A DNA stretch of 53,691 nucleotides, taken from NCBI GenBank assembly GCA_944322865.1, contig CALUQJ010000004.1, positions 1 through 53,691 on the forward strand, written 5' to 3'. This DNA comes from Candidatus Gastranaerophilales bacterium. Lineage in GTDB: Bacteria; Cyanobacteriota; Vampirovibrionia; Gastranaerophilales; Gastranaerophilaceae. Under the pieces are notes generated by a model. That model did not search any database, was not told the DNA's origin, and saw only the letters and a program-made list of their open reading frames with translations. The position numbers and the translations under genes were made by a program. How positions within the stretch are numbered: the first letter of the stretch is position 1; every line of letters starts with the position of its first letter. Of the stretch, positions 1 through 53,691 are shown piece by piece.

Positions 1-31
1 AAATTTCTCCAATAATCACTTTATTAATGCA

Positions 32-102
32 CTTAACGTCTTAGCGTCTTATAGTCTTAACGTCTTGTTAATAAGGCAACTCACTAACTCACGCATTGCC
101 TT
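32..102. repeat. Composite 8-bp repeat plus hairpin element, copy 1
   Basis: Read on the minus strand, this element is a hairpin (AAGGCAA/TTGCCTT arms at 73-79 and 96-102, with two GTGAGTTA-like units in the loop) followed by four 8-bp units of consensus AAGACGTT, the third reading AAGACTAT. A second copy with the same order lies at 17628-17697. Both copies lie just 3' of a minus-strand gene, so a role in transcript ends is possible. The function is unknown. Confidence 0.7.
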
Positions 103-162
103 ATTTAGTAACTCCTTAGTGCCCTAGCTCCATAGTAGTGCCTTTGAACTAAATTTATTTAG

Positions 163-1074
163 TTATAGCACGCATGCAAGTACCATAAGAATTAGTGTCC
201 CTATTTGCATTGCTGTTGCCATGTTCTGGGAAAACTTATTGGAATCGTATGTGCCTGCTGTTTTTTGCGCACTATATGCACTTGCAATTCTGTTTATTCT
301 GTCCTGCTGTGCATCGTTTTCAAAAGTTGTTCCGAACATGCCGGATTCTATTCTTGAAAGCCTGTTATTCATATCGTCATTGTTATATGCCTGCTTGAAC
401 ATTGATTTTTCTATGCTGGCAAGATTTGTGCGTTTAGGTGATGAATGCCTTGCATTATATGCATCATAATCAAATGATGGCGGTTCGTATCTGTCTAAAT
501 GGTAATTTTTGTCCAATTCCACTACTTCATCATCATAAAATCCGTTCGAGGATTGTGCTATTTCATTATCCATAAGTGATGAAGGTTTTATTTCCGCTTT
601 AAGTCTATCGACACGCGTACTCAAATCGTCATTATAGGTTTTTCCAAAAGTTTGTTGTTCCAGCTTAGAAAGCCTTACACTTATATCCTGATTTTTAAAT
701 TCTTTGTTAAATACCTGCATTTCTAATTCGTTAACAGCAGGATAGTCTACGTTTGGACCTTGCGCAACAGGTTGTTCGTCTGCATAATCACCTGTTTCGT
801 CCATAAAAGTGTCCTCTTTAGGGGCTATTTCTTTGCCAATCTCATTTGCTGAAAGGTCTTTTGTTAATTTTGCAATTCTATCCTGAGTGGCACCACCAAC
901 TGCCTGCCCGTAGACGCTTTCTTCTATTCTGCTTAATCTCGTTTCATCAGATTCGTTACCGTACTGGAATCCGAAAATCTCATTCTCTATTTTATCCAAT
1001 GTAGCAGTGTACTGACCTGCATATCCGGTATTTACTGTCAATAGTATACAAAATATTATAAAAGCTTTTTTCAT
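163..1074 (-). CDS. Secreted protein with six ~21-residue repeats
   Basis: A 303-aa protein with an N-terminal signal peptide (hydrophobic residues about 4-18, ending GYAG) and a very hydrophobic C-terminus (about 287-303) that could anchor it in a membrane. Between them lie six copies of a ~21-residue repeat in three pairs. Its pattern is I/L-E, two residues, a hydrophobic residue, F/Y, three residues, usually F/Y, an N/D/E-rich stretch, then R, hydrophobic, any, R/K (for example RIESGMFGTTFEND). The linkers are acidic and low in complexity. AAGGAG lies 9 bases before the ATG. Similar repeats occur in envelope proteins of the Melainabacteria lineage to my recollection, but no function is assigned. 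It is transcribed alone and ends just before a dispersed repeat. Confidence 0.8.
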   Translation of the reverse strand: MKKAFIIFCILLTVNTGYAGQYTATLDKIENEIFGFQYGNESDETRLSRIEESVYGQAVGGATQDRIAKLTKDLSANEIGKEIAPKEDTFMDETGDYADEQPVAQGPNVDYPAVNELEMQVFNKEFKNQDISVRLSKLEQQTFGKTYNDDLSTRVDRLKAEIKPSSLMDNEIAQSSNGFYDDEVVELDKNYHLDRYEPPSFDYDAYNARHSSPKRTNLASIEKSMFKQAYNNDDMNNRLSRIESGMFGTTFENDAQQDRINRIASAYSAQKTAGTYDSNKFSQNMATAMQIGTLILMVLACVL

Positions 1075-1545
1075 AATCAGAACTCCTTAAAACAATAAGC
1101 CTGTTTATGAATATGATAAGGGCGAATAATACTTAAAACTATTCTACAGTGCTGGCATTTCGTCATAACTGTAAATAACTAAAAACACTTAGGCTTATAG
1201 CACTAAAAAATTTTTAAGCTTAGAGTAAAGTATTATCATAAGGCTATATACTGTTTGAGTGAAAATTTGAATATATTCAAAAAATTTACAAAAATTTACA
1301 AAAAAAATTTGATTTAAAAAAACGTTTTTACGCTATATTTAATATTAAATGATAAGTTTTTTAGCCGAAATTATAAAAAACAGTTTTAAAAATTTCTATT
1401 TTTAGTAAAAAAATCAAAAAACCTTCTTAATATAAACTTTACATTAAGTGTATAAATAGCAATTTAATTTTTGCCCCGCTTTTATAATGAATGTGTGCTT
1501 GTTATAATACTTGTAGTTATTAGGTAGAAACCAGACAAAAGATTT
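1075..1545. other. AT-rich intergenic region with phased A-tracts
   Basis: No coding signal is visible in these 471 bases between two divergent genes. A-tracts begin at 1279, 1290, 1300 and 1316; the first three are spaced about one helical turn apart, so the DNA is probably curved. The 1075-1095 end carries the ribosome binding site of the minus-strand gene. Confidence 0.45.
1500..1508 (+). promoter_or_regulatory. Extended -10 promoter candidate for the tandem paralogs
   Basis: TGTTATAAT matches an extended -10 element (TG, any base, TATAAT). No good -35 is visible. It would give a leader of about 32 bases before the ATG at 1546. The curved A-tract region lies about 180 bases upstream. Confidence 0.4.
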
Positions 1546-3240
1546 ATGATTAGTGAAATTAAATTAAGTGATATAAATAGCAAATATACCCCTGGTCAAA
1601 AACAAAAAGACCTCTCATTTGGCGGTTTTCAAAACACAGCGCACAGATATGCCCAAAAAGCGGCAGAGGGCGGCATAAAACTCGTACAGCAATGCGAAAA
1701 ACACCCGATGATTAATGTAACTGTACTGGATCTTGCAACAGCAATTATTCCGCGTACGTTAGTTGAAACTTTTGCGGTTCCAAAAGATACAAATCCGAAA
1801 AAAGATGAAAACCAAGAAAACAAACGCCATAAAATCAATCTGCTTGCAGGTATGGAAGCATTTAGACGTGAATCCTCCGGACTTATTGTAAACTGTCTTA
1901 TCCCAGGATATATCGTTTACGGTATAGCAAGCGGGTTGAACAAATTTGTGCCGGCTCTGATGAAACCGTTTAACAAATCAAATCTTGCCGGCAACTGGGC
2001 TGATACAAACACTATTGAAAAAATTACGCATTATTACAAAAATGCACAAGGGGCAGGCGATGAAAAATTATTCAACGCTTTCAAAAATTTAACCTACGAT
2101 ATATCAGGTATTGACGGCAAGAGTGAAAAAGCATTCAACAAAATTCTGACCTCAGAAGATGACAAAATCTTTGAAAAACTTGTAAAAGCTGTACATGATG
2201 AACACAATGGCTCTAAATTGTCAAAAGAGGCATTTAATATAATTGCGGCAAAAACTCATATAACAGAAAACTTAAAATTCAAAGGCGAAAACAAATTCCA
2301 TTCAACCAACCTCGAAAGTATTTATTCAAACATGGTTAAATTCCTGAGAGGGGTTGCAAAGGAAAATATAACAGATGCATCGCAGTTAGAAACTTATGCA
2401 AAAAAAGCAAGCAAGTTTGTTAACTGGAAAAGTTTAGGCGGTCTTGCTGTTATAATTCCGCTTGCGATATCAATGCAGCCGATTAACAGATGGCTTACCC
2501 ACAAATCAGCCGGACAAAAAGGTGCGCCGATTTATAACGGCAAAGAATATAAAGAACCGACTAAAGAAGAAAAAGCACAATTATTTAAACAAAAAATAAT
2601 TTCTGTCGGCTCTATGATTGGTGTCGGACTGCTTTCTATGATGAAACTTCCTACACTTAATATGCTGCAATTCAAAGGCAAATTCCCGTCTATGGATCAG
2701 GCGCGAATAATTTCAACCGCAACATTTGCAAGCCGTATGGGCGCATCAGAAGATCCTAATGATCTTCGCGAAGCAACAATCCGTGATATTGCAACCTTCC
2801 TGAGTTTCTATTTCTTAGGTGATTTTGCGGCTAAAGGTATTGCAACATACATTGAACACAAAGATCCTGATGCAAAATTAATAAATACACTACAACCTTT
2901 AAAGCGTAATGCAAATCCGCTTGAAAAATTCTGGCACTGGACAAAACATACCGCGCTCAAATCAACTGATGAACTTGCAACTGTAAAAGACAAGCGATTA
3001 CGTACAATCTGCCAGATAGGTAACCTTGCTTTCTCACTCATTGCACTTGGTGTATTTATCCCGTTATATAACAGAACAGTTACAAACAAAAAAGAACAAG
3101 AACGCAAAGCAAAAGAACTTGCGAATATTAAAGCCGGGGCATCGACCGGCGCCGCCGCGGGCTCTACGTTGTCGTCTGACATCGTAAAAGCATCAATCAA
3201 GCACAATCCCGCGTTCCGCGCAATATTTAACAATTCGTAA
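1546..3240 (+). CDS. Membrane protein of unknown family, paralog A
   Basis: A 564-aa protein paralogous to the next gene. Shared blocks in order are: an N-terminal segment with an F-x-G motif (SFGG, about residues 25-28); an IPRT block near 68; a hydrophobic segment (about 118-136); a second hydrophobic segment followed by QPINRWLT (about 300-325); a helix ending near KLPTLNMLQFKG (about 365-380); a DLREATIRDIATFLSFYFLG block (about 405-430); and a C-terminal hydrophobic segment (about 487-510). Four or more membrane segments are likely. No catalytic motif is recognised and no characterised family comes to mind. The ribosome binding site is weak. It is separated from its paralog by 11 bases, so the two are co-transcribed. 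Function unknown. Confidence 0.8.
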   Translation: MISEIKLSDINSKYTPGQKQKDLSFGGFQNTAHRYAQKAAEGGIKLVQQCEKHPMINVTVLDLATAIIPRTLVETFAVPKDTNPKKDENQENKRHKINLLAGMEAFRRESSGLIVNCLIPGYIVYGIASGLNKFVPALMKPFNKSNLAGNWADTNTIEKITHYYKNAQGAGDEKLFNAFKNLTYDISGIDGKSEKAFNKILTSEDDKIFEKLVKAVHDEHNGSKLSKEAFNIIAAKTHITENLKFKGENKFHSTNLESIYSNMVKFLRGVAKENITDASQLETYAKKASKFVNWKSLGGLAVIIPLAISMQPINRWLTHKSAGQKGAPIYNGKEYKEPTKEEKAQLFKQKIISVGSMIGVGLLSMMKLPTLNMLQFKGKFPSMDQARIISTATFASRMGASEDPNDLREATIRDIATFLSFYFLGDFAAKGIATYIEHKDPDAKLINTLQPLKRNANPLEKFWHWTKHTALKSTDELATVKDKRLRTICQIGNLAFSLIALGVFIPLYNRTVTNKKEQERKAKELANIKAGASTGAAAGSTLSSDIVKASIKHNPAFRAIFNNS

Positions 3241-3251
3241 GGAGAAACATA

Positions 3252-4988
3252 ATGAAAGTACAATATATTACCCCAAAATTTGAACAAAAACTAAATAATA
3301 ACAATAATGATGAACAGCCTCGATTTACCGGCGCAATGGACATTGTGACAGGCGGTCTGAGATTTTTCGAAACCAATCAGGCATGGGGCGCTAATGCTGT
3401 TGACTTAGGATCTATGGTTATCCCGAGAACCTGGACAGATATGCGTAAACGCGGACCGCAGGCTGGAACGGAAACTTTTATCCGAGAATCTTGCGGTACA
3501 TTCAATCATTCAATGGTTGGTGTCTATGGAACTATTGCAGGCATGGCTTTAGCTGCTGCTTTTAACAATAAGTATGACATAAAGGCTCACAGAATTTATG
3601 CTGACAACAATGCTATTGATATTATGGCATCAGAATGGCATGCTTCATTGAAAAATTATCTTGAAAATGGAGGAACACTTACAAAAGACTCTACAGGACA
3701 ATATTCAGTGCTGCCGAAAGAAATTAAAAAAGATTTTGCAAACAATATTTTGAGCAGAATTTCTACCTTCAACAACGGGTATAAAACCATCTCAGATGAC
3801 GCAAAAGATATGTTAATTGACGATATCGTTCACAACATGGAAGATGCTGAAATTTTTAAGAATCAAAAAAATCACTACAAAAAGTTTATGAAAAAGCTTT
3901 TCAATGAACGACTTGAACGTATAGTCAATGTGATTTCAGAAGCAACAGGCGGCAAAGAAACAGCTAAGCTTGACAACGGAGTAAGAACATCAACTACGAC
4001 TTTAAGAACAACTGTTGAAAACATTTTGAATATTTCAAAAACATTTGTTCAGGATAATGTTATAGATGAATTTATCAATACTGACATCCATACTAATAAC
4101 AAATTTGTAAAAGGTCTTAAATCCCTTAACCTCAAACGTTCTGCGCTCGGTTTAGGATTTGCGGCGTTGTTCGGTATGTCTGTACAGCCGGTCAACAGAT
4201 ACTTGACTAAAAAACGTACAGGCAGTGATGGTTTTGTCGGAGTTGAAGGTCGCCAGAAAGATGATTCTAAATCATTTGCATTAATGAAAGTAGTGACAGG
4301 GCTGGCTCTTGGAATCGGTGCTCTTGCTACAATCACAACTAACCCTTCTAAATTCCTGTCTAAACTTCAATTTAAAGGGATGACACCGACAATTAACCAG
4401 TTAAAATTCGTTTATGGTATGACGATTATGTCAAGGCTTTTTGCGGCACGTGACAAGGATGAACTCAGAGAATCCGCTATCAAGGATACTTTAGGGTTCC
4501 TTAACCTGCTGATTATCGGCAGTCTTGTTACAAAAGGTGCAGTTATGGCGCTTGACAAGTCTAAATCTCTATTAAATACAGCAGAAAAAAGCACAAATGT
4601 ATTCAAGCGATTTATAAATTCAACACTCAAGACTAAAGATGAAGTATTAATAGAAGGTTTGAAAAAAGCAGAAGTTTCAACACTTGGCGAACACGGTAAG
4701 GCTTTGAGTTTCTCTAAAATGATGAAATTACTTCCTGAAGCAGACAAAGTTACAAGAGGCAAACTGAAAGTTCTTAACCTTGCGCAGCTAATCGGTTATG
4801 CTTACTCTGCACTGGTACTCGGTATAGGTATTCCAAGACTGAATATCTATATGACAAACAAGCGTGAAGCACGCAACAACGCTAAAAAAATGGCAGAACA
4901 ACCAACTGCTCCTATTGAAACCAGTCAGGCTAACAACGAATTTCTGAAAAGCAAAATGGTTAACTTCTACGGCAACCGCGCTGCGTAA
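3252..4988 (+). CDS. Membrane protein of unknown family, paralog B
   Basis: A 578-aa protein and the second member of a tandem pair. Blocks shared with the upstream gene are RFTGAMD near residue 24 (F-x-G motif), MVIPRTW near 55, GTFNHSMVGVYGTIAGMALA (membrane segment), MSVQPVNRYLTKKRTG, LQFKGMTPTINQ, DELRESAIKDTLGFLNLLII and a C-terminal membrane segment before LNIYMTNKREARNNAKK. The spacing of blocks matches, so the pair arose by duplication and then diverged widely. AAGGAG lies 8 bases before the ATG. The divergent middle (about 115-260) is helical and charged. No function can be assigned. The gene converges on atpG, 45 bases away, with no clear terminator between them. Confidence 0.8.
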   Translation: MKVQYITPKFEQKLNNNNNDEQPRFTGAMDIVTGGLRFFETNQAWGANAVDLGSMVIPRTWTDMRKRGPQAGTETFIRESCGTFNHSMVGVYGTIAGMALAAAFNNKYDIKAHRIYADNNAIDIMASEWHASLKNYLENGGTLTKDSTGQYSVLPKEIKKDFANNILSRISTFNNGYKTISDDAKDMLIDDIVHNMEDAEIFKNQKNHYKKFMKKLFNERLERIVNVISEATGGKETAKLDNGVRTSTTTLRTTVENILNISKTFVQDNVIDEFINTDIHTNNKFVKGLKSLNLKRSALGLGFAALFGMSVQPVNRYLTKKRTGSDGFVGVEGRQKDDSKSFALMKVVTGLALGIGALATITTNPSKFLSKLQFKGMTPTINQLKFVYGMTIMSRLFAARDKDELRESAIKDTLGFLNLLIIGSLVTKGAVMALDKSKSLLNTAEKSTNVFKRFINSTLKTKDEVLIEGLKKAEVSTLGEHGKALSFSKMMKLLPEADKVTRGKLKVLNLAQLIGYAYSALVLGIGIPRLNIYMTNKREARNNAKKMAEQPTAPIETSQANNEFLKSKMVNFYGNRAA

Positions 4989-5033
4989 AAGTTTTAATTA
5001 ACCTGTAAGAATATAACTTAGCGCCCCAAAGGT

Positions 5034-5960
5034 CTATCCGATCTGGGCATTTGCGCCTGAAACAACCTCAATAATTTCCTGAGTAATTGCAAACTGGCGG
5101 GTTTTGTTATATTCAATAGACAGTTCGCTTATCATTTTTTCGGCATTTGTTGTTGCCGCGGACATTGCTGTCATACGGGATGCAAGTTCGCTTGCCTGTG
5201 CCTCAAGCAATGATTGATAAATTATATTCGTCACATACATCGGAACTACTTTTTGCAGAATATGATGCATATCCGGTTCAAATTCCATTAAAGGTTCTAC
5301 AACGCTGTCTTTATCAGCTTTTTCTGATGTTCTATCCAGCGGTAAAACCTCCCAGTTTTCCACAAAGTAGCTCATCATGTTTTTAAATCGCGTTGTAATA
5401 ACTTCTATTTTATCTACTTTTCCTTCAACATAATAATCCGCAAGATCTTCTGCTACCATATAAGCGCCTTCTGATGTAGGATTATTAGCGATACTGAGAT
5501 AATTCTTTTCTATATCACAGCCTAATTCTTTGCATTTACGCTTGAGCGCTGAAATACCCTTTTGACCGACTACAAACAAATAGGTTTTGATACCTTTTTT
5601 ATTGTATTCACTAATTGTATTGATAGTTTTTCTGACGACATTTGCGTTATAAGCCCCCGCCAGACCTTTATTTGATGTAATAACCAGCAGCGCAACAGAT
5701 TTAATCTCTCTTGTGCTGAGCAATGCAGGATAATTATCTATTGCCTGCTTAATTTTGAGAGATGTTGCGCTATAACTGCCGACTGAATTAAGCAATTTAG
5801 CAAACATTGTATTTAATTCAGTTGTAAACGGGCGTGAAGCTTTAACGGTTGATTCTGCTTTTTTAACTTTTGCAGCAGCAACCATTTTCATTGCTCTTGT
5901 TATTTTTTTTGTGCTTTCAACACTCTGTATCCGGTTTTTAATATCTTTAAGGTTTGTCAT
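5034..5960 (-). CDS. atpG: ATP synthase F1 gamma subunit
   Basis: A 308-aa central-stalk subunit of F1. The N-terminal helix DIKNRIQSVESTKKITRAMK and the C-terminal helix ending TRQFAITQEIIEVVSGANA are the two long helices that form the rotating coiled coil. The length is slightly above the usual ~290 aa. AGGAAGA lies just before the ATG. This is the last gene of the atp operon, separated from atpA by an unusually long 190-base spacer that can fold into hairpins. No beta or epsilon gene follows, as in cyanobacteria, where these two form a separate operon. It acts on the cytoplasmic side of the inner membrane. Confidence 0.97.
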   Translation of the reverse strand: MTNLKDIKNRIQSVESTKKITRAMKMVAAAKVKKAESTVKASRPFTTELNTMFAKLLNSVGSYSATSLKIKQAIDNYPALLSTREIKSVALLVITSNKGLAGAYNANVVRKTINTISEYNKKGIKTYLFVVGQKGISALKRKCKELGCDIEKNYLSIANNPTSEGAYMVAEDLADYYVEGKVDKIEVITTRFKNMMSYFVENWEVLPLDRTSEKADKDSVVEPLMEFEPDMHHILQKVVPMYVTNIIYQSLLEAQASELASRMTAMSAATTNAEKMISELSIEYNKTRQFAITQEIIEVVSGANAQIG

Positions 5961-6150
5961 TTTTCTTCCTTGTTTATCCTATTTGGCGGGCACGCTTTAT
6001 TTTAAACAGTCATTATCGTTTGGCAGGTGTGTCCAATCCAACATTCTTGTTCCTATAATGTTGGGATAGAAACCCAATCATATAGTAACTTTTAATAAGC
6101 CGCCATATATAGTCTTAGTTTATATGGAAAGCCCACATCTACAGTAGCTT
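5961..6150 (-). other. Structured spacer between atpA and atpG
   Basis: This 190-base gap lies inside an otherwise tightly packed operon. It holds two hairpins: 6038-6064 (CCAACATT pairing with AATGTTGG) and 6103-6127 (CCATATA pairing with TATATGG). No U-run follows either, so RNA processing or stability control of the atpG segment is more likely than termination. No open reading frame of note is seen. Confidence 0.5.
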
Positions 6151-8190
<2,040 letters not shown>

Positions 8191-8191
<1 letters not shown>

Positions 8192-8688
8192 TATAATGCC
8201 GCCTTTTCAATATCTCGTATAGCTTCATCAATGTATCTGTTATGAAGTTGCGGATTAGCTTTCAATTTTGCAATAATTTTTTCTTTTGCAGATTGAACAG
8301 CTTCTGTTTCGGTTGCCTTCAATATTTTTGAAGAAACCTGTTTTTCTTCATTTTCCACAACTGTTTTAACATTGTTTAAAATATTTTCAGCCTGACGCTC
8401 TGCTGTTTCGAGAGTGTTTTTAACAGCAGCATCTATATTTTTTCTTGTAAGTTCAATGCTTGCTTTAATTTCATTATCCAAATTAGCAACCGCATCTTTT
8501 GCTTTTGCTAATTCTTTGTCAGCTTTTTCACGTTCACTTTTTGAAAGTTCTATTCTGTTAATAATATTTTCTTTAAGATTTTCTATAACAGAACCGAATT
8601 TCATCTTATGCATTAAAAACGCAATAATACCAACCAGTATAATAAAATTAAATGTGTTTGATTCCAGAATTAAATTCCAAATTTCCAT
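8191..8688 (-). CDS. atpF: ATP synthase F0 b subunit
   Basis: A 165-aa peripheral-stalk subunit. The N-terminal membrane helix (about 7-27, FNFIILVGIIAFLMHKMKFG) is followed by a long charged coiled coil. GGAGAAG precedes the ATG. The start overlaps the stop of the upstream b' gene by one base. Having separate b and b' genes side by side is typical of cyanobacteria, plastids and some other phyla. The two would form a b/b' heterodimer. Confidence 0.93.
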
Positions 8689-9107
8689 TAGACTTCTCCA
8701 AGAATTTTAGCTGAAATATTATCTGCAAGCTCATCAATTCGACCTTTAATTTCATTATTGAGAGCCTCACTTCTGTTTTGTATGTCAGATTTTGCCTCGT
8801 TGATTTGAGCAATGGAATTCTGTTTAGCATCAGTTGTTTTATTTTTAGCATCAGCGTTTGCCTTAGCCAGAGTTTCAGCAGTGAGTTTTTTATTTTCAGC
8901 AGCTGTTTTGGATAATTTTTCATCTCTGTCAGCGTAAATAGCGCCTGCCTGTTCTTTAGATTCTTTTGCGCTTTCATAATTGTCGTTAATCAAATGTTCA
9001 CGCTCCTCTACGATTTTTGAAACCGGTTTATAAAGGATTTCATTCATCAAGAGTGTGAATATTATAAAACTGATTACTGAAACTATGAAAGTTGCGTTAA
9101 ATTCCAT
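8688..9107 (-). CDS. atpF': ATP synthase F0 b' subunit
   Basis: A 139-aa second stalk subunit with an N-terminal membrane helix (about 4-22) and the motif MNEILYKPVSKIVEEREHLI that starts the coiled coil. The ATG at 9107 is chosen over an in-frame TTG at 9119 because TTGGAG lies just upstream of the ATG and overlaps that TTG. It sits between the c and b genes, the standard cyanobacterial position (atpG in cyanobacterial naming). It dimerises with the b subunit. Confidence 0.9.
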   Translation of the reverse strand: MEFNATFIVSVISFIIFTLLMNEILYKPVSKIVEEREHLINDNYESAKESKEQAGAIYADRDEKLSKTAAENKKLTAETLAKANADAKNKTTDAKQNSIAQINEAKSDIQNRSEALNNEIKGRIDELADNISAKILGEV

Positions 9108-9122
9108 GACATACTCCAATTA

Positions 9123-9344
9123 TTACTTGTTCAATAACAAGAACGCGATAACGAATGCATACAAAGCACAAGCTTCTGACAAAGCAGCACCAAGCAAGAA
9201 GAAACCGAATGCTTTACCAGCGACTTCCGGCTGTCTTGATACTGCATCCATCAAACCTTTTGTTGCAAAACCGATACCTAATCCGGCACCAACTGCGCCG
9301 AAACCGATTGCAATACCTGCACCTAATTGAGCTAATTGTTCCAT
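9123..9344 (-). CDS. atpE: ATP synthase F0 c subunit (proton type)
   Basis: A 73-aa hairpin of two membrane helices joined by the polar loop SRQPE (about 36-40). The first helix is glycine-rich (GAGLGIGF). The ion-carrying carboxylate is E57 in AALSEACALY. Sodium-binding c subunits carry Gln in helix 1 and Ser/Thr right after the Glu; here those positions are Ile24 and Ala58, so the ring should carry protons. GGAG lies before the ATG. The gene sits between atpB and atpF'. Confidence 0.96.
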   Translation of the reverse strand: MEQLAQLGAGIAIGFGAVGAGLGIGFATKGLMDAVSRQPEVAGKAFGFFLLGAALSEACALYAFVIAFLLLNK

Positions 9345-9377
9345 AATTTTTCTCCTTTACTTTAACAATATATATAA

Positions 9378-10061
9378 TTAGTGTTCTTCACCTGTTGCGG
9401 ACGATACGTAAGCTATTGTCAGCATCATAAATACTGTTGCCTGAATGAATGCAACCAGTATTTCAAAAAGCATTATCGGAAGCGGCGCAAAATATGCACA
9501 TGCTCCTAATGCAATTGTAACAAGAATTTCTCCGGCGAATATGTTTGCAAAAAGTCGGATTGCAAGACTTAAAGGTCTTGTAACCATTTCCAGCAATTCA
9601 ACCAGTGCCATTACAATTCCGGTAAAACTAAATTCATGTAAAAAGAATTTGCCTCCCTTTTTCATGATTCCTGCTGTTACATAATATATTAATACAATAA
9701 TTGCCATTGCGGCAGTCAGATTAACATCGTTTGTCGGAGAGGCAAGCTCGCCTGATTTAATATGAATGATTCTTAAAGGAAGCTGTCCCATTAAATTTGC
9801 AAATAAAATAAATAAAAATAAAGATGCAATAAGAGGAACATGCTGTCTTGCTGTATTCATAGAACCCATGACACTCCAGAAGAAATGCATAATGCTTTCA
9901 CAAAACGCCTGTAATTTATTCGGAACCAGTGAAAGCTTTCTCGTTGCTGCAATTGCGAAGATTAACAGAACAATCATTGCAAACCACATGGTAAAAATAG
10001 TATCAAGGTTAAAAGTCAATGTATGACCGCCAATTGACATATTATATAACCAGTGTTGCAT
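9378..10061 (-). CDS. atpB: ATP synthase F0 a subunit
   Basis: A 227-aa polytopic subunit forming the ion half-channels against the c ring. The conserved block LAIRLFANIFAGE (about 165-177) contains the essential arginine. Five or six membrane segments are visible. It is the first gene of the atp operon. GGGAGAG lies before the ATG, and a good promoter (10086-10114) lies just upstream. No atpI precedes it; the divergent neighbour is a biotin ligase gene. Confidence 0.95.
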   Translation of the reverse strand: MQHWLYNMSIGGHTLTFNLDTIFTMWFAMIVLLIFAIAATRKLSLVPNKLQAFCESIMHFFWSVMGSMNTARQHVPLIASLFLFILFANLMGQLPLRIIHIKSGELASPTNDVNLTAAMAIIVLIYYVTAGIMKKGGKFFLHEFSFTGIVMALVELLEMVTRPLSLAIRLFANIFAGEILVTIALGACAYFAPLPIMLFEILVAFIQATVFMMLTIAYVSSATGEEH

Positions 10062-10085
10062 AAAATTTCTCTCCCTTTTGAAATT

Positions 10086-10114
10086 ATTCTAATACATAAA
10101 AATAAAAATCGCAA
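10086..10114 (-). promoter_or_regulatory. Promoter of the atp operon
   Basis: On the minus strand, TTGCGA (10114-10109) and TAGAAT (10091-10086) are separated by exactly 17 bases. This places the start of transcription about 20 bases before the atpB ATG, leaving room for its GGGAGAG ribosome binding site. Confidence 0.6.
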
Positions 10115-10159
10115 ATTTTTTTTTGTTTGGGTTAGAATTAATTGTATAGAAGAGGACTA

Positions 10160-10876
10160 ATGAGTATTATTTATTTAAAAGAGATAGATTCAACTAACCG
10201 ATATGCCAAATCTAATCTGGAAAATCTGCCGGATAGAACTGTAATTCAATGCGGGCGGCAAACAGCAGGACGCGGACGTTTGCAAAGAACATGGATTGAT
10301 TTGGGCGGTGAAAATCTGTTTTTATCTTTTGTTTTAAAACCGGCTGATGTATTCTCAGAAGTCTATTCAAATCTTACCCAGTATCTTGCGGTTATATTGG
10401 CGCAAATCCTTGAGCAGTACAATGTTCAGCCGCAAATCAAGTGGCCAAATGATGTGCTTGTGGACGGTAAAAAAATAGCCGGAATTTTGTCAGAAACCGT
10501 CATGCAAGGAACTCTTTTTAAAGGGCTTGTTCTCGGTATAGGGGTAAATCTTAATGGTGATATTAAATCGTTAAACAAGATAGATAAAGCCGCTACCGCT
10601 TTAAATTTGCAAACCGGTGAAACTATTGATTTGACTGCCTTTACAAACATGCTTGCCGGTAAATTTTTTGAAGGGTACGACAGATTTTTACAAGAAGGTT
10701 TTAAAGAAATAAAAAAATATTACATTGAGCATGCCTGTTTTTTGAATAAAGAAATAAATGTACAGGTATTCAATGAAAACAAATCAGGTATCGCAAAATC
10801 AATAACAGATAAAGGCGAACTTATTTTAGAAAAAGACGGACAACCGATCGTACTAACTATAGGAGATATATTATGA
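10160..10876 (+). CDS. birA: Biotin-[acetyl-CoA-carboxylase] ligase
   Basis: A 238-aa enzyme that activates biotin as biotinyl-AMP and attaches it to a lysine of a carrier domain. The motifs STNRYAKS (about residues 10-17), GRQTAGRGRLQRTW, KWPNDVLV and KIAGILSE are the biotin-protein-ligase core. There is no N-terminal helix-turn-helix, so it is an enzyme only and not the repressor form. The ATG at 10160 is preferred over a TTG at 10142 because AGAGGA lies 5 bases before it. Its stop overlaps the oadG start (ATGA), placing it in one operon with the biotin-dependent decarboxylase, its likely substrate. Confidence 0.92.
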   Translation: MSIIYLKEIDSTNRYAKSNLENLPDRTVIQCGRQTAGRGRLQRTWIDLGGENLFLSFVLKPADVFSEVYSNLTQYLAVILAQILEQYNVQPQIKWPNDVLVDGKKIAGILSETVMQGTLFKGLVLGIGVNLNGDIKSLNKIDKAATALNLQTGETIDLTAFTNMLAGKFFEGYDRFLQEGFKEIKKYYIEHACFLNKEINVQVFNENKSGIAKSITDKGELILEKDGQPIVLTIGDIL

Positions 10877-11106
10877 ATTTAGAATTATTGACTGTAGGTA
10901 TGACATTAATGGTTATAGGTATGGGCTTTGTGTTAGCCTTTTTGTGGCTGATGATAGGCGCTATGCATGTAATGTCTTATGTCGTAGCCTATTTGAACAA
11001 AATTTATCCTGAAAAGGTTGTAGTAGTTGAGAAAAACAGAACTGCGGCAGTAAGGGAAGATGAGGCAATAGCCGTTGCTATTGCGGCTGTTATGGCAAAA
11101 AAATAA
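10873..11106 (+). CDS. oadG: Oxaloacetate decarboxylase gamma subunit
   Basis: A 77-aa protein with one N-terminal membrane helix (about 7-36) and a short tail carrying the motif DEAIAVAIAAVMAKK, typical of OadG/MmdD-type subunits. These assemble the alpha and beta subunits at the membrane. It overlaps birA by 4 bases and precedes oadA by 36 bases. Small size and loose conservation make this call depend partly on context, but the context is strong: oadA and oadB follow directly. Confidence 0.82.
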   Translation: MNLELLTVGMTLMVIGMGFVLAFLWLMIGAMHVMSYVVAYLNKIYPEKVVVVEKNRTAAVREDEAIAVAIAAVMAKK

Positions 11107-11142
11107 TTACATTTTTTAGAATAAGTGAAAGGATAAAAAATT

Positions 11143-12927
11143 ATGGCTAAAAAACTTATTAAAGTTATGGACACCTCATTCAGAGATGGTTTCCAATCCG
11201 TATACGGAGCAAGAGTATTTGTTGATGATTTTATTCCTGCCCTGCAAGCTGCTGTTAATGCAGGTCTTAAACATTTTGAAGTTGCAGGCGGTGCAAGATT
11301 TCAATCACCTATTTTTTACTGCAATGAAAATGCATTTGAAACTATGGACAAAATCAGAGCTGCTGTAGGTCCGGATATTAACCTGCAAAGCTTGTCAAGA
11401 GGGGTGAATGTTGTTGGTTTGGATTCTCAACCGCGAGATATCATCAACCTGCATGCAAAAATGTTTAAAAAACACGGTGTTACAACTGTCAGAAACTTTG
11501 ATGCCCTTAACGATGTTCACAACCTGATTTATTCAGCACAATGTATCAGAGATAATGGTTTGAAACATGAAGTTACAATCACAATGATGGAACTTCCTTA
11601 CGGCTGCACAGGCGCTCATGATGTTGATTTTTATGAGAGAGTATTGAGAAATATTTTAGATGCAGGCATTCCGTTTGACAGTCTTGCATTTAAAGATGCA
11701 TCAGGTACTTCAAGCCCGAGAAAGGTTTACGAAACAATTAAACGTACAAGAGAGATATTAGGTGAAGATGCACATATCCGCTTCCACTCTCACGAAACAG
11801 CAGGAACAGGGCTTGCATGTTATCTGGCAGCTTTAGACGGCGGCGCTGACGGTATAGATTTGTCTATGAAACCTGTTTCCGGAGGTACTGCTCAACCGGA
11901 TATCGTTTCTATGTGGCATGCTGTTAAAGGTACTGATTATGATTTAGGAATTGACGTTGAAAAAATTCTTGAAACAGAAGAAATATTTAAAGAATGTATG
12001 AAAGATTACTTCTTACCGCCTGAGGCACTTGCTGTTAACCCGATGATTATTCAATCACCGCTTCCTGGCGGAGCTCTAACAGCTAATACACAGATGCTTC
12101 GCGACAACAACTTAATGGATAAATTCCCTGAAGTCGTTGCGGCTATGAAAGAAGTTGTTATGAAAGGCGGTTTCGGTACCTCTGTAACACCTGTTTCACA
12201 ATTCTACTTCCAGCAGGCGTTTAACAATGTAATGTTCGGTAACTGGAAAAAGATTGCAGAAGGTTACGGCAAAATGGTACTCGGATATTTTGGTAAAACT
12301 CCTTGTGAACCTGATCCGGAAGTTATCAAAATTGCCGCTGAACAACTCGGTTTAGAACCTACAACAGAAACAGTTGTTGACTTAAATGATAAAGATCCTG
12401 AAAAAGGTATTGAACCGGCTAAGAAAAGACTTGAAGAAGCAGGTTTACCAATTACTGATGAAAATATCTTTATTTCTGCTGCATGCAAAGAAAAAGGCAT
12501 CTTGTTCTTGCAGGGTAAAGGCACAATCGGTGTCAGAAAATGTGAAAAAGGCGAAACAGAACCTAAAATTGATTCAACAGGCGGTTATACAGTTTCTGTT
12601 AACGGTAAAAAATACGCTGTTACGATTGAAGGCGACAAGGCTACTGTTAATGGCAAATTATATGACATCAATGTAAAAGCAGGTATTGATGCAACAGCTG
12701 TTCCGGCAGGTGAAGGAACTCCGGTTAAGGCTGCTCTGCCTGGTACTGTATTAAAAGTGCTTGTAGGTGTCGGCGATTCTATTGCTGAGGGCGATGTAAT
12801 AACTGTTATTGAAGCTATGAAAATGGAAACAGAAATTAAATCTCCTGTATCCGGTACAGTACAGTCAGTAGAAATTGAAGTAGGTAATAAAGTCAAAACA
12901 GGTGAAGTACTTGTAACTATAGGTTAG
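11143..12927 (+). CDS. oadA: Oxaloacetate decarboxylase alpha subunit (biotin carboxyltransferase)
   Basis: A 594-aa protein. An N-terminal carboxyltransferase barrel (DTSFRDGFQSVYGARV near residues 10-25, FKDASGTSSP near 185) is followed by a linker and a C-terminal biotinyl domain. The biotin-accepting lysine is K560 in EAMKMETE. It moves the carboxyl group of oxaloacetate to biotin for decarboxylation by OadB. A good AAAGGA site precedes the ATG. Related enzymes act on pyruvate or methylmalonyl-CoA; the adjacent OadB and OadG make a sodium-pumping oxaloacetate decarboxylase the best reading. Confidence 0.93.
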   Translation: MAKKLIKVMDTSFRDGFQSVYGARVFVDDFIPALQAAVNAGLKHFEVAGGARFQSPIFYCNENAFETMDKIRAAVGPDINLQSLSRGVNVVGLDSQPRDIINLHAKMFKKHGVTTVRNFDALNDVHNLIYSAQCIRDNGLKHEVTITMMELPYGCTGAHDVDFYERVLRNILDAGIPFDSLAFKDASGTSSPRKVYETIKRTREILGEDAHIRFHSHETAGTGLACYLAALDGGADGIDLSMKPVSGGTAQPDIVSMWHAVKGTDYDLGIDVEKILETEEIFKECMKDYFLPPEALAVNPMIIQSPLPGGALTANTQMLRDNNLMDKFPEVVAAMKEVVMKGGFGTSVTPVSQFYFQQAFNNVMFGNWKKIAEGYGKMVLGYFGKTPCEPDPEVIKIAAEQLGLEPTTETVVDLNDKDPEKGIEPAKKRLEEAGLPITDENIFISAACKEKGILFLQGKGTIGVRKCEKGETEPKIDSTGGYTVSVNGKKYAVTIEGDKATVNGKLYDINVKAGIDATAVPAGEGTPVKAALPGTVLKVLVGVGDSIAEGDVITVIEAMKMETEIKSPVSGTVQSVEIEVGNKVKTGEVLVTIG

Positions 12928-12969
12928 TTTTTCACTGTAATGAAGAAAACATTAGAAAAGGAATAAAAG

Positions 12970-14145
12970 ATGAATATTGTAGACAGTTTATATAAATTAT
13001 GGCAGTCAACAGGTATTGCAAACTTCATACAGCCTGCTGACCCGACCATTACAAGCGGATTTGAACAATTTCTTCATCAATTCGGCTCACCGATTATGAT
13101 TGTATTATGTTTGTTCTTATTATGGCTTGGTATTAAAAAAGAATTTGAACCGCTTTTGTTAGTTCCTATTGCGTTTGGCGGTTTGTTATCAAACATTCCT
13201 GTTGCAGATATGGCAGGACCGCATGGTTTTTTGGGAATTATTTATGAAGCAGGTATACATCAGGGATTATTCCCGTTGATTATATTTATGGGTGTTGGCG
13301 CAATGACAGACTTTGGTCCGTTGATCGCAAACCCTAAAACAGCACTATTAGGCGGCGCCGCACAATTCGGTATTTTTGGCGCATTACTGCTTGCGTTGTG
13401 TTGTTTTGGCTTTACACTTCCGCAATCCGGCGCTATTGGTATCATCGGTGGTGCAGACGGTCCGACATCAATTTACGTAACTTCTAAGCTTGCTCCTGAA
13501 TTATTAGGTGCTATTGCAGTTGCTGCATATTCTTATATGGCGCTTGTTCCTGTAATCCAGCCGCCTATTATGAAAGCTTTGACAACAGAAGAAGAACGTA
13601 AAATTGAAATGAAACAATTGAGAGAAGTTTCTAAACGTGAAAAAATCGTTTTCCCTCTTGTTGTTCTCGGACTTTGTATTATATTCCTGCCGGATGCATG
13701 TCCGTTAGTCGGCGCATTGACTTTCGGTAACTTATGTAAAGAATGCGGTGTTGTTGAAAGACTTTCAGACACAATGCAAAATGCACTGATTAACATCGTA
13801 ACCATTTTCTTAGGATTGTCTGTCGGCTCTAAATTATCAGCAAGTCAGTTTTTGACAACTCAAACACTGTTCATTCTGATATTAGGTGTACTTGCATTTT
13901 CATTTGCAACAGCCGGCGGTGTTGTTTTTGCTAAAGTTATGAACATGTTCTCTAAAGACAAAATCAATCCACTTATCGGTTCAGCCGGTGTATCAGCTGT
14001 TCCTATGGCTGCACGTGTATCTAACAAGGTCGGTTTGGAAGCAAACAGCCAGAACTATCTGTTGATGCACGCTATGGGACCTAACGTTGCAGGTGTAATC
14101 GGATCAGCTGTTGCAGCAGGTATTCTGCTTGCACTGTGTAACTAA
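12970..14145 (+). CDS. oadB: Sodium-pumping decarboxylase beta subunit
   Basis: A 391-aa polytopic protein that decarboxylates carboxybiotin and exports sodium ions. The conserved block [20 protein letters not shown] (about 155-175) holds the aspartate needed for ion binding, and GGLLSNIPV plus the C-terminal [11 protein letters not shown] also match the family. AAAAGGA precedes the ATG. It lies 42 bases after oadA and ends at a strong terminator. Family members also serve methylmalonyl-CoA and glutaconyl-CoA decarboxylases; the substrate is set by the alpha subunit. Confidence 0.94.
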
Positions 14146-14167
14146 TAAGTTTCAAAATTCAATTTTC

Positions 14168-14205
14168 AAACATGCCGGTCAGTTATAAGCCGGCATGTTT
14201 TTTAA
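14168..14205 (+). terminator. Terminator of the birA-oad operon
   Basis: A perfect 11-bp stem (AAACATGCCGG with CCGGCATGTTT, arms at 14168-14178 and 14190-14200), an 11-base loop and a T-run immediately after. Confidence 0.9.
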
Positions 14206-14241
14206 TTTAGATTAAAAAAACAACAACATATAAAAATGCTG

Positions 14242-14271
14242 CTGGCAGTGATATTTTGTTTGTAATACAAT
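14242..14271 (+). promoter_or_regulatory. Promoter of purMND, probably leaderless
   Basis: CTGGCA (14242-14247), an 18-base spacer and TACAAT (14266-14271). Only six bases separate the -10 from the purM ATG, and no Shine-Dalgarno sequence is present, so the mRNA probably starts at the ATG itself. Confidence 0.5.
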
Positions 14272-14277
14272 CAGGTT

Positions 14278-15183
14278 ATGGACGCATATAAACAGTCAGG
14301 CGTTGACCTGAAGGAAGCTGAGAGATTAAATAAGATTCTTTCAAGAAAGATTAAGGACAAAAACATCAGTGAATTTGTCGGTTCTGTTGATTATAACGGA
14401 ATAAAAATTTATAACTGCTGCGACGGTATCGGTACAAAAATTATCCCGCTATACAAACGCAAACGGTATGCTGATATTGCACAGGAAGTCGTTGCGGCAA
14501 ATCTTAATGACATGGCAACCCGTGATGTTATGGCTCTTGGATTTTCTGATTACATTGCTGTAAATAAACTTGACAGCGATGCAATATCATCAATAATTAT
14601 TGAACTTAAAAAGGTTTTAGAACAATGTAATTGCAGACTGTTGGGCGGCGAAACCTCTGAAATGCCGGATATTTTGCGTGACGGCGTAATTGATATTGCA
14701 GGATTTGCAATAGGCGCCGGAGGTGGAGAATTACAAAAAATAGAAACCGGTGATATTCTCATCGGACTTAAATCAAGCGGAGTTCATGCAAACGGATTTT
14801 CACTTGTCAGAAAATTATATAATGACTGTCAATTGTCTGATAAAGAATTTGAAACCTGTCTTGTTCCAACATATATTTATTACAATACTATTCGTAAATT
14901 GTGGAATGCAAATTTAATCAAAGCAGGGGCAAATATTACTGGCGGAGGACTAATTGAAAACCTGTCACGAATAGTGGAGGTTAGCAGACTCGAATTTTTT
15001 AAACAAAATATTCCGCAACAGCCGATTTTCCAATGTTTACACGAACTTGTCGGCGATGAAATTTATAATGTGTTTAATTGCGGGGTCGGTTTTTGTATAT
15101 TTGCTGCCCCGCAAAATAAGGAAAAAATTTTTGAGATATGCAAAGAGTTTACACCTTTTGAACTCGGGAGGATAATAATATGA
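14278..15183 (+). CDS. purM: Phosphoribosylformylglycinamidine cyclo-ligase
   Basis: A 301-aa AIR synthetase converting FGAM and ATP to AIR in purine synthesis. CCDGIGTK (about 44-51), AANLNDMATRDVMALGFSDY, GGETSEMPD and SSGVHANGFSLVRK are the family's ATP-binding and structural motifs. The length is somewhat below the usual ~340 aa, mainly in the C-terminal half, yet the GGGLIEN block is present. It overlaps purN by 4 bases. It appears to be translated without a leader: no ribosome binding site, -10 six bases upstream. Confidence 0.93.
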   Translation: MDAYKQSGVDLKEAERLNKILSRKIKDKNISEFVGSVDYNGIKIYNCCDGIGTKIIPLYKRKRYADIAQEVVAANLNDMATRDVMALGFSDYIAVNKLDSDAISSIIIELKKVLEQCNCRLLGGETSEMPDILRDGVIDIAGFAIGAGGGELQKIETGDILIGLKSSGVHANGFSLVRKLYNDCQLSDKEFETCLVPTYIYYNTIRKLWNANLIKAGANITGGGLIENLSRIVEVSRLEFFKQNIPQQPIFQCLHELVGDEIYNVFNCGVGFCIFAAPQNKEKIFEICKEFTPFELGRIII

Positions 15184-15770
15184 AAAAGATAGCAATTATG
15201 GGCTCCGGTAACGGGTCTAATTTTGAGGCAATAGTAAAATATTTTGCGCAAAAACCTGAAATGGAAGTCGATATAACCTGCCTTACGGATGATGTTAATG
15301 CGTATATTTTAACCCGTGCTAAAAATCTGGGTGTTAAATACAAATACCTGCCATTTGAACAAAACGGTGCATATTTTGCGGTAAATAATTTTGATTTAAT
15401 AGTGCTTGCAGGTTATATGCGGATTTTGCCTGAGGATGTCCTTAATTTAGGAAAATTTATAAACATCCATCCGTCATTATTGCCGGCATTTAAGGGAAAA
15501 GATGCAATACACAGAGCATTTGATGCCGGAGTTAAGGTAAGCGGTGTGACGATCCACCATGTAACAAGCGATCTTGACGGCGGAAAAATCATTGCGCAAT
15601 ACCCTGTTTTAATCGGAAATTTGACGCATTTTGATGAATTTGAAGCTGAAATTCATAACCTTGAACACAAACTTTATCCGATAGTAATAGAAAAACTTTT
15701 GAAAGATGAGGTGTTTGATTTTTCTGATTTACTGGGCGGATGCTCCGGAAATTGCAGTGGGTGTCATTAG
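15180..15770 (+). CDS. purN: Phosphoribosylglycinamide formyltransferase
   Basis: A 196-aa GAR transformylase using 10-formyl-tetrahydrofolate. GSGNGSNFEAI (8-18) binds the phosphate. The catalytic block INIHPSLLPAFKGKDAIHRA and the downstream HHVTSDLDGGKIIAQ supply the Asn, His and Asp of the active site. GGGAGG precedes the ATG within purM. The extreme C-terminus, GGCSGNCSGCH, is an unusual cysteine-rich tail not typical of the family and could bind a metal or be a redox element. It is followed immediately by purD. Confidence 0.94.
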   Translation: MKKIAIMGSGNGSNFEAIVKYFAQKPEMEVDITCLTDDVNAYILTRAKNLGVKYKYLPFEQNGAYFAVNNFDLIVLAGYMRILPEDVLNLGKFINIHPSLLPAFKGKDAIHRAFDAGVKVSGVTIHHVTSDLDGGKIIAQYPVLIGNLTHFDEFEAEIHNLEHKLYPIVIEKLLKDEVFDFSDLLGGCSGNCSGCH

Positions 15771-15794
15771 TTGTCAAAAAATTTGGAGGTGAAA

Positions 15795-16907
15795 ATGGCA
15801 TTAAATATATGGGTTGTAGGTAACGGAGCAAGAGAACAGGCAATAAAAACAGCCTGTGAAAAATCTAAATTGTCGAAATCTGTAAAACTCATAGAAGAAG
15901 AAAATTGTCTTGAACTTTTATCTGAAGTTTCACAAATTCCTGATTTAGTAATTTTGGGACCTGAACAGCCGATTTGCGATGGACTTGTTGACGAATTTAC
16001 AGCACGCGGGATTAAATGCATCGGAGTTAATAAAAAATTTTCACAGCTTGAAAGCTCCAAACTTTTTGCCAAAAAATTCATAGTTAACCACGGAATAAAA
16101 TGCGCTAAACTTTTACCTATTGAATCAAATGACTTTCCACAGGTTATGAAATTTGACGGATTATGCAAGGGTAAAGGTGTAAAAGTTTTATATAACAACG
16201 ATGAAAAAAATGTATTCGCGCGAAAATTTACCGGCATGAGGTATTTTATAGAAGAATATCTTGAAGGTGAAGAGATTTCTGTAATGTCATATCTTTATAA
16301 CGGCAGACTGATAAATTTCAGACCTGCAAGAGATTTCAAGCGGCTTTCAGCCGCAAAAGATGCCCCGAACACAGGCGGTATGGGGGCTTATACACCGGTT
16401 AATTTGACAGATGAGCAGCAAATTAAATTACAAATATATTTAGAAAAACTTGAAAAATCACTGTTGTCTGAAGGTGCGGATTTTAACGGATTTATTTATT
16501 CGGGATTAATCTGGACACGCGGGGACTGGTATGTTCTTGAATACAATGTCCGGCTTGGCGATCCTGAGTGTCAGGCGATTTTAACTAATCTCAAAAATGA
16601 TTTTCTTGATATCTTGCTGAATGGGGCGGAGCCAGAATATCACGATGGCGTTGGCGCGTGTTTAACAATTGCGGCAGAAGGTTATCCAGAGGAGCCGGTT
16701 AAAGGCGATGAAATTACATTGCCAGAAGATATGAATATTGATGTTTATTTTGCCGGAGTTGAGACAAAAGACGGGAAATTATATTCAAATGGCGGGCGTG
16801 TGCTTTCACTTTGCACTAATTCAGAAAATCCGTATCCGGCACTGAAAAATTACGCTGAAAAAATCCGGATGGAACATAAATATTACCGGAAAGATATTGA
16901 TATCTAA
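15795..16907 (+). CDS. purD: Phosphoribosylamine-glycine ligase
   Basis: A 370-aa GAR synthetase of the ATP-grasp fold. The start is set at 15795, where GGAGGTG lies 4 bases upstream; an in-frame TTG at 15771 has no such site. Motifs: GNGAREQAI near the N-terminus, ILGPEQP, KGKGVKVL, RPARDFKRL followed by DAPNTGGMGAYTPV, and LEYNVRLGDPECQAI. Typical PurD is about 420 aa, so this one is short, the missing length being spread over several loops. It is the third gene of the purMND operon. No clear terminator follows. Confidence 0.93.
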   Translation: MALNIWVVGNGAREQAIKTACEKSKLSKSVKLIEEENCLELLSEVSQIPDLVILGPEQPICDGLVDEFTARGIKCIGVNKKFSQLESSKLFAKKFIVNHGIKCAKLLPIESNDFPQVMKFDGLCKGKGVKVLYNNDEKNVFARKFTGMRYFIEEYLEGEEISVMSYLYNGRLINFRPARDFKRLSAAKDAPNTGGMGAYTPVNLTDEQQIKLQIYLEKLEKSLLSEGADFNGFIYSGLIWTRGDWYVLEYNVRLGDPECQAILTNLKNDFLDILLNGAEPEYHDGVGACLTIAAEGYPEEPVKGDEITLPEDMNIDVYFAGVETKDGKLYSNGGRVLSLCTNSENPYPALKNYAEKIRMEHKYYRKDIDI

Positions 16908-16927
16908 AAGCTCTGTTAGTACAAAGA

Positions 16928-17098
16928 TTATTCTTTAACTTTTTTAATAATTATACAATCTTTTTCTACGCTAAATTCAACTCTGTCTTTTATTGGATTT
17001 ATTTTAATCAGTTCCAGAATTGGCAACGGAATTATAACGCCCCAACTGTTTCCTATCTGTATTATTTTTCTTATCATATAGCCTTCATGGCTAAACAT
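16928..17098 (-). CDS. Small AbrB/MazE-like transcription factor
   Basis: A 56-aa protein with the swapped-hairpin AbrB signature: IRKIIQIGNSWGVIIPLPIL, then a strand-forming RVEFSVEKDCIIIKK. In this family IGNS-x-GV-x-IP is the DNA-binding core. Either the ATG at 17098 or the one at 17077 could start it; the second has GAAGG 4 bases upstream and gives 49 aa, close to a minimal AbrB domain. No toxin gene lies beside it, so it may be an orphan antitoxin or a free regulator. The divergent spacer contains two GTTATAAC palindromes that could be its operators. Confidence 0.8.
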   Translation of the reverse strand: MFSHEGYMIRKIIQIGNSWGVIIPLPILELIKINPIKDRVEFSVEKDCIIIKKVKE

Positions 17099-17104
17099 TG
17101 TAAC

Positions 17105-17161
17105 AATGTTATAACTATTATGACAGTAATTTTTGTTAATAGATTATAATAATGTTATAAC
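17105..17161. promoter_or_regulatory. Divergent promoter with two GTTATAAC operator-like sites
   Basis: AATGTTATAAC occurs at 17105-17115 and again at 17151-17161, each containing the palindrome GTTATAAC. Between them on the plus strand lie ATGACA (17120-17125) and TATAAT (17145-17150) with a 19-base spacer, a plausible promoter for the truncated prepilin gene. Paired sites bracketing a promoter next to an AbrB-type gene suggest autoregulation. Confidence 0.4.
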
Positions 17162-17179
17162 ATGATTTAAGGAGGGAAT

Positions 17180-17293
17180 ATGACTAGAACAAAAATTTAC
17201 GCATTTACGTTAGCAGAAGGCAGACAAGGCGGACTGTGTCCGCCCCGCAAGGTGACAACTCTTACAAGACGCAACAAAACTGTTGCGGGATGA
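17180..17293 (+). pseudogene. Truncated prepilin start fused to a dispersed repeat
   Basis: AAGGAGGG and an ATG at 17180 open a frame reading MTRTKIYAFTLAE and then GRQGGLCPP to a stop at 17291. FTLAE is the start of the type IV prepilin motif (in this lineage usually followed by a hydrophobic VLITLGIIGVVAA-like helix). Here the reading leaves the pilin pattern right after the glutamate and enters a GCGGAC/GTCCGC repeat. I read it as a pilin gene cut by repeat-mediated rearrangement, keeping its promoter and ribosome binding site. Confidence 0.6.
17229..17243. repeat. GCGGAC/GTCCGC palindrome
   Basis: A six-base perfect inverted repeat with a TGT loop, extended by one more pair on each side. 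The same palindrome recurs at 17394-17408, in degenerate form near 17516-17529, and inverted at 53570-53583. It resembles a REP-type short palindromic element. Confidence 0.6.
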
Positions 17294-17411
17294 CGGCGCA
17301 ACGGTGACCGTTATAAGCCGACATTTAAGTCTGTAATGCAATCTAAGTTTGTGCAAAAGGCGACAACACAAATCTCGTTCCAATGTATTAGAGCGGACTG
17401 TGTCCGCCCCC
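17286..17411 (+). repeat. Dispersed ~125-bp repeat, copy 1
   Basis: About 126 bases running from CGGGATGACGG to the GCGGAC/GTCCGC palindrome. The reverse complement occurs at 53567-53691 with high identity, including the segments AAGTTTGTGCAAAAGGCGAC and CGTTCCAATGTAT. The element is rich in internal inverted repeats and has no convincing coding content. It probably belongs to a family present elsewhere in the genome. Confidence 0.75.
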
Positions 17412-17746
17412 ACCCGAATTTCTAAGTTCGCTTTGCTCACAGAATTTCGACCTCCCCCATAGGAGAGGTAAATTGACGGTTTTCGTCATTCTTTAGCGGT
17501 TTCTAAGAATGTAAGAGCGGACTTGTCCACCCCATGGGAGAGGACAGGCTAAAGATGCAACTGGAGCTAGACACTGAAAATAAAGCGGTTGTTGGTAAAA
17601 TTTGCTAAGACGAATTAATGATACGAACTTAACGTCCTATAGTCCTAACGTCTTAACGTCTTTTAAAGAAGGCAACTCACTAACTCACGTATTGCCTGAT
17701 TTTTTGTAACTTATTCCCTTAAAAAATGACAATGTGAGTATTCCAA
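17294..17746. other. Repeat-rich non-coding stretch
   Basis: Besides the ~125-bp repeat and the 8-bp element, this stretch contains two purine-rich GGAGAGG-containing segments near 17462 and 17540, a degenerate GCGGAC palindrome and an imperfect inverted repeat of GAATTTC around 17415-17447. No gene is supported in it. Its base composition is visibly richer in G and C than the flanks, consistent with acquired or mobile repeats. Confidence 0.5.
17628..17697. repeat. Composite 8-bp repeat plus hairpin element, copy 2
   Basis: It has the same plan as the copy at 32-102: AGGCAA/TTGCCT hairpin arms (17670-17675 and 17692-17697) around GTGAGTTA-type units, followed on the minus strand by AAGACGTT-type 8-bp units including the variant GGACTAT. 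It lies 50 bases past the stop of the minus-strand glycosidase gene. Confidence 0.7.
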
Positions 17747-18553
17747 TTAATACACAAGCATAAATGATTTTACACTGCGACCGGCACCATCGCCACGGGA
17801 GGTAACTTCTATTTTATTTTTATAATTCATAGAGGTTGAACTGCCGCCGTCAAACGCCATTGCACGATCAAAACCTAATTTTTTACACAGTTCATGTACA
17901 TCATATAAATCCATAGGATTTTCGTCTGTAATTATCAAGATATGTGCATCACCGTCTTTAAGTCCGATTATTGTTCTTGAGGTTTTATGTAAAACAGAGG
18001 CGCTTTCTCTTATAACCTTACCGTCTTTTTTTTGCACAAAAAATTCTTCCTCAAGTTTTAAATCAGGATAGACAAGAGGTCCGCCCTGTGCGGAATTTTC
18101 AATGTGGCAGGCAAAATCAACCGAACTGTTATGCGGTGTTATTTCGTAGCGCCAGGAATTGTCATCATCGCATTGAACAACCCTAAATTCTGTACGATTG
18201 ATTATTTTCTCAAGATTTTGCCGCAAAACAGGATCCCGCATCAAATTCTCATTAAACAATGGATCATCAGCGGTCTGACGGTCTGTGATTACATATGAAA
18301 TTGTTTTTTCGTTTTTGGGGTCGAAAAATCCTGCATTCAGCGTTAATCTTGCGCCTGCGCGTTGATGCATTTCACGTGTTGTTATAAGATGTTCGCTTGA
18401 CACAAATTTAACACGTTCTCTTATCTTCTCGCCTTTCAGGATAATATGATAGATCCCGTTTTCATATTTGACATCAATGCGTGGATCTCCAAATGCGTAA
18501 GCACTTGTTGTCAAACTGAATAAAATTAATAAACTCAAGAATATTTTTTTCAT
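17747..18553 (-). CDS. Exported phosphodiester glycosidase family protein
   Basis: A 268-aa protein with a signal peptide (hydrophobic residues about 4-20, cleavage after AYA). The body matches the NAGPA/phosphodiester glycosidase domain: LNAGFFDP near 90, GGPLVYPDL near 160, RTIIGLKDGDAHILIITDE and the C-terminal FDGGSSTSMNYK. Related enzymes remove sugar residues held by phosphodiester bonds or act in surface polysaccharide processing. Its start overlaps the stop of the permease gene by one base, so it is translated with the Lpt exporter genes and probably acts on the exported envelope glycan in the periplasm. The exact substrate is unknown. Confidence 0.83.
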   Translation of the reverse strand: MKKIFLSLLILFSLTTSAYAFGDPRIDVKYENGIYHIILKGEKIRERVKFVSSEHLITTREMHQRAGARLTLNAGFFDPKNEKTISYVITDRQTADDPLFNENLMRDPVLRQNLEKIINRTEFRVVQCDDDNSWRYEITPHNSSVDFACHIENSAQGGPLVYPDLKLEEEFFVQKKDGKVIRESASVLHKTSRTIIGLKDGDAHILIITDENPMDLYDVHELCKKLGFDRAMAFDGGSSTSMNYKNKIEVTSRGDGAGRSVKSFMLVY

Positions 18554-19653
18554 TATAAATCCTTAGACTTGTAAAATCCTATAATAGCCGCCAGAAATGC
18601 TATTGGTGGAAATGCTGCCGTAATCAGCGGCGGTAATACACCTTTTTCTGCCAGTAGGTCGAAAAACGGCAGAGTTATATAATACAAAAATATACAGCCT
18701 ATTGCAATAGTAAACCCGACAAGCCTTTGTTCCCGCGGTTTACTAAAGCCTAACAGAGTTCCCATTATTGCGAGTAATACGCAAACAAACGGGTGGAAAA
18801 ATCTTTGCAAATATTTATTCAGCATATAACGGTATTCTTCATCCAACCCTTCTCGTTTTAGAAGGTCTATATATTTTTTTAAATTAGCGTTTGTAATTTC
18901 GCGTTCTTTTTTCATTGAATAAGTCATTAAGATATAGGCATCATGCGCGGATGTACCTTCTTCCAAAATATTCATTGTAGGAATTTTTTCTATATTTGTA
19001 AAAATGCCGTCATTGTTAATCTGGTAATGGACAACATCGTTCAAAACCCATTTTTTTTCATAAGTTATACCTGTTTTGGCTGAATATATATCAGAAAGCT
19101 GATGGACATCATTATACACTTTTTTTGAAAAATCAAGAACTATTATATCCTCCATATTGTTATCTCTGAAATGAGAAATAACAACCGCCAGAGTCGGAAC
19201 ATTGTTTTTGTCTTTCTGGGTATAAATATATTGAGTGGAAGGGTGTTTTTCTCGTTTTGCGGCAGAATACGGAATAAGTTTGTCGTAAGTCACAAAGCAC
19301 ATGCCTGTCACAATAAAACTCAAGACAAGAACCGGTGCAAGAATCCTTTTAAAGGACAAACCGACTGCACGAAAAATAGTTAATTCAGAATCCTTGCTTA
19401 ACTTATCAAAAGTAAAAAGCGAGCCGAGCAGAAGTCCGACAGGAAAAGCTTTTCCAAGGATTTTAGGAAGTTCCAGAACAAGCACCCAGACGGCTTCCTT
19501 AGCGGTATATACGCCTTCGAGAGTCTTTTTAATTGTACTCAAAAGCATTTCAGGCGCTATCCATACAACGGTAAACAACAGTATTGCAACAAATGTTGTA
19601 ACTAAAACCTGATTAAATATATATTTGTCATAGATAGATATACGGAGTTTCAT
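18553..19653 (-). CDS. lptG: LptF/LptG family lipopolysaccharide export permease
   Basis: A 366-aa YjgP/YjgQ-type permease. Three membrane helices stand at the N-terminus (one near 15-35, two more within 55-125), then a periplasmic jelly-roll-like region (about 130-265), then three C-terminal helices. It overlaps lptB by one base, so the two form the ATPase-permease core that extracts lipopolysaccharide or a related lipid. A second family member lies at 29252-30376 and could be its partner. Which is LptF and which LptG cannot be settled from sequence alone; the symbol is tentative. Confidence 0.87.
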   Translation of the reverse strand: MKLRISIYDKYIFNQVLVTTFVAILLFTVVWIAPEMLLSTIKKTLEGVYTAKEAVWVLVLELPKILGKAFPVGLLLGSLFTFDKLSKDSELTIFRAVGLSFKRILAPVLVLSFIVTGMCFVTYDKLIPYSAAKREKHPSTQYIYTQKDKNNVPTLAVVISHFRDNNMEDIIVLDFSKKVYNDVHQLSDIYSAKTGITYEKKWVLNDVVHYQINNDGIFTNIEKIPTMNILEEGTSAHDAYILMTYSMKKEREITNANLKKYIDLLKREGLDEEYRYMLNKYLQRFFHPFVCVLLAIMGTLLGFSKPREQRLVGFTIAIGCIFLYYITLPFFDLLAEKGVLPPLITAAFPPIAFLAAIIGFYKSKDL

Positions 19654-20378
19654 TACAGTGCAAAATCCTTTCCGAGATAAAATTCTTTAGCAACCGGATC
19701 AACAGCAACTTCTTCGCTGCGACCTTGAATTTTAATTTTTCCGTCAAATATGACATAAGCACGGTCAGTAATAGAAAGTGTTGCTTTAGGGTTGTGGTCT
19801 GTGATTAGAACTCCTAAACCTTTATCTTCCGAAAGTTTACGAATATTATCTTTAATTTCTCCTATAGCAATAGGGTCAATACCTGTAAAAGGTTCATCAA
19901 GAAGGATAAAGTCCGGACTTGCAGCAAGCGCTCTTGCCAGTTCTACCCTTCTTCGTTCACCGCCGGACAGGGAAACGGCGGAATAGTTTCGTAATCTTGT
20001 CACACCAAATTCATCCAGCAATTCTTCAAGTTTCCTTTTCTTTTCATTTTCAGTCAACTTGTCATTCATCTGCAAAACTAATTTAATATTATCTTCAACG
20101 GTCAATTTTCTGAAAATAGAGGCTTCTTGCGGCAGATAGCCTATACCGGCTTTTGCACGAATATTCATCGGCCAAGATGAGATATCCTGTCCGTCAAGCA
20201 AAATCTGTCCTTTGTTAGGCTTAACAAGACCTACAACCATATAAAACGTAGTTGTTTTTCCGGCGCCGTTCGGTCCTAAAAGACAGACTACTTCACCTTT
20301 ATTAACGTAGAACGAAACATCATTTACAACGCTTCTGTCACCGTAAATCTTTATTAAATTTTTCGCATCTATTCTCAT
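19653..20378 (-). CDS. lptB: Lipopolysaccharide export ABC ATPase
   Basis: A 241-aa ABC ATPase, the standard LptB length. Walker A is GPNGAGKTTTFY, the Q-loop region reads GYLPQEASIFRKL, the signature is SLSGGERRRVE and Walker B is DFILLDEPF; the switch histidine lies in LITDHN. GYLPQEASIFRKLTVEDN is highly specific for LptB. The ATG at 20378 is chosen because GAGGGGAT precedes it and because an earlier in-frame start at 20432 would fall upstream of the promoter at 20404-20432. It powers lipid export with the two LptF/G permeases. Confidence 0.95.
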   Translation of the reverse strand: MRIDAKNLIKIYGDRSVVNDVSFYVNKGEVVCLLGPNGAGKTTTFYMVVGLVKPNKGQILLDGQDISSWPMNIRAKAGIGYLPQEASIFRKLTVEDNIKLVLQMNDKLTENEKKRKLEELLDEFGVTRLRNYSAVSLSGGERRRVELARALAASPDFILLDEPFTGIDPIAIGEIKDNIRKLSEDKGLGVLITDHNPKATLSITDRAYVIFDGKIKIQGRSEEVAVDPVAKEFYLGKDFAL

Positions 20379-20403
20379 CTTATATCCCCTCTGTTTACAT
20401 AAC

Positions 20404-20432
20404 ATTCTATCCGAAAAAACGCAGGTGTGCAA
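20404..20432 (-). promoter_or_regulatory. Promoter of the lptB operon
   Basis: Minus-strand TTGCAC (20432-20427), a 17-base spacer and TAGAAT (20409-20404). The -10 matches that of the atp promoter. It fixes the lptB start at 20378. Confidence 0.6.
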
Positions 20433-20450
20433 GCCGATATGAATTTTTTG

Positions 20451-20459
20451 TGATATTAT
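20451..20459 (+). promoter_or_regulatory. Extended -10 promoter of trpS
   Basis: TGATATTAT fits an extended -10 element. Transcription would start about 17 bases before the trpS ATG, just upstream of its GAGGAGG site. No good -35 is seen. Confidence 0.4.
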
Positions 20460-20482
20460 AGAGAGGAAAGAGGAGGAAAGCT

Positions 20483-21484
20483 ATGACAGAAAGAATAGTA
20501 TCAGGTATGAGATCAACCGGAAAATTACACTTAGGGCACTATCTTGGTGTAATACAAAACTGGGTTAAACTGCAAAAGGAATATGAAAGTTTCTTTTTTG
20601 TAGCTGATTGGCATGCCCTGACAACTAAATATGACAATACGGCTAACCTCAAACAGGATGTAAAAGATGTTGTAATTGACTGGCTTGCATGCGGTATTGA
20701 TCCGAATATTTCAACTATTTATGTTCAATCGCATGTGCCGGAAATTGCAGAGTTAAATATATATTTAAGTATGATTACACCTCAAAACTGGGTAGAACGC
20801 GATCCAACCCTGAAAGATATGGCAAAAATTCTCAGGACTAAAGAGGGCGCAAATTCTCAGGTAAGCTATGGTTTATTGGGATATCCGGTTTTGATGAGCT
20901 CTGATATTATGATGTTTAATGCAACGGCTGTGCCTGTTGGGATTGATCAGGTTGCGCATCTGGAGTTTACGCGTGATGTGGCAAGAAGATTTAATAACAT
21001 CTACAAAACAGAGTTCTTTAAAGAAGCAAAACCGCTTTTGAATGAATGTTCTCTAATATGCGGGCTTGACGGTAACAAAATGGGTAAATCTTTTAATAAT
21101 GATATAAAAATCTCCGATACCGCTGAAGAAACAGCTAAAAAGATAATGACCGCCATTACAGACAGAAGCCGTCTGAGAAAAACCGATTTAGGGCATCCTG
21201 ATCAGTGTGAAGTAGCATTCAAATACTGGGAAATATTCGGTACTCCAGAACAGATACAAAAAGTCAAAACAGAATGCGAACAAGGACTGCGCGGCTGTGC
21301 TGATTGTAAACGTGAACTTGCGGCGGTTATTAATGAATACTTTGCGCCTATCAGGGAAAAACGCAGATATTATGAAGAACATCCGGAAGAAGTTACGGAA
21401 ATTATTAATGACGGCTCTGCAAAAGCCAGACAAGAAGCACAAAAAGTCTTAAAAGAAGTCCGTAAAATTGTCGGGATGTATTAA
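20483..21484 (+). CDS. trpS: Tryptophan-tRNA ligase
   Basis: A 333-aa class I synthetase charging tRNA-Trp. The HIGH-type motif is HLGH (residues 16-19, in TGKLHLGHYLG) and the KMSKS-type motif reads KMGKS (about 196-200, in GLDGNKMGKSFNN). PVGIDQVAHLEFTRD is the tryptophan and ATP binding region. GAGGAGG precedes the ATG. The length fits the bacterial enzyme. It is single, with a hairpin terminator behind it. Confidence 0.97.
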   Translation: MTERIVSGMRSTGKLHLGHYLGVIQNWVKLQKEYESFFFVADWHALTTKYDNTANLKQDVKDVVIDWLACGIDPNISTIYVQSHVPEIAELNIYLSMITPQNWVERDPTLKDMAKILRTKEGANSQVSYGLLGYPVLMSSDIMMFNATAVPVGIDQVAHLEFTRDVARRFNNIYKTEFFKEAKPLLNECSLICGLDGNKMGKSFNNDIKISDTAEETAKKIMTAITDRSRLRKTDLGHPDQCEVAFKYWEIFGTPEQIQKVKTECEQGLRGCADCKRELAAVINEYFAPIREKRRYYEEHPEEVTEIINDGSAKARQEAQKVLKEVRKIVGMY

Positions 21485-21495
21485 GATTAAGGACA

Positions 21496-21526
21496 ACGCA
21501 AGTGGTTAAACCGTTTGCGTAGTTTT
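21496..21526 (+). terminator. Terminator of trpS
   Basis: ACGCAA pairs with TTGCGT around an inner GGTT/AACC stem, with two G-T pairs between (21496-21520), then AGTTTTATT. It sits between the convergent trpS and helicase genes. Confidence 0.5.
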
Positions 21527-24500
21527 ATTCAACAGCAAGAACTCTGTCAAGACAGACTTTCGGTGAATATTGCCATTCACGGAAGGTTATTCGCTTAACC
21601 TTAAATCCGCAGCGTTCAAGTATTGCCTGTTTTTTCATATTAGTCATATGATAGAGTTTTTGGCTATCTTCTACACCGTCAACTTCTATGATAAATTTAT
21701 TATCGACAAGTAAATCAGCACTCAAACCGGCTATTTCAACACCTGTCTGTACATTGTGTCCAAGCTCGCGGATTTGACCTGCAATTTCCCGTTCAAGTGA
21801 ATTTTTATAAATATTTTCATCTATTTCACCTGATATTCCGGCATTGCGGCGGTTCTGGTATTCCTGAATAAATGAAATATAATTTCTGAAATGCCCTTCA
21901 GGAAGTTCTCGCGGATTACGTGAGATGAAATTGATAACCTTATTACGTCCGCGTGTAATCGCAACATTAAAAAGATTTGATTTTTGCAAGAATATAAGGC
22001 TTTGGGTATAACTGTTATCCGCTACTGCCCATGAGATAAGCATTATATCTCGTTCATCACCTTGGAAGGTGTGTGCTGTACCTATTTCTATCTGGTGTTT
22101 TCTTATCATGTGATCAGATAAGACTTTAGCTACAGAAATTTTTAACTGTTCAACCTGCGCCCTGAACGGTGAAATTATACCGATAGAAACCGGATTTTCA
22201 GGGTTCTGGCGTTCGTCTTCCACGACTATTTCATAAAGCCGTTTAACGACAGCTTCTATTTCCGGCATGTTACGGGTTGCGTCAAAATCGACCTTGCCGT
22301 CAGGAACTTCTACAAGTTCAAGTACATTTTCGTCCGGTCTATCTTTGCGCATAACACGGATTCTGTCGTTGTAAAATTCGTGGTTAGAAAAGTTGATTAT
22401 TGGCGGCAGACTTCTAAAATGCTCGTCCAGCATAACGCTGTTCATAGAATAGTAATCTGCAAGATCGAACATGGAATTTGTTCTGAAACGCCACATAAGC
22501 TGGTATTTGTCTGGGATACCGTACTGGCTTAAAAATGATTGTTCTTTTGCTTTTTCAAGAAAAGACAAATGCGGTAATTGCTTGTCATCACCTACTATTA
22601 CAGCACGTTTTGCACGGAACATTATAGGGAAACAGCTTGCTATATCGCATTGAGAGGCTTCATCAATAATCGCCACATCAAACATCCCCGGTTTTAGCGG
22701 TAAAGAATCTGAAACGGCATAAGTTGTAACACACCAGCATGGAAAAGCTTCCAAAAGCGGCTTAAAGTCCTCTTCTTCCAGAATATTGGTTTGCAGTCGC
22801 TTGCGGGAAGTTACAAGTGATTTTGCATGTATTTTCAGGCGCCGGCGCTTGTTTTCGTCACGCAAAAGCGCTTTTAGAGCTTCACGGCGTTTGTTCTTTA
22901 AAATATTTTTGGCAAGTGTACCCTGTTTCTTTTTCATTTGGCGGATTTGTTCTGTCAAAATATGCAGGTTGCCGTTTTTCTGAATATCAGATTCAATTTT
23001 ATTGAGCCTGAATTGCATTTCAGCAAGTTCCAGTTCTGTTCTAAGTCTGTTTATATTCTCTAAATTTACCTCAAAATCTTTTGATTTAAGAATTTTTTTC
23101 AGTTGATTTAAACTTGTGAAATTCGCAATGTTTGCAAAGAAACCGGATTTTGCCATGTTTTTTTCAAGAGTTTTAAGGATAAGCGCAACAGTTTCAATTT
23201 CAACGCGATTTAGAGAAGATTGGATAAATTGCATTTTACCTGTTGTTTTTTTGTTTTCAAGAAATTCAAGATCCAGATCATGCCAGTCTTGCTCAAGTTT
23301 AATTATTTTTTCGCATTTGTTTTCATAGTCTTTTAGAAGATTCAGATGATCTTTCATATCTTTTGTGTCTACAAGCAGAATATTTTCTACATCGCTGTCC
23401 AGATCTTCGTTGTTTGCAATAAGGTTATTCAAATCGTTGCTGAGCTGGCGTTGGTAATTCAGCCTTCCTGCACGGAGCGCCATATGCTTTGCGCCTAAAT
23501 CGTTCAGTCTGTCTGCCACAACATCAACGGCTTTGTCCATACGGGAAGCAACAAGAACGGTTTTGCCGTTTGCAACAAGGTGTGCAACAAGATTCACGAT
23601 CGTCTGGGATTTACCTGTTCCTGGAGGTCCTTGTACCGCAATAAATTTTGTATTATCTATGTTTTTTATTACCTGCTGCTGGCTGTCGCTTAATGAAAGC
23701 GGTGTGATCGGATAAAAATCAGTTATTTTTTTCAAATCCTGAACAGGTACTGATTTCTCTTTTGACTGCGCGTATTCTTCATTAATTATATTAAGAGCTG
23801 TTTCACGGTATACTCCGCTCGGTTTTTCGGCTATCTGCATTAACTCATGCAAAACCCCTGCTGTGACAGCCGGACGTTTAGTCAAAATTATGGCGCTTTG
23901 ATAAGTGACTGAAATTTTTTCCAGTTTAAGCGATTGTTTTTGGGTATTTTCTTCTTCCTCAATAACATCATCAATATTGTCGCCGTCGATTTTTTCTTTA
24001 TAAAAATCTTTTGTTGCTTTGGAGATATTATCTTCTTCTGAATAATCTGCTTTATTTGTACTTATTTCTATTTCAGGAACAAGTGATTTGAGAGTTGTTA
24101 AGAAGATGCTCAGTTTTTCATCAGTAATCGGCAGATCAGGAACAACATCCAGAATACCTTCAAGCAGTAAATCAACTTCATCTTCATCATCGTTTTTTCG
24201 CATAAGCGCTGCCAGCGCCCCTGTGTTGAGCGACAAAACCTCATCCAACGGAATGCAGTTGATATTTACGCCGTTGCGCTCAAGTTTGCAAGGCATATAT
24301 AAAAGAGGGGTTAAAAATTCATTTTGTTTTTTTGTTTTAGAACTTTTGCCGACAAGAAAAAGATAACCATAAATCAGATATTTATCTTTTTGCCCTAATT
24401 CACTTTGAATCATTAATTCTGTAAGTTTCGGGTTGCTGCCGTCAAGCGCAATATATTCCTGAAAATTAGTAAAAAGCTGTTCTTCACCCGGTAAGAAAAT

Positions 24501-24647
24501 CCATTTGTTATCCTTGTCGCCTTTGAGGTTACGGAAGGTAGAACTTTTTACTTCTTCCCGCACACAATCGTGAAGATACTGGCTTAATTTTTTTATAAAA
24601 CTGTTATTAAATGCTGAATTAATGGCTTTGCCTGCTTCTTGAAGCAT
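21525..24647 (-). CDS. SF1 helicase (DNA2/UPF1-like) with C-terminal nuclease domain
   Basis: A 1040-aa protein. The N-terminal ~300 residues are of unknown type. Then come helicase motifs: Walker A QGPPGTGKSQTIV (about 337-349), a long coiled-coil insertion (about 430-620), Walker B VAIIDEASQCD (about 655), GDDKQLPHLSFL, EHFRSLPPIINFSNHEFYND, GTAHTFQGDERDIMLISWAV (about 850) and VAITRGRN. The last ~90 residues (EREIAGQIRELGHNVQ, then SADLLVDNKFIIEVDG) match a Vsr/DUF559-type PD-(D/E)xK nuclease fold with its D...ExD residues. Such helicase-nuclease fusions occur in repair and in phage defence; nothing beside it decides which. AAGGAG precedes the ATG. Confidence 0.9.
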   Translation of the reverse strand: MLQEAGKAINSAFNNSFIKKLSQYLHDCVREEVKSSTFRNLKGDKDNKWIFLPGEEQLFTNFQEYIALDGSNPKLTELMIQSELGQKDKYLIYGYLFLVGKSSKTKKQNEFLTPLLYMPCKLERNGVNINCIPLDEVLSLNTGALAALMRKNDDEDEVDLLLEGILDVVPDLPITDEKLSIFLTTLKSLVPEIEISTNKADYSEEDNISKATKDFYKEKIDGDNIDDVIEEEENTQKQSLKLEKISVTYQSAIILTKRPAVTAGVLHELMQIAEKPSGVYRETALNIINEEYAQSKEKSVPVQDLKKITDFYPITPLSLSDSQQQVIKNIDNTKFIAVQGPPGTGKSQTIVNLVAHLVANGKTVLVASRMDKAVDVVADRLNDLGAKHMALRAGRLNYQRQLSNDLNNLIANNEDLDSDVENILLVDTKDMKDHLNLLKDYENKCEKIIKLEQDWHDLDLEFLENKKTTGKMQFIQSSLNRVEIETVALILKTLEKNMAKSGFFANIANFTSLNQLKKILKSKDFEVNLENINRLRTELELAEMQFRLNKIESDIQKNGNLHILTEQIRQMKKKQGTLAKNILKNKRREALKALLRDENKRRRLKIHAKSLVTSRKRLQTNILEEEDFKPLLEAFPCWCVTTYAVSDSLPLKPGMFDVAIIDEASQCDIASCFPIMFRAKRAVIVGDDKQLPHLSFLEKAKEQSFLSQYGIPDKYQLMWRFRTNSMFDLADYYSMNSVMLDEHFRSLPPIINFSNHEFYNDRIRVMRKDRPDENVLELVEVPDGKVDFDATRNMPEIEAVVKRLYEIVVEDERQNPENPVSIGIISPFRAQVEQLKISVAKVLSDHMIRKHQIEIGTAHTFQGDERDIMLISWAVADNSYTQSLIFLQKSNLFNVAITRGRNKVINFISRNPRELPEGHFRNYISFIQEYQNRRNAGISGEIDENIYKNSLEREIAGQIRELGHNVQTGVEIAGLSADLLVDNKFIIEVDGVEDSQKLYHMTNMKKQAILERCGFKVKRITFREWQYSPKVCLDRVLAVE

Positions 24648-24664
24648 GATTTCTCCTTTATAAC

Positions 24665-24693
24665 TTGTCTGTATGTTTATTTTACGCTAATAT
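24665..24693 (+). promoter_or_regulatory. Promoter of cca, leaderless type
   Basis: TTGTCT (24665-24670), a 17-base spacer and TAATAT (24688-24693), then six bases and the ATG at 24700. There is no Shine-Dalgarno sequence, so the first transcribed base is expected at or next to the start codon. Confidence 0.6.
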
Positions 24694-24699
24694 TAACAC

Positions 24700-25806
24700 A
24701 TGGACATCATCAAAATAAACGATACATCAAATAAACTATATTTTATAGGCGGGATAGTCAGAGATTTTTTGCTTAACCGTGAATGTCTGGATGTGGATAT
24801 AACTTATGTAGGAAATGCTATAGATTATTGCGCAAGATTCGGAAAAGTTTTACAGGTTAATCCTGATTTTGGTACGATAAAAGTCCTGGTTGACGGTCGC
24901 GAGGTGGATTTTGCTTCTACCAGAACTGAAAAATATGAAAAAAAAGGACATCTGCCGCAGGTTGATAAACTCGGAGTATCTTTAAAAGAAGATGTTTTGC
25001 GCCGTGATTTTACTGTGAATGCTCTTGCAATGTCCGTTTCTACGGGTGAAATTGTGAATTATACCGGCGGGGTTGAGGATTTACATAATGGCATATTGCG
25101 GGTTTTGCATGACGGAAGTTTTATTGATGACCCGACAAGAATAATCCGCGGGTTGAAATTTGCCATGCGTTTCGGATTTGAACTTGATGAACATACAAAA
25201 AAATTGCAGGATGATTATCTTGCTAATATTAATTATGACATGAGTTATTCACGGGTTAAAAAAGAACTCACGGAAACTTTTGGCTGTAAAGGACAAATGG
25301 AACACGGTTTGCAGTGGGCATACGAGCGATTTATTAATGACGATATTTACAAAATTGTAACGCCCCAAAAAGTTAACCTGCCTGCTGTGAATATAGAAAA
25401 ACTTGTTAATGATTACCCTGTTGAATATAGCTGGCTTGTTTTTGCCGGAACACTTGGAGATTTATCCCGTCTGCCGTTAACAAAAATTGAACAAAAAATC
25501 CTTGATGATTTACCGTCAAAAGATTTGACAACTGATTTCGAGATTTACAAAGCATTTGAAAATCTTCGTATGGAAACAGTTCTGTTATATGGAATTTTGC
25601 ATAATGAAAAGACCGCGCGGCATTATCTAGACGATTTACAACAAATAAAACTAACTCTGACTGGTGCGGATTTGAAAAATCTTGGTTTTGCCCCATCTCC
25701 TGCGTATTCAAAATGTTTTGACTATATTCTGGCAGAAAAACTTAAAAATCCAGATTTGACTAAACACGAAGAATTACAGATCGCCAAAAGATTTTTTCAA
25801 AATTAA
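24700..25806 (+). CDS. cca: CCA-adding enzyme / poly(A) polymerase family protein
   Basis: A 368-aa class II nucleotidyltransferase. GGIVRDFLL (17-25) and the catalytic D31 and D33 (LDVDITYVG) lie in the head; RRDFTVNALAMS and DDPTRIIRGLKFAMRFGF form the neck that selects nucleotides. It maintains the CCA end of tRNAs or, less likely here, adds A tails. The C-terminal body is poorly conserved, and no HD phosphohydrolase domain is seen. The short class II length fits a bacterial CCA- or A-adding enzyme. Its stop overlaps the convergent downstream gene by 4 bases. Confidence 0.9.
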   Translation: MDIIKINDTSNKLYFIGGIVRDFLLNRECLDVDITYVGNAIDYCARFGKVLQVNPDFGTIKVLVDGREVDFASTRTEKYEKKGHLPQVDKLGVSLKEDVLRRDFTVNALAMSVSTGEIVNYTGGVEDLHNGILRVLHDGSFIDDPTRIIRGLKFAMRFGFELDEHTKKLQDDYLANINYDMSYSRVKKELTETFGCKGQMEHGLQWAYERFINDDIYKIVTPQKVNLPAVNIEKLVNDYPVEYSWLVFAGTLGDLSRLPLTKIEQKILDDLPSKDLTTDFEIYKAFENLRMETVLLYGILHNEKTARHYLDDLQQIKLTLTGADLKNLGFAPSPAYSKCFDYILAEKLKNPDLTKHEELQIAKRFFQN

Positions 25807-26909
25807 CGCTGAATATTTGAATTTATTTGTTCGTAAAATTTTTGTTTTTCTTTTTGGATGAGTTCATTTATTGTTTTATTAGCCTTTGCCTGAGATTTTA
25901 GTGTTCTGTCAATAATTCGCGGACTGACAGTTGTTTTATCCTCAGCCAGATGTTTCGCTAATCTGTCGGTATATTTTTTTATTGCAATATTAGCATCCTG
26001 CAATAACTTTTGGTAAGTTTGATTTATTTCACTTTTCGATAAAATATTATCTTCATAATCTATATTTTCATCAATAAATTTATCCATTTCTTCAACAACT
26101 TTACGGTTATTGTCTGAGGATTTCCCGTCAAATCTTTGAATTTCGCCGTTCAGCGCCTCAACCTGCTCAAGCAATTTAAAAGAAGGCTGACTTTTTTCCT
26201 TATAAGCTTTTAAAATATCATCTGATTTTTTACATATTGCAACAGCGTCAGGATATCCGGAAACTAACGCAAGCATTACTGCTGTCAGGTTTTTATCATC
26301 CAACTCTTTTATTTTTTGCGAAAATTCAGGTAAATTGTGTGAATTTATCAGATCTAATTCGTCTGACATTTCATTTTTTGTATTCTGTATAGTGTCATAG
26401 AGCGGCTGCAATTTAGAAAATTCATCTGTATCACGATAAACTTTTGCACGGCTTTTTTCTATTGTTTTAAGGATTTGAGGGGTAGAATAATAAGAACTGT
26501 TTTTAACAAATTTTTCGGTTGTTTCAAATTCTTTTATGTTCTTTTGATATTTTTCATACGGTTCTGTTCTTTTATCAGCCTTTTTAAAAACCGGCTGTTC
26601 ATTAGCTTCAAATTTTTTATTCATTAATTCTGTTTCGGATGTTCTGATGAGTTTTAATTTTTCCTGAGTATCATAACCGATTTTACCTATAATATTGAAT
26701 TTTTCTTTAATCATTTCTTTGTAAGGTTTGATTTTATTTTCTATCTCATCCTGCATTTCATTAATTTGTAGATCAAGAATTGAATAAGACTGGAAAGTAT
26801 CATTTGCATCATCTGCCGTAAATTGCGGCTTAAATGCATTTTGCCGGTTTATTGTGTTTGTATTGGCGTTGTTTGTAAAAAATCTTGTTACGACAGGTAA
26901 TATTCTCAT
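25803..26909 (-). CDS. Coiled-coil protein of unknown function
   Basis: A 368-aa highly charged, mostly helical protein. It has no signal peptide and no clear membrane segment. The N-terminus (about 1-40) is Asn-rich and ends in NAFKPQFTADDANDTF, a segment resembling the F-x-G tags of other proteins in this window. From about 45 onward, heptad-like patterns continue to the end (for example LLEQVEALNGEIQRFDG). AAGGAG lies 8 bases before the ATG. It is transcribed alone, tail to tail with cca. I recognise no family. Confidence 0.75.
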   Translation of the reverse strand: MRILPVVTRFFTNNANTNTINRQNAFKPQFTADDANDTFQSYSILDLQINEMQDEIENKIKPYKEMIKEKFNIIGKIGYDTQEKLKLIRTSETELMNKKFEANEQPVFKKADKRTEPYEKYQKNIKEFETTEKFVKNSSYYSTPQILKTIEKSRAKVYRDTDEFSKLQPLYDTIQNTKNEMSDELDLINSHNLPEFSQKIKELDDKNLTAVMLALVSGYPDAVAICKKSDDILKAYKEKSQPSFKLLEQVEALNGEIQRFDGKSSDNNRKVVEEMDKFIDENIDYEDNILSKSEINQTYQKLLQDANIAIKKYTDRLAKHLAEDKTTVSPRIIDRTLKSQAKANKTINELIQKEKQKFYEQINSNIQR

Positions 26910-26952
26910 TAATATATCTCCTTAGATATTCAGGTGTGATTTATAAAACATG

Positions 26953-27270
26953 TCAACATTTTTTTTTGCCACCGGATTTAATGACAATGTAATTCTTTTT
27001 TATTTCTTCCTGAAAAGAATGCGGCAACTGATCAAATTCAAAAATATCAATACAAAAAGGAATGTTGCTTTCTGAAAATAATTCTCTTAGATGTCCAATA
27101 TTCACATTTTTGGTGTGGAAATCTTTAACAACCAGATCTAAATCACTTCCTTCGTGAGCAGAACCGTCAATGCGGCTTCCGTAAGCCCAAACTTCTGCCT
27201 TTGGACAGTAGCTGTCAAAAATATCCAAAAGCATTTTTAGGTGTTCCGGTTTAATAAACAAATTACTCAT
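26953..27270 (-). CDS. mntA: MNT-type nucleotidyltransferase antitoxin
   Basis: A 105-aa minimal nucleotidyltransferase. G31-S32, then ten residues, then D43-x-D45 (YGSRIDGSAHEGSDLDLVV) is exactly the GSX10DXD motif of MNT antitoxins. In characterised HEPN/MNT pairs this enzyme inactivates the HEPN toxin by adding AMP to a tyrosine. Its start lies inside the end of the HEPN gene (8-base overlap), so the two are co-translated. As an alternative, such pairs were first described as a nucleotidyltransferase with a substrate-binding subunit. Confidence 0.9.
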   Translation of the reverse strand: MSNLFIKPEHLKMLLDIFDSYCPKAEVWAYGSRIDGSAHEGSDLDLVVKDFHTKNVNIGHLRELFSESNIPFCIDIFEFDQLPHSFQEEIKKNYIVIKSGGKKKC

Positions 27271-27676
27271 TTTCTATAATATCCTTGAGGTGATTAACAT
27301 CTTTAATAAAATCATCAATAAGAGAAAGTGTTTCTTCCGCAAATGCACGACCGTAATCGTGAGCTGTATTATTTCTGTTATCTCTGTATTTAAACCAGCG
27401 TCCAACTTCATCCTCAGTTAACAGAGAATACTTAAAAGCGTGCCTGAATAAATCCTTAAATGTCAATTGGTCAACAGATTTTTTAGTTGCAAAAAACGGT
27501 GTTAATTTTTTACGAAGAAGTTTACCACTCTGCTCCAAAGTCATTTCAAAACTTTTAACAAGTGAATTACGGTACATTTCATAATCCACAGACCCCTCGT
27601 CTACTGTGTTTATAAGTGAATATGATTTAAGTAAAGTTTCAATACATTTTTCTAGATATTCCGTATTAATTGTCAT
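27263..27676 (-). CDS. hepT: HEPN-domain toxin of a type VII toxin-antitoxin pair
   Basis: A 137-aa all-helical protein of the HI0074/HEPN family. R101, then four residues, then H106-x-Y108 (YRDNRNNTAHDYG) is the RX4HXY signature: R and H are the RNase residues and Y is the target of AMP addition by the partner. The ATG at 27676 has TTGGAG upstream, so an earlier in-frame start at 27721, which lies inside the gatA terminator, is rejected. It begins only 50 bases after gatA, so expression may depend on read-through or a promoter inside gatA. Confidence 0.88.
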   Translation of the reverse strand: MTINTEYLEKCIETLLKSYSLINTVDEGSVDYEMYRNSLVKSFEMTLEQSGKLLRKKLTPFFATKKSVDQLTFKDLFRHAFKYSLLTEDEVGRWFKYRDNRNNTAHDYGRAFAEETLSLIDDFIKDVNHLKDIIENE

Positions 27677-27696
27677 ATATACTCCAATTGTAAAAA

Positions 27697-27721
27697 GTGC
27701 GGGTAGAAAATCTACCCGCAC
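27697..27721 (-). terminator. Terminator of gatA
   Basis: A perfect 11-bp stem (GTGCGGGTAGA with TCTACCCGCAC) and a 3-base loop, starting 5 bases past the gatA stop. On the minus strand TTTTT follows. It lies directly before the HEPN gene. Confidence 0.85.
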
Positions 27722-27726
27722 AAAAA

Positions 27727-29190
27727 TTATATATCCGCCAATTTGAGATAATAATCGTTTGCTCTTTCGAATTTATGAGCCGCATTAAACAATTTGCTTT
27801 CCTGCAATTGCGGAGCGAGGATTTGCAGCCCGATCGGCATGCCGTCTTTGTCAAATCCTGCCGGTACACTCATCCCCGGAATACCTGCAAGGTTTGCTGA
27901 AATAGTTGCGATATCGGTTAAATACATTGCAAGCGGGTCTGATGATTTTGCCCCTAAATCGAATGCGGTATTCGGACAAGTTGGCGAAATTAAGATATCA
28001 ACATTTTTGAATGCTTCTACAAAATCCTGAGTTACAAGTGCTCTCATCTGCTGTGCTTTTTTGTAATAAGCATCGTAGTAACCTGATGAAAGTGCATAAG
28101 TTCCGAGCATTATACGGCGTTTAACTTCCGGTCCGAAACCTTCTGCCCTTGTTTTGGTGTACATTTCCATAAGATTTTTAGCATCAGGTGTTCTGTAGCC
28201 GTATCTTACACCGTCAAAGCGTGCCAGGTTAGATGAGCATTCAGCAGTTGCCAGAATATAATAGATGCCGATTGAGTATTTAAGATGAGGAAGAGAAATC
28301 TCAACAATTTCGCATCCTAATTTTTTATAATCTTCAATCGCTTTCTGCATTGCTTTTTGAACATCATCAGAAAGCCCTTCACTCATCAATTCTTTTATTA
28401 CACCGATTTTCATGCCTGTAATATCATTGTTAAGATTTGCCGCATAATGTTCAACCGGCAGATTTAAAGATGTGCTGTCTTTAGGATCATGACCTGAGAT
28501 AACCTCCAGCAAATTAGCAGCATCTTCAACAGTTCTAGCAAAAGGACCGATTTGATCAAGAGATGAGGCAAACGCAATTAATCCATATCTTGAAACGCGC
28601 CCGTAAGTAGGTTTCATCCCGACAATTCCACAAAATGATGCAGGAAGTCTTATTGATCCGCCTGTATCTGATCCAAGTGACAGAGTGACTTCACAAGACG
28701 CAACACTAGCCGCTGAGCCGCCTGATGAGCCCCCAGGAACTTTATTCAAATTCCACGGGTTATGAACTTTTTTGAATGCTGAGTTTTCATTAGATGAACC
28801 CATTGCAAATTCATCCAGATTTGCTTTCCCTAATATAGGAACAAGATTACCCAGCAATTTTTCCGTAATAGTCGCATTGAATGGAGAAACAAAATTCTCA
28901 AGAATCTTACTTGATGCAGTTGTTTTAGATCCTATCAAATTCATATTATCTTTAAGCGCAAGCGGAACACCTGCCAAAAGCGGTAAGTCTTCATTATTCG
29001 CAATTTTTTCATCAACTTTTTTAGCTGTTTCAAGTGCGGTTTCTTTTGTCAAAGAATTGAAAGCTCCCAATTTTTCATCAAGTTCGGAAATTCTTTCGTA
29101 CGCTGCACGTGTTAATTCAACAGCGGAAATCTCTTTATTTTTTAAGGCTTTACTCTGTTCAGCAGCCGATTTTTTTAAAAGCTCGTTCAT
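27727..29190 (-). CDS. gatA: Glutamyl-tRNA(Gln) amidotransferase subunit A
   Basis: A 487-aa amidase-signature enzyme that releases ammonia from glutamine for converting Glu-tRNA(Gln) (and often Asp-tRNA(Asn)) to the amide form. The Ser-cisSer-Lys triad is K80 (LALKDN), S155 (GGSSGGSAAS) and S179 (GSDTGGSIRLPAS), within one residue of well-known GatA numbering. The tail PIGLQILAPQLQESKLF is typical. AAGGAG precedes the ATG. gatB and gatC are not adjacent. Confidence 0.96.
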   Translation of the reverse strand: MNELLKKSAAEQSKALKNKEISAVELTRAAYERISELDEKLGAFNSLTKETALETAKKVDEKIANNEDLPLLAGVPLALKDNMNLIGSKTTASSKILENFVSPFNATITEKLLGNLVPILGKANLDEFAMGSSNENSAFKKVHNPWNLNKVPGGSSGGSAASVASCEVTLSLGSDTGGSIRLPASFCGIVGMKPTYGRVSRYGLIAFASSLDQIGPFARTVEDAANLLEVISGHDPKDSTSLNLPVEHYAANLNNDITGMKIGVIKELMSEGLSDDVQKAMQKAIEDYKKLGCEIVEISLPHLKYSIGIYYILATAECSSNLARFDGVRYGYRTPDAKNLMEMYTKTRAEGFGPEVKRRIMLGTYALSSGYYDAYYKKAQQMRALVTQDFVEAFKNVDILISPTCPNTAFDLGAKSSDPLAMYLTDIATISANLAGIPGMSVPAGFDKDGMPIGLQILAPQLQESKLFNAAHKFERANDYYLKLADI

Positions 29191-29251
29191 TTATATCTCC
29201 TTAGCTAATCCTATGTGATAATTTTATGATAAACAAATTTCAATATCAAGC

Positions 29252-30376
29252 CTATTCAATAGTAAAGACTTTTTTGTAATATAACAGTGCCCCCAGAGAA
29301 GTCAAAACAATATTAGGCATCCAGGCAGCAAGGAACGGATGCAGTGCACCTGCTTCCCCAAAAGATATTGAAAGTGCACGGATAAGGTAATATGCAAAAA
29401 TAATCAGTATACTAAATAAAAATCCACGGTTATATCTCACTCTCGGCGGAGTAATCGCAAGTGGCACACCGATTAAAACCAGTGCCAGAGTGGTTAAAGG
29501 CAGTGCGATTTTATCAAATAGTTCAATTACAATTTCATTACGTTTTTCCTGATCAAGTTTGCTCTGACTGATGTATTTCAAGAGGTTTGAAAAATTCATT
29601 TCTTTTGCAACATTTTTATTAAGTTCTTTTGACAAATCCACCCCGAATTTTACAACTGAATGATCAAAAAGAGTTGTATTTAAAACTTTACCCTTATCAC
29701 CTATTGTATATACAGCACCTTTTTCAAAATCCCAGCCTTCAGGGGAGGTTTTGCCTTCATCCGCCTGTAAAACCTGAATAGTATCTTCTTCGGCAGTATC
29801 AAGCACGGTTATATTATACAAAATTTTATTTTCGCAATAGCCGACGTAGAAAAGTCTTTTTAATTTTCCGTCCTGATTGTTTTCTTTAAAAACGAAATTC
29901 TGTTTGCCTTCCGGAATATTTTTTTGTCCGAGCGCCCATAGAGCCAGATCCTTTGATTGTTTTGTCATTACAGGTACAACACTTTCATTTATAACAAAAC
30001 TGAATACGGACATTATAATTGCAAATATAAAAATTGGTTTAGCAATTCTGTTAAGCCCGATGCCGCATGCCCGCATAACAGTAATTTCTGATGCAAGACT
30101 TAATCTGTTAAGTGTCATAACCGTTGCAAGCAGCACACCCATAGGAATTGTCATAACAATAACTGAAGGCAGATTCAGGATAATCATCATCAACGCAACC
30201 TTGAATGGTATTCCGAACATTGATATTTGTTTAATAAGTGTAATGAATGTGTCAGACGCAAAAATAATTGAGGTAAATACACATACACCCATTATAAACA
30301 TCTCAATAATCTGTTTGAGAATATATTTGTCCAGAATTGTTATTTTTTTGTATTGTTCTTTTATACCTTCAAGCAT
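29252..30376 (-). CDS. lptF: LptF/LptG family lipopolysaccharide export permease, second copy
   Basis: A 374-aa YjgP/YjgQ-type permease with three N-terminal and three C-terminal membrane helices and a ~150-residue periplasmic region between. The helix-2/3 region reads NLPSVIVMTIPMGVLLATVM, matching the family; the other copy has ELPKILGKAFPVGLLLGSLF at the same place. It lies about 9 kb from lptB and is transcribed on the same strand. LptF and LptG normally form a heterodimer, so this is the expected partner. The LptF label is tentative. It stands alone between gatA and dnaJ. Confidence 0.86.
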   Translation of the reverse strand: MLEGIKEQYKKITILDKYILKQIIEMFIMGVCVFTSIIFASDTFITLIKQISMFGIPFKVALMMIILNLPSVIVMTIPMGVLLATVMTLNRLSLASEITVMRACGIGLNRIAKPIFIFAIIMSVFSFVINESVVPVMTKQSKDLALWALGQKNIPEGKQNFVFKENNQDGKLKRLFYVGYCENKILYNITVLDTAEEDTIQVLQADEGKTSPEGWDFEKGAVYTIGDKGKVLNTTLFDHSVVKFGVDLSKELNKNVAKEMNFSNLLKYISQSKLDQEKRNEIVIELFDKIALPLTTLALVLIGVPLAITPPRVRYNRGFLFSILIIFAYYLIRALSISFGEAGALHPFLAAWMPNIVLTSLGALLYYKKVFTIE

Positions 30377-30460
30377 ATTATCATGTTAGCATTAAAAAGA
30401 AATTTGTCTACTTTTATACTTTAGAGTGGAAAATAATAATAATTATTAAGTCAATAATAC

Positions 30461-30487
30461 GAGCGACTGAACAAAGTTCAGCCGCTC
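30461..30487 (-). terminator. Hairpin behind the DnaJ-like gene
   Basis: GAGCG-A-CTGAAC pairs with GTTCAG-C-CGCTC with one mismatch and an AAA loop, nine bases past the stop. The following minus-strand bases are AT-rich rather than a pure T-run, so termination is likely but not certain. Confidence 0.6.
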
Positions 30488-30495
30488 AATAAATT

Positions 30496-31563
30496 TTATC
30501 CGAGGTTTTGGATTTGTTTATACAGTTCAATTTGTTTAGCGGAAATATCTTTTGGTATTACGATTTTTACTCTTGCGTTCAAATTCCCGAAACCGCCGGA
30601 TTTTTGGGGCAGTCCTAAATTTTTCAATCTTAACATTTGACCGCTCGAGGTTTTTGGCGGAATTTTTATCCCGATGTTTCCGTGTAACGTAGAAATTTCC
30701 TTTTTACAGCCTAAAACAGCTTCCGGAGGCGTTATTTCAACATCTTTGGTTAAGTCAATACCGTCAACATCATATTCTTTATCTTTTATATTTATAACAA
30801 GGTATAAATCACCTTTTTGTCCGCGGGTGTCGCCTTTGCCTTCGCCTCTGACACGGACTTTTTGACCTTCTTTTATTTCAGGCGGAAGTTTTACTTTGAT
30901 TGATTTTTGCTCTGTTCTAATCCCTGTGCCGCCGCATACTGAACAGTAGCCGCCGTTTGGCGGGCACTGATTGCAGCGTTCTATTTCGTTGAATTTTACT
31001 GTAATCGGTTTTTGATCAAACAGATCTTTTGCCGTTACGTTTAAAGTTTTTGTAACATCAAGATTTTCATTCATAGTCTGGGCTTCGCGGGCTGTTCTTG
31101 AAGTTCTTGAACTCCGGTTTGCGCCTGCGGCTCCTGCTGTGCCAAAATCAAAACCGTCAAAGGCACTTCTTGTGCGGCGGGAAGATTGTCCGCCCATTTG
31201 TCCGCTCATCATATCGCCGAACAATGAACTGAAAAAGTCCGAAAATCCGCCCATATCGCCGCCAAAATTGAAGGTTTGATACCCCTGACCGCCGCCAAAG
31301 TTAAACTGTTCAAATCCCGGAGGAGGTGTGTATTCCGCGCCCCCCTGCCAGTTTGCACCGAGGCTGTCGTAACGCTGGCGTTTCTGTTTGTCGCCTAATA
31401 CTTCATAAGCTTCGTTTATATCTTTAAATTTACTTTCAGCTTCTTTTGTTTTGTTTACGTCAGGGTGGTATTTGCGCGCAAGCTTTCTGTATGCGGATTT
31501 TATTTCGGCTTCTGTTGCGTCACGCTTTACACCCAGTATGTCATAATAATCTTTATATTGCAT
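30496..31563 (-). CDS. DnaJ-type co-chaperone with a single zinc centre
   Basis: A 355-aa protein. The J domain (1-66) has HPD at 33-35 and should stimulate DnaK ATPase. A Gly/Phe-rich linker (about 70-150) follows. Where full DnaJ has four CxxCxGxG repeats binding two zincs, this has only C197/C200 and C207/C210, enough for one. The C-terminal client-binding domains ([28 protein letters not shown]) are complete. It is thus intermediate between DnaJ and the zinc-free CbpA type. AGGAG precedes the ATG. No dnaK or grpE is adjacent. Confidence 0.9.
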
Positions 31564-31727
31564 GCTTTTAATCTCCTATTACTATTATAATAATATATTT
31601 TTTACAATAACCGGATTTTTTTAATTATTTTTTAATGAGTTAATAAAACTTTATCAAATTAAAAAATTATGGCAAAATTTTTTTTTCTTGTGTATTATAT
31701 AATGCATATTTCAAAATAGGAAATGTA

Positions 31728-32585
31728 ATGCAAGGACTTATTGACAAAGAATTATACTCAACCGACAAGATTCTGAAACCTGATTTCAATTCCAGGACAG
31801 GACGGGAACTTCTTGCGTTTTATTTGCAGACTAAATTCCGGCAGATACTGGCACATGACAAAAAATGTGAAAATCCTATTTTTAAAGAGGTAAATCCGGA
31901 TTTTATTTCAAGATTTTCAAGACGTTTGATTAACAATCCTCGCAAACGGCTTTTGATAGGTATTACAGGTGAATCTGCTTCCGGAAAATCTACGATATGC
32001 AAAAAGATAAAGAATATTATTGGACAGTATGAAATGCCGGTTTCTGTACTAAGTACGGATAATTATTTTTCTGATATTTCGGCGTTAATCAGTAAGTACG
32101 GAAGTTTTGACAGTCTTGTAGAAAGCGGATATGATATAGATTCACCAAAAAGTTTTCAGATGGAAATATTAAGAAGCGATCTTGTGGATTTGTCAGACGG
32201 AATTGATATCAAAGCACCTATGTATTTGCCGAACGGGACGGGTGTGTCTGTACCTAATACTCTGGATATCGCATCAGAAAAAATCATTGTTGTTGAAGGT
32301 ATTGCAACAATGTATGACGAGATTAAGGATATTTTTGATGTAAAAATTTATGTTGAAGCCGATAATGATATCCGCAAAGCAAGGTTTATGAAACGGGCAT
32401 GCGAAGAAAGAAACCAGAATTATGACAAAGCTATTCAGCACTGGAATTATCTTGAGCATACCGGCTCAAAACATGTTCGCCCTTGCAGAAATGACGCGGA
32501 TTTTGTTTTAAATGGCAATGCGGATTTAAAATACCTTGCACAGGTTTTGGAATATATCCATACTATTACAAATAATTTTAGCTAA
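31728..32585 (+). CDS. Uridine kinase / phosphoribulokinase family protein
   Basis: A 285-aa P-loop kinase. GESASGKST (81-89) is the Walker A, VLSTDNYFSD follows with a likely substrate-binding Asp, and IIVVEGIATMYDE matches the Walker B-like strand of uridine kinases. ARFMKRACEERNQN near 225 fits the lid. The first ~75 residues are an extension not needed for the kinase fold. It probably phosphorylates a nucleoside, but a different small substrate cannot be excluded. AGGAAA precedes the ATG, and a TATAAT lies at 31698-31703. Confidence 0.8.
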   Translation: MQGLIDKELYSTDKILKPDFNSRTGRELLAFYLQTKFRQILAHDKKCENPIFKEVNPDFISRFSRRLINNPRKRLLIGITGESASGKSTICKKIKNIIGQYEMPVSVLSTDNYFSDISALISKYGSFDSLVESGYDIDSPKSFQMEILRSDLVDLSDGIDIKAPMYLPNGTGVSVPNTLDIASEKIIVVEGIATMYDEIKDIFDVKIYVEADNDIRKARFMKRACEERNQNYDKAIQHWNYLEHTGSKHVRPCRNDADFVLNGNADLKYLAQVLEYIHTITNNFS

Positions 32586-32750
32586 TGTTGGTTTTATAAG
32601 CTTTTTTAAATTTTTGCCTTTATTTGTAATATATGTTATGATTATATTAGAAGATAGTATTCTGATTTTTTTAAACAGAAATACACTAAAAAGTTGATAC
32701 GATTTTATAAAACTTCTATTATAATTAATCCGTATAGAAATAGGTGGCAA

Positions 32751-33434
32751 GTGATAAAAGACATTATTGAAAAACTTAAAGAAAAGCTAAAATTCTATAT
32801 AGACAGTGATAAAGACAAAATCTGGTATAAACGGCGTTATATGCAGATACTTGTCGGGGTACTGGCTGTATTTATAGCGGTAATAGGTATAGTATTTTCG
32901 GCGCATAAAAACAATGCGTCAGTCGAAGAATTAGATAATGAGGTACCTGTAGCAGCAGCACCGGAAGAAAAAGCTCCGGAAACCGAAATAGAGGTGGTTG
33001 CCCAGACTACAGACAGCGACACAATGGTAACTATATCAATGGAAGATACGGGACGTGCAGATCCGTTTCTGCCTTCTGCTGATTATGAAGCTATTGCAGC
33101 ACTTTCAGCGCCGACTGCAAAAATGCCTTATTATATGATTCCGCCGCCTGAAGAAACAGGATATGACCAAACCGCTGTTGATGTTGTTAAAACAAAGGTT
33201 TCAGGTATTATGTATGACAAATACAATCCGTCAGCAATATTGAATATTGATGATACTGATTATCTTGTCAGAATAGGCGAAACAGTAAATAACTACCGTG
33301 TGCTTGCAATTTCCCCGTCAACCGTGACCGTGCAGTTGGGCGCAAACACTTATCGCGCAGGTGTCGGAGAGATGTTCTCGGGTGAGGACATGAACTATGT
33401 AAATGACAGTTTTGGCAGTGCACGACGAAGATAA
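32751..33434 (+). CDS. PilP-like / GspC-like pilus assembly protein
   Basis: A 227-aa protein with one membrane helix (about 34-51) after a short cytoplasmic start. A Pro/Glu-rich linker follows, then GRADPFLPSADYEAI (the DPF segment seen in PilP-type proteins) and a small beta domain (VSGIMYDKYNPSAILNIDD, YLVRIGETVNNYRVLAIS). The GTG at 32751 is chosen because AGGTGG lies just upstream; an in-frame TTG at 32694 lacks a site. It lies 50 bases before the secretin gene and is expected to link the inner-membrane platform to the secretin. The family call rests on context and the DPF segment. Confidence 0.65.
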   Translation: MIKDIIEKLKEKLKFYIDSDKDKIWYKRRYMQILVGVLAVFIAVIGIVFSAHKNNASVEELDNEVPVAAAPEEKAPETEIEVVAQTTDSDTMVTISMEDTGRADPFLPSADYEAIAALSAPTAKMPYYMIPPPEETGYDQTAVDVVKTKVSGIMYDKYNPSAILNIDDTDYLVRIGETVNNYRVLAISPSTVTVQLGANTYRAGVGEMFSGEDMNYVNDSFGSARRR

Positions 33435-33484
33435 TGGTTTAAATAAGAATTAATGATAAAAAAATAATAAGAGCAGGAGCTAAA

Positions 33485-35320
33485 ATGAACACAACTATTT
33501 TTAAAAAGATTATTGCAAGTATGATGTTGACAACATTCTGTTTGTCGCATCTGTCAGTATTGAGCGCAGTCGGTGTTGAGAATATCGGCACGATTGAAGA
33601 TTATGTTCAGCAAAATGCAGTTGTTGATAAACCTGCATTGCGTGAAAACAAAGCTGTTTCAATGCGGTTAAAAGGTGATGTCAGATTAACAGACAAAAAA
33701 ATCCCGATTAACCTCAGCTTGAGAGAATCTGATGTAAAACAGGTTTTGAGAATGTTTGCAGACAAGGCAGGCATGAACATAATTTTCTATAACTCAGTTG
33801 ACGGTAAAATTACACTTGACCTTGTTGATGTACCGTTGAACGATGCGTTTGATATGGTTCTTGAAACAGCAGGACTTACTTATGCAAGAGAAGGTAATAC
33901 AATACTCGTTGCCTCTGCTACCGATCAGAATTTCACTGCAATGAAACAGGAAATGAGTTTGATACCTGTAAAATACGTTGATGCCGCTGCAATTGCTCTG
34001 TTCTTAAATAAAAATATATTTACGCTCAAACGCCCGGGATTTTCAGGGTCAGAAATAGCTGTTACTAACCCTGCAAGAAACGAAATTCTTATTATGGGCT
34101 CTAAAAATGATGCTGAAATAGCAAAGAAAATAGTTGAAAAATTTGATAAAAAACCGGAAATAGCAACATTCACCGTAAAACATACAACCCCTGCTGAAAT
34201 GGCGGATATGGTATGTAATACACTGTTGAAGGCTACTGTTGGAACAGAAGGTGAATCAAGTGACTCCGATACAATCGAAACCGGTGATGACAGTGATATT
34301 ATCGAAGAACCGGATGAAGAACCGCTGACACTCGGCGGCGGTGTTGTTGCCTGCACAGTCGCAACAAAGATTGAAGAAAATAATATCGTATCAGTTCCGC
34401 TGCAAAACATGGCAGTATCTTATTACACACAATTAGGTGTAATCAAGGTTGTCGGCGGCTCTCCGGAACAGATTGATATGATAAGAGAATTTATTGAAGA
34501 TTCTGACAAAAAACAACCTATGGCATATCTTGAAATGTCAATTGTTGAATTGACAGAATCAGGCAGCCGTGAGTTCCAGAACCAGTGGAGCTACTGGAGC
34601 AAGCACTTCTCTGCTAACTTCAATGGTACACAATCTCAGACAAATTCTAATTATCCTATATTTATAACAGGAGATCATAATCCTGACAATCCGGATACTC
34701 CGCAAACGGAATATACTGGTGAACAAACTTTAATGTATGCTATCAGATACCTGATAGAAAACAGAAAAGGTCGTGTTGTTGCTAACCCTAGAATTTTAAT
34801 TACAAATGGGCAAGAATCCGTAATAGACCTCACCTCTGACTATGTAAAAGCTGTTCAGGCATCTGTATCAGCTGCCGGAGGGCTCGCTGGTGCTGTACAA
34901 AGACAGTATGAAATAGCTGATGATAATGGTATCAAAATTACTATAACACCGTTTATCAGTCCTGAAGGGTATGTAACACTTAATATTGAACCTGATTATG
35001 CAACGGTTGCTGATTCTGTTTATGAAGAAAGAGATGGGGTTCGTAATCTCGCCGCAACCTTATTGCAAAGACGTAACCTGACATTAAAGAATGTACGTAT
35101 CAAAGACGGTGAAACTCTTGTAATTGGTGGTATGATAAGAGAAGAAGATACCAAGCAGGTAAACAAAATACCGTTCTTAGGTGACATACCGGTTGTAGGG
35201 GCTTTGTTCAGAAGTTCAAGTAAAGACAGAAGCAAAGAAGAAATGATTATCATGATAACGCCGAAAATCGTTATTGATACCGAGGATGCGGCTCCTCAGC
35301 AAGAAGAAGAAACATTGTAA
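33485..35320 (+). CDS. pilQ: Type IV pilus / type II secretion secretin
   Basis: A 611-aa outer-membrane channel protein. A signal peptide (about 1-30) is followed by an N-terminal domain (INLSLRESDVKQVLRMFADK, about 76-95), further N domains (about 155-310, with an acidic insertion of ~30 residues) and the secretin domain with VVANPRILITNGQESVIDL, ITITPFISPEGYVTLNIEP, LVIGGMIREEDTKQVNKIPF and LGDIPVVGALFR. These are the hallmarks of PilQ/GspD. It is followed by the motor ATPase gene 15 bases downstream. GAGCAGGAG precedes the ATG. Confidence 0.93.
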   Translation: MNTTIFKKIIASMMLTTFCLSHLSVLSAVGVENIGTIEDYVQQNAVVDKPALRENKAVSMRLKGDVRLTDKKIPINLSLRESDVKQVLRMFADKAGMNIIFYNSVDGKITLDLVDVPLNDAFDMVLETAGLTYAREGNTILVASATDQNFTAMKQEMSLIPVKYVDAAAIALFLNKNIFTLKRPGFSGSEIAVTNPARNEILIMGSKNDAEIAKKIVEKFDKKPEIATFTVKHTTPAEMADMVCNTLLKATVGTEGESSDSDTIETGDDSDIIEEPDEEPLTLGGGVVACTVATKIEENNIVSVPLQNMAVSYYTQLGVIKVVGGSPEQIDMIREFIEDSDKKQPMAYLEMSIVELTESGSREFQNQWSYWSKHFSANFNGTQSQTNSNYPIFITGDHNPDNPDTPQTEYTGEQTLMYAIRYLIENRKGRVVANPRILITNGQESVIDLTSDYVKAVQASVSAAGGLAGAVQRQYEIADDNGIKITITPFISPEGYVTLNIEPDYATVADSVYEERDGVRNLAATLLQRRNLTLKNVRIKDGETLVIGGMIREEDTKQVNKIPFLGDIPVVGALFRSSSKDRSKEEMIIMITPKIVIDTEDAAPQQEEETL

Positions 35321-35335
35321 TGACATAAAATTGAA

Positions 35336-37348
35336 ATGAATGAATTATTATCAAGATTAAAAAATAGTGTCAATCTACAGATACTAAATAAAGTTGAACA
35401 ATCACTAATGGAACAATATAAATTTGTTCCAATTAGTGTCAGGGATAATTTTTTGTTCGTTGCCATTAACAGTTCTTCTGACAAGTCGTTGATTAATTCT
35501 AAATTAAAAGAATATTTTCCGCAGCAGGTTAAGTTTATCCAAATACCTGATCATGATCTGGAATATCTTATCACATCATTCAGAAACGATGACGAAAAAT
35601 TCTTTCTGGAAGAAGAAGGGGCACAGAAACAGGAAAAACTCGGTGAATTGCTTATCCAGCGCGGATATATAACAGATGTTCAGTTATTACAGGCATTAGC
35701 AGAAAGCAAGCGTTCCAAAACTCCTATCGGTTCAACTCTTTTCAAGCTTGGATTTATTACACTTGCACAATTAAAAGAAATACTGCATATGCAAACCGGT
35801 TTGGACATGGTGACACCTGAATTGCTCTCAAAGCAAGAAAAGTTTGTCAACATTCTGCCGGAAGATTTTATCAAAACAAATCAGATAATACCGATATCTT
35901 CTGACGGAAAAACGCTTGTACTTGGTGTTGTTCAGCCTGTGCGTCCTGAGGTTTTGAAAGAAATTATCTACCTCACGGGACAAAACCCTAAACAACTTTT
36001 AATGACTCATTATGAGTTTGAAACCTCACTGAACACCTTCTTTAGCTCCCAGAAAAAAGAAACACAGAAAATAATCAAACAGATTGAGCAGGAATCAGCC
36101 GAGTTTGAGCAGGAAGAATCTCTCTGGGAACAGGTTGACAGTGAATTGCAGGATTCAACCGGTTCCGTTGCAAAATTTGTTAACCAGATTATTACAAACG
36201 CTATAGACAGTAAGGTTTCCGATATTCACCTTGAGCCGCGTCTGCAAGGTTATATAGTACGTTACAGAAAAGACGGCATGCTGCAAAAAGTGCTGGATAT
36301 TCCGCCTAAGGTCGAATCCTCAATTATCGCTCGTTTCAAGGTCTTATCCCGTATGAATATCGCTGAACACAGGCGTCCGCAGGACGGTACATTCTCAATT
36401 AAATACAAAAACGCATCTTATGACTTCCGTATAAACACCCTGCCTGTATCCGGCAAAGAAAAAGTCGTAATCCGTGTACTTGCGCCTGCTGTTAGTTTGA
36501 ATGCTGCCGATAAGCAAATACATCTTGTCGGAGCTTTTGACGACGATATTACAAAAATCAAAGCTATGATTACCTGTCCAAACGGTATTATCCTGACTTC
36601 AGGTCCTACAGGATCAGGTAAAACAACGACATTGTATTCTGTATTGAAAAGTTTGAATGATGAAGCGGTTAATATCACTACAATTGAAGACCCGATAGAA
36701 ATTAAACTTGAAGGTATTAACCAATCCCAGATTAACCCGAAAGCAGGTATTACATTCGCCTCCTGTATGCGTGCGATATTAAGACAGGACCCGGATATTA
36801 TACTTGTCGGTGAAATTCGTGACTATGAAACACTTGAAATTGCGATATCAGCGGCATTGACCGGTCACCTCGTATTGAGTACCGTTCACACCAATTCCGC
36901 TGCCGCAACAGTTACCCGTTTGATTGAAATGGGGGCTAAAGATTATCTGGTATCTTCAACCCTCACAGGCGTTATTGCACAACGTCTTGTCAGAAAACTT
37001 TGTAATGACTGTAAAGAAGAATATTATCCGAGTTATGAAGAAGCAAGTCAGATATTCACTAACGAAGATGATATTCAGGATTTCCTCAAACAGCCTATCT
37101 ATCGCGCTAAAGGTTGCAGTAAGTGTGATTTTACAGGTTACAGAGGGCGTCTTGGCGTATATGAAATTATGCCGATTACAAAAGATATTAAAAAACTTAT
37201 TGCTATGGGCGCGCACGATCTGGAAATTGAAGAAACCGCAATTAAGCATGGTATGCGCACATTGCACAATTCTTGTATAAAACATATACTGAACGGTGAT
37301 ACAACTATTAGTGAATTTATAAGAGTACTTGGTATAGCAAGTGAATAG
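35336..37348 (+). CDS. pilB: Type IV pilus assembly / type II secretion ATPase
   Basis: A 670-aa GspE/PilB ATPase. The N-terminal region has an MshEN-type repeat pair (LGELLIQRGYITDVQLLQAL and LGFITLAQLKEILHMQTGL), which in related proteins binds c-di-GMP. The motor part has SDIHLEP, Walker A SGPTGSGKTTTLYS (G423 on), Asp box TIEDPIE, Walker B DPDIILVGEIRD and His box GHLVLSTVHTN. Two CxxC pairs (CNDC and CSKC) form the zinc site. It powers pilus extension or secretion from the cytoplasmic side. No separate pilT is seen. Confidence 0.95.
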   Translation: MNELLSRLKNSVNLQILNKVEQSLMEQYKFVPISVRDNFLFVAINSSSDKSLINSKLKEYFPQQVKFIQIPDHDLEYLITSFRNDDEKFFLEEEGAQKQEKLGELLIQRGYITDVQLLQALAESKRSKTPIGSTLFKLGFITLAQLKEILHMQTGLDMVTPELLSKQEKFVNILPEDFIKTNQIIPISSDGKTLVLGVVQPVRPEVLKEIIYLTGQNPKQLLMTHYEFETSLNTFFSSQKKETQKIIKQIEQESAEFEQEESLWEQVDSELQDSTGSVAKFVNQIITNAIDSKVSDIHLEPRLQGYIVRYRKDGMLQKVLDIPPKVESSIIARFKVLSRMNIAEHRRPQDGTFSIKYKNASYDFRINTLPVSGKEKVVIRVLAPAVSLNAADKQIHLVGAFDDDITKIKAMITCPNGIILTSGPTGSGKTTTLYSVLKSLNDEAVNITTIEDPIEIKLEGINQSQINPKAGITFASCMRAILRQDPDIILVGEIRDYETLEIAISAALTGHLVLSTVHTNSAAATVTRLIEMGAKDYLVSSTLTGVIAQRLVRKLCNDCKEEYYPSYEEASQIFTNEDDIQDFLKQPIYRAKGCSKCDFTGYRGRLGVYEIMPITKDIKKLIAMGAHDLEIEETAIKHGMRTLHNSCIKHILNGDTTISEFIRVLGIASE

Positions 37349-37362
37349 CAGGTGTATAATTA

Positions 37363-38592
37363 ATGACAATATTTGGTTATGTAGCATTAAAAAATAACAG
37401 AGATATAGTTAAAGGTAAGGTTGAAGCAAATGATTTGCGTTCAGCACGCGAGGCTATACGTCAACTCGGTTTTATACCTACCAAGGTTTTTGAAGAAAAA
37501 TCCAAACCTGTAATTGATGAAAAAGCAGTCAGAAAAGAATTTGATGTAGCTAAAATGAAAAAATTAGGATTGGGCGATAAAATTAACTTTACCTCAACCC
37601 TGCAAATCCTTGCACAATCCGGTATTCCGATAATTGAATCACTGATGTTCATAGAAAACGATGCGGCAAAATTGAAAGTCCGTCTGGTTGCAAAAGAACT
37701 CAGACGCCAGATTATGGCAGGCTCTACCTTCGCTGACACAATCGCAAGATATCCGCAGCAATTCGGGCAGATATATGTCGGGCTTTGTAAAGCCGGTGAA
37801 GATTCCGGTGAATTGGAAAAAACTCTTGCCCGTTTGTTGGAACTCTTGACTAAAGAAGAAGCTGTAAGAGGAAAAGTTATCGGGACATTGATGTATCCGG
37901 CTTTCGTTATTATTCTTGCAATAATAATTGTTCTTGTCATGCTTATGTTTGTATTCCCGGTATTTAAAGAGATGTTTGACAATATGGGAAGAGAACTGCC
38001 TTGGATTACTCAAACATTAATGGACATAGGGATATTCCTCAGAACTTACTGGTTCTTCGTTCCGCTGATTATCGGATCTATTATAGGATTTATATCATTT
38101 GTATTCCGCTGGGAACCAAGTAAAAAGAAAATAGATGAGTGGGTTTTGAAAATCCCGCTGCTTTCAGATTTAATTCAGTTCGCAAATTTTGCAAACTTTG
38201 TTTCTGTATTGCAGGTATGTTACGATGCCGGTGTTCCGATTATTGAATGCTTGTATTTATCTAACCTGACTTTGACAAATCATACTCTGAAAGACAGAAT
38301 TGAAGTAGCAACAACAAAAGTTCAGCAAGGACAGCACCTTTCAGTTGCATTGCGTACAACCCGTGTTATGCCGCGTATGATACTGTTTATGGTGGCAACC
38401 GGTGAGCAATCCGGTCGTCTTGGTGAAATGTTATATCAAGCTACTGTGTTTATTGATAAAAAGCTTGATGTTATTATTGATACAATGACTAAAATGATTG
38501 AACCAATAATGTTACTGGTTATCGGAAGTATTGTATTAACACTTGCACTGGCACTTTATATGCCATTGTTCGCATCCTACATGATGTATTAA
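37363..38592 (+). CDS. pilC: Type IV pilus inner-membrane platform protein
   Basis: A 409-aa GspF/PilC protein with two repeated cytoplasmic domains: TSTLQILAQSGIPIIESLMF in the first and FVSVLQVCYDAGVPIIECL in the second. Each is followed by the LAxxxxxxGE-type block (GLCKAGEDSGELEKTL; FMVATGEQSGRLGEML). Three membrane segments lie near 175-200, 225-245 and 380-405. AGGTG precedes the ATG. It completes the PilP-PilQ-PilB-PilC set. PilM, PilN and PilO are not seen in the window. Confidence 0.95.
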   Translation: MTIFGYVALKNNRDIVKGKVEANDLRSAREAIRQLGFIPTKVFEEKSKPVIDEKAVRKEFDVAKMKKLGLGDKINFTSTLQILAQSGIPIIESLMFIENDAAKLKVRLVAKELRRQIMAGSTFADTIARYPQQFGQIYVGLCKAGEDSGELEKTLARLLELLTKEEAVRGKVIGTLMYPAFVIILAIIIVLVMLMFVFPVFKEMFDNMGRELPWITQTLMDIGIFLRTYWFFVPLIIGSIIGFISFVFRWEPSKKKIDEWVLKIPLLSDLIQFANFANFVSVLQVCYDAGVPIIECLYLSNLTLTNHTLKDRIEVATTKVQQGQHLSVALRTTRVMPRMILFMVATGEQSGRLGEMLYQATVFIDKKLDVIIDTMTKMIEPIMLLVIGSIVLTLALALYMPLFASYMMY

Positions 38593-38608
38593 CCAAAGAG
38601 GGAAATAT

Positions 38609-39454
38609 ATGTCAGAAAAAACGAATATTGTTATAACAGGGGCTACCTCGGGTATAGGAAAGGCTCTGTGTGAATATTTTGCAAAAGATAATATTGTTTA
38701 TGCAGGCTATAGAAATGAAAAATTAGTCGAAGAATTAAAATCTATCTCACATAATGTAATTCCGTTTTATATTGATTTAAAACTCATGGACAGTATTGCA
38801 TTTGCGGCAAATTTTATAAAAGTTAAAGCCGAACATGTTGATTGTTTGATTAATGTCGCGGGTTGTGTTGTTGCAGGAGCTATAGAAAATATTGATATTA
38901 AACGTATACGGGAACAGTTTGAAGTTAACACATTCGGACATCTAGATTTTACCCAGAGGCTTTTGCCGCTTATGGAAGGTGGAAGGATTATAAACATCAG
39001 TTCAAAAGCCAGTTATGGCATATTCCCTTTTGTAAGTCCTTATTGCGCCTCTAAAAGGGCTCTTGATATAATGTTTAATTCCCTCTTACTGGAAACCCAC
39101 AGAAATATAAAAGTCGTTTCAATAAAACCCGGAGTAATCGCAACGCCTTTGTGGGGAAAATCAATTGATGAAAATAAAGATAATATAGATGCCGCTATAG
39201 GGTTTGAAAAAGAACTGGACTATGTTCTTGAAAGTGCCAAGAAAAATGAAACCTACGGACTTGATGTAATGGAGGTTGTTAAAGTCGTAAAAGAAGCCGC
39301 AGATACCCCTAACCCTAAATCTTCATATACGGTCGGCTGGGATGCTAAACTCGCAGAATTTGCTGCTAAATTGCCGCAAGAATGGCTTAATAAACTAATT
39401 AAAGCTGGCATGAATGCTAAATTTAAACACTCTCACCACAAGTTGAACAACTGA
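38609..39454 (+). CDS. Short-chain dehydrogenase/reductase
   Basis: A 281-aa classical SDR. TGATSGIGKALCEYF (about 9-23) binds the nucleotide, NVAGCVV corresponds to the NNAG block, ISSKASYGIFPFVSPYCASK supplies the Ser-Tyr-Lys catalytic residues, and KPGVIATPLW follows. The Tyr-x3-Lys is YCASK. It uses NAD(P)H to reduce or oxidise an unknown alcohol or ketone. AGAGGGA precedes the ATG, 16 bases after pilC, so it is likely co-transcribed with the pilus genes. The substrate cannot be predicted. Confidence 0.9.
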   Translation: MSEKTNIVITGATSGIGKALCEYFAKDNIVYAGYRNEKLVEELKSISHNVIPFYIDLKLMDSIAFAANFIKVKAEHVDCLINVAGCVVAGAIENIDIKRIREQFEVNTFGHLDFTQRLLPLMEGGRIINISSKASYGIFPFVSPYCASKRALDIMFNSLLLETHRNIKVVSIKPGVIATPLWGKSIDENKDNIDAAIGFEKELDYVLESAKKNETYGLDVMEVVKVVKEAADTPNPKSSYTVGWDAKLAEFAAKLPQEWLNKLIKAGMNAKFKHSHHKLNN

Positions 39455-39569
39455 TTGAAAATTTTTGCCTCCAAGAACTTAATTTTTTTTAATAGATACT
39501 CGACAGACGGATTTGTTTGTTATAGCATAAAATTACACGCTGATTTATAATTAGTAAAGGAGACTTATT

Positions 39570-40067
39570 ATGCAAGTTATATTAAAAAAAGATGTTCAAA
39601 ACCTCGGTGAAGCAGGTGACATCGTTAACGTTAAAGACGGTTATGCAAGAAATTATCTTCTTCCGCAATCCGTTGCAGAAATAGCTACTGAAGGCGCTTT
39701 GAAAAACCGTGAAAATAATCTCGCAAGAATCAAAGCTAAACAGGAAAAATTACATCAGGAAGCGCTCGCTACTGCTGAAAAAATTGAAAAATTCGCTAAA
39801 TTGGAACTTTCTGCTAAAGCTGGTGAATCCGGCAAACTCTTCGGTACTATCACAACTAAAAAATTGACAGAAGAACTTCACTCTCAGGCTGGTATTGATA
39901 TTGACAGAAAAAATGTTTCTCTCAATGCTCCGATTAACAAAATTGGTGAATATACTATGCTTATTAAATTGACTTCAAAAGTTAAATGTGAATTGGCTGT
40001 AAGCGTTACAGCATCAGAAATTCTTAAAGAATCAGTTGAAGAAACTGACACTGTTGAAGAAGCGTAA
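39570..40067 (+). CDS. rplI: Ribosomal protein bL9
   Basis: A 165-aa protein of the large ribosomal subunit. MQVILKKDVQNLGEAGDIVN and the signature GYARNYLLPQ at the N-terminus bind 23S rRNA. A long helix (about 50-75) leads to the C-terminal domain with GKLFGTITTKKLTEEL. A short acidic tail follows. AAAGGAG precedes the ATG. It is unusual in having neither rpsF nor rpsR beside it. Confidence 0.96.
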   Translation: MQVILKKDVQNLGEAGDIVNVKDGYARNYLLPQSVAEIATEGALKNRENNLARIKAKQEKLHQEALATAEKIEKFAKLELSAKAGESGKLFGTITTKKLTEELHSQAGIDIDRKNVSLNAPINKIGEYTMLIKLTSKVKCELAVSVTASEILKESVEETDTVEEA

Positions 40068-40081
40068 GAGTTAAAAAACTG

Positions 40082-41176
40082 ATGAACAGCAGAACGGATA
40101 ATTTAACTTTAGAATGTATGGCTATCGGCTCACTTCCTCACCGTGATTTAGAAAAAGCTATGCAGGTGGTAAAACATAATTTTAAAACTATACCGTTCTG
40201 GCCGCAACTCACTAAGCTTAACAAAAACGAGGACATGATTTTGCAATTTTTGGAAAACATGCCTTCGTTTTTTGTTGACAAAAATTCTGAAAAATCTTAT
40301 CTTGAAACTGAAAGTGACAAGTTTTTAGAAGATATAGAACAGTTTTATACTGATTATGAAGAAATTCTTGCGGATATTAACTCCGATGTAATTGAAAAAT
40401 ATGCTATATCATCTGAAAATTCAGCCGCTTTTCCTGAATTGATAAAAATTATAAAATCAGAAAAACCGTTGTTCGCAAAAGGTCAGATTGTCGGACCTTT
40501 TACACTATCTACAACACTTGTAGACAAAAGCGGGCGTTGCGCGTTTTATGATGAAACCCTAAGAGAAATTATAGTTAAGACTTTGACCATAAAAGCCCTC
40601 TGGCAAATTAAGCATATAAAGGCGGCTAATCCGGATACAAAACCGGTTATATTTATTGATGAGCCTTCTATTTCTCAACTCGGCACCTCAGCATATCTCA
40701 CAATTTCACAAAATGATGTATTAGAAATGCTTAAAGAGATCTCTGACATTATAAAATCCAACGGCGGTTTGAGCGCAATACATTGCTGTGGTAAATGTGA
40801 TTGGACAGTGCCTTTAAAAGCTGCTGTTGATATAATAAATCTTGATGCTTATGCTTATTCTCAGAACCTCAGTGTATTTGACAAAGATGTACAAAAATTT
40901 CTTGAAAACGGCGGTAAAATTGCCTGGGGAATAGTTCCGACATTAGATAAAGAAGCACTTAAAAAAGCAGAACTGTCTGAGCTTGTGTCAATTTATGAAA
41001 AAGCTGTTAAATATTTGACTCAAAAAGGAATAGATGAGAAACTTGTTATAACAAATTCCATGATTACTCCGTCCTGCGGCGCCGGGGGATTGGACGAAAC
41101 TCTTGCAGAAAAAGCAATGAATTTAACTAAACTGTTATCAGATAATCTAAAGGAGAAATATTCTATTGACAACTAA
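40082..41176 (+). CDS. Short MetE-like (core) methyltransferase
   Basis: A 364-aa protein of the MetE/UroD-like barrel superfamily, lacking the N-terminal half of full MetE. AIGSLPHRDLEKAMQVV opens the barrel. FIDEPSISQLGTSAY (near 195-210), IHCCGKCDW (about 232-240, candidate His and Cys zinc ligands) and ITPSCGAGGLDE (about 328-340, third Cys ligand) match the zinc-thiol methyltransferase core. Short MetE proteins of this kind can take methyl groups from corrinoid proteins rather than folates. The substrate here is not known. The neighbouring CooC-like ATPase overlaps its end, pointing to a metal or corrinoid link. Confidence 0.75.
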   Translation: MNSRTDNLTLECMAIGSLPHRDLEKAMQVVKHNFKTIPFWPQLTKLNKNEDMILQFLENMPSFFVDKNSEKSYLETESDKFLEDIEQFYTDYEEILADINSDVIEKYAISSENSAAFPELIKIIKSEKPLFAKGQIVGPFTLSTTLVDKSGRCAFYDETLREIIVKTLTIKALWQIKHIKAANPDTKPVIFIDEPSISQLGTSAYLTISQNDVLEMLKEISDIIKSNGGLSAIHCCGKCDWTVPLKAAVDIINLDAYAYSQNLSVFDKDVQKFLENGGKIAWGIVPTLDKEALKKAELSELVSIYEKAVKYLTQKGIDEKLVITNSMITPSCGAGGLDETLAEKAMNLTKLLSDNLKEKYSIDN

Positions 41177-41912
41177 ACTCGCAGTTACAGGCAAAAGCGG
41201 AAGCGGAAAAACAACTATAACCAAGGCTTTTTTAGCTATATTTCAAGAACTTTTTCCTGACAAATCAATACTTTTATTTGACAATGATTTGAGTGCTGAA
41301 TTGTCACACAGTTTTGGATTGGATATACGAAATACTATTTACGGTATAAGAAGCGGCAAGCACGAATATAAAACAGGCATTCCTGAAGGTATGACCAAGC
41401 AGGAATATGTTGAATGGGCAATGGAGGACATTGTTGTTTCGTTGAACGATAACGTTGATATTATTGTTTCATGGTTTGTTGGCTCAAAAGACTGTCGCTG
41501 CCCTATAACAGGTCAGATTAATGACGCTGTTTTAAAACTTATAGACAGATATGATATTGTTATTTTTGATTGTGAGTTTGACTTAAAATATCTAAATCAG
41601 CTTGTTGATACAGATATAGACACAACGATTATTGTTGCAAACCCGACAGATGAGAGCGCTCATCTTGCAAAACGGATAGAAGAATTTAGTGCCAAATACG
41701 CAGCCGGCGGACAATTAGGGGTTGTAATTAATAAAGTTGCTGGATATGATCTGACATCTGTTTACGATTTGCTTAAAAAATACGAATTGGATGTGCTTGG
41801 TATAATTCCTTACGATAAAGATTTGGAAAATAACGGAGTGGAGAAGATCTCCAAACCTGTTCAGGAAGCAATAAAACAGTTTTATTTTAGACTAAACCTG
41901 CCGCAGGAATAA
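41166..41912 (+). CDS. CooC/MinD-family ATPase
   Basis: A 248-aa P-loop protein. The deviant-Walker-like loop is TGKSGSGKTT (8-17), then LLFDNDLSAELSHSFGL, DIVIFDCEFDLKYL and GVVINKV near 190. This resembles the CooC-type ATPases that help insert nickel or reactivate corrinoid proteins. It starts at a TTG with AAAGGAG 12 bases upstream, overlapping the MetE-like gene by 11 bases. The start is fixed by the P-loop, which lies only eight residues in. A central C-x-C (DCRCPITGQ) could bind metal. Function by context is uncertain. Confidence 0.75.
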   Translation: MTTKLAVTGKSGSGKTTITKAFLAIFQELFPDKSILLFDNDLSAELSHSFGLDIRNTIYGIRSGKHEYKTGIPEGMTKQEYVEWAMEDIVVSLNDNVDIIVSWFVGSKDCRCPITGQINDAVLKLIDRYDIVIFDCEFDLKYLNQLVDTDIDTTIIVANPTDESAHLAKRIEEFSAKYAAGGQLGVVINKVAGYDLTSVYDLLKKYELDVLGIIPYDKDLENNGVEKISKPVQEAIKQFYFRLNLPQE

Positions 41913-41931
41913 AATTTTATATAAACATCGT

Positions 41932-41958
41932 AAAAACGGTCATAAGACCGTTTTTACT
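41932..41958. terminator. Bidirectional terminator
   Basis: AAAAACGGTC and GACCGTTTTT (41932-41941 and 41946-41955) form a 10-bp stem with an ATAA loop. A-runs and T-runs flank it on both strands, so it can end both the CooC-like gene and the convergent prepilin-like gene. Confidence 0.85.
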
Positions 41959-41998
41959 CAAAGTGACAACACAAAAAAATAAAACACAATAAGGAGAA

Positions 41999-42685
41999 TT
42001 AATAATATTTTATCGTATAATTGTCTTTCATAACCCTTGCGGTACAAGCCAGTCCGTATCCGGCTATGTTACAATTATATGATGAATCGTTGCCCGCAGG
42101 TACTATATAGTCATCCCTGAGGACAAAAGCAAATATATCTGTTCCGACACGATTCGGACGTCTGTCACCGTTAACATCAACAATAAACACAACTGATGCG
42201 CCGTCCACCTTGACTCCAAATTCGTCTTCTATAACTTCTTCTGAGAATACATTTACAAGAACATTCATACCGTCTGTTAATGTAAACATATATTGATAAG
42301 GTTCTGTTGATCTTAAATAAACTTTTCCGCTCAGATATGTAGTCGGGTATTTCCAACAGCCTTCCTGATTAGAGCATTCCCTTAATACTTTGAAATAAGG
42401 TTTATAATATTTGTAAGCTTTTGCAGCAGAATTATAATCGTAATCTTTTAAATCCCAGTATATAGGGGACATATTGTCGTTTATTACAAGTTGTGTCACC
42501 TGAGTAAGGGAATTTTGGATTTTACGCAATGCAACCATGTTTTTCTTTTCATCTATACTGTTTACTATATTGGAGATGATAAGAGCGGCTATTGCGCCGA
42601 TAATGCCGAGCGTGACAACCAATTCAGGCATAGAAAAACCTGATTTTGCCGAATTTATGTGCAAATCTTTTCCAGCGTATCTCAA
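41999..42685 (-). CDS. Type IV prepilin-like protein
   Basis: A 228-aa protein with a prepilin leader ending KSG before FSMPELVVTLGIIGAIAALI. Cleavage by a prepilin peptidase before F, with E at +5, is expected. The start is placed at the TTG at 42685, because CTGGAG lies 6 bases before it; an in-frame TTG at 42715 has no site. The globular part has paired cysteines (CSNQEGC, CNIAGYGLAC) and a DVNGDRRPN block, which in related pseudopilins binds calcium. It probably uses the pilus machinery encoded at 32.7-38.6 kb. Confidence 0.88.
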   Translation of the reverse strand: MRYAGKDLHINSAKSGFSMPELVVTLGIIGAIAALIISNIVNSIDEKKNMVALRKIQNSLTQVTQLVINDNMSPIYWDLKDYDYNSAAKAYKYYKPYFKVLRECSNQEGCWKYPTTYLSGKVYLRSTEPYQYMFTLTDGMNVLVNVFSEEVIEDEFGVKVDGASVVFIVDVNGDRRPNRVGTDIFAFVLRDDYIVPAGNDSSYNCNIAGYGLACTARVMKDNYTIKYY

Positions 42686-42720
42686 TTTATTCTCCAGAAT
42701 TAGTAAATTGCTCAAAAACG

Positions 42721-42751
42721 ATTATATAGCGTATGTTTTATTTATTCCCAA
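42721..42751 (-). promoter_or_regulatory. Promoter candidate of the prepilin-like gene
   Basis: Minus-strand TTGGGA (42751-42746) and TATAAT (42726-42721), 19 bases apart; a TATATA two bases upstream gives a 17-base spacer. Confidence 0.35.
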
Positions 42752-42796
42752 ATTTAACATTTTTTAAACATAAAATTAAGAAATTGGTACAAACGG

Positions 42797-42825
42797 ATGA
42801 CTTTAAGTTGTGTTTGTCATACATT
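42797..42825 (+). promoter_or_regulatory. Promoter of bioF, leaderless type, overlapped by a palindrome
   Basis: ATGACT (42797-42802), a 17-base spacer and TACATT (42820-42825), six bases before the ATG. The palindrome CATACAT-TTA-ATGTATG (42818-42834) covers the -10 and the start codon, so a protein bound there would block transcription. No Shine-Dalgarno sequence is present. Confidence 0.45.
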
Positions 42826-42831
42826 TAATGT

Positions 42832-43962
42832 ATGTTTGAAAACTATACCGAAATATTAAAAAATCTTGAAGAGGCGGCACATCTTAGAAAGATACAGGAT
42901 TTTACTGCAAAAGATGAAAAATACATCTACATAGCCGGCAAAAGACTTTTAAATTTATCTTCTAATAATTATCTGGGATTTGCCGATAATAGAAGAGTTA
43001 CCGAACAATTTTTACAGACAGCAGGGGCGAAATATTCATTCGGAAGCGCGTCTGCAAGACTTTTGACAGGGACACTGCCTGTATACAAGGAACTAGAATC
43101 ACTTATTTGTGAACTGTTTCAAACTGAAGGTACATTGCTTTTTAATAGCGGCTATCATGCCAATGTCGGAGTTAACAGTTCTTTAGCGCAGAAAGGCGAC
43201 GTGATTTTTTCGGATAAACTTAACCATGCCAGTATAATTGACGGTATGCAGCTTTCGCAGGGGAAATTTTTCAGATATCCGCATAATGATATGGAAGCAT
43301 TAGAAAAATTGCTTAAACGTGAGCGGAATAATTTTAGGGACGCGGTTATTGTGTCAGAAAGTGTTTTCAGTATGGATGGTGATATCGCTGATATTGAAAA
43401 ACTTGTTGAATTAAAAAACAGGTATAGTTGTATGCTTGTTCTTGATGAAGCACATGCATTTGGTGTGTTCGGGAAAAAAGGACTGGGGGTTTGTGAAACT
43501 CTCGGGCTTATTGAGCAAATAGATTTAATAGTCGGGACTTTTGGTAAAGCAATAGGATCTGTCGGGGCGTTTGCAACCGGAAAAAAAGTTTTGATAGATT
43601 ACTTGATTAACAAGGCGAGATCTTTTATTTTTTCAACTTCTCTCCCGCCTGTTAACATAGCTTTCTCAAAATGGATTATAGAAAATGAATTGCCGAAAAC
43701 GTACTTAAAACGGCAAAAAATGCTGGAACTGGGCAAAAAGTTTAATAGTCAAAGTCATATTGTACCGGTAATTATAGGAGAGAATGACAAAACGGTTGAG
43801 ATGTGTGATATTTTGTACCAAAACGGATATTTTACGCTTCCTATCCGTCCCCCGACCGTACCTGTAGGTACTTCAAGAATAAGAATTTCTCTTACAACAG
43901 AAATTGAAGAAAAAGATATGGATAAACTTCTGGAGATTTTAAAATGCAATATTACTGGCTAA
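42832..43962 (+). CDS. bioF: 8-amino-7-oxononanoate synthase
   Basis: A 376-aa PLP enzyme that condenses pimeloyl-ACP (or -CoA) with L-alanine. NLSSNNYLGFAD, GSASARLLTGT, LVLDEAHAFGVFGKKGLG and GTFGKAIGSVGAF are typical; the Lys in TFGKA (about residue 238) holds PLP. Related enzymes (2-amino-3-ketobutyrate ligase) share the fold, but the following bioG and bioC settle the role. It overlaps bioG by 19 bases. It probably has a leaderless mRNA. Confidence 0.92.
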   Translation: MFENYTEILKNLEEAAHLRKIQDFTAKDEKYIYIAGKRLLNLSSNNYLGFADNRRVTEQFLQTAGAKYSFGSASARLLTGTLPVYKELESLICELFQTEGTLLFNSGYHANVGVNSSLAQKGDVIFSDKLNHASIIDGMQLSQGKFFRYPHNDMEALEKLLKRERNNFRDAVIVSESVFSMDGDIADIEKLVELKNRYSCMLVLDEAHAFGVFGKKGLGVCETLGLIEQIDLIVGTFGKAIGSVGAFATGKKVLIDYLINKARSFIFSTSLPPVNIAFSKWIIENELPKTYLKRQKMLELGKKFNSQSHIVPVIIGENDKTVEMCDILYQNGYFTLPIRPPTVPVGTSRIRISLTTEIEEKDMDKLLEILKCNITG

Positions 43963-44606
43963 ACAGAAATAACAATGAAAGTTTAATAATATTTTTTGGC
44001 GGTTGGAGTTTTGATTATAAACCGTTTGAATTTCTTGAATGCGGGAATAATGATGTATTGATGTTTTATGATTACACAGAGCCTTTGCTGCCGGAGAATA
44101 TATTTGACGAAAAGGCTTACAAAAATATCCGGCTTGTAAGCTGGTCAATGGGGGTTTTTATTGCTTATTATTTAAGAGATAAACTTCCGGAGTTTAGTTA
44201 CAAACTGGCTGTGAACGGGACGCCTTTCCCTGTTGACAATACCCGCGGTATTCCGGAAAGGACATTCAATTTGACTTTACAATATGCAGAAACAGGTTTG
44301 CAGGGGAAGTTTTACAAGAATGTTTTTTCTAATGATGAATTTTTGGATAGATATAATAAAGCCGCTGTAGAGCGTTCTATCCCGGAGCGTGTTGCTGAGT
44401 TGGAAAGTCTTGATAAGTTTATCAAATCGCAGTCATTAACTTATGACGGCAAGTATTATGACAGTGCAATAGTCGGCATGCAGGACAAAATAATACCTTC
44501 CAAAAATCAGATTAACTGCTGGAATGATATAGCCATAAAACTTGAGTGCGGGCATTTTCCGTTTTATAATTTCAATAGCTGGGACGAAATATTACAATGC
44601 AGGTAA
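43944..44606 (+). CDS. bioG: Pimeloyl-ACP methyl ester carboxylesterase BioG
   Basis: A 220-aa alpha/beta hydrolase of the DUF452/BioG type. IIFFGGWSFDYKPFEFL near the N-terminus, SWSMGVFIAYYL with the nucleophile serine (about residue 70) and ECGHFPFYNFNSWDE with the catalytic His at the end are diagnostic. It removes the methyl ester from pimeloyl-ACP methyl ester, the step that ends BioC-primed chain growth. It overlaps bioF (19 bases) and bioC (10 bases), so the three are co-translated. Confidence 0.93.
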   Translation: MQYYWLNRNNNESLIIFFGGWSFDYKPFEFLECGNNDVLMFYDYTEPLLPENIFDEKAYKNIRLVSWSMGVFIAYYLRDKLPEFSYKLAVNGTPFPVDNTRGIPERTFNLTLQYAETGLQGKFYKNVFSNDEFLDRYNKAAVERSIPERVAELESLDKFIKSQSLTYDGKYYDSAIVGMQDKIIPSKNQINCWNDIAIKLECGHFPFYNFNSWDEILQCR

Positions 44607-45334
44607 ATCCGAAAACAGTAAAAAAACAGTTTGAAAAAAACATGGACAAATACGATTCTAATGCCTTTGTCCAGATTGAACTTGCACAAAAACTTATTAC
44701 AGCATTATCCGCTTGCAGGTCAGATTTTGACAGTATTCTTGAACAGGGCTGCGGCACTGGAATATTAAGCCGGCTGATTAAAGAAAAAATTTGTTACAGG
44801 CAATATTTTGCAAACGACATTGTTGAAAAGTCAAAAAATTATCTGGATAAAATTTTGCCTGAATACACTTTTATTTGTGGAAACGCGCAAAAAATTAAAC
44901 CTCCTGTAAAAGTGGACTTAATCATTTCAAATGCTATGTTTCAATGGTTTACTTCATTGGAAAACAGCTTAGAGCATTTTAAAGGTATTTTAGAAAAAAA
45001 TGGTTTGCTTGCATTTACAACATTTACACCTGAGAATTTTTGTGAAATTCGCCGGATTACAGGATTGTCACTGGATTATAAGTCAAAAGCAGACATAACA
45101 GCCGCACTTGAAAAAGATTATCAAATACTGCATATAGAAGAGTACAGGAAGGTTTTGAATTTTAACAATCCGCTTGAACTTCTTGCTCACATGAAAAATA
45201 CCGGTGTAAATTCGCTTGCGGCAAAAGGATTGACATTTAAAGAAGTTAAAGACTTTTGTGATAAATATCTTGAACTTTATCCTGATGTAAGATTGACTTA
45301 TGCCCCGATAATTGTTATTGCCGGATTAAAATAA
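44597..45334 (+). CDS. bioC: Malonyl-ACP O-methyltransferase BioC
   Basis: A 245-aa SAM-dependent methyltransferase. The start VKKQFEKNMDKYDSNAFVQ, the SAM-binding ILEQGCGTGILSRLI and the SNAMFQWFTSLENSL block are the BioC pattern. It methylates malonyl-ACP so that fatty acid synthesis can build the pimeloyl chain. With bioF and bioG it makes up the early biotin pathway; bioA, bioB and bioD are not in the window. Overlap with bioG is 10 bases. Confidence 0.93.
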   Translation: MQVNPKTVKKQFEKNMDKYDSNAFVQIELAQKLITALSACRSDFDSILEQGCGTGILSRLIKEKICYRQYFANDIVEKSKNYLDKILPEYTFICGNAQKIKPPVKVDLIISNAMFQWFTSLENSLEHFKGILEKNGLLAFTTFTPENFCEIRRITGLSLDYKSKADITAALEKDYQILHIEEYRKVLNFNNPLELLAHMKNTGVNSLAAKGLTFKEVKDFCDKYLELYPDVRLTYAPIIVIAGLK

Positions 45335-45343
45335 ATTGATTTT

Positions 45344-45352
45344 TGATATAAT
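45344..45352 (+). promoter_or_regulatory. Extended -10 promoter of hemW, leaderless type
   Basis: TGATATAAT, followed by six bases and the ATG at 45359. No Shine-Dalgarno sequence is present. It lets hemW be transcribed independently of the biotin genes, whose last stop is ten bases upstream. Confidence 0.5.
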
Positions 45353-45358
45353 AAGAAT

Positions 45359-46447
45359 ATGACTGAGAATGTTTATATTCATATACCTTTTTGTAGACAA
45401 AAGTGCAGATATTGCTCTTTTGTGTCATATCCTGAATTAGATAAAAAAGAACAATACCTGTCAGCGCTTAAAAAAGAAATCAAACACGGGTACAGGCATG
45501 AGGTGTTGAAAACTTTATACTTTGGCGGCGGAACTCCGTCTTTATTGAGGGCATCTGAAATTGCTGATTTGACAGGACTTTTTTGTATAGATAAAAATAC
45601 TGAGATTACAGTGGAATTAAATCCTGAAGCTGTAACATTTGAATATTTATGTGAATTAAAATCCGCCGGTGTAAACCGTCTAAGTATCGGCTGTCAGACT
45701 TTTGATGATGAAAAACTTGCGTTTATAGGTCGCAAACACACATCAGAAGATGTAATTAGGGTTGTAAATACAGCGTATAAGACCGGATTTGAGAATGTCA
45801 GTCTTGATTTTATATACGGGCTGCCCCAACAAACAGTAGGAGGGTTTGAAAGGGATCTTTTGAAAGCGGTTGCGCTCGGTGTTCAGCATATATCACTTTA
45901 TGGGCTAAAAATAGAGGAGGGGTGTTATTTTGCATCTCACATGCCGGTAAATCTACCTGATCAGGATTTGCAGGCGGATATGTATTTAAAAGCAATTGAT
46001 ATCTTAAAATCAAACGGTTACGGGCATTATGAAATGAGTAATTTTGCAAAACCCGGATTTTATTCCCGTCATAATCTGAATTACTGGGATAATAATTCGT
46101 ATTATGGTTTTGGTATTGCCGCGCACGGCTATATTGACGGCGTCAGATATTCTAACCTTGAAAATTTCGATGATTATTTTAAGACCCCATACTGGCATGA
46201 GGGAGAACATTTAGAAACAGAAGAAGAAATTCTGGAGGAAGAAATTTTTCTGGGGTTTAGAAAAATGTCAGGAATTTCAGTTGATAAAATTAATAAAAAA
46301 TTTGCAATAGATTTTGAAAAAAAATACGCTGCTGTATTGAAAAAATACCTTGCAAGCGGACATATTATAAAAGAAAACAGCCGGTATAAATTTACAGATC
46401 AAGGTATTCTTGTAAGTAATATTATTTTGTCAGAATTTTTGGAATAA
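45359..46447 (+). CDS. hemW: Radical SAM heme chaperone HemW
   Basis: A 362-aa radical SAM protein. The CX3CX2C motif is C12, C16 and C19 (IPFCRQKCRYCSF). TLYFGGGTPSLL, ELNPEAVTFEYL, GVNRLSIGCQTFDDE and NLNYWDNNSYYGFGIAAHGY follow, and a C-terminal helical domain ends near IILSEFLE. The extra cysteine before the coproporphyrinogen-oxidase type pattern (CxxxCxxCxC) is absent: the residue after C19 is Ser, then Phe. HemW binds heme for delivery to acceptors. Its role in a fermentative organism is open. Confidence 0.9.
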   Translation: MTENVYIHIPFCRQKCRYCSFVSYPELDKKEQYLSALKKEIKHGYRHEVLKTLYFGGGTPSLLRASEIADLTGLFCIDKNTEITVELNPEAVTFEYLCELKSAGVNRLSIGCQTFDDEKLAFIGRKHTSEDVIRVVNTAYKTGFENVSLDFIYGLPQQTVGGFERDLLKAVALGVQHISLYGLKIEEGCYFASHMPVNLPDQDLQADMYLKAIDILKSNGYGHYEMSNFAKPGFYSRHNLNYWDNNSYYGFGIAAHGYIDGVRYSNLENFDDYFKTPYWHEGEHLETEEEILEEEIFLGFRKMSGISVDKINKKFAIDFEKKYAAVLKKYLASGHIIKENSRYKFTDQGILVSNIILSEFLE

Positions 46448-46475
46448 AAAAGGCGCCGGCTGCAAGCCGGCGCCT
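46445..46475. terminator. Strong terminator between hemW and the convergent gene
   Basis: An 11-bp perfect stem (AGGCGCCGGCT with AGCCGGCGCCT, 46451-46461 and 46465-46475) with a GCA loop. The A-run at 46446-46451 becomes a T-run on the minus strand, so it ends the minus-strand gene best and may also stop hemW transcripts. Confidence 0.85.
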
Positions 46476-46495
46476 TCATCAAATTATTTATATTT

Positions 46496-46924
46496 TTAAC
46501 TGTTTTTTATTTCTTCGGCAATTTCATCAATATAGCTCTCTATATCTATACCGTCGTCTTTGCCGCGGAGTTTGTTTATTTTGCTTGAACACCAGCCAAC
46601 AACGTTGTCATAAGCGTCTGCAACACCTTTACCAATTTTAGAAATGAAGTTTTTAGTATGTTCTACAAATCCTTTAGGAGCATCAATAATTTCAGGTAAT
46701 TTACCTTTTTTAGCAGCGACACCGAGTCCTATTGCAGCAGCTGCAAGTACGCCGACTGTCCATAATACGGCTTTTAATCCTGTACGTTTTTTCTCAGGTT
46801 TTTCAAATTTATCAGCCGGCATTTCAGGCGCAACAGCCTGCGGTTGCTGGGTTTGAGTAAATTTGCCTTCCCGTTCAAGAATAGGATTACCTTTAAAATT
46901 TACACCAGATACGGAATTTAACAT
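46496..46924 (-). CDS. Small membrane protein with N-terminal F-K-G tag
   Basis: A 142-aa protein. The N-terminus reads MLNSVSGVNFKGNPIL, an F-x-G tag also seen in the tandem paralogs of the first 5 kb. A Pro/Gln-rich linker, one membrane helix (about 50-67, VLWTVGVLAAAAIGLGVAA) and an amphipathic, charged C-terminal part (about 85-142) follow. GGAGG precedes the ATG. No family is recognised. It is transcribed alone towards a strong terminator. Confidence 0.75.
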   Translation of the reverse strand: MLNSVSGVNFKGNPILEREGKFTQTQQPQAVAPEMPADKFEKPEKKRTGLKAVLWTVGVLAAAAIGLGVAAKKGKLPEIIDAPKGFVEHTKNFISKIGKGVADAYDNVVGWCSSKINKLRGKDDGIDIESYIDEIAEEIKNS

Positions 46925-47092
46925 AAAAAACCTCCTAATTTCTACACCGATGGATACTAATATAAAACTCCTGATAGTTTTATTTTGACTAAAAAGCGTT
47001 TTGTTTTCAATATTTGTAACAAAAGTTTACATTAAAAATGGAATATTTTTTTTGTAAGTGTCATCTATATAATTAAGGAGAAGTTTAAAAAT

Positions 47093-48007
47093 ATGGATGC
47101 ACAACAGGATATATTAATTTATGTAGATGAAAATGACAAAGCAGAAGCGCGTTCAATTGCAAAATCTTTTGCGGAAAATGATGTTAAAAACCGTGCTTAT
47201 TATAATATTCTGGGCGCACAGCTTGCCGGAAAATATCTGGCAAGTGAAGGCATTGCAATGTCACCGGTTGATAATTTGCATAATATAAGAAAAGTTTTGG
47301 AAGAATTGGATATATCAGACGTAATTTTGCCGCGGACACATATTGATGTGAGAGTGGTTTTTGATGACAAATACATTTTTGTGCCAAAATCTCATTTTGA
47401 ACTTAAAATAACTCCCCACATATATCTTGTGCTGCAAATGTCAAATGATCAAACGCATGTAAAATTTCTTGGATTTTTTGAACCGGATGCCATAAATCAG
47501 GAAAATCAGAATGACCAATATTATTTTATTGATAAGTCTGAATTAATGCCGCCGGAAAAATTATATTCATATCTTGATGCTGCCAAAACCTCTACTGTAA
47601 CTGAACTTTCGGAAGAAGAATTACAAAATTTTGAAGAAAGTATAATCAATATGGTGGATAATGATATTGAACTACTGGAAAAGAAAATATTACTAAAAGT
47701 ATTAACCAAAAGCCAGGAATTAAGAAATAAATTTATAGAATTTGAAAACTTTGAACTTATATCTTACCGCTTGACAACAGAATACGGGCTTGAGGAGAAT
47801 ATTCAGGAAGCTGAAGTACCGGAAGAACAACCACTGCAAGAACAAAATGACTCTGAACAGTTTATGCAGAATGAATTTGAAGTTTTTGAAAGTACTGATG
47901 AATTTTTTGAAAATCTATCTCAAACGGAGGATGTAAATTCTGAAAAAATGTATAATGATATAGATGGAGAAAAGTATTCTGATACAAATGATGAATCAAA
48001 AGACTGA
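47093..48007 (+). CDS. Acidic protein resembling cyanobacterial DUF1822
   Basis: A 304-aa soluble protein. The first ~140 residues have the layout I associate with cyanobacterial DUF1822: A/Q-rich start, YYNILGAQLAGKYLASEGI, VRVVFDDKYIFVPKSHFE and VKFLGFFEPD. The second half is acidic, with a likely coiled coil (about 165-210) and an E/Q-rich tail of low complexity. The DUF1822 reading is by eye and only moderate. In cyanobacteria such genes often lie near sigma factor genes, as here. AAGGAG precedes the ATG. It is the first gene of a four-gene unit. Confidence 0.55.
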   Translation: MDAQQDILIYVDENDKAEARSIAKSFAENDVKNRAYYNILGAQLAGKYLASEGIAMSPVDNLHNIRKVLEELDISDVILPRTHIDVRVVFDDKYIFVPKSHFELKITPHIYLVLQMSNDQTHVKFLGFFEPDAINQENQNDQYYFIDKSELMPPEKLYSYLDAAKTSTVTELSEEELQNFEESIINMVDNDIELLEKKILLKVLTKSQELRNKFIEFENFELISYRLTTEYGLEENIQEAEVPEEQPLQEQNDSEQFMQNEFEVFESTDEFFENLSQTEDVNSEKMYNDIDGEKYSDTNDESKD

Positions 48008-48039
48008 TACTTAGTATTGAAAAAGTAAAGGGAACCGAG

Positions 48040-49974
48040 ATGAGTAAAAAAAAGGATAAAATACCTGTAAATATCGACGAAGATTTAACACTTCCTAATC
48101 TGGAAGAAGGGTTGAATATTGAAGAAATACCTTCAATAGAAGATTTGATATCTCTGGATAAGGATGAAATTGAAAAAATTCAGGAAACTGAGATAGCAGG
48201 TGTATTTAACAGTAATGAAGATACATCGAATGTGTTTGATGAAAATATCGACATTGCGCCTTTAAATAATAACGCAGATATCGAACTTAATCATCAGTTT
48301 GATACAAACTTTGATAACATGAATTTGTTTGATGAAGATACTCCTCTCGCTCTTGATGAACCTCTAGTACAGGAAAAAGGTTTAGATAATGATTTATCAT
48401 TTAATGAACCGGAAATATCTGAAGAAAATAATATTTCTGACAGCGATGATGAGATGACGGCATTTAGCATGGTAGATGAACCTGTTATATCTTTTAATGA
48501 TGATACAGATATGTTTGCAGAAGATCAAAATCCAGTGCCTGCTGATTATAATTTAGAAATACCCGACATGTCAGATGAACCTGTTTTTGATTTTAACGAC
48601 AATGAAGAACCTTCTGCTATAGAACTCAATGAAGATGTTTCTCCTGTTACGCCGGAAGATGATATAACTTTTGAACCGGAAGAAGATGGTCAGCTCGTTG
48701 CAGATGATGATTTTACCCATTCTGAAACGCAGCAAGAAGAAGTTGAATCAGGTGAAGAAATACAGTATCAGGAAAATAATTTATTTGAACATGAACAAAT
48801 ATTGCCGCAAGAAGAAAATATTACTCAAAAACCTGAAGAATTGAATGAGGATATTATATCTGTTGACCGGACAGAAGAAGTTTCGGAAGAAGTACAAAAA
48901 AATGAAGAACCAGTATTCTCAGGCGTTCAGCTGTCGGAAGAACCTCCGAAACATACCCGGACAACAGAAGATGTTTTTGCTAAAATTGATTCCCTTTTAA
49001 ATGATGACAGTGCATTTGAATCCGAAAAAACAACCCTTCCGCCTGTTGAAAAAACATTTGAACAGGTCGAAAAAACATTCGAGCCGGTTAATGAAATGCC
49101 TAAACCAAAATACAGATCCTCATTTAATCCGGCTAAATACCTGAAAAAAGATACAACCTCTTCAGTTGCGGATAAAGAAGATAAATTAGGTATTCTTTAC
49201 ACCGCGACCAGAAAAGTTATTGATAACATCAAAAACTTCTCAGAAGAATTGAGTTCAGGCGATAATCCGTCAATTGCCGAAATGTTGGCAAGTGAAACAG
49301 GTAAAAAAGCACTTGTAACAGCCGCAGTGTGTGTAGTTGTTTTAGGTGCAGGAATAGGCGGAGTTGCATTATTAAATAACAAATCTGTCGAAGAAATAGA
49401 AACAATAAGCAAAAATGATACGGTAACACCTCTGGAAACACCGCAGCAAAATGTTGCAGAACCGGCGCTTCCTGCTGAGGCTCAACAGGCACCGCTTATT
49501 GATGAAAATGCAAATGTTGCCTCTGATGCGCCTGATATTAATCAAATTGAGGCGCCAAAAACAACCGTTGTTAAACAGGATGTTGTTAAAGAGGAAGTAA
49601 AAAAACAAACAAAACCGCAAAATCCGGAATCATATTTGTCGGTGAAAAAAATCCAATGGCAGGTGCCGGATTATCTTTCCTACAGTCCTAACATAAATGC
49701 ATATTTGCAGTCTGCCGGCAAGAGTATCAAGCTCGGACTTTCCAGCGACTTATTGCTCGCAACCGAATACGCTTATTCTAATGTAGTAAAAATTAATCTC
49801 AAGCTAACAAATTCAGGAGCTGTACAAAATGCAACAGTTGCCACAAGTAGCGGCTCAAAAGAGATTGATAACATTGTGTTACAATCTGTTAAAACTACCT
49901 TAAACGTAGTAAAACCGCCTGCCGGCGAGATAAAAACACCTGATTTTAACTTAACAATTACAATATATTTGTAA
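48040..49974 (+). CDS. TonB-like membrane protein with long acidic cytoplasmic domain
   Basis: A 644-aa protein. The first ~420 residues are strongly acidic and low in complexity, with recurring D/E-EP-V-x-F-ND-like segments (EPVISFNDDTD, EPVFDFNDNEE). One membrane helix lies near 425-447 (LVTAAVCVVVLGAGIGGVAL). A Pro/Gln-rich linker leads to a C-terminal TonB-type domain (about 560-644: IKLGLSSDLLLATEYAYSN, VKINLKLTNSGAVQNATVA, GSKEIDNIVLQSVKTTLNVV). TonB proteins normally have a very short cytoplasmic part; the ~420-residue one here is the odd feature and could bind the sigma factor or ATPase encoded next. GGGAACC precedes the ATG. Confidence 0.75.
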   Translation: MSKKKDKIPVNIDEDLTLPNLEEGLNIEEIPSIEDLISLDKDEIEKIQETEIAGVFNSNEDTSNVFDENIDIAPLNNNADIELNHQFDTNFDNMNLFDEDTPLALDEPLVQEKGLDNDLSFNEPEISEENNISDSDDEMTAFSMVDEPVISFNDDTDMFAEDQNPVPADYNLEIPDMSDEPVFDFNDNEEPSAIELNEDVSPVTPEDDITFEPEEDGQLVADDDFTHSETQQEEVESGEEIQYQENNLFEHEQILPQEENITQKPEELNEDIISVDRTEEVSEEVQKNEEPVFSGVQLSEEPPKHTRTTEDVFAKIDSLLNDDSAFESEKTTLPPVEKTFEQVEKTFEPVNEMPKPKYRSSFNPAKYLKKDTTSSVADKEDKLGILYTATRKVIDNIKNFSEELSSGDNPSIAEMLASETGKKALVTAAVCVVVLGAGIGGVALLNNKSVEEIETISKNDTVTPLETPQQNVAEPALPAEAQQAPLIDENANVASDAPDINQIEAPKTTVVKQDVVKEEVKKQTKPQNPESYLSVKKIQWQVPDYLSYSPNINAYLQSAGKSIKLGLSSDLLLATEYAYSNVVKINLKLTNSGAVQNATVATSSGSKEIDNIVLQSVKTTLNVVKPPAGEIKTPDFNLTITIYL

Positions 49975-49977
49975 ATA

Positions 49978-49986
49978 TGTTATAAT
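49978..49986 (+). promoter_or_regulatory. Internal extended -10 promoter before the sigma factor gene
   Basis: TGTTATAAT begins four bases after the upstream stop, with a weak TTACAA (49958-49963) 17 bases before it. It would give the sigma factor and ATPase genes their own transcript in addition to read-through. Confidence 0.45.
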
Positions 49987-50011
49987 GTCTTTGAGATAAG
50001 GAAAATTCAAC

Positions 50012-50581
50012 GTGGAAGAGTTAGCTCAAGACAAACTGGATTTGATATCCAAAATTATTAAAAATGATAAAAAGTTTGTAAATAATGAAGATTTATATGA
50101 AGACTTCTTCAATGAAACCTGCAAACGAAGTTTTCTCATTGCCAAAAATGTTAATTCAGAAGCAACATTATCAACTTATCTCAGACGTATAGCCTCGACT
50201 GCAATACTAAATGTCCTGAAAGAAAACGGTCGTTTGCGGCGTACAAAACAAGGATATAAGCCAACAAAAGAAGTTTCGCTTGAAACAATAACTCCGGAGC
50301 ATGTTGATTATTCTCAGGTTGTTATCCACTACGAGGCGGTTGACTTTGATGATACTCCGGAAGATATTGTTGTTAAAAAAGAAATATTAAAACAAGTTCA
50401 GGAAAATTTGTATAGAATTAATGACGAAGAACCTGAAAAAAATTATTTACACCTTTATAAATTGCGTTATGAGAATGGTTTAACCCAGAAAGAAATAGCA
50501 CAGGAGATGGGACTTTCTCAGTCAGAGGTGTGTAAAAGACTATTCAGACTGCTTGAAAAAATAAAACAAGCCTTTAATTAA
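50012..50581 (+). CDS. Sigma-70 family (ECF-like) factor
   Basis: A 189-aa protein with a region 2-like N-terminus (EDLYEDFFNETCKRSFLIAK, TLSTYLRRIASTAILNVLKE) and a C-terminal region 4 helix-turn-helix (LRYENGLTQKEIAQEMGLSQSEVCKRLFRLL, given as positions ~150-182 in one run of helices). The linker is longer than in minimal ECF factors. The start is GTG with AAGGA 9 bases upstream. It sits between the TonB-like gene (37-base gap) and the zinc-ribbon ATPase gene (17-base gap). No anti-sigma gene of known type is adjacent; the acidic neighbour proteins are candidates for that role. Confidence 0.82.
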   Translation: MEELAQDKLDLISKIIKNDKKFVNNEDLYEDFFNETCKRSFLIAKNVNSEATLSTYLRRIASTAILNVLKENGRLRRTKQGYKPTKEVSLETITPEHVDYSQVVIHYEAVDFDDTPEDIVVKKEILKQVQENLYRINDEEPEKNYLHLYKLRYENGLTQKEIAQEMGLSQSEVCKRLFRLLEKIKQAFN

Positions 50582-50598
50582 ATCAGGATTACGGAAAA

Positions 50599-53553
50599 AT
50601 GAAATGCCCGATGTGTAAAAAAAATATTCCGGATGATTCCCTAAAATGTCCGTATTGCAAAACCCGAACAGGTCTTGTCTGTCCTACCTGCAATACGGTC
50701 AACAGTATATTCGATTTGACATGTAAAACTTGCGGGCATGAAATATTGAAAATTTGTAAACATTGCAATGCCGTGAACTTTCTTGATGCAAAAAAATGCA
50801 GAAAATGCGGTTTCCCTTTTGAAGAAGAGGAACAGGATGAACATATGCAGGCAAATACCTTTGATGTTCCGCCGCAGCTTCTCCCGCAGCTTACTGCAAA
50901 AAACGTTATTGTAAAAGGAATTTTGTCAGAGGATAAAAAAGTATTCTCAATCAGCGGTAAAAAGGGCTCTGGTAAAACAGTAGTTCTTCGTGCGGTCATG
51001 GAAGAGATGAACAAACATGAATATTCTTGGATTTACGGTAAATGTACACCGATTACACAGTTGACAGCAGGCGGCGTTATTCAGGATATTCTGTTAAATA
51101 TTTTTTCACTGCCTAATTTTTGTATTGATAATCCGCAATTTAGAAAAGATTTCTGCCAGTTTTTACGTAATGAATTTCCATTCCTCACCAATCAGGAAAC
51201 CGAATTGTTAATGAATTTTCTATATCCGGTAAAATTAGGCATATTTGAAGACTTGTTTAAAAACAAAGCAAAAACCTATGACCTGTTATTTAAATTGTTT
51301 GATGATATTTTAGACGGGCGCAAATTCGTAATAACAATAGATAATTTTGATTTTATAGACGGATTTTCCTATGAATTTTTGACAAAACTTATTAATCGCG
51401 CAAATATTTTTGATAACTTAAAACTTTTGCTTGTATACAACGAACAAAAGTCTGCAAAAGCATATTTTGTCCTGCCTGACAATCCTTATCTTGACGTTAC
51501 AATTGCACCTCTTGAAACCTCACAGGTTAATCAGGTCGTGTCACAAAAAAAAGAGAATTTGGAAGATTTTCTTGCACTCAATCCGTCCGAAATTACGGAT
51601 TTGTTAAAGAAAAGCAAAGGTAATCCGGCTTTTATTGAACAGATTTTATGTCTGCGCTTTGACTGTCAAATCTCAGACAAACCTTTTGGTATTCCTGAAA
51701 ATTTTGCGGATATTCTGAGTTATCGCCTTGAAATTTTGAAGATTTTAAACCCTATTGCATATAAGATACTTGTCGGTGCCGCTGTTATCGGGGACAAAAT
51801 CAATATTAATCTGGTAAAAGAAATATTTGAACTAGATGATGAAAAATTCGCGGATATTCTGGCTTATCTTGAACAAATGAGTTTCATTACCAAACTGAAC
51901 GATATTTTTTATGAATTTAAGAGTTTGACTTTATGGGAAACAATTATCAAAACAGCTAAAAATGCGGATAATTTTGAAAGTATAAATGAAAAAGTTTTTT
52001 ATGCAATAAAAGACTTTATAATGAATTCCAACGCAATCCCTGCAATTATTGCCCAGAATTTGAAAAGCCCGCAGCTTGCACTTGATATTTGGACTAAAAA
52101 TACAAGACTCGGCGCATATGTAGGAGATGTAAATTTGTATGCAATATCCCAAAAGCAATGTCTTGCCCTGATAAATGAAATGGATGATGCAGAAACTTTA
52201 CACATAAGGTTCAATATAGCAGAGCGATTAGGCAAATTGCTAACTAACGCCAATCCGAAAGAAGCAATGGAATACCTTCCTGATGCAATATCTAATGCGC
52301 AGGCAGTCGGTGACACACCAAAAGAAATTGAACTTCTGGCTTATATGTCACACTGCTGCCGTCAAACAGGAAATTATTTCGGCGAAGTCGAATGCATAGA
52401 TTCTGTTCTGGATAAAACCAATCCGGAAAAGACCTTGGAAACAGCTCTTTTAAAGGTTTCCAAACTCAACGCGCTTTTAAATATAGGTAATCTCGGACAA
52501 ATAGTGAACCTTGTGGATACAGAAATTATGCCTGTATTTGACAATGTTCTGAGTAAAAAATACAAGCGGCGTGATATTCCTGTAGAATTTGTTTATGAAA
52601 GCTGGCTCAAAACTTATCTGGTACTTGCAAATGCATTGGTTATGCAAGGAAATGACAGAGCTTTCGAAATACTGACAATTCTGTTTGATATAATCGACCG
52701 TCACAAGCTGGAAGATGAACTATTTATATGCAACTGCAAACTAACTCTTGCTTTTGCAAATACAATGAAAGGTGATCTTAAAACTTCTAAAAAAATATTG
52801 GAAGAGATATTGAAAAACCATAAAGACGACAGTATGGATGCAGCTGCTGTTTTACGGTGGAATTTAATCAATATAATAAACAACTTTTTAGTTCATAATT
52901 ACAGCGGAATGCAGGAAGATCTGTTCAGAATTGTAACTTACGCGAACAATAACGGTGATAATTTCACCAAGAATATTTTAAAAACACTGCTTGGAAAAAT
53001 CTTCAAAGATAATGAGCAAACCAAACGCGCAATGGAGATTTATAACGAACAGATAACATATTTTGCAAAAGAAAAAATGGCAACTGGAGCATTGTTAACC
53101 TGGTTTTTGATAGCTGATGCGGCACTGATTACAGAAGGCGCAAAAACCGCTATAGAGATAGCCTCACAAGCTTTGGAAGTGGCACAGAGTCCGAAAATTA
53201 ATAACTATTATTTTGCAGCATTATTGAAAATTGTTATTGCAAAAGCATTTATAACCCTGTCGGATTATGAAGCTGCAAAAATGAATATAGAGAGTGCTTT
53301 AGTCCTGACACAAAGGTATAATATGTCGGACATGAGTTCAAGAATATTGCTTTTGTTCGGTAAATATTATCAGGAAATCGGACTTGTTAAATCGCCGCAA
53401 CAAACAGAATATTTGACAGCCTCCGGAAAATTGTATCAGAAAGCCTCAGAAATAGTAAAAGAAACAAAGAATAAATATGTGCATAAACAAATAGAACAAG
53501 CAAAACAGGTTTTGCGTTCATATTGTAATATTAATGGTATTAAGATTAAATAA
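50599..53553 (+). CDS. Triple zinc-ribbon, AAA/STAND-type ATPase with helical repeats
   Basis: A 984-aa protein. Three zinc ribbons stand in exact 25-residue register: C3/C6/C17/C20, C28/C31/C42/C45 and C53/C56/C67/C70. Then a P-loop (SGKKGSGKTVVLRAV, about 116-130), FVITIDNFDFIDG as Walker B (about 250) and a winged-helix-like region (about 385-450). The second half (about 530-975) is made of TPR-like helical pairs (for example ELLAYMSHCCRQTGNYFGEV). This plan is that of STAND switches, which oligomerise on binding a signal. No effector domain is seen, so the sigma factor next to it may be the output. It ends 13 bases before a dispersed repeat. Confidence 0.8.
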   Translation: MKCPMCKKNIPDDSLKCPYCKTRTGLVCPTCNTVNSIFDLTCKTCGHEILKICKHCNAVNFLDAKKCRKCGFPFEEEEQDEHMQANTFDVPPQLLPQLTAKNVIVKGILSEDKKVFSISGKKGSGKTVVLRAVMEEMNKHEYSWIYGKCTPITQLTAGGVIQDILLNIFSLPNFCIDNPQFRKDFCQFLRNEFPFLTNQETELLMNFLYPVKLGIFEDLFKNKAKTYDLLFKLFDDILDGRKFVITIDNFDFIDGFSYEFLTKLINRANIFDNLKLLLVYNEQKSAKAYFVLPDNPYLDVTIAPLETSQVNQVVSQKKENLEDFLALNPSEITDLLKKSKGNPAFIEQILCLRFDCQISDKPFGIPENFADILSYRLEILKILNPIAYKILVGAAVIGDKININLVKEIFELDDEKFADILAYLEQMSFITKLNDIFYEFKSLTLWETIIKTAKNADNFESINEKVFYAIKDFIMNSNAIPAIIAQNLKSPQLALDIWTKNTRLGAYVGDVNLYAISQKQCLALINEMDDAETLHIRFNIAERLGKLLTNANPKEAMEYLPDAISNAQAVGDTPKEIELLAYMSHCCRQTGNYFGEVECIDSVLDKTNPEKTLETALLKVSKLNALLNIGNLGQIVNLVDTEIMPVFDNVLSKKYKRRDIPVEFVYESWLKTYLVLANALVMQGNDRAFEILTILFDIIDRHKLEDELFICNCKLTLAFANTMKGDLKTSKKILEEILKNHKDDSMDAAAVLRWNLINIINNFLVHNYSGMQEDLFRIVTYANNNGDNFTKNILKTLLGKIFKDNEQTKRAMEIYNEQITYFAKEKMATGALLTWFLIADAALITEGAKTAIEIASQALEVAQSPKINNYYFAALLKIVIAKAFITLSDYEAAKMNIESALVLTQRYNMSDMSSRILLLFGKYYQEIGLVKSPQQTEYLTASGKLYQKASEIVKETKNKYVHKQIEQAKQVLRSYCNINGIKIK

Positions 53554-53566
53554 GCGGGGTAAATAT

Positions 53567-53691
53567 GGGGGCGGACAAGTCCGCTCTTATACATTGGAAC
53601 GATATTGGCACTGTCGCCTTTTGCACAAACTTAGAATCCGTTACAGACTTAAAAGTCGGCTAATAACAATAACCGTTGAGCCGTCATCCCG
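53567..53691 (-). repeat. Dispersed ~125-bp repeat, copy 2 (inverted)
   Basis: The reverse complement of the element at 17286-17411, beginning at the GCGGAC/GTCCGC palindrome 13 bases past the stop of the ATPase gene and running to the end of the window, where CGGGATGACGG is reached. The element may extend beyond the window. It may double as a transcription end. Confidence 0.75.

Follow-up and report, generated by a model that had tools for sequence, protein, structure and literature searches.

What supplies the methyl group to a predicted methionine synthase that resembles half of MetE, and what does the ATPase encoded with it do? Two overlapping genes raise this question in a window of 53,691 nucleotides, the whole stretch of DNA that we analyzed, from the MAG of a gut bacterium assigned to Candidatus Gastranaerophilales, a non-photosynthetic cyanobacterial group (1.8 Mb in 103 contigs, 99.57% complete). 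The first gene, here called mes (40082..41176, + strand, ATG start), encodes a MetE-like core protein of 364 amino acids, predicted from its open reading frame, an AlphaFold2 model, and structural matches to be a MesB-like methionine synthase. The second (41166..41912, + strand, TTG start) encodes a SIMIBI ATPase of 248 amino acids (PF01656, 1e-12). An earlier note on this DNA had described a MetE-like core gene overlapping a CooC-like ATPase gene; both reading frames exist, they overlap by 11 bp, and their folds and motifs match that description. A likely ribosome-binding site for the ATPase gene, AAGGAG, lies inside the end of mes (41150..41155, + strand), upstream of the TTG, and with the overlap it supports the co-translation that the note had also proposed. 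Upstream of mes is rplI, encoding ribosomal protein bL9 (39570..40067, + strand; NCBIfam L9, 1.1e-41), the usual upstream neighbor of mes in the family. Directly downstream of the pair, bioF, bioG, and bioC stand in a row (42832-45334). Elsewhere in the window, a helicase-like protein of 1040 amino acids (21525-24647, - strand) resembles the anti-phage proteins ProA and Hhe in part, below family cut-offs.

The core had no Pfam or NCBIfam match at an E value of 1e-3. Hits to PPR proteins in the PDB search consisted of numerous tiny matches with designed repeats and were discarded as artefacts. Its AlphaFold2 model (pLDDT, 92.3; pTM, 0.92) aligned end to end with the C-terminal (zinc) half of MetE (3l7r, chain residues 401-743; Z score of 25.2 over 290 residues) and almost as well with the core synthase MesD (3rpd; Z score, 24.7). 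The folate-binding N-terminal half of MetE is missing from the core in this structural alignment, as expected from the earlier note, which had read the gene as a short MetE without that half. The core is a single domain and is not MetE proper; the MetE catalytic domain (PF01717) was matched in 0 of 75 genomes. BHMT gave a Z score of 13.8.

The residues of a MetE-type active site could be located by alignment, all on the + strand. S17 (40130..40132) aligns by motif with the homocysteine-binding Ser433 of E. coli MetE, and D193 of a DEP motif (40658..40660) is the presumed equivalent of MetE Asp599 (PMC7857596). Zinc ligands are predicted at H234 and C236 of the HxC motif H234-C235-C236 (40781..40789), at D255 (40844..40846; also Asp in MesB but Glu in MetE [PMC7857596]), and at C332 in TPSCGAG (41075..41077). 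S17, D193, H234, C236, D255, and C332 are invariant in an alignment of 15 core sequences; among 131 core homologs, S17 is retained in 126 and the zinc set in 127. The earlier note had sought zinc ligands in HCCGKC and SCGAGG. H234, C236, and C332 bear this out, but C235, although also invariant among the 15 sequences, occupies the x position of HxC and would not be expected to bind zinc; C239 of HCCGKC is not conserved in that alignment; and the remaining ligand, D255, lies elsewhere. Judged from these motifs, the core appears to carry the HCDC zinc set of MesB together with the serine and aspartate that hold homocysteine. We group it as MesB-like on its fold, its zinc set, and the company of AcsC/AcsD (see below), rather than on the similarity criterion of ≥130 bits, or ~29% identity, to the MesB of Dehalococcoides mccartyi.

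A core of this fold might instead methylate another thiol, like the methylcobamide:CoM methyltransferases of the UROD superfamily. UROD- and MtbA-type folds do match the model (Z scores of 18.5 to 19.8), and 3 of the 15 core homologs have weak matches to the URO-D profile. However, the model fits the structures of MetE and MesD clearly better (Z scores of 24 to 25), S17 and D193, the residues that would hold homocysteine, do not vary in the alignment, and no alternative methionine synthase was detected. We regard a thiol other than homocysteine as highly unlikely.

The earlier note had looked to a corrinoid or metal-dependent partner as the methyl donor, naming a genome with neither corrinoid proteins nor cobamide uptake as evidence to the contrary. 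As to the proteins, the host genome encodes the two subunits of CoFeSP, the corrinoid iron-sulfur protein, found with PF03599 on contig C46. AcsC (372 amino acids) matches the CoFeSP large subunit (phmmer, 3.5e-67), and its model aligns with 2ycl (Z score of 27.9 over 359 residues); it matches both PF04060 and PF03599, with a shortened barrel. AcsD (256 amino acids) matches the small subunit (6.4e-33). The 4Fe-4S cysteines C23, C26, C31, and C48 are invariant in an AcsC alignment, and the loops of the B12 domain, where a cobamide would bind, are conserved. The same genome has an AcsE relative of 306 amino acids on contig C1 (1.4e-46 to 2yci), whose best NCBIfam matches (1.4e-56 and 2.6e-47) are both under the curated cut-offs, and a 283-amino-acid MetF frame on contig C25. 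AcsC is shortened in several genera: its size within the order ranges from 457 down to ~370 amino acids, with part of the TIM barrel lost (L088:7775-8893 versus L093 and L074). A FixCX-like pair near acsC in the host genome was considered as a conserved reductase and rejected, having been seen only in L088. An Rfam search near mes, acsDC, and acsE of the host genome gave RNase P and no riboswitch.

The enzymes that would otherwise make methionine, or use CoFeSP, were not detected. Searches for the MetH-type B12 domain together with the pterin domain identified no MetH in the host genome; its two pterin-domain matches are the AcsE relative and a presumed dihydropteroate synthase. No MetH activation domain scored above the cut-off in the order, with one match below it (G210). 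Acetyl-CoA synthase (CdhC/ACS) and RACo were each found in 0 of 75 genomes. The only match to the CODH/HCP family (PF03063) in the host genome (G000) is a 534-amino-acid protein in which the cysteines usual for the cluster are missing. With ACS absent and the sole CODH/HCP match without these cysteines, CoFeSP thus persists without fixation of CO2 to acetyl-CoA.

We next consider how the core and CoFeSP are distributed. Core homologs are present in 141 of 289 genomes of the class. Of the 193 genomes surveyed in the order, 115 combine an intact core with CoFeSP; 4 have only the core, 2 have only CoFeSP, and 72 have neither. The surveyed genomes are mostly MAGs, and because the panel is phylogenetically non-independent and the Fisher test ignores kinship, its value on these 193 genomes is not a real probability. 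Joint loss of the core and CoFeSP recurs within genera g2, g7, and g13, and hence reflects more than one event. Where CoFeSP has been lost, the core is absent, shortened, without its zinc site, or diverging. The homologs not counted as intact are 19 in genera g14 and g15, which lack CoFeSP, and those of three CoFeSP-lacking genomes that miss ~48 residues. This internal deletion was read at L044:6293-7165, in a CoFeSP-lacking species whose copy retains the zinc ligands, and likewise occurs in G128 and G156. The zinc site is gone only in four of the homologs read, all from g14 and g15 (L031, L032, L045, and L046; 28 to 32% identity), which have also lost the homocysteine residues and have probably taken on a new role.

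Canonical-length MTHFR follows CoFeSP in the 75-genome panel, being present in 39 of 40 genomes with CoFeSP (the exception is G104) and in 1 of 35 without it (G190). Two core-bearing genomes without CoFeSP have short MTHFR-like frames as their sole MTHFR match (G153:C1:146909-147436, 247 amino acids; G272:C22:5756-6256, 201 amino acids), which may represent loss in progress. In the CoFeSP-lacking genera g21 and g28 (G180, G238, and G251), an MTHFR domain lies within frames of 615 to 628 amino acids, possibly fusions of a homocysteine methyltransferase with MTHFR that replace the route.

The gene neighborhoods connect the same proteins. The core and ATPase genes are adjacent in >110 fetched loci, so the arrangement is not due to chance, and the gene for L9 shares the locus with mes in 109. 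The usual order in relatives is mes-ATPase-folD; in the window's own genus, the gene after the ATPase gene is not folD. In five loci (L033, L034, L180, L182, and L186, the last probably from the same genome as L033) the order extends to mes-ATPase-folD-acsE. In L138, bL9-mes-ATPase-folD is followed by one gene in the opposite orientation and then by ftsH-acsD-acsC, and metF and acsE are linked in L109.

We concluded that the core of the window is likely a MesB-like methionine synthase that methylates homocysteine with a methyl group carried by an ACS-less CoFeSP. The corrinoid donor proposed in the earlier note is thus well supported by the CoFeSP subunits and AcsE in the genome, the lack of MetH or detectable MetE, and the co-occurrence of the core with CoFeSP. 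Against this reading stand the absence of RACo, two genomes with CoFeSP that have neither core nor ATPase (G183 and G261, perhaps one assembly gap each), and four genomes with a full-length core and no CoFeSP (G112, G153, G237, and G272; the zinc site was read and is intact in G112 and G153). These last four would also be accounted for if the core used a different donor, such as free methylcobamide, some other corrinoid protein, or methyl-THF via a further partner, and CoFeSP acted elsewhere; the host genome has additional PF02310 proteins, including a radical SAM protein. That explanation is difficult to reconcile with the ratio of 115 genomes to 4, with a core that is absent, internally deleted, or devoid of its zinc site where CoFeSP is gone, with the linkage to acsE and acsDC, and with the lack of an N-terminal folate domain, and we consider it improbable. 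The loss of ACS and the shortening of AcsC in several genera could also mean that CoFeSP and the core are functionless relics of a lost Wood-Ljungdahl pathway. However, the catalytic residues and those of the 4Fe-4S motif and the B12 loops have been conserved in families across the order, and the proteins are lost jointly rather than by independent decay, leaving this the most remote of the alternatives.

From the genes observed, with their families, motifs, linkage, and co-occurrence, we infer a route, including its reactions, docking, cobamide binding, and direction of methyl flow. FolD and MetF would produce methyl-THF, and AcsE would transfer the methyl group to CoFeSP (AcsC/AcsD) with its cobalt as Co(I). 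The resulting methyl-Co(III) CoFeSP would dock on the core, where the zinc held by H234, C236, D255, and C332 would present homocysteine as a thiolate, positioned by S17 and D193. Methyl transfer would then yield methionine and regenerate Co(I).

The role of the ATPase is a separate question. The ATPase belongs to the CbiA family, and its best relative in the PDB is CooC (3kje; 3.5e-07). It has the deviant Walker A motif GKSGSGKTT (41190..41216, + strand), conserved among 142 ATPases, and a CXC motif, C110-R-C112 (41493..41501, + strand), predicted to be a CooC-type metal site. It thus shares the deviant Walker A, the CXC motif, and the SIMIBI class with CooC, the nickel-insertion ATPase of CO dehydrogenase, but differs in that the only CODH/HCP-family protein here lacks the usual cluster ligands and in that its gene partner is folD. 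The earlier note had suggested that the ATPase reactivates the corrinoid partner. A dedicated reactivator or maturation factor in place of the missing RACo would fit the co-translation with the core, the retention of the 4Fe-4S domain of AcsC although RACo was found in 0 of 75 genomes, and the intact P-loop and CXC motif. However, 190 of the 193 genomes encode the ATPase, and of these 75 lack CoFeSP and 49 have no core gene at all; in the CoFeSP-lacking loci that were read, it still lies beside folD with both motifs intact. In addition, the core gene is not followed by the ATPase gene in two loci (L187 and L188), one of them from family f4. Because the ATPase is kept without CoFeSP or the core, and beside folD, we consider a dedicated reactivator unlikely. 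The earlier note had regarded pairing of the ATPase with unrelated genes as contrary evidence; this describes the data in part, in that the usual partner is not the core but folD, itself a C1-folate gene. Although co-translated with the core here, the ATPase belongs with folD and probably does not act as a reactivase dedicated to the corrinoid protein. A more far-reaching reading seems unlikely to us: an obligate methionine pathway of Gastranaerophilales whose CoFeSP, detached from CO2 fixation, serves solely to shuttle methyl groups, with AcsC shortened, and whose ATPase performs ATP-driven reactivation instead of RACo.

The divergent 534-amino-acid HCP-like protein is a candidate client of the ATPase on distribution alone. 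It occurs in nearly all genomes of the order alongside canonical HCP (L195:8339-9943; contig C17 of G000) and retains two N-terminal and two C-terminal cysteines. We rejected it as a proven client: both proteins are near-universal, they are not tightly matched, and their genes are not linked.

The core-MetE of Dehalococcoides uses methylcobalamin and has been proposed to take its methyl group from CoFeSP (PMC7005905, PMC7857596). The core described here is like MesB/core-MetE of D. mccartyi in its single MetE-like domain without a folate domain, its HCDC zinc set with Asp, and its co-occurrence with AcsC/AcsD. The typical, though not strictly defining, company of MesB-type enzymes is a Wood-Ljungdahl pathway with ACS, in contrast to the 75 genomes here. 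D. mccartyi has ACS (AcsB), CoFeSP, and core-MetE and lacks AcsE and MetF (PMC7005905), so its methyl group comes from acetyl-CoA; the host genome of the core described here lacks ACS and has AcsE and MetF, and hence the methyl group should come from methyl-THF. The proposed chemistry, from methyl-THF via Co(I) to zinc-bound homocysteine, is that of MetH overall, but Mes, AcsE, and AcsC/AcsD would share the work, and the homocysteine module would be of the MetE type. The 4Fe-4S domain, B12 domain, small subunit, and AcsE-type methyltransferase are those of Wood-Ljungdahl CoFeSP and AcsE, which here occur without ACS or RACo and, in several genera, with an AcsC of ~370 amino acids. MesD shares the core synthase fold but belongs to aerobic organisms and depends on oxygen and on MesX, whereas the Gastranaerophilales pathway is CoFeSP-linked. 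We found no paper in the open-licence literature on a CoFeSP-dependent methionine route in Gastranaerophilales, which is not proof of absence.

The nearest relative of the core found outside the order is a full-length homolog on a plasmid of Desulfosarcina ovata (27% identity, 149 bits). It lies near the nitric-oxide stress genes norR, FprA, and hcp and lacks the serine of the GS motif (L215:8980-10008). A plasmid search with the core gave this match and one weak partial match; searches of phages with the core and of plasmids with the ATPase gave none. In a scan of genome contigs for core relatives, Gastranaerophilales accounted for the matches listed.

Taken together, CoFeSP and its methyltransferase persist without ACS, apparently only for methionine, in a widespread lineage of gut and environmental relatives of cyanobacteria. 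The lineage offers a simple system in which to study methyl transfer from CoFeSP to an acceptor that is not ACS, and the reactivation of CoFeSP in the absence of RACo. If the route is correct, acsC and acsD alone would be no proof of CO2 fixation. It would explain how Gastranaerophilales synthesize methionine without MetH or MetE, and it would predict a need for cobamide that varies between genera.
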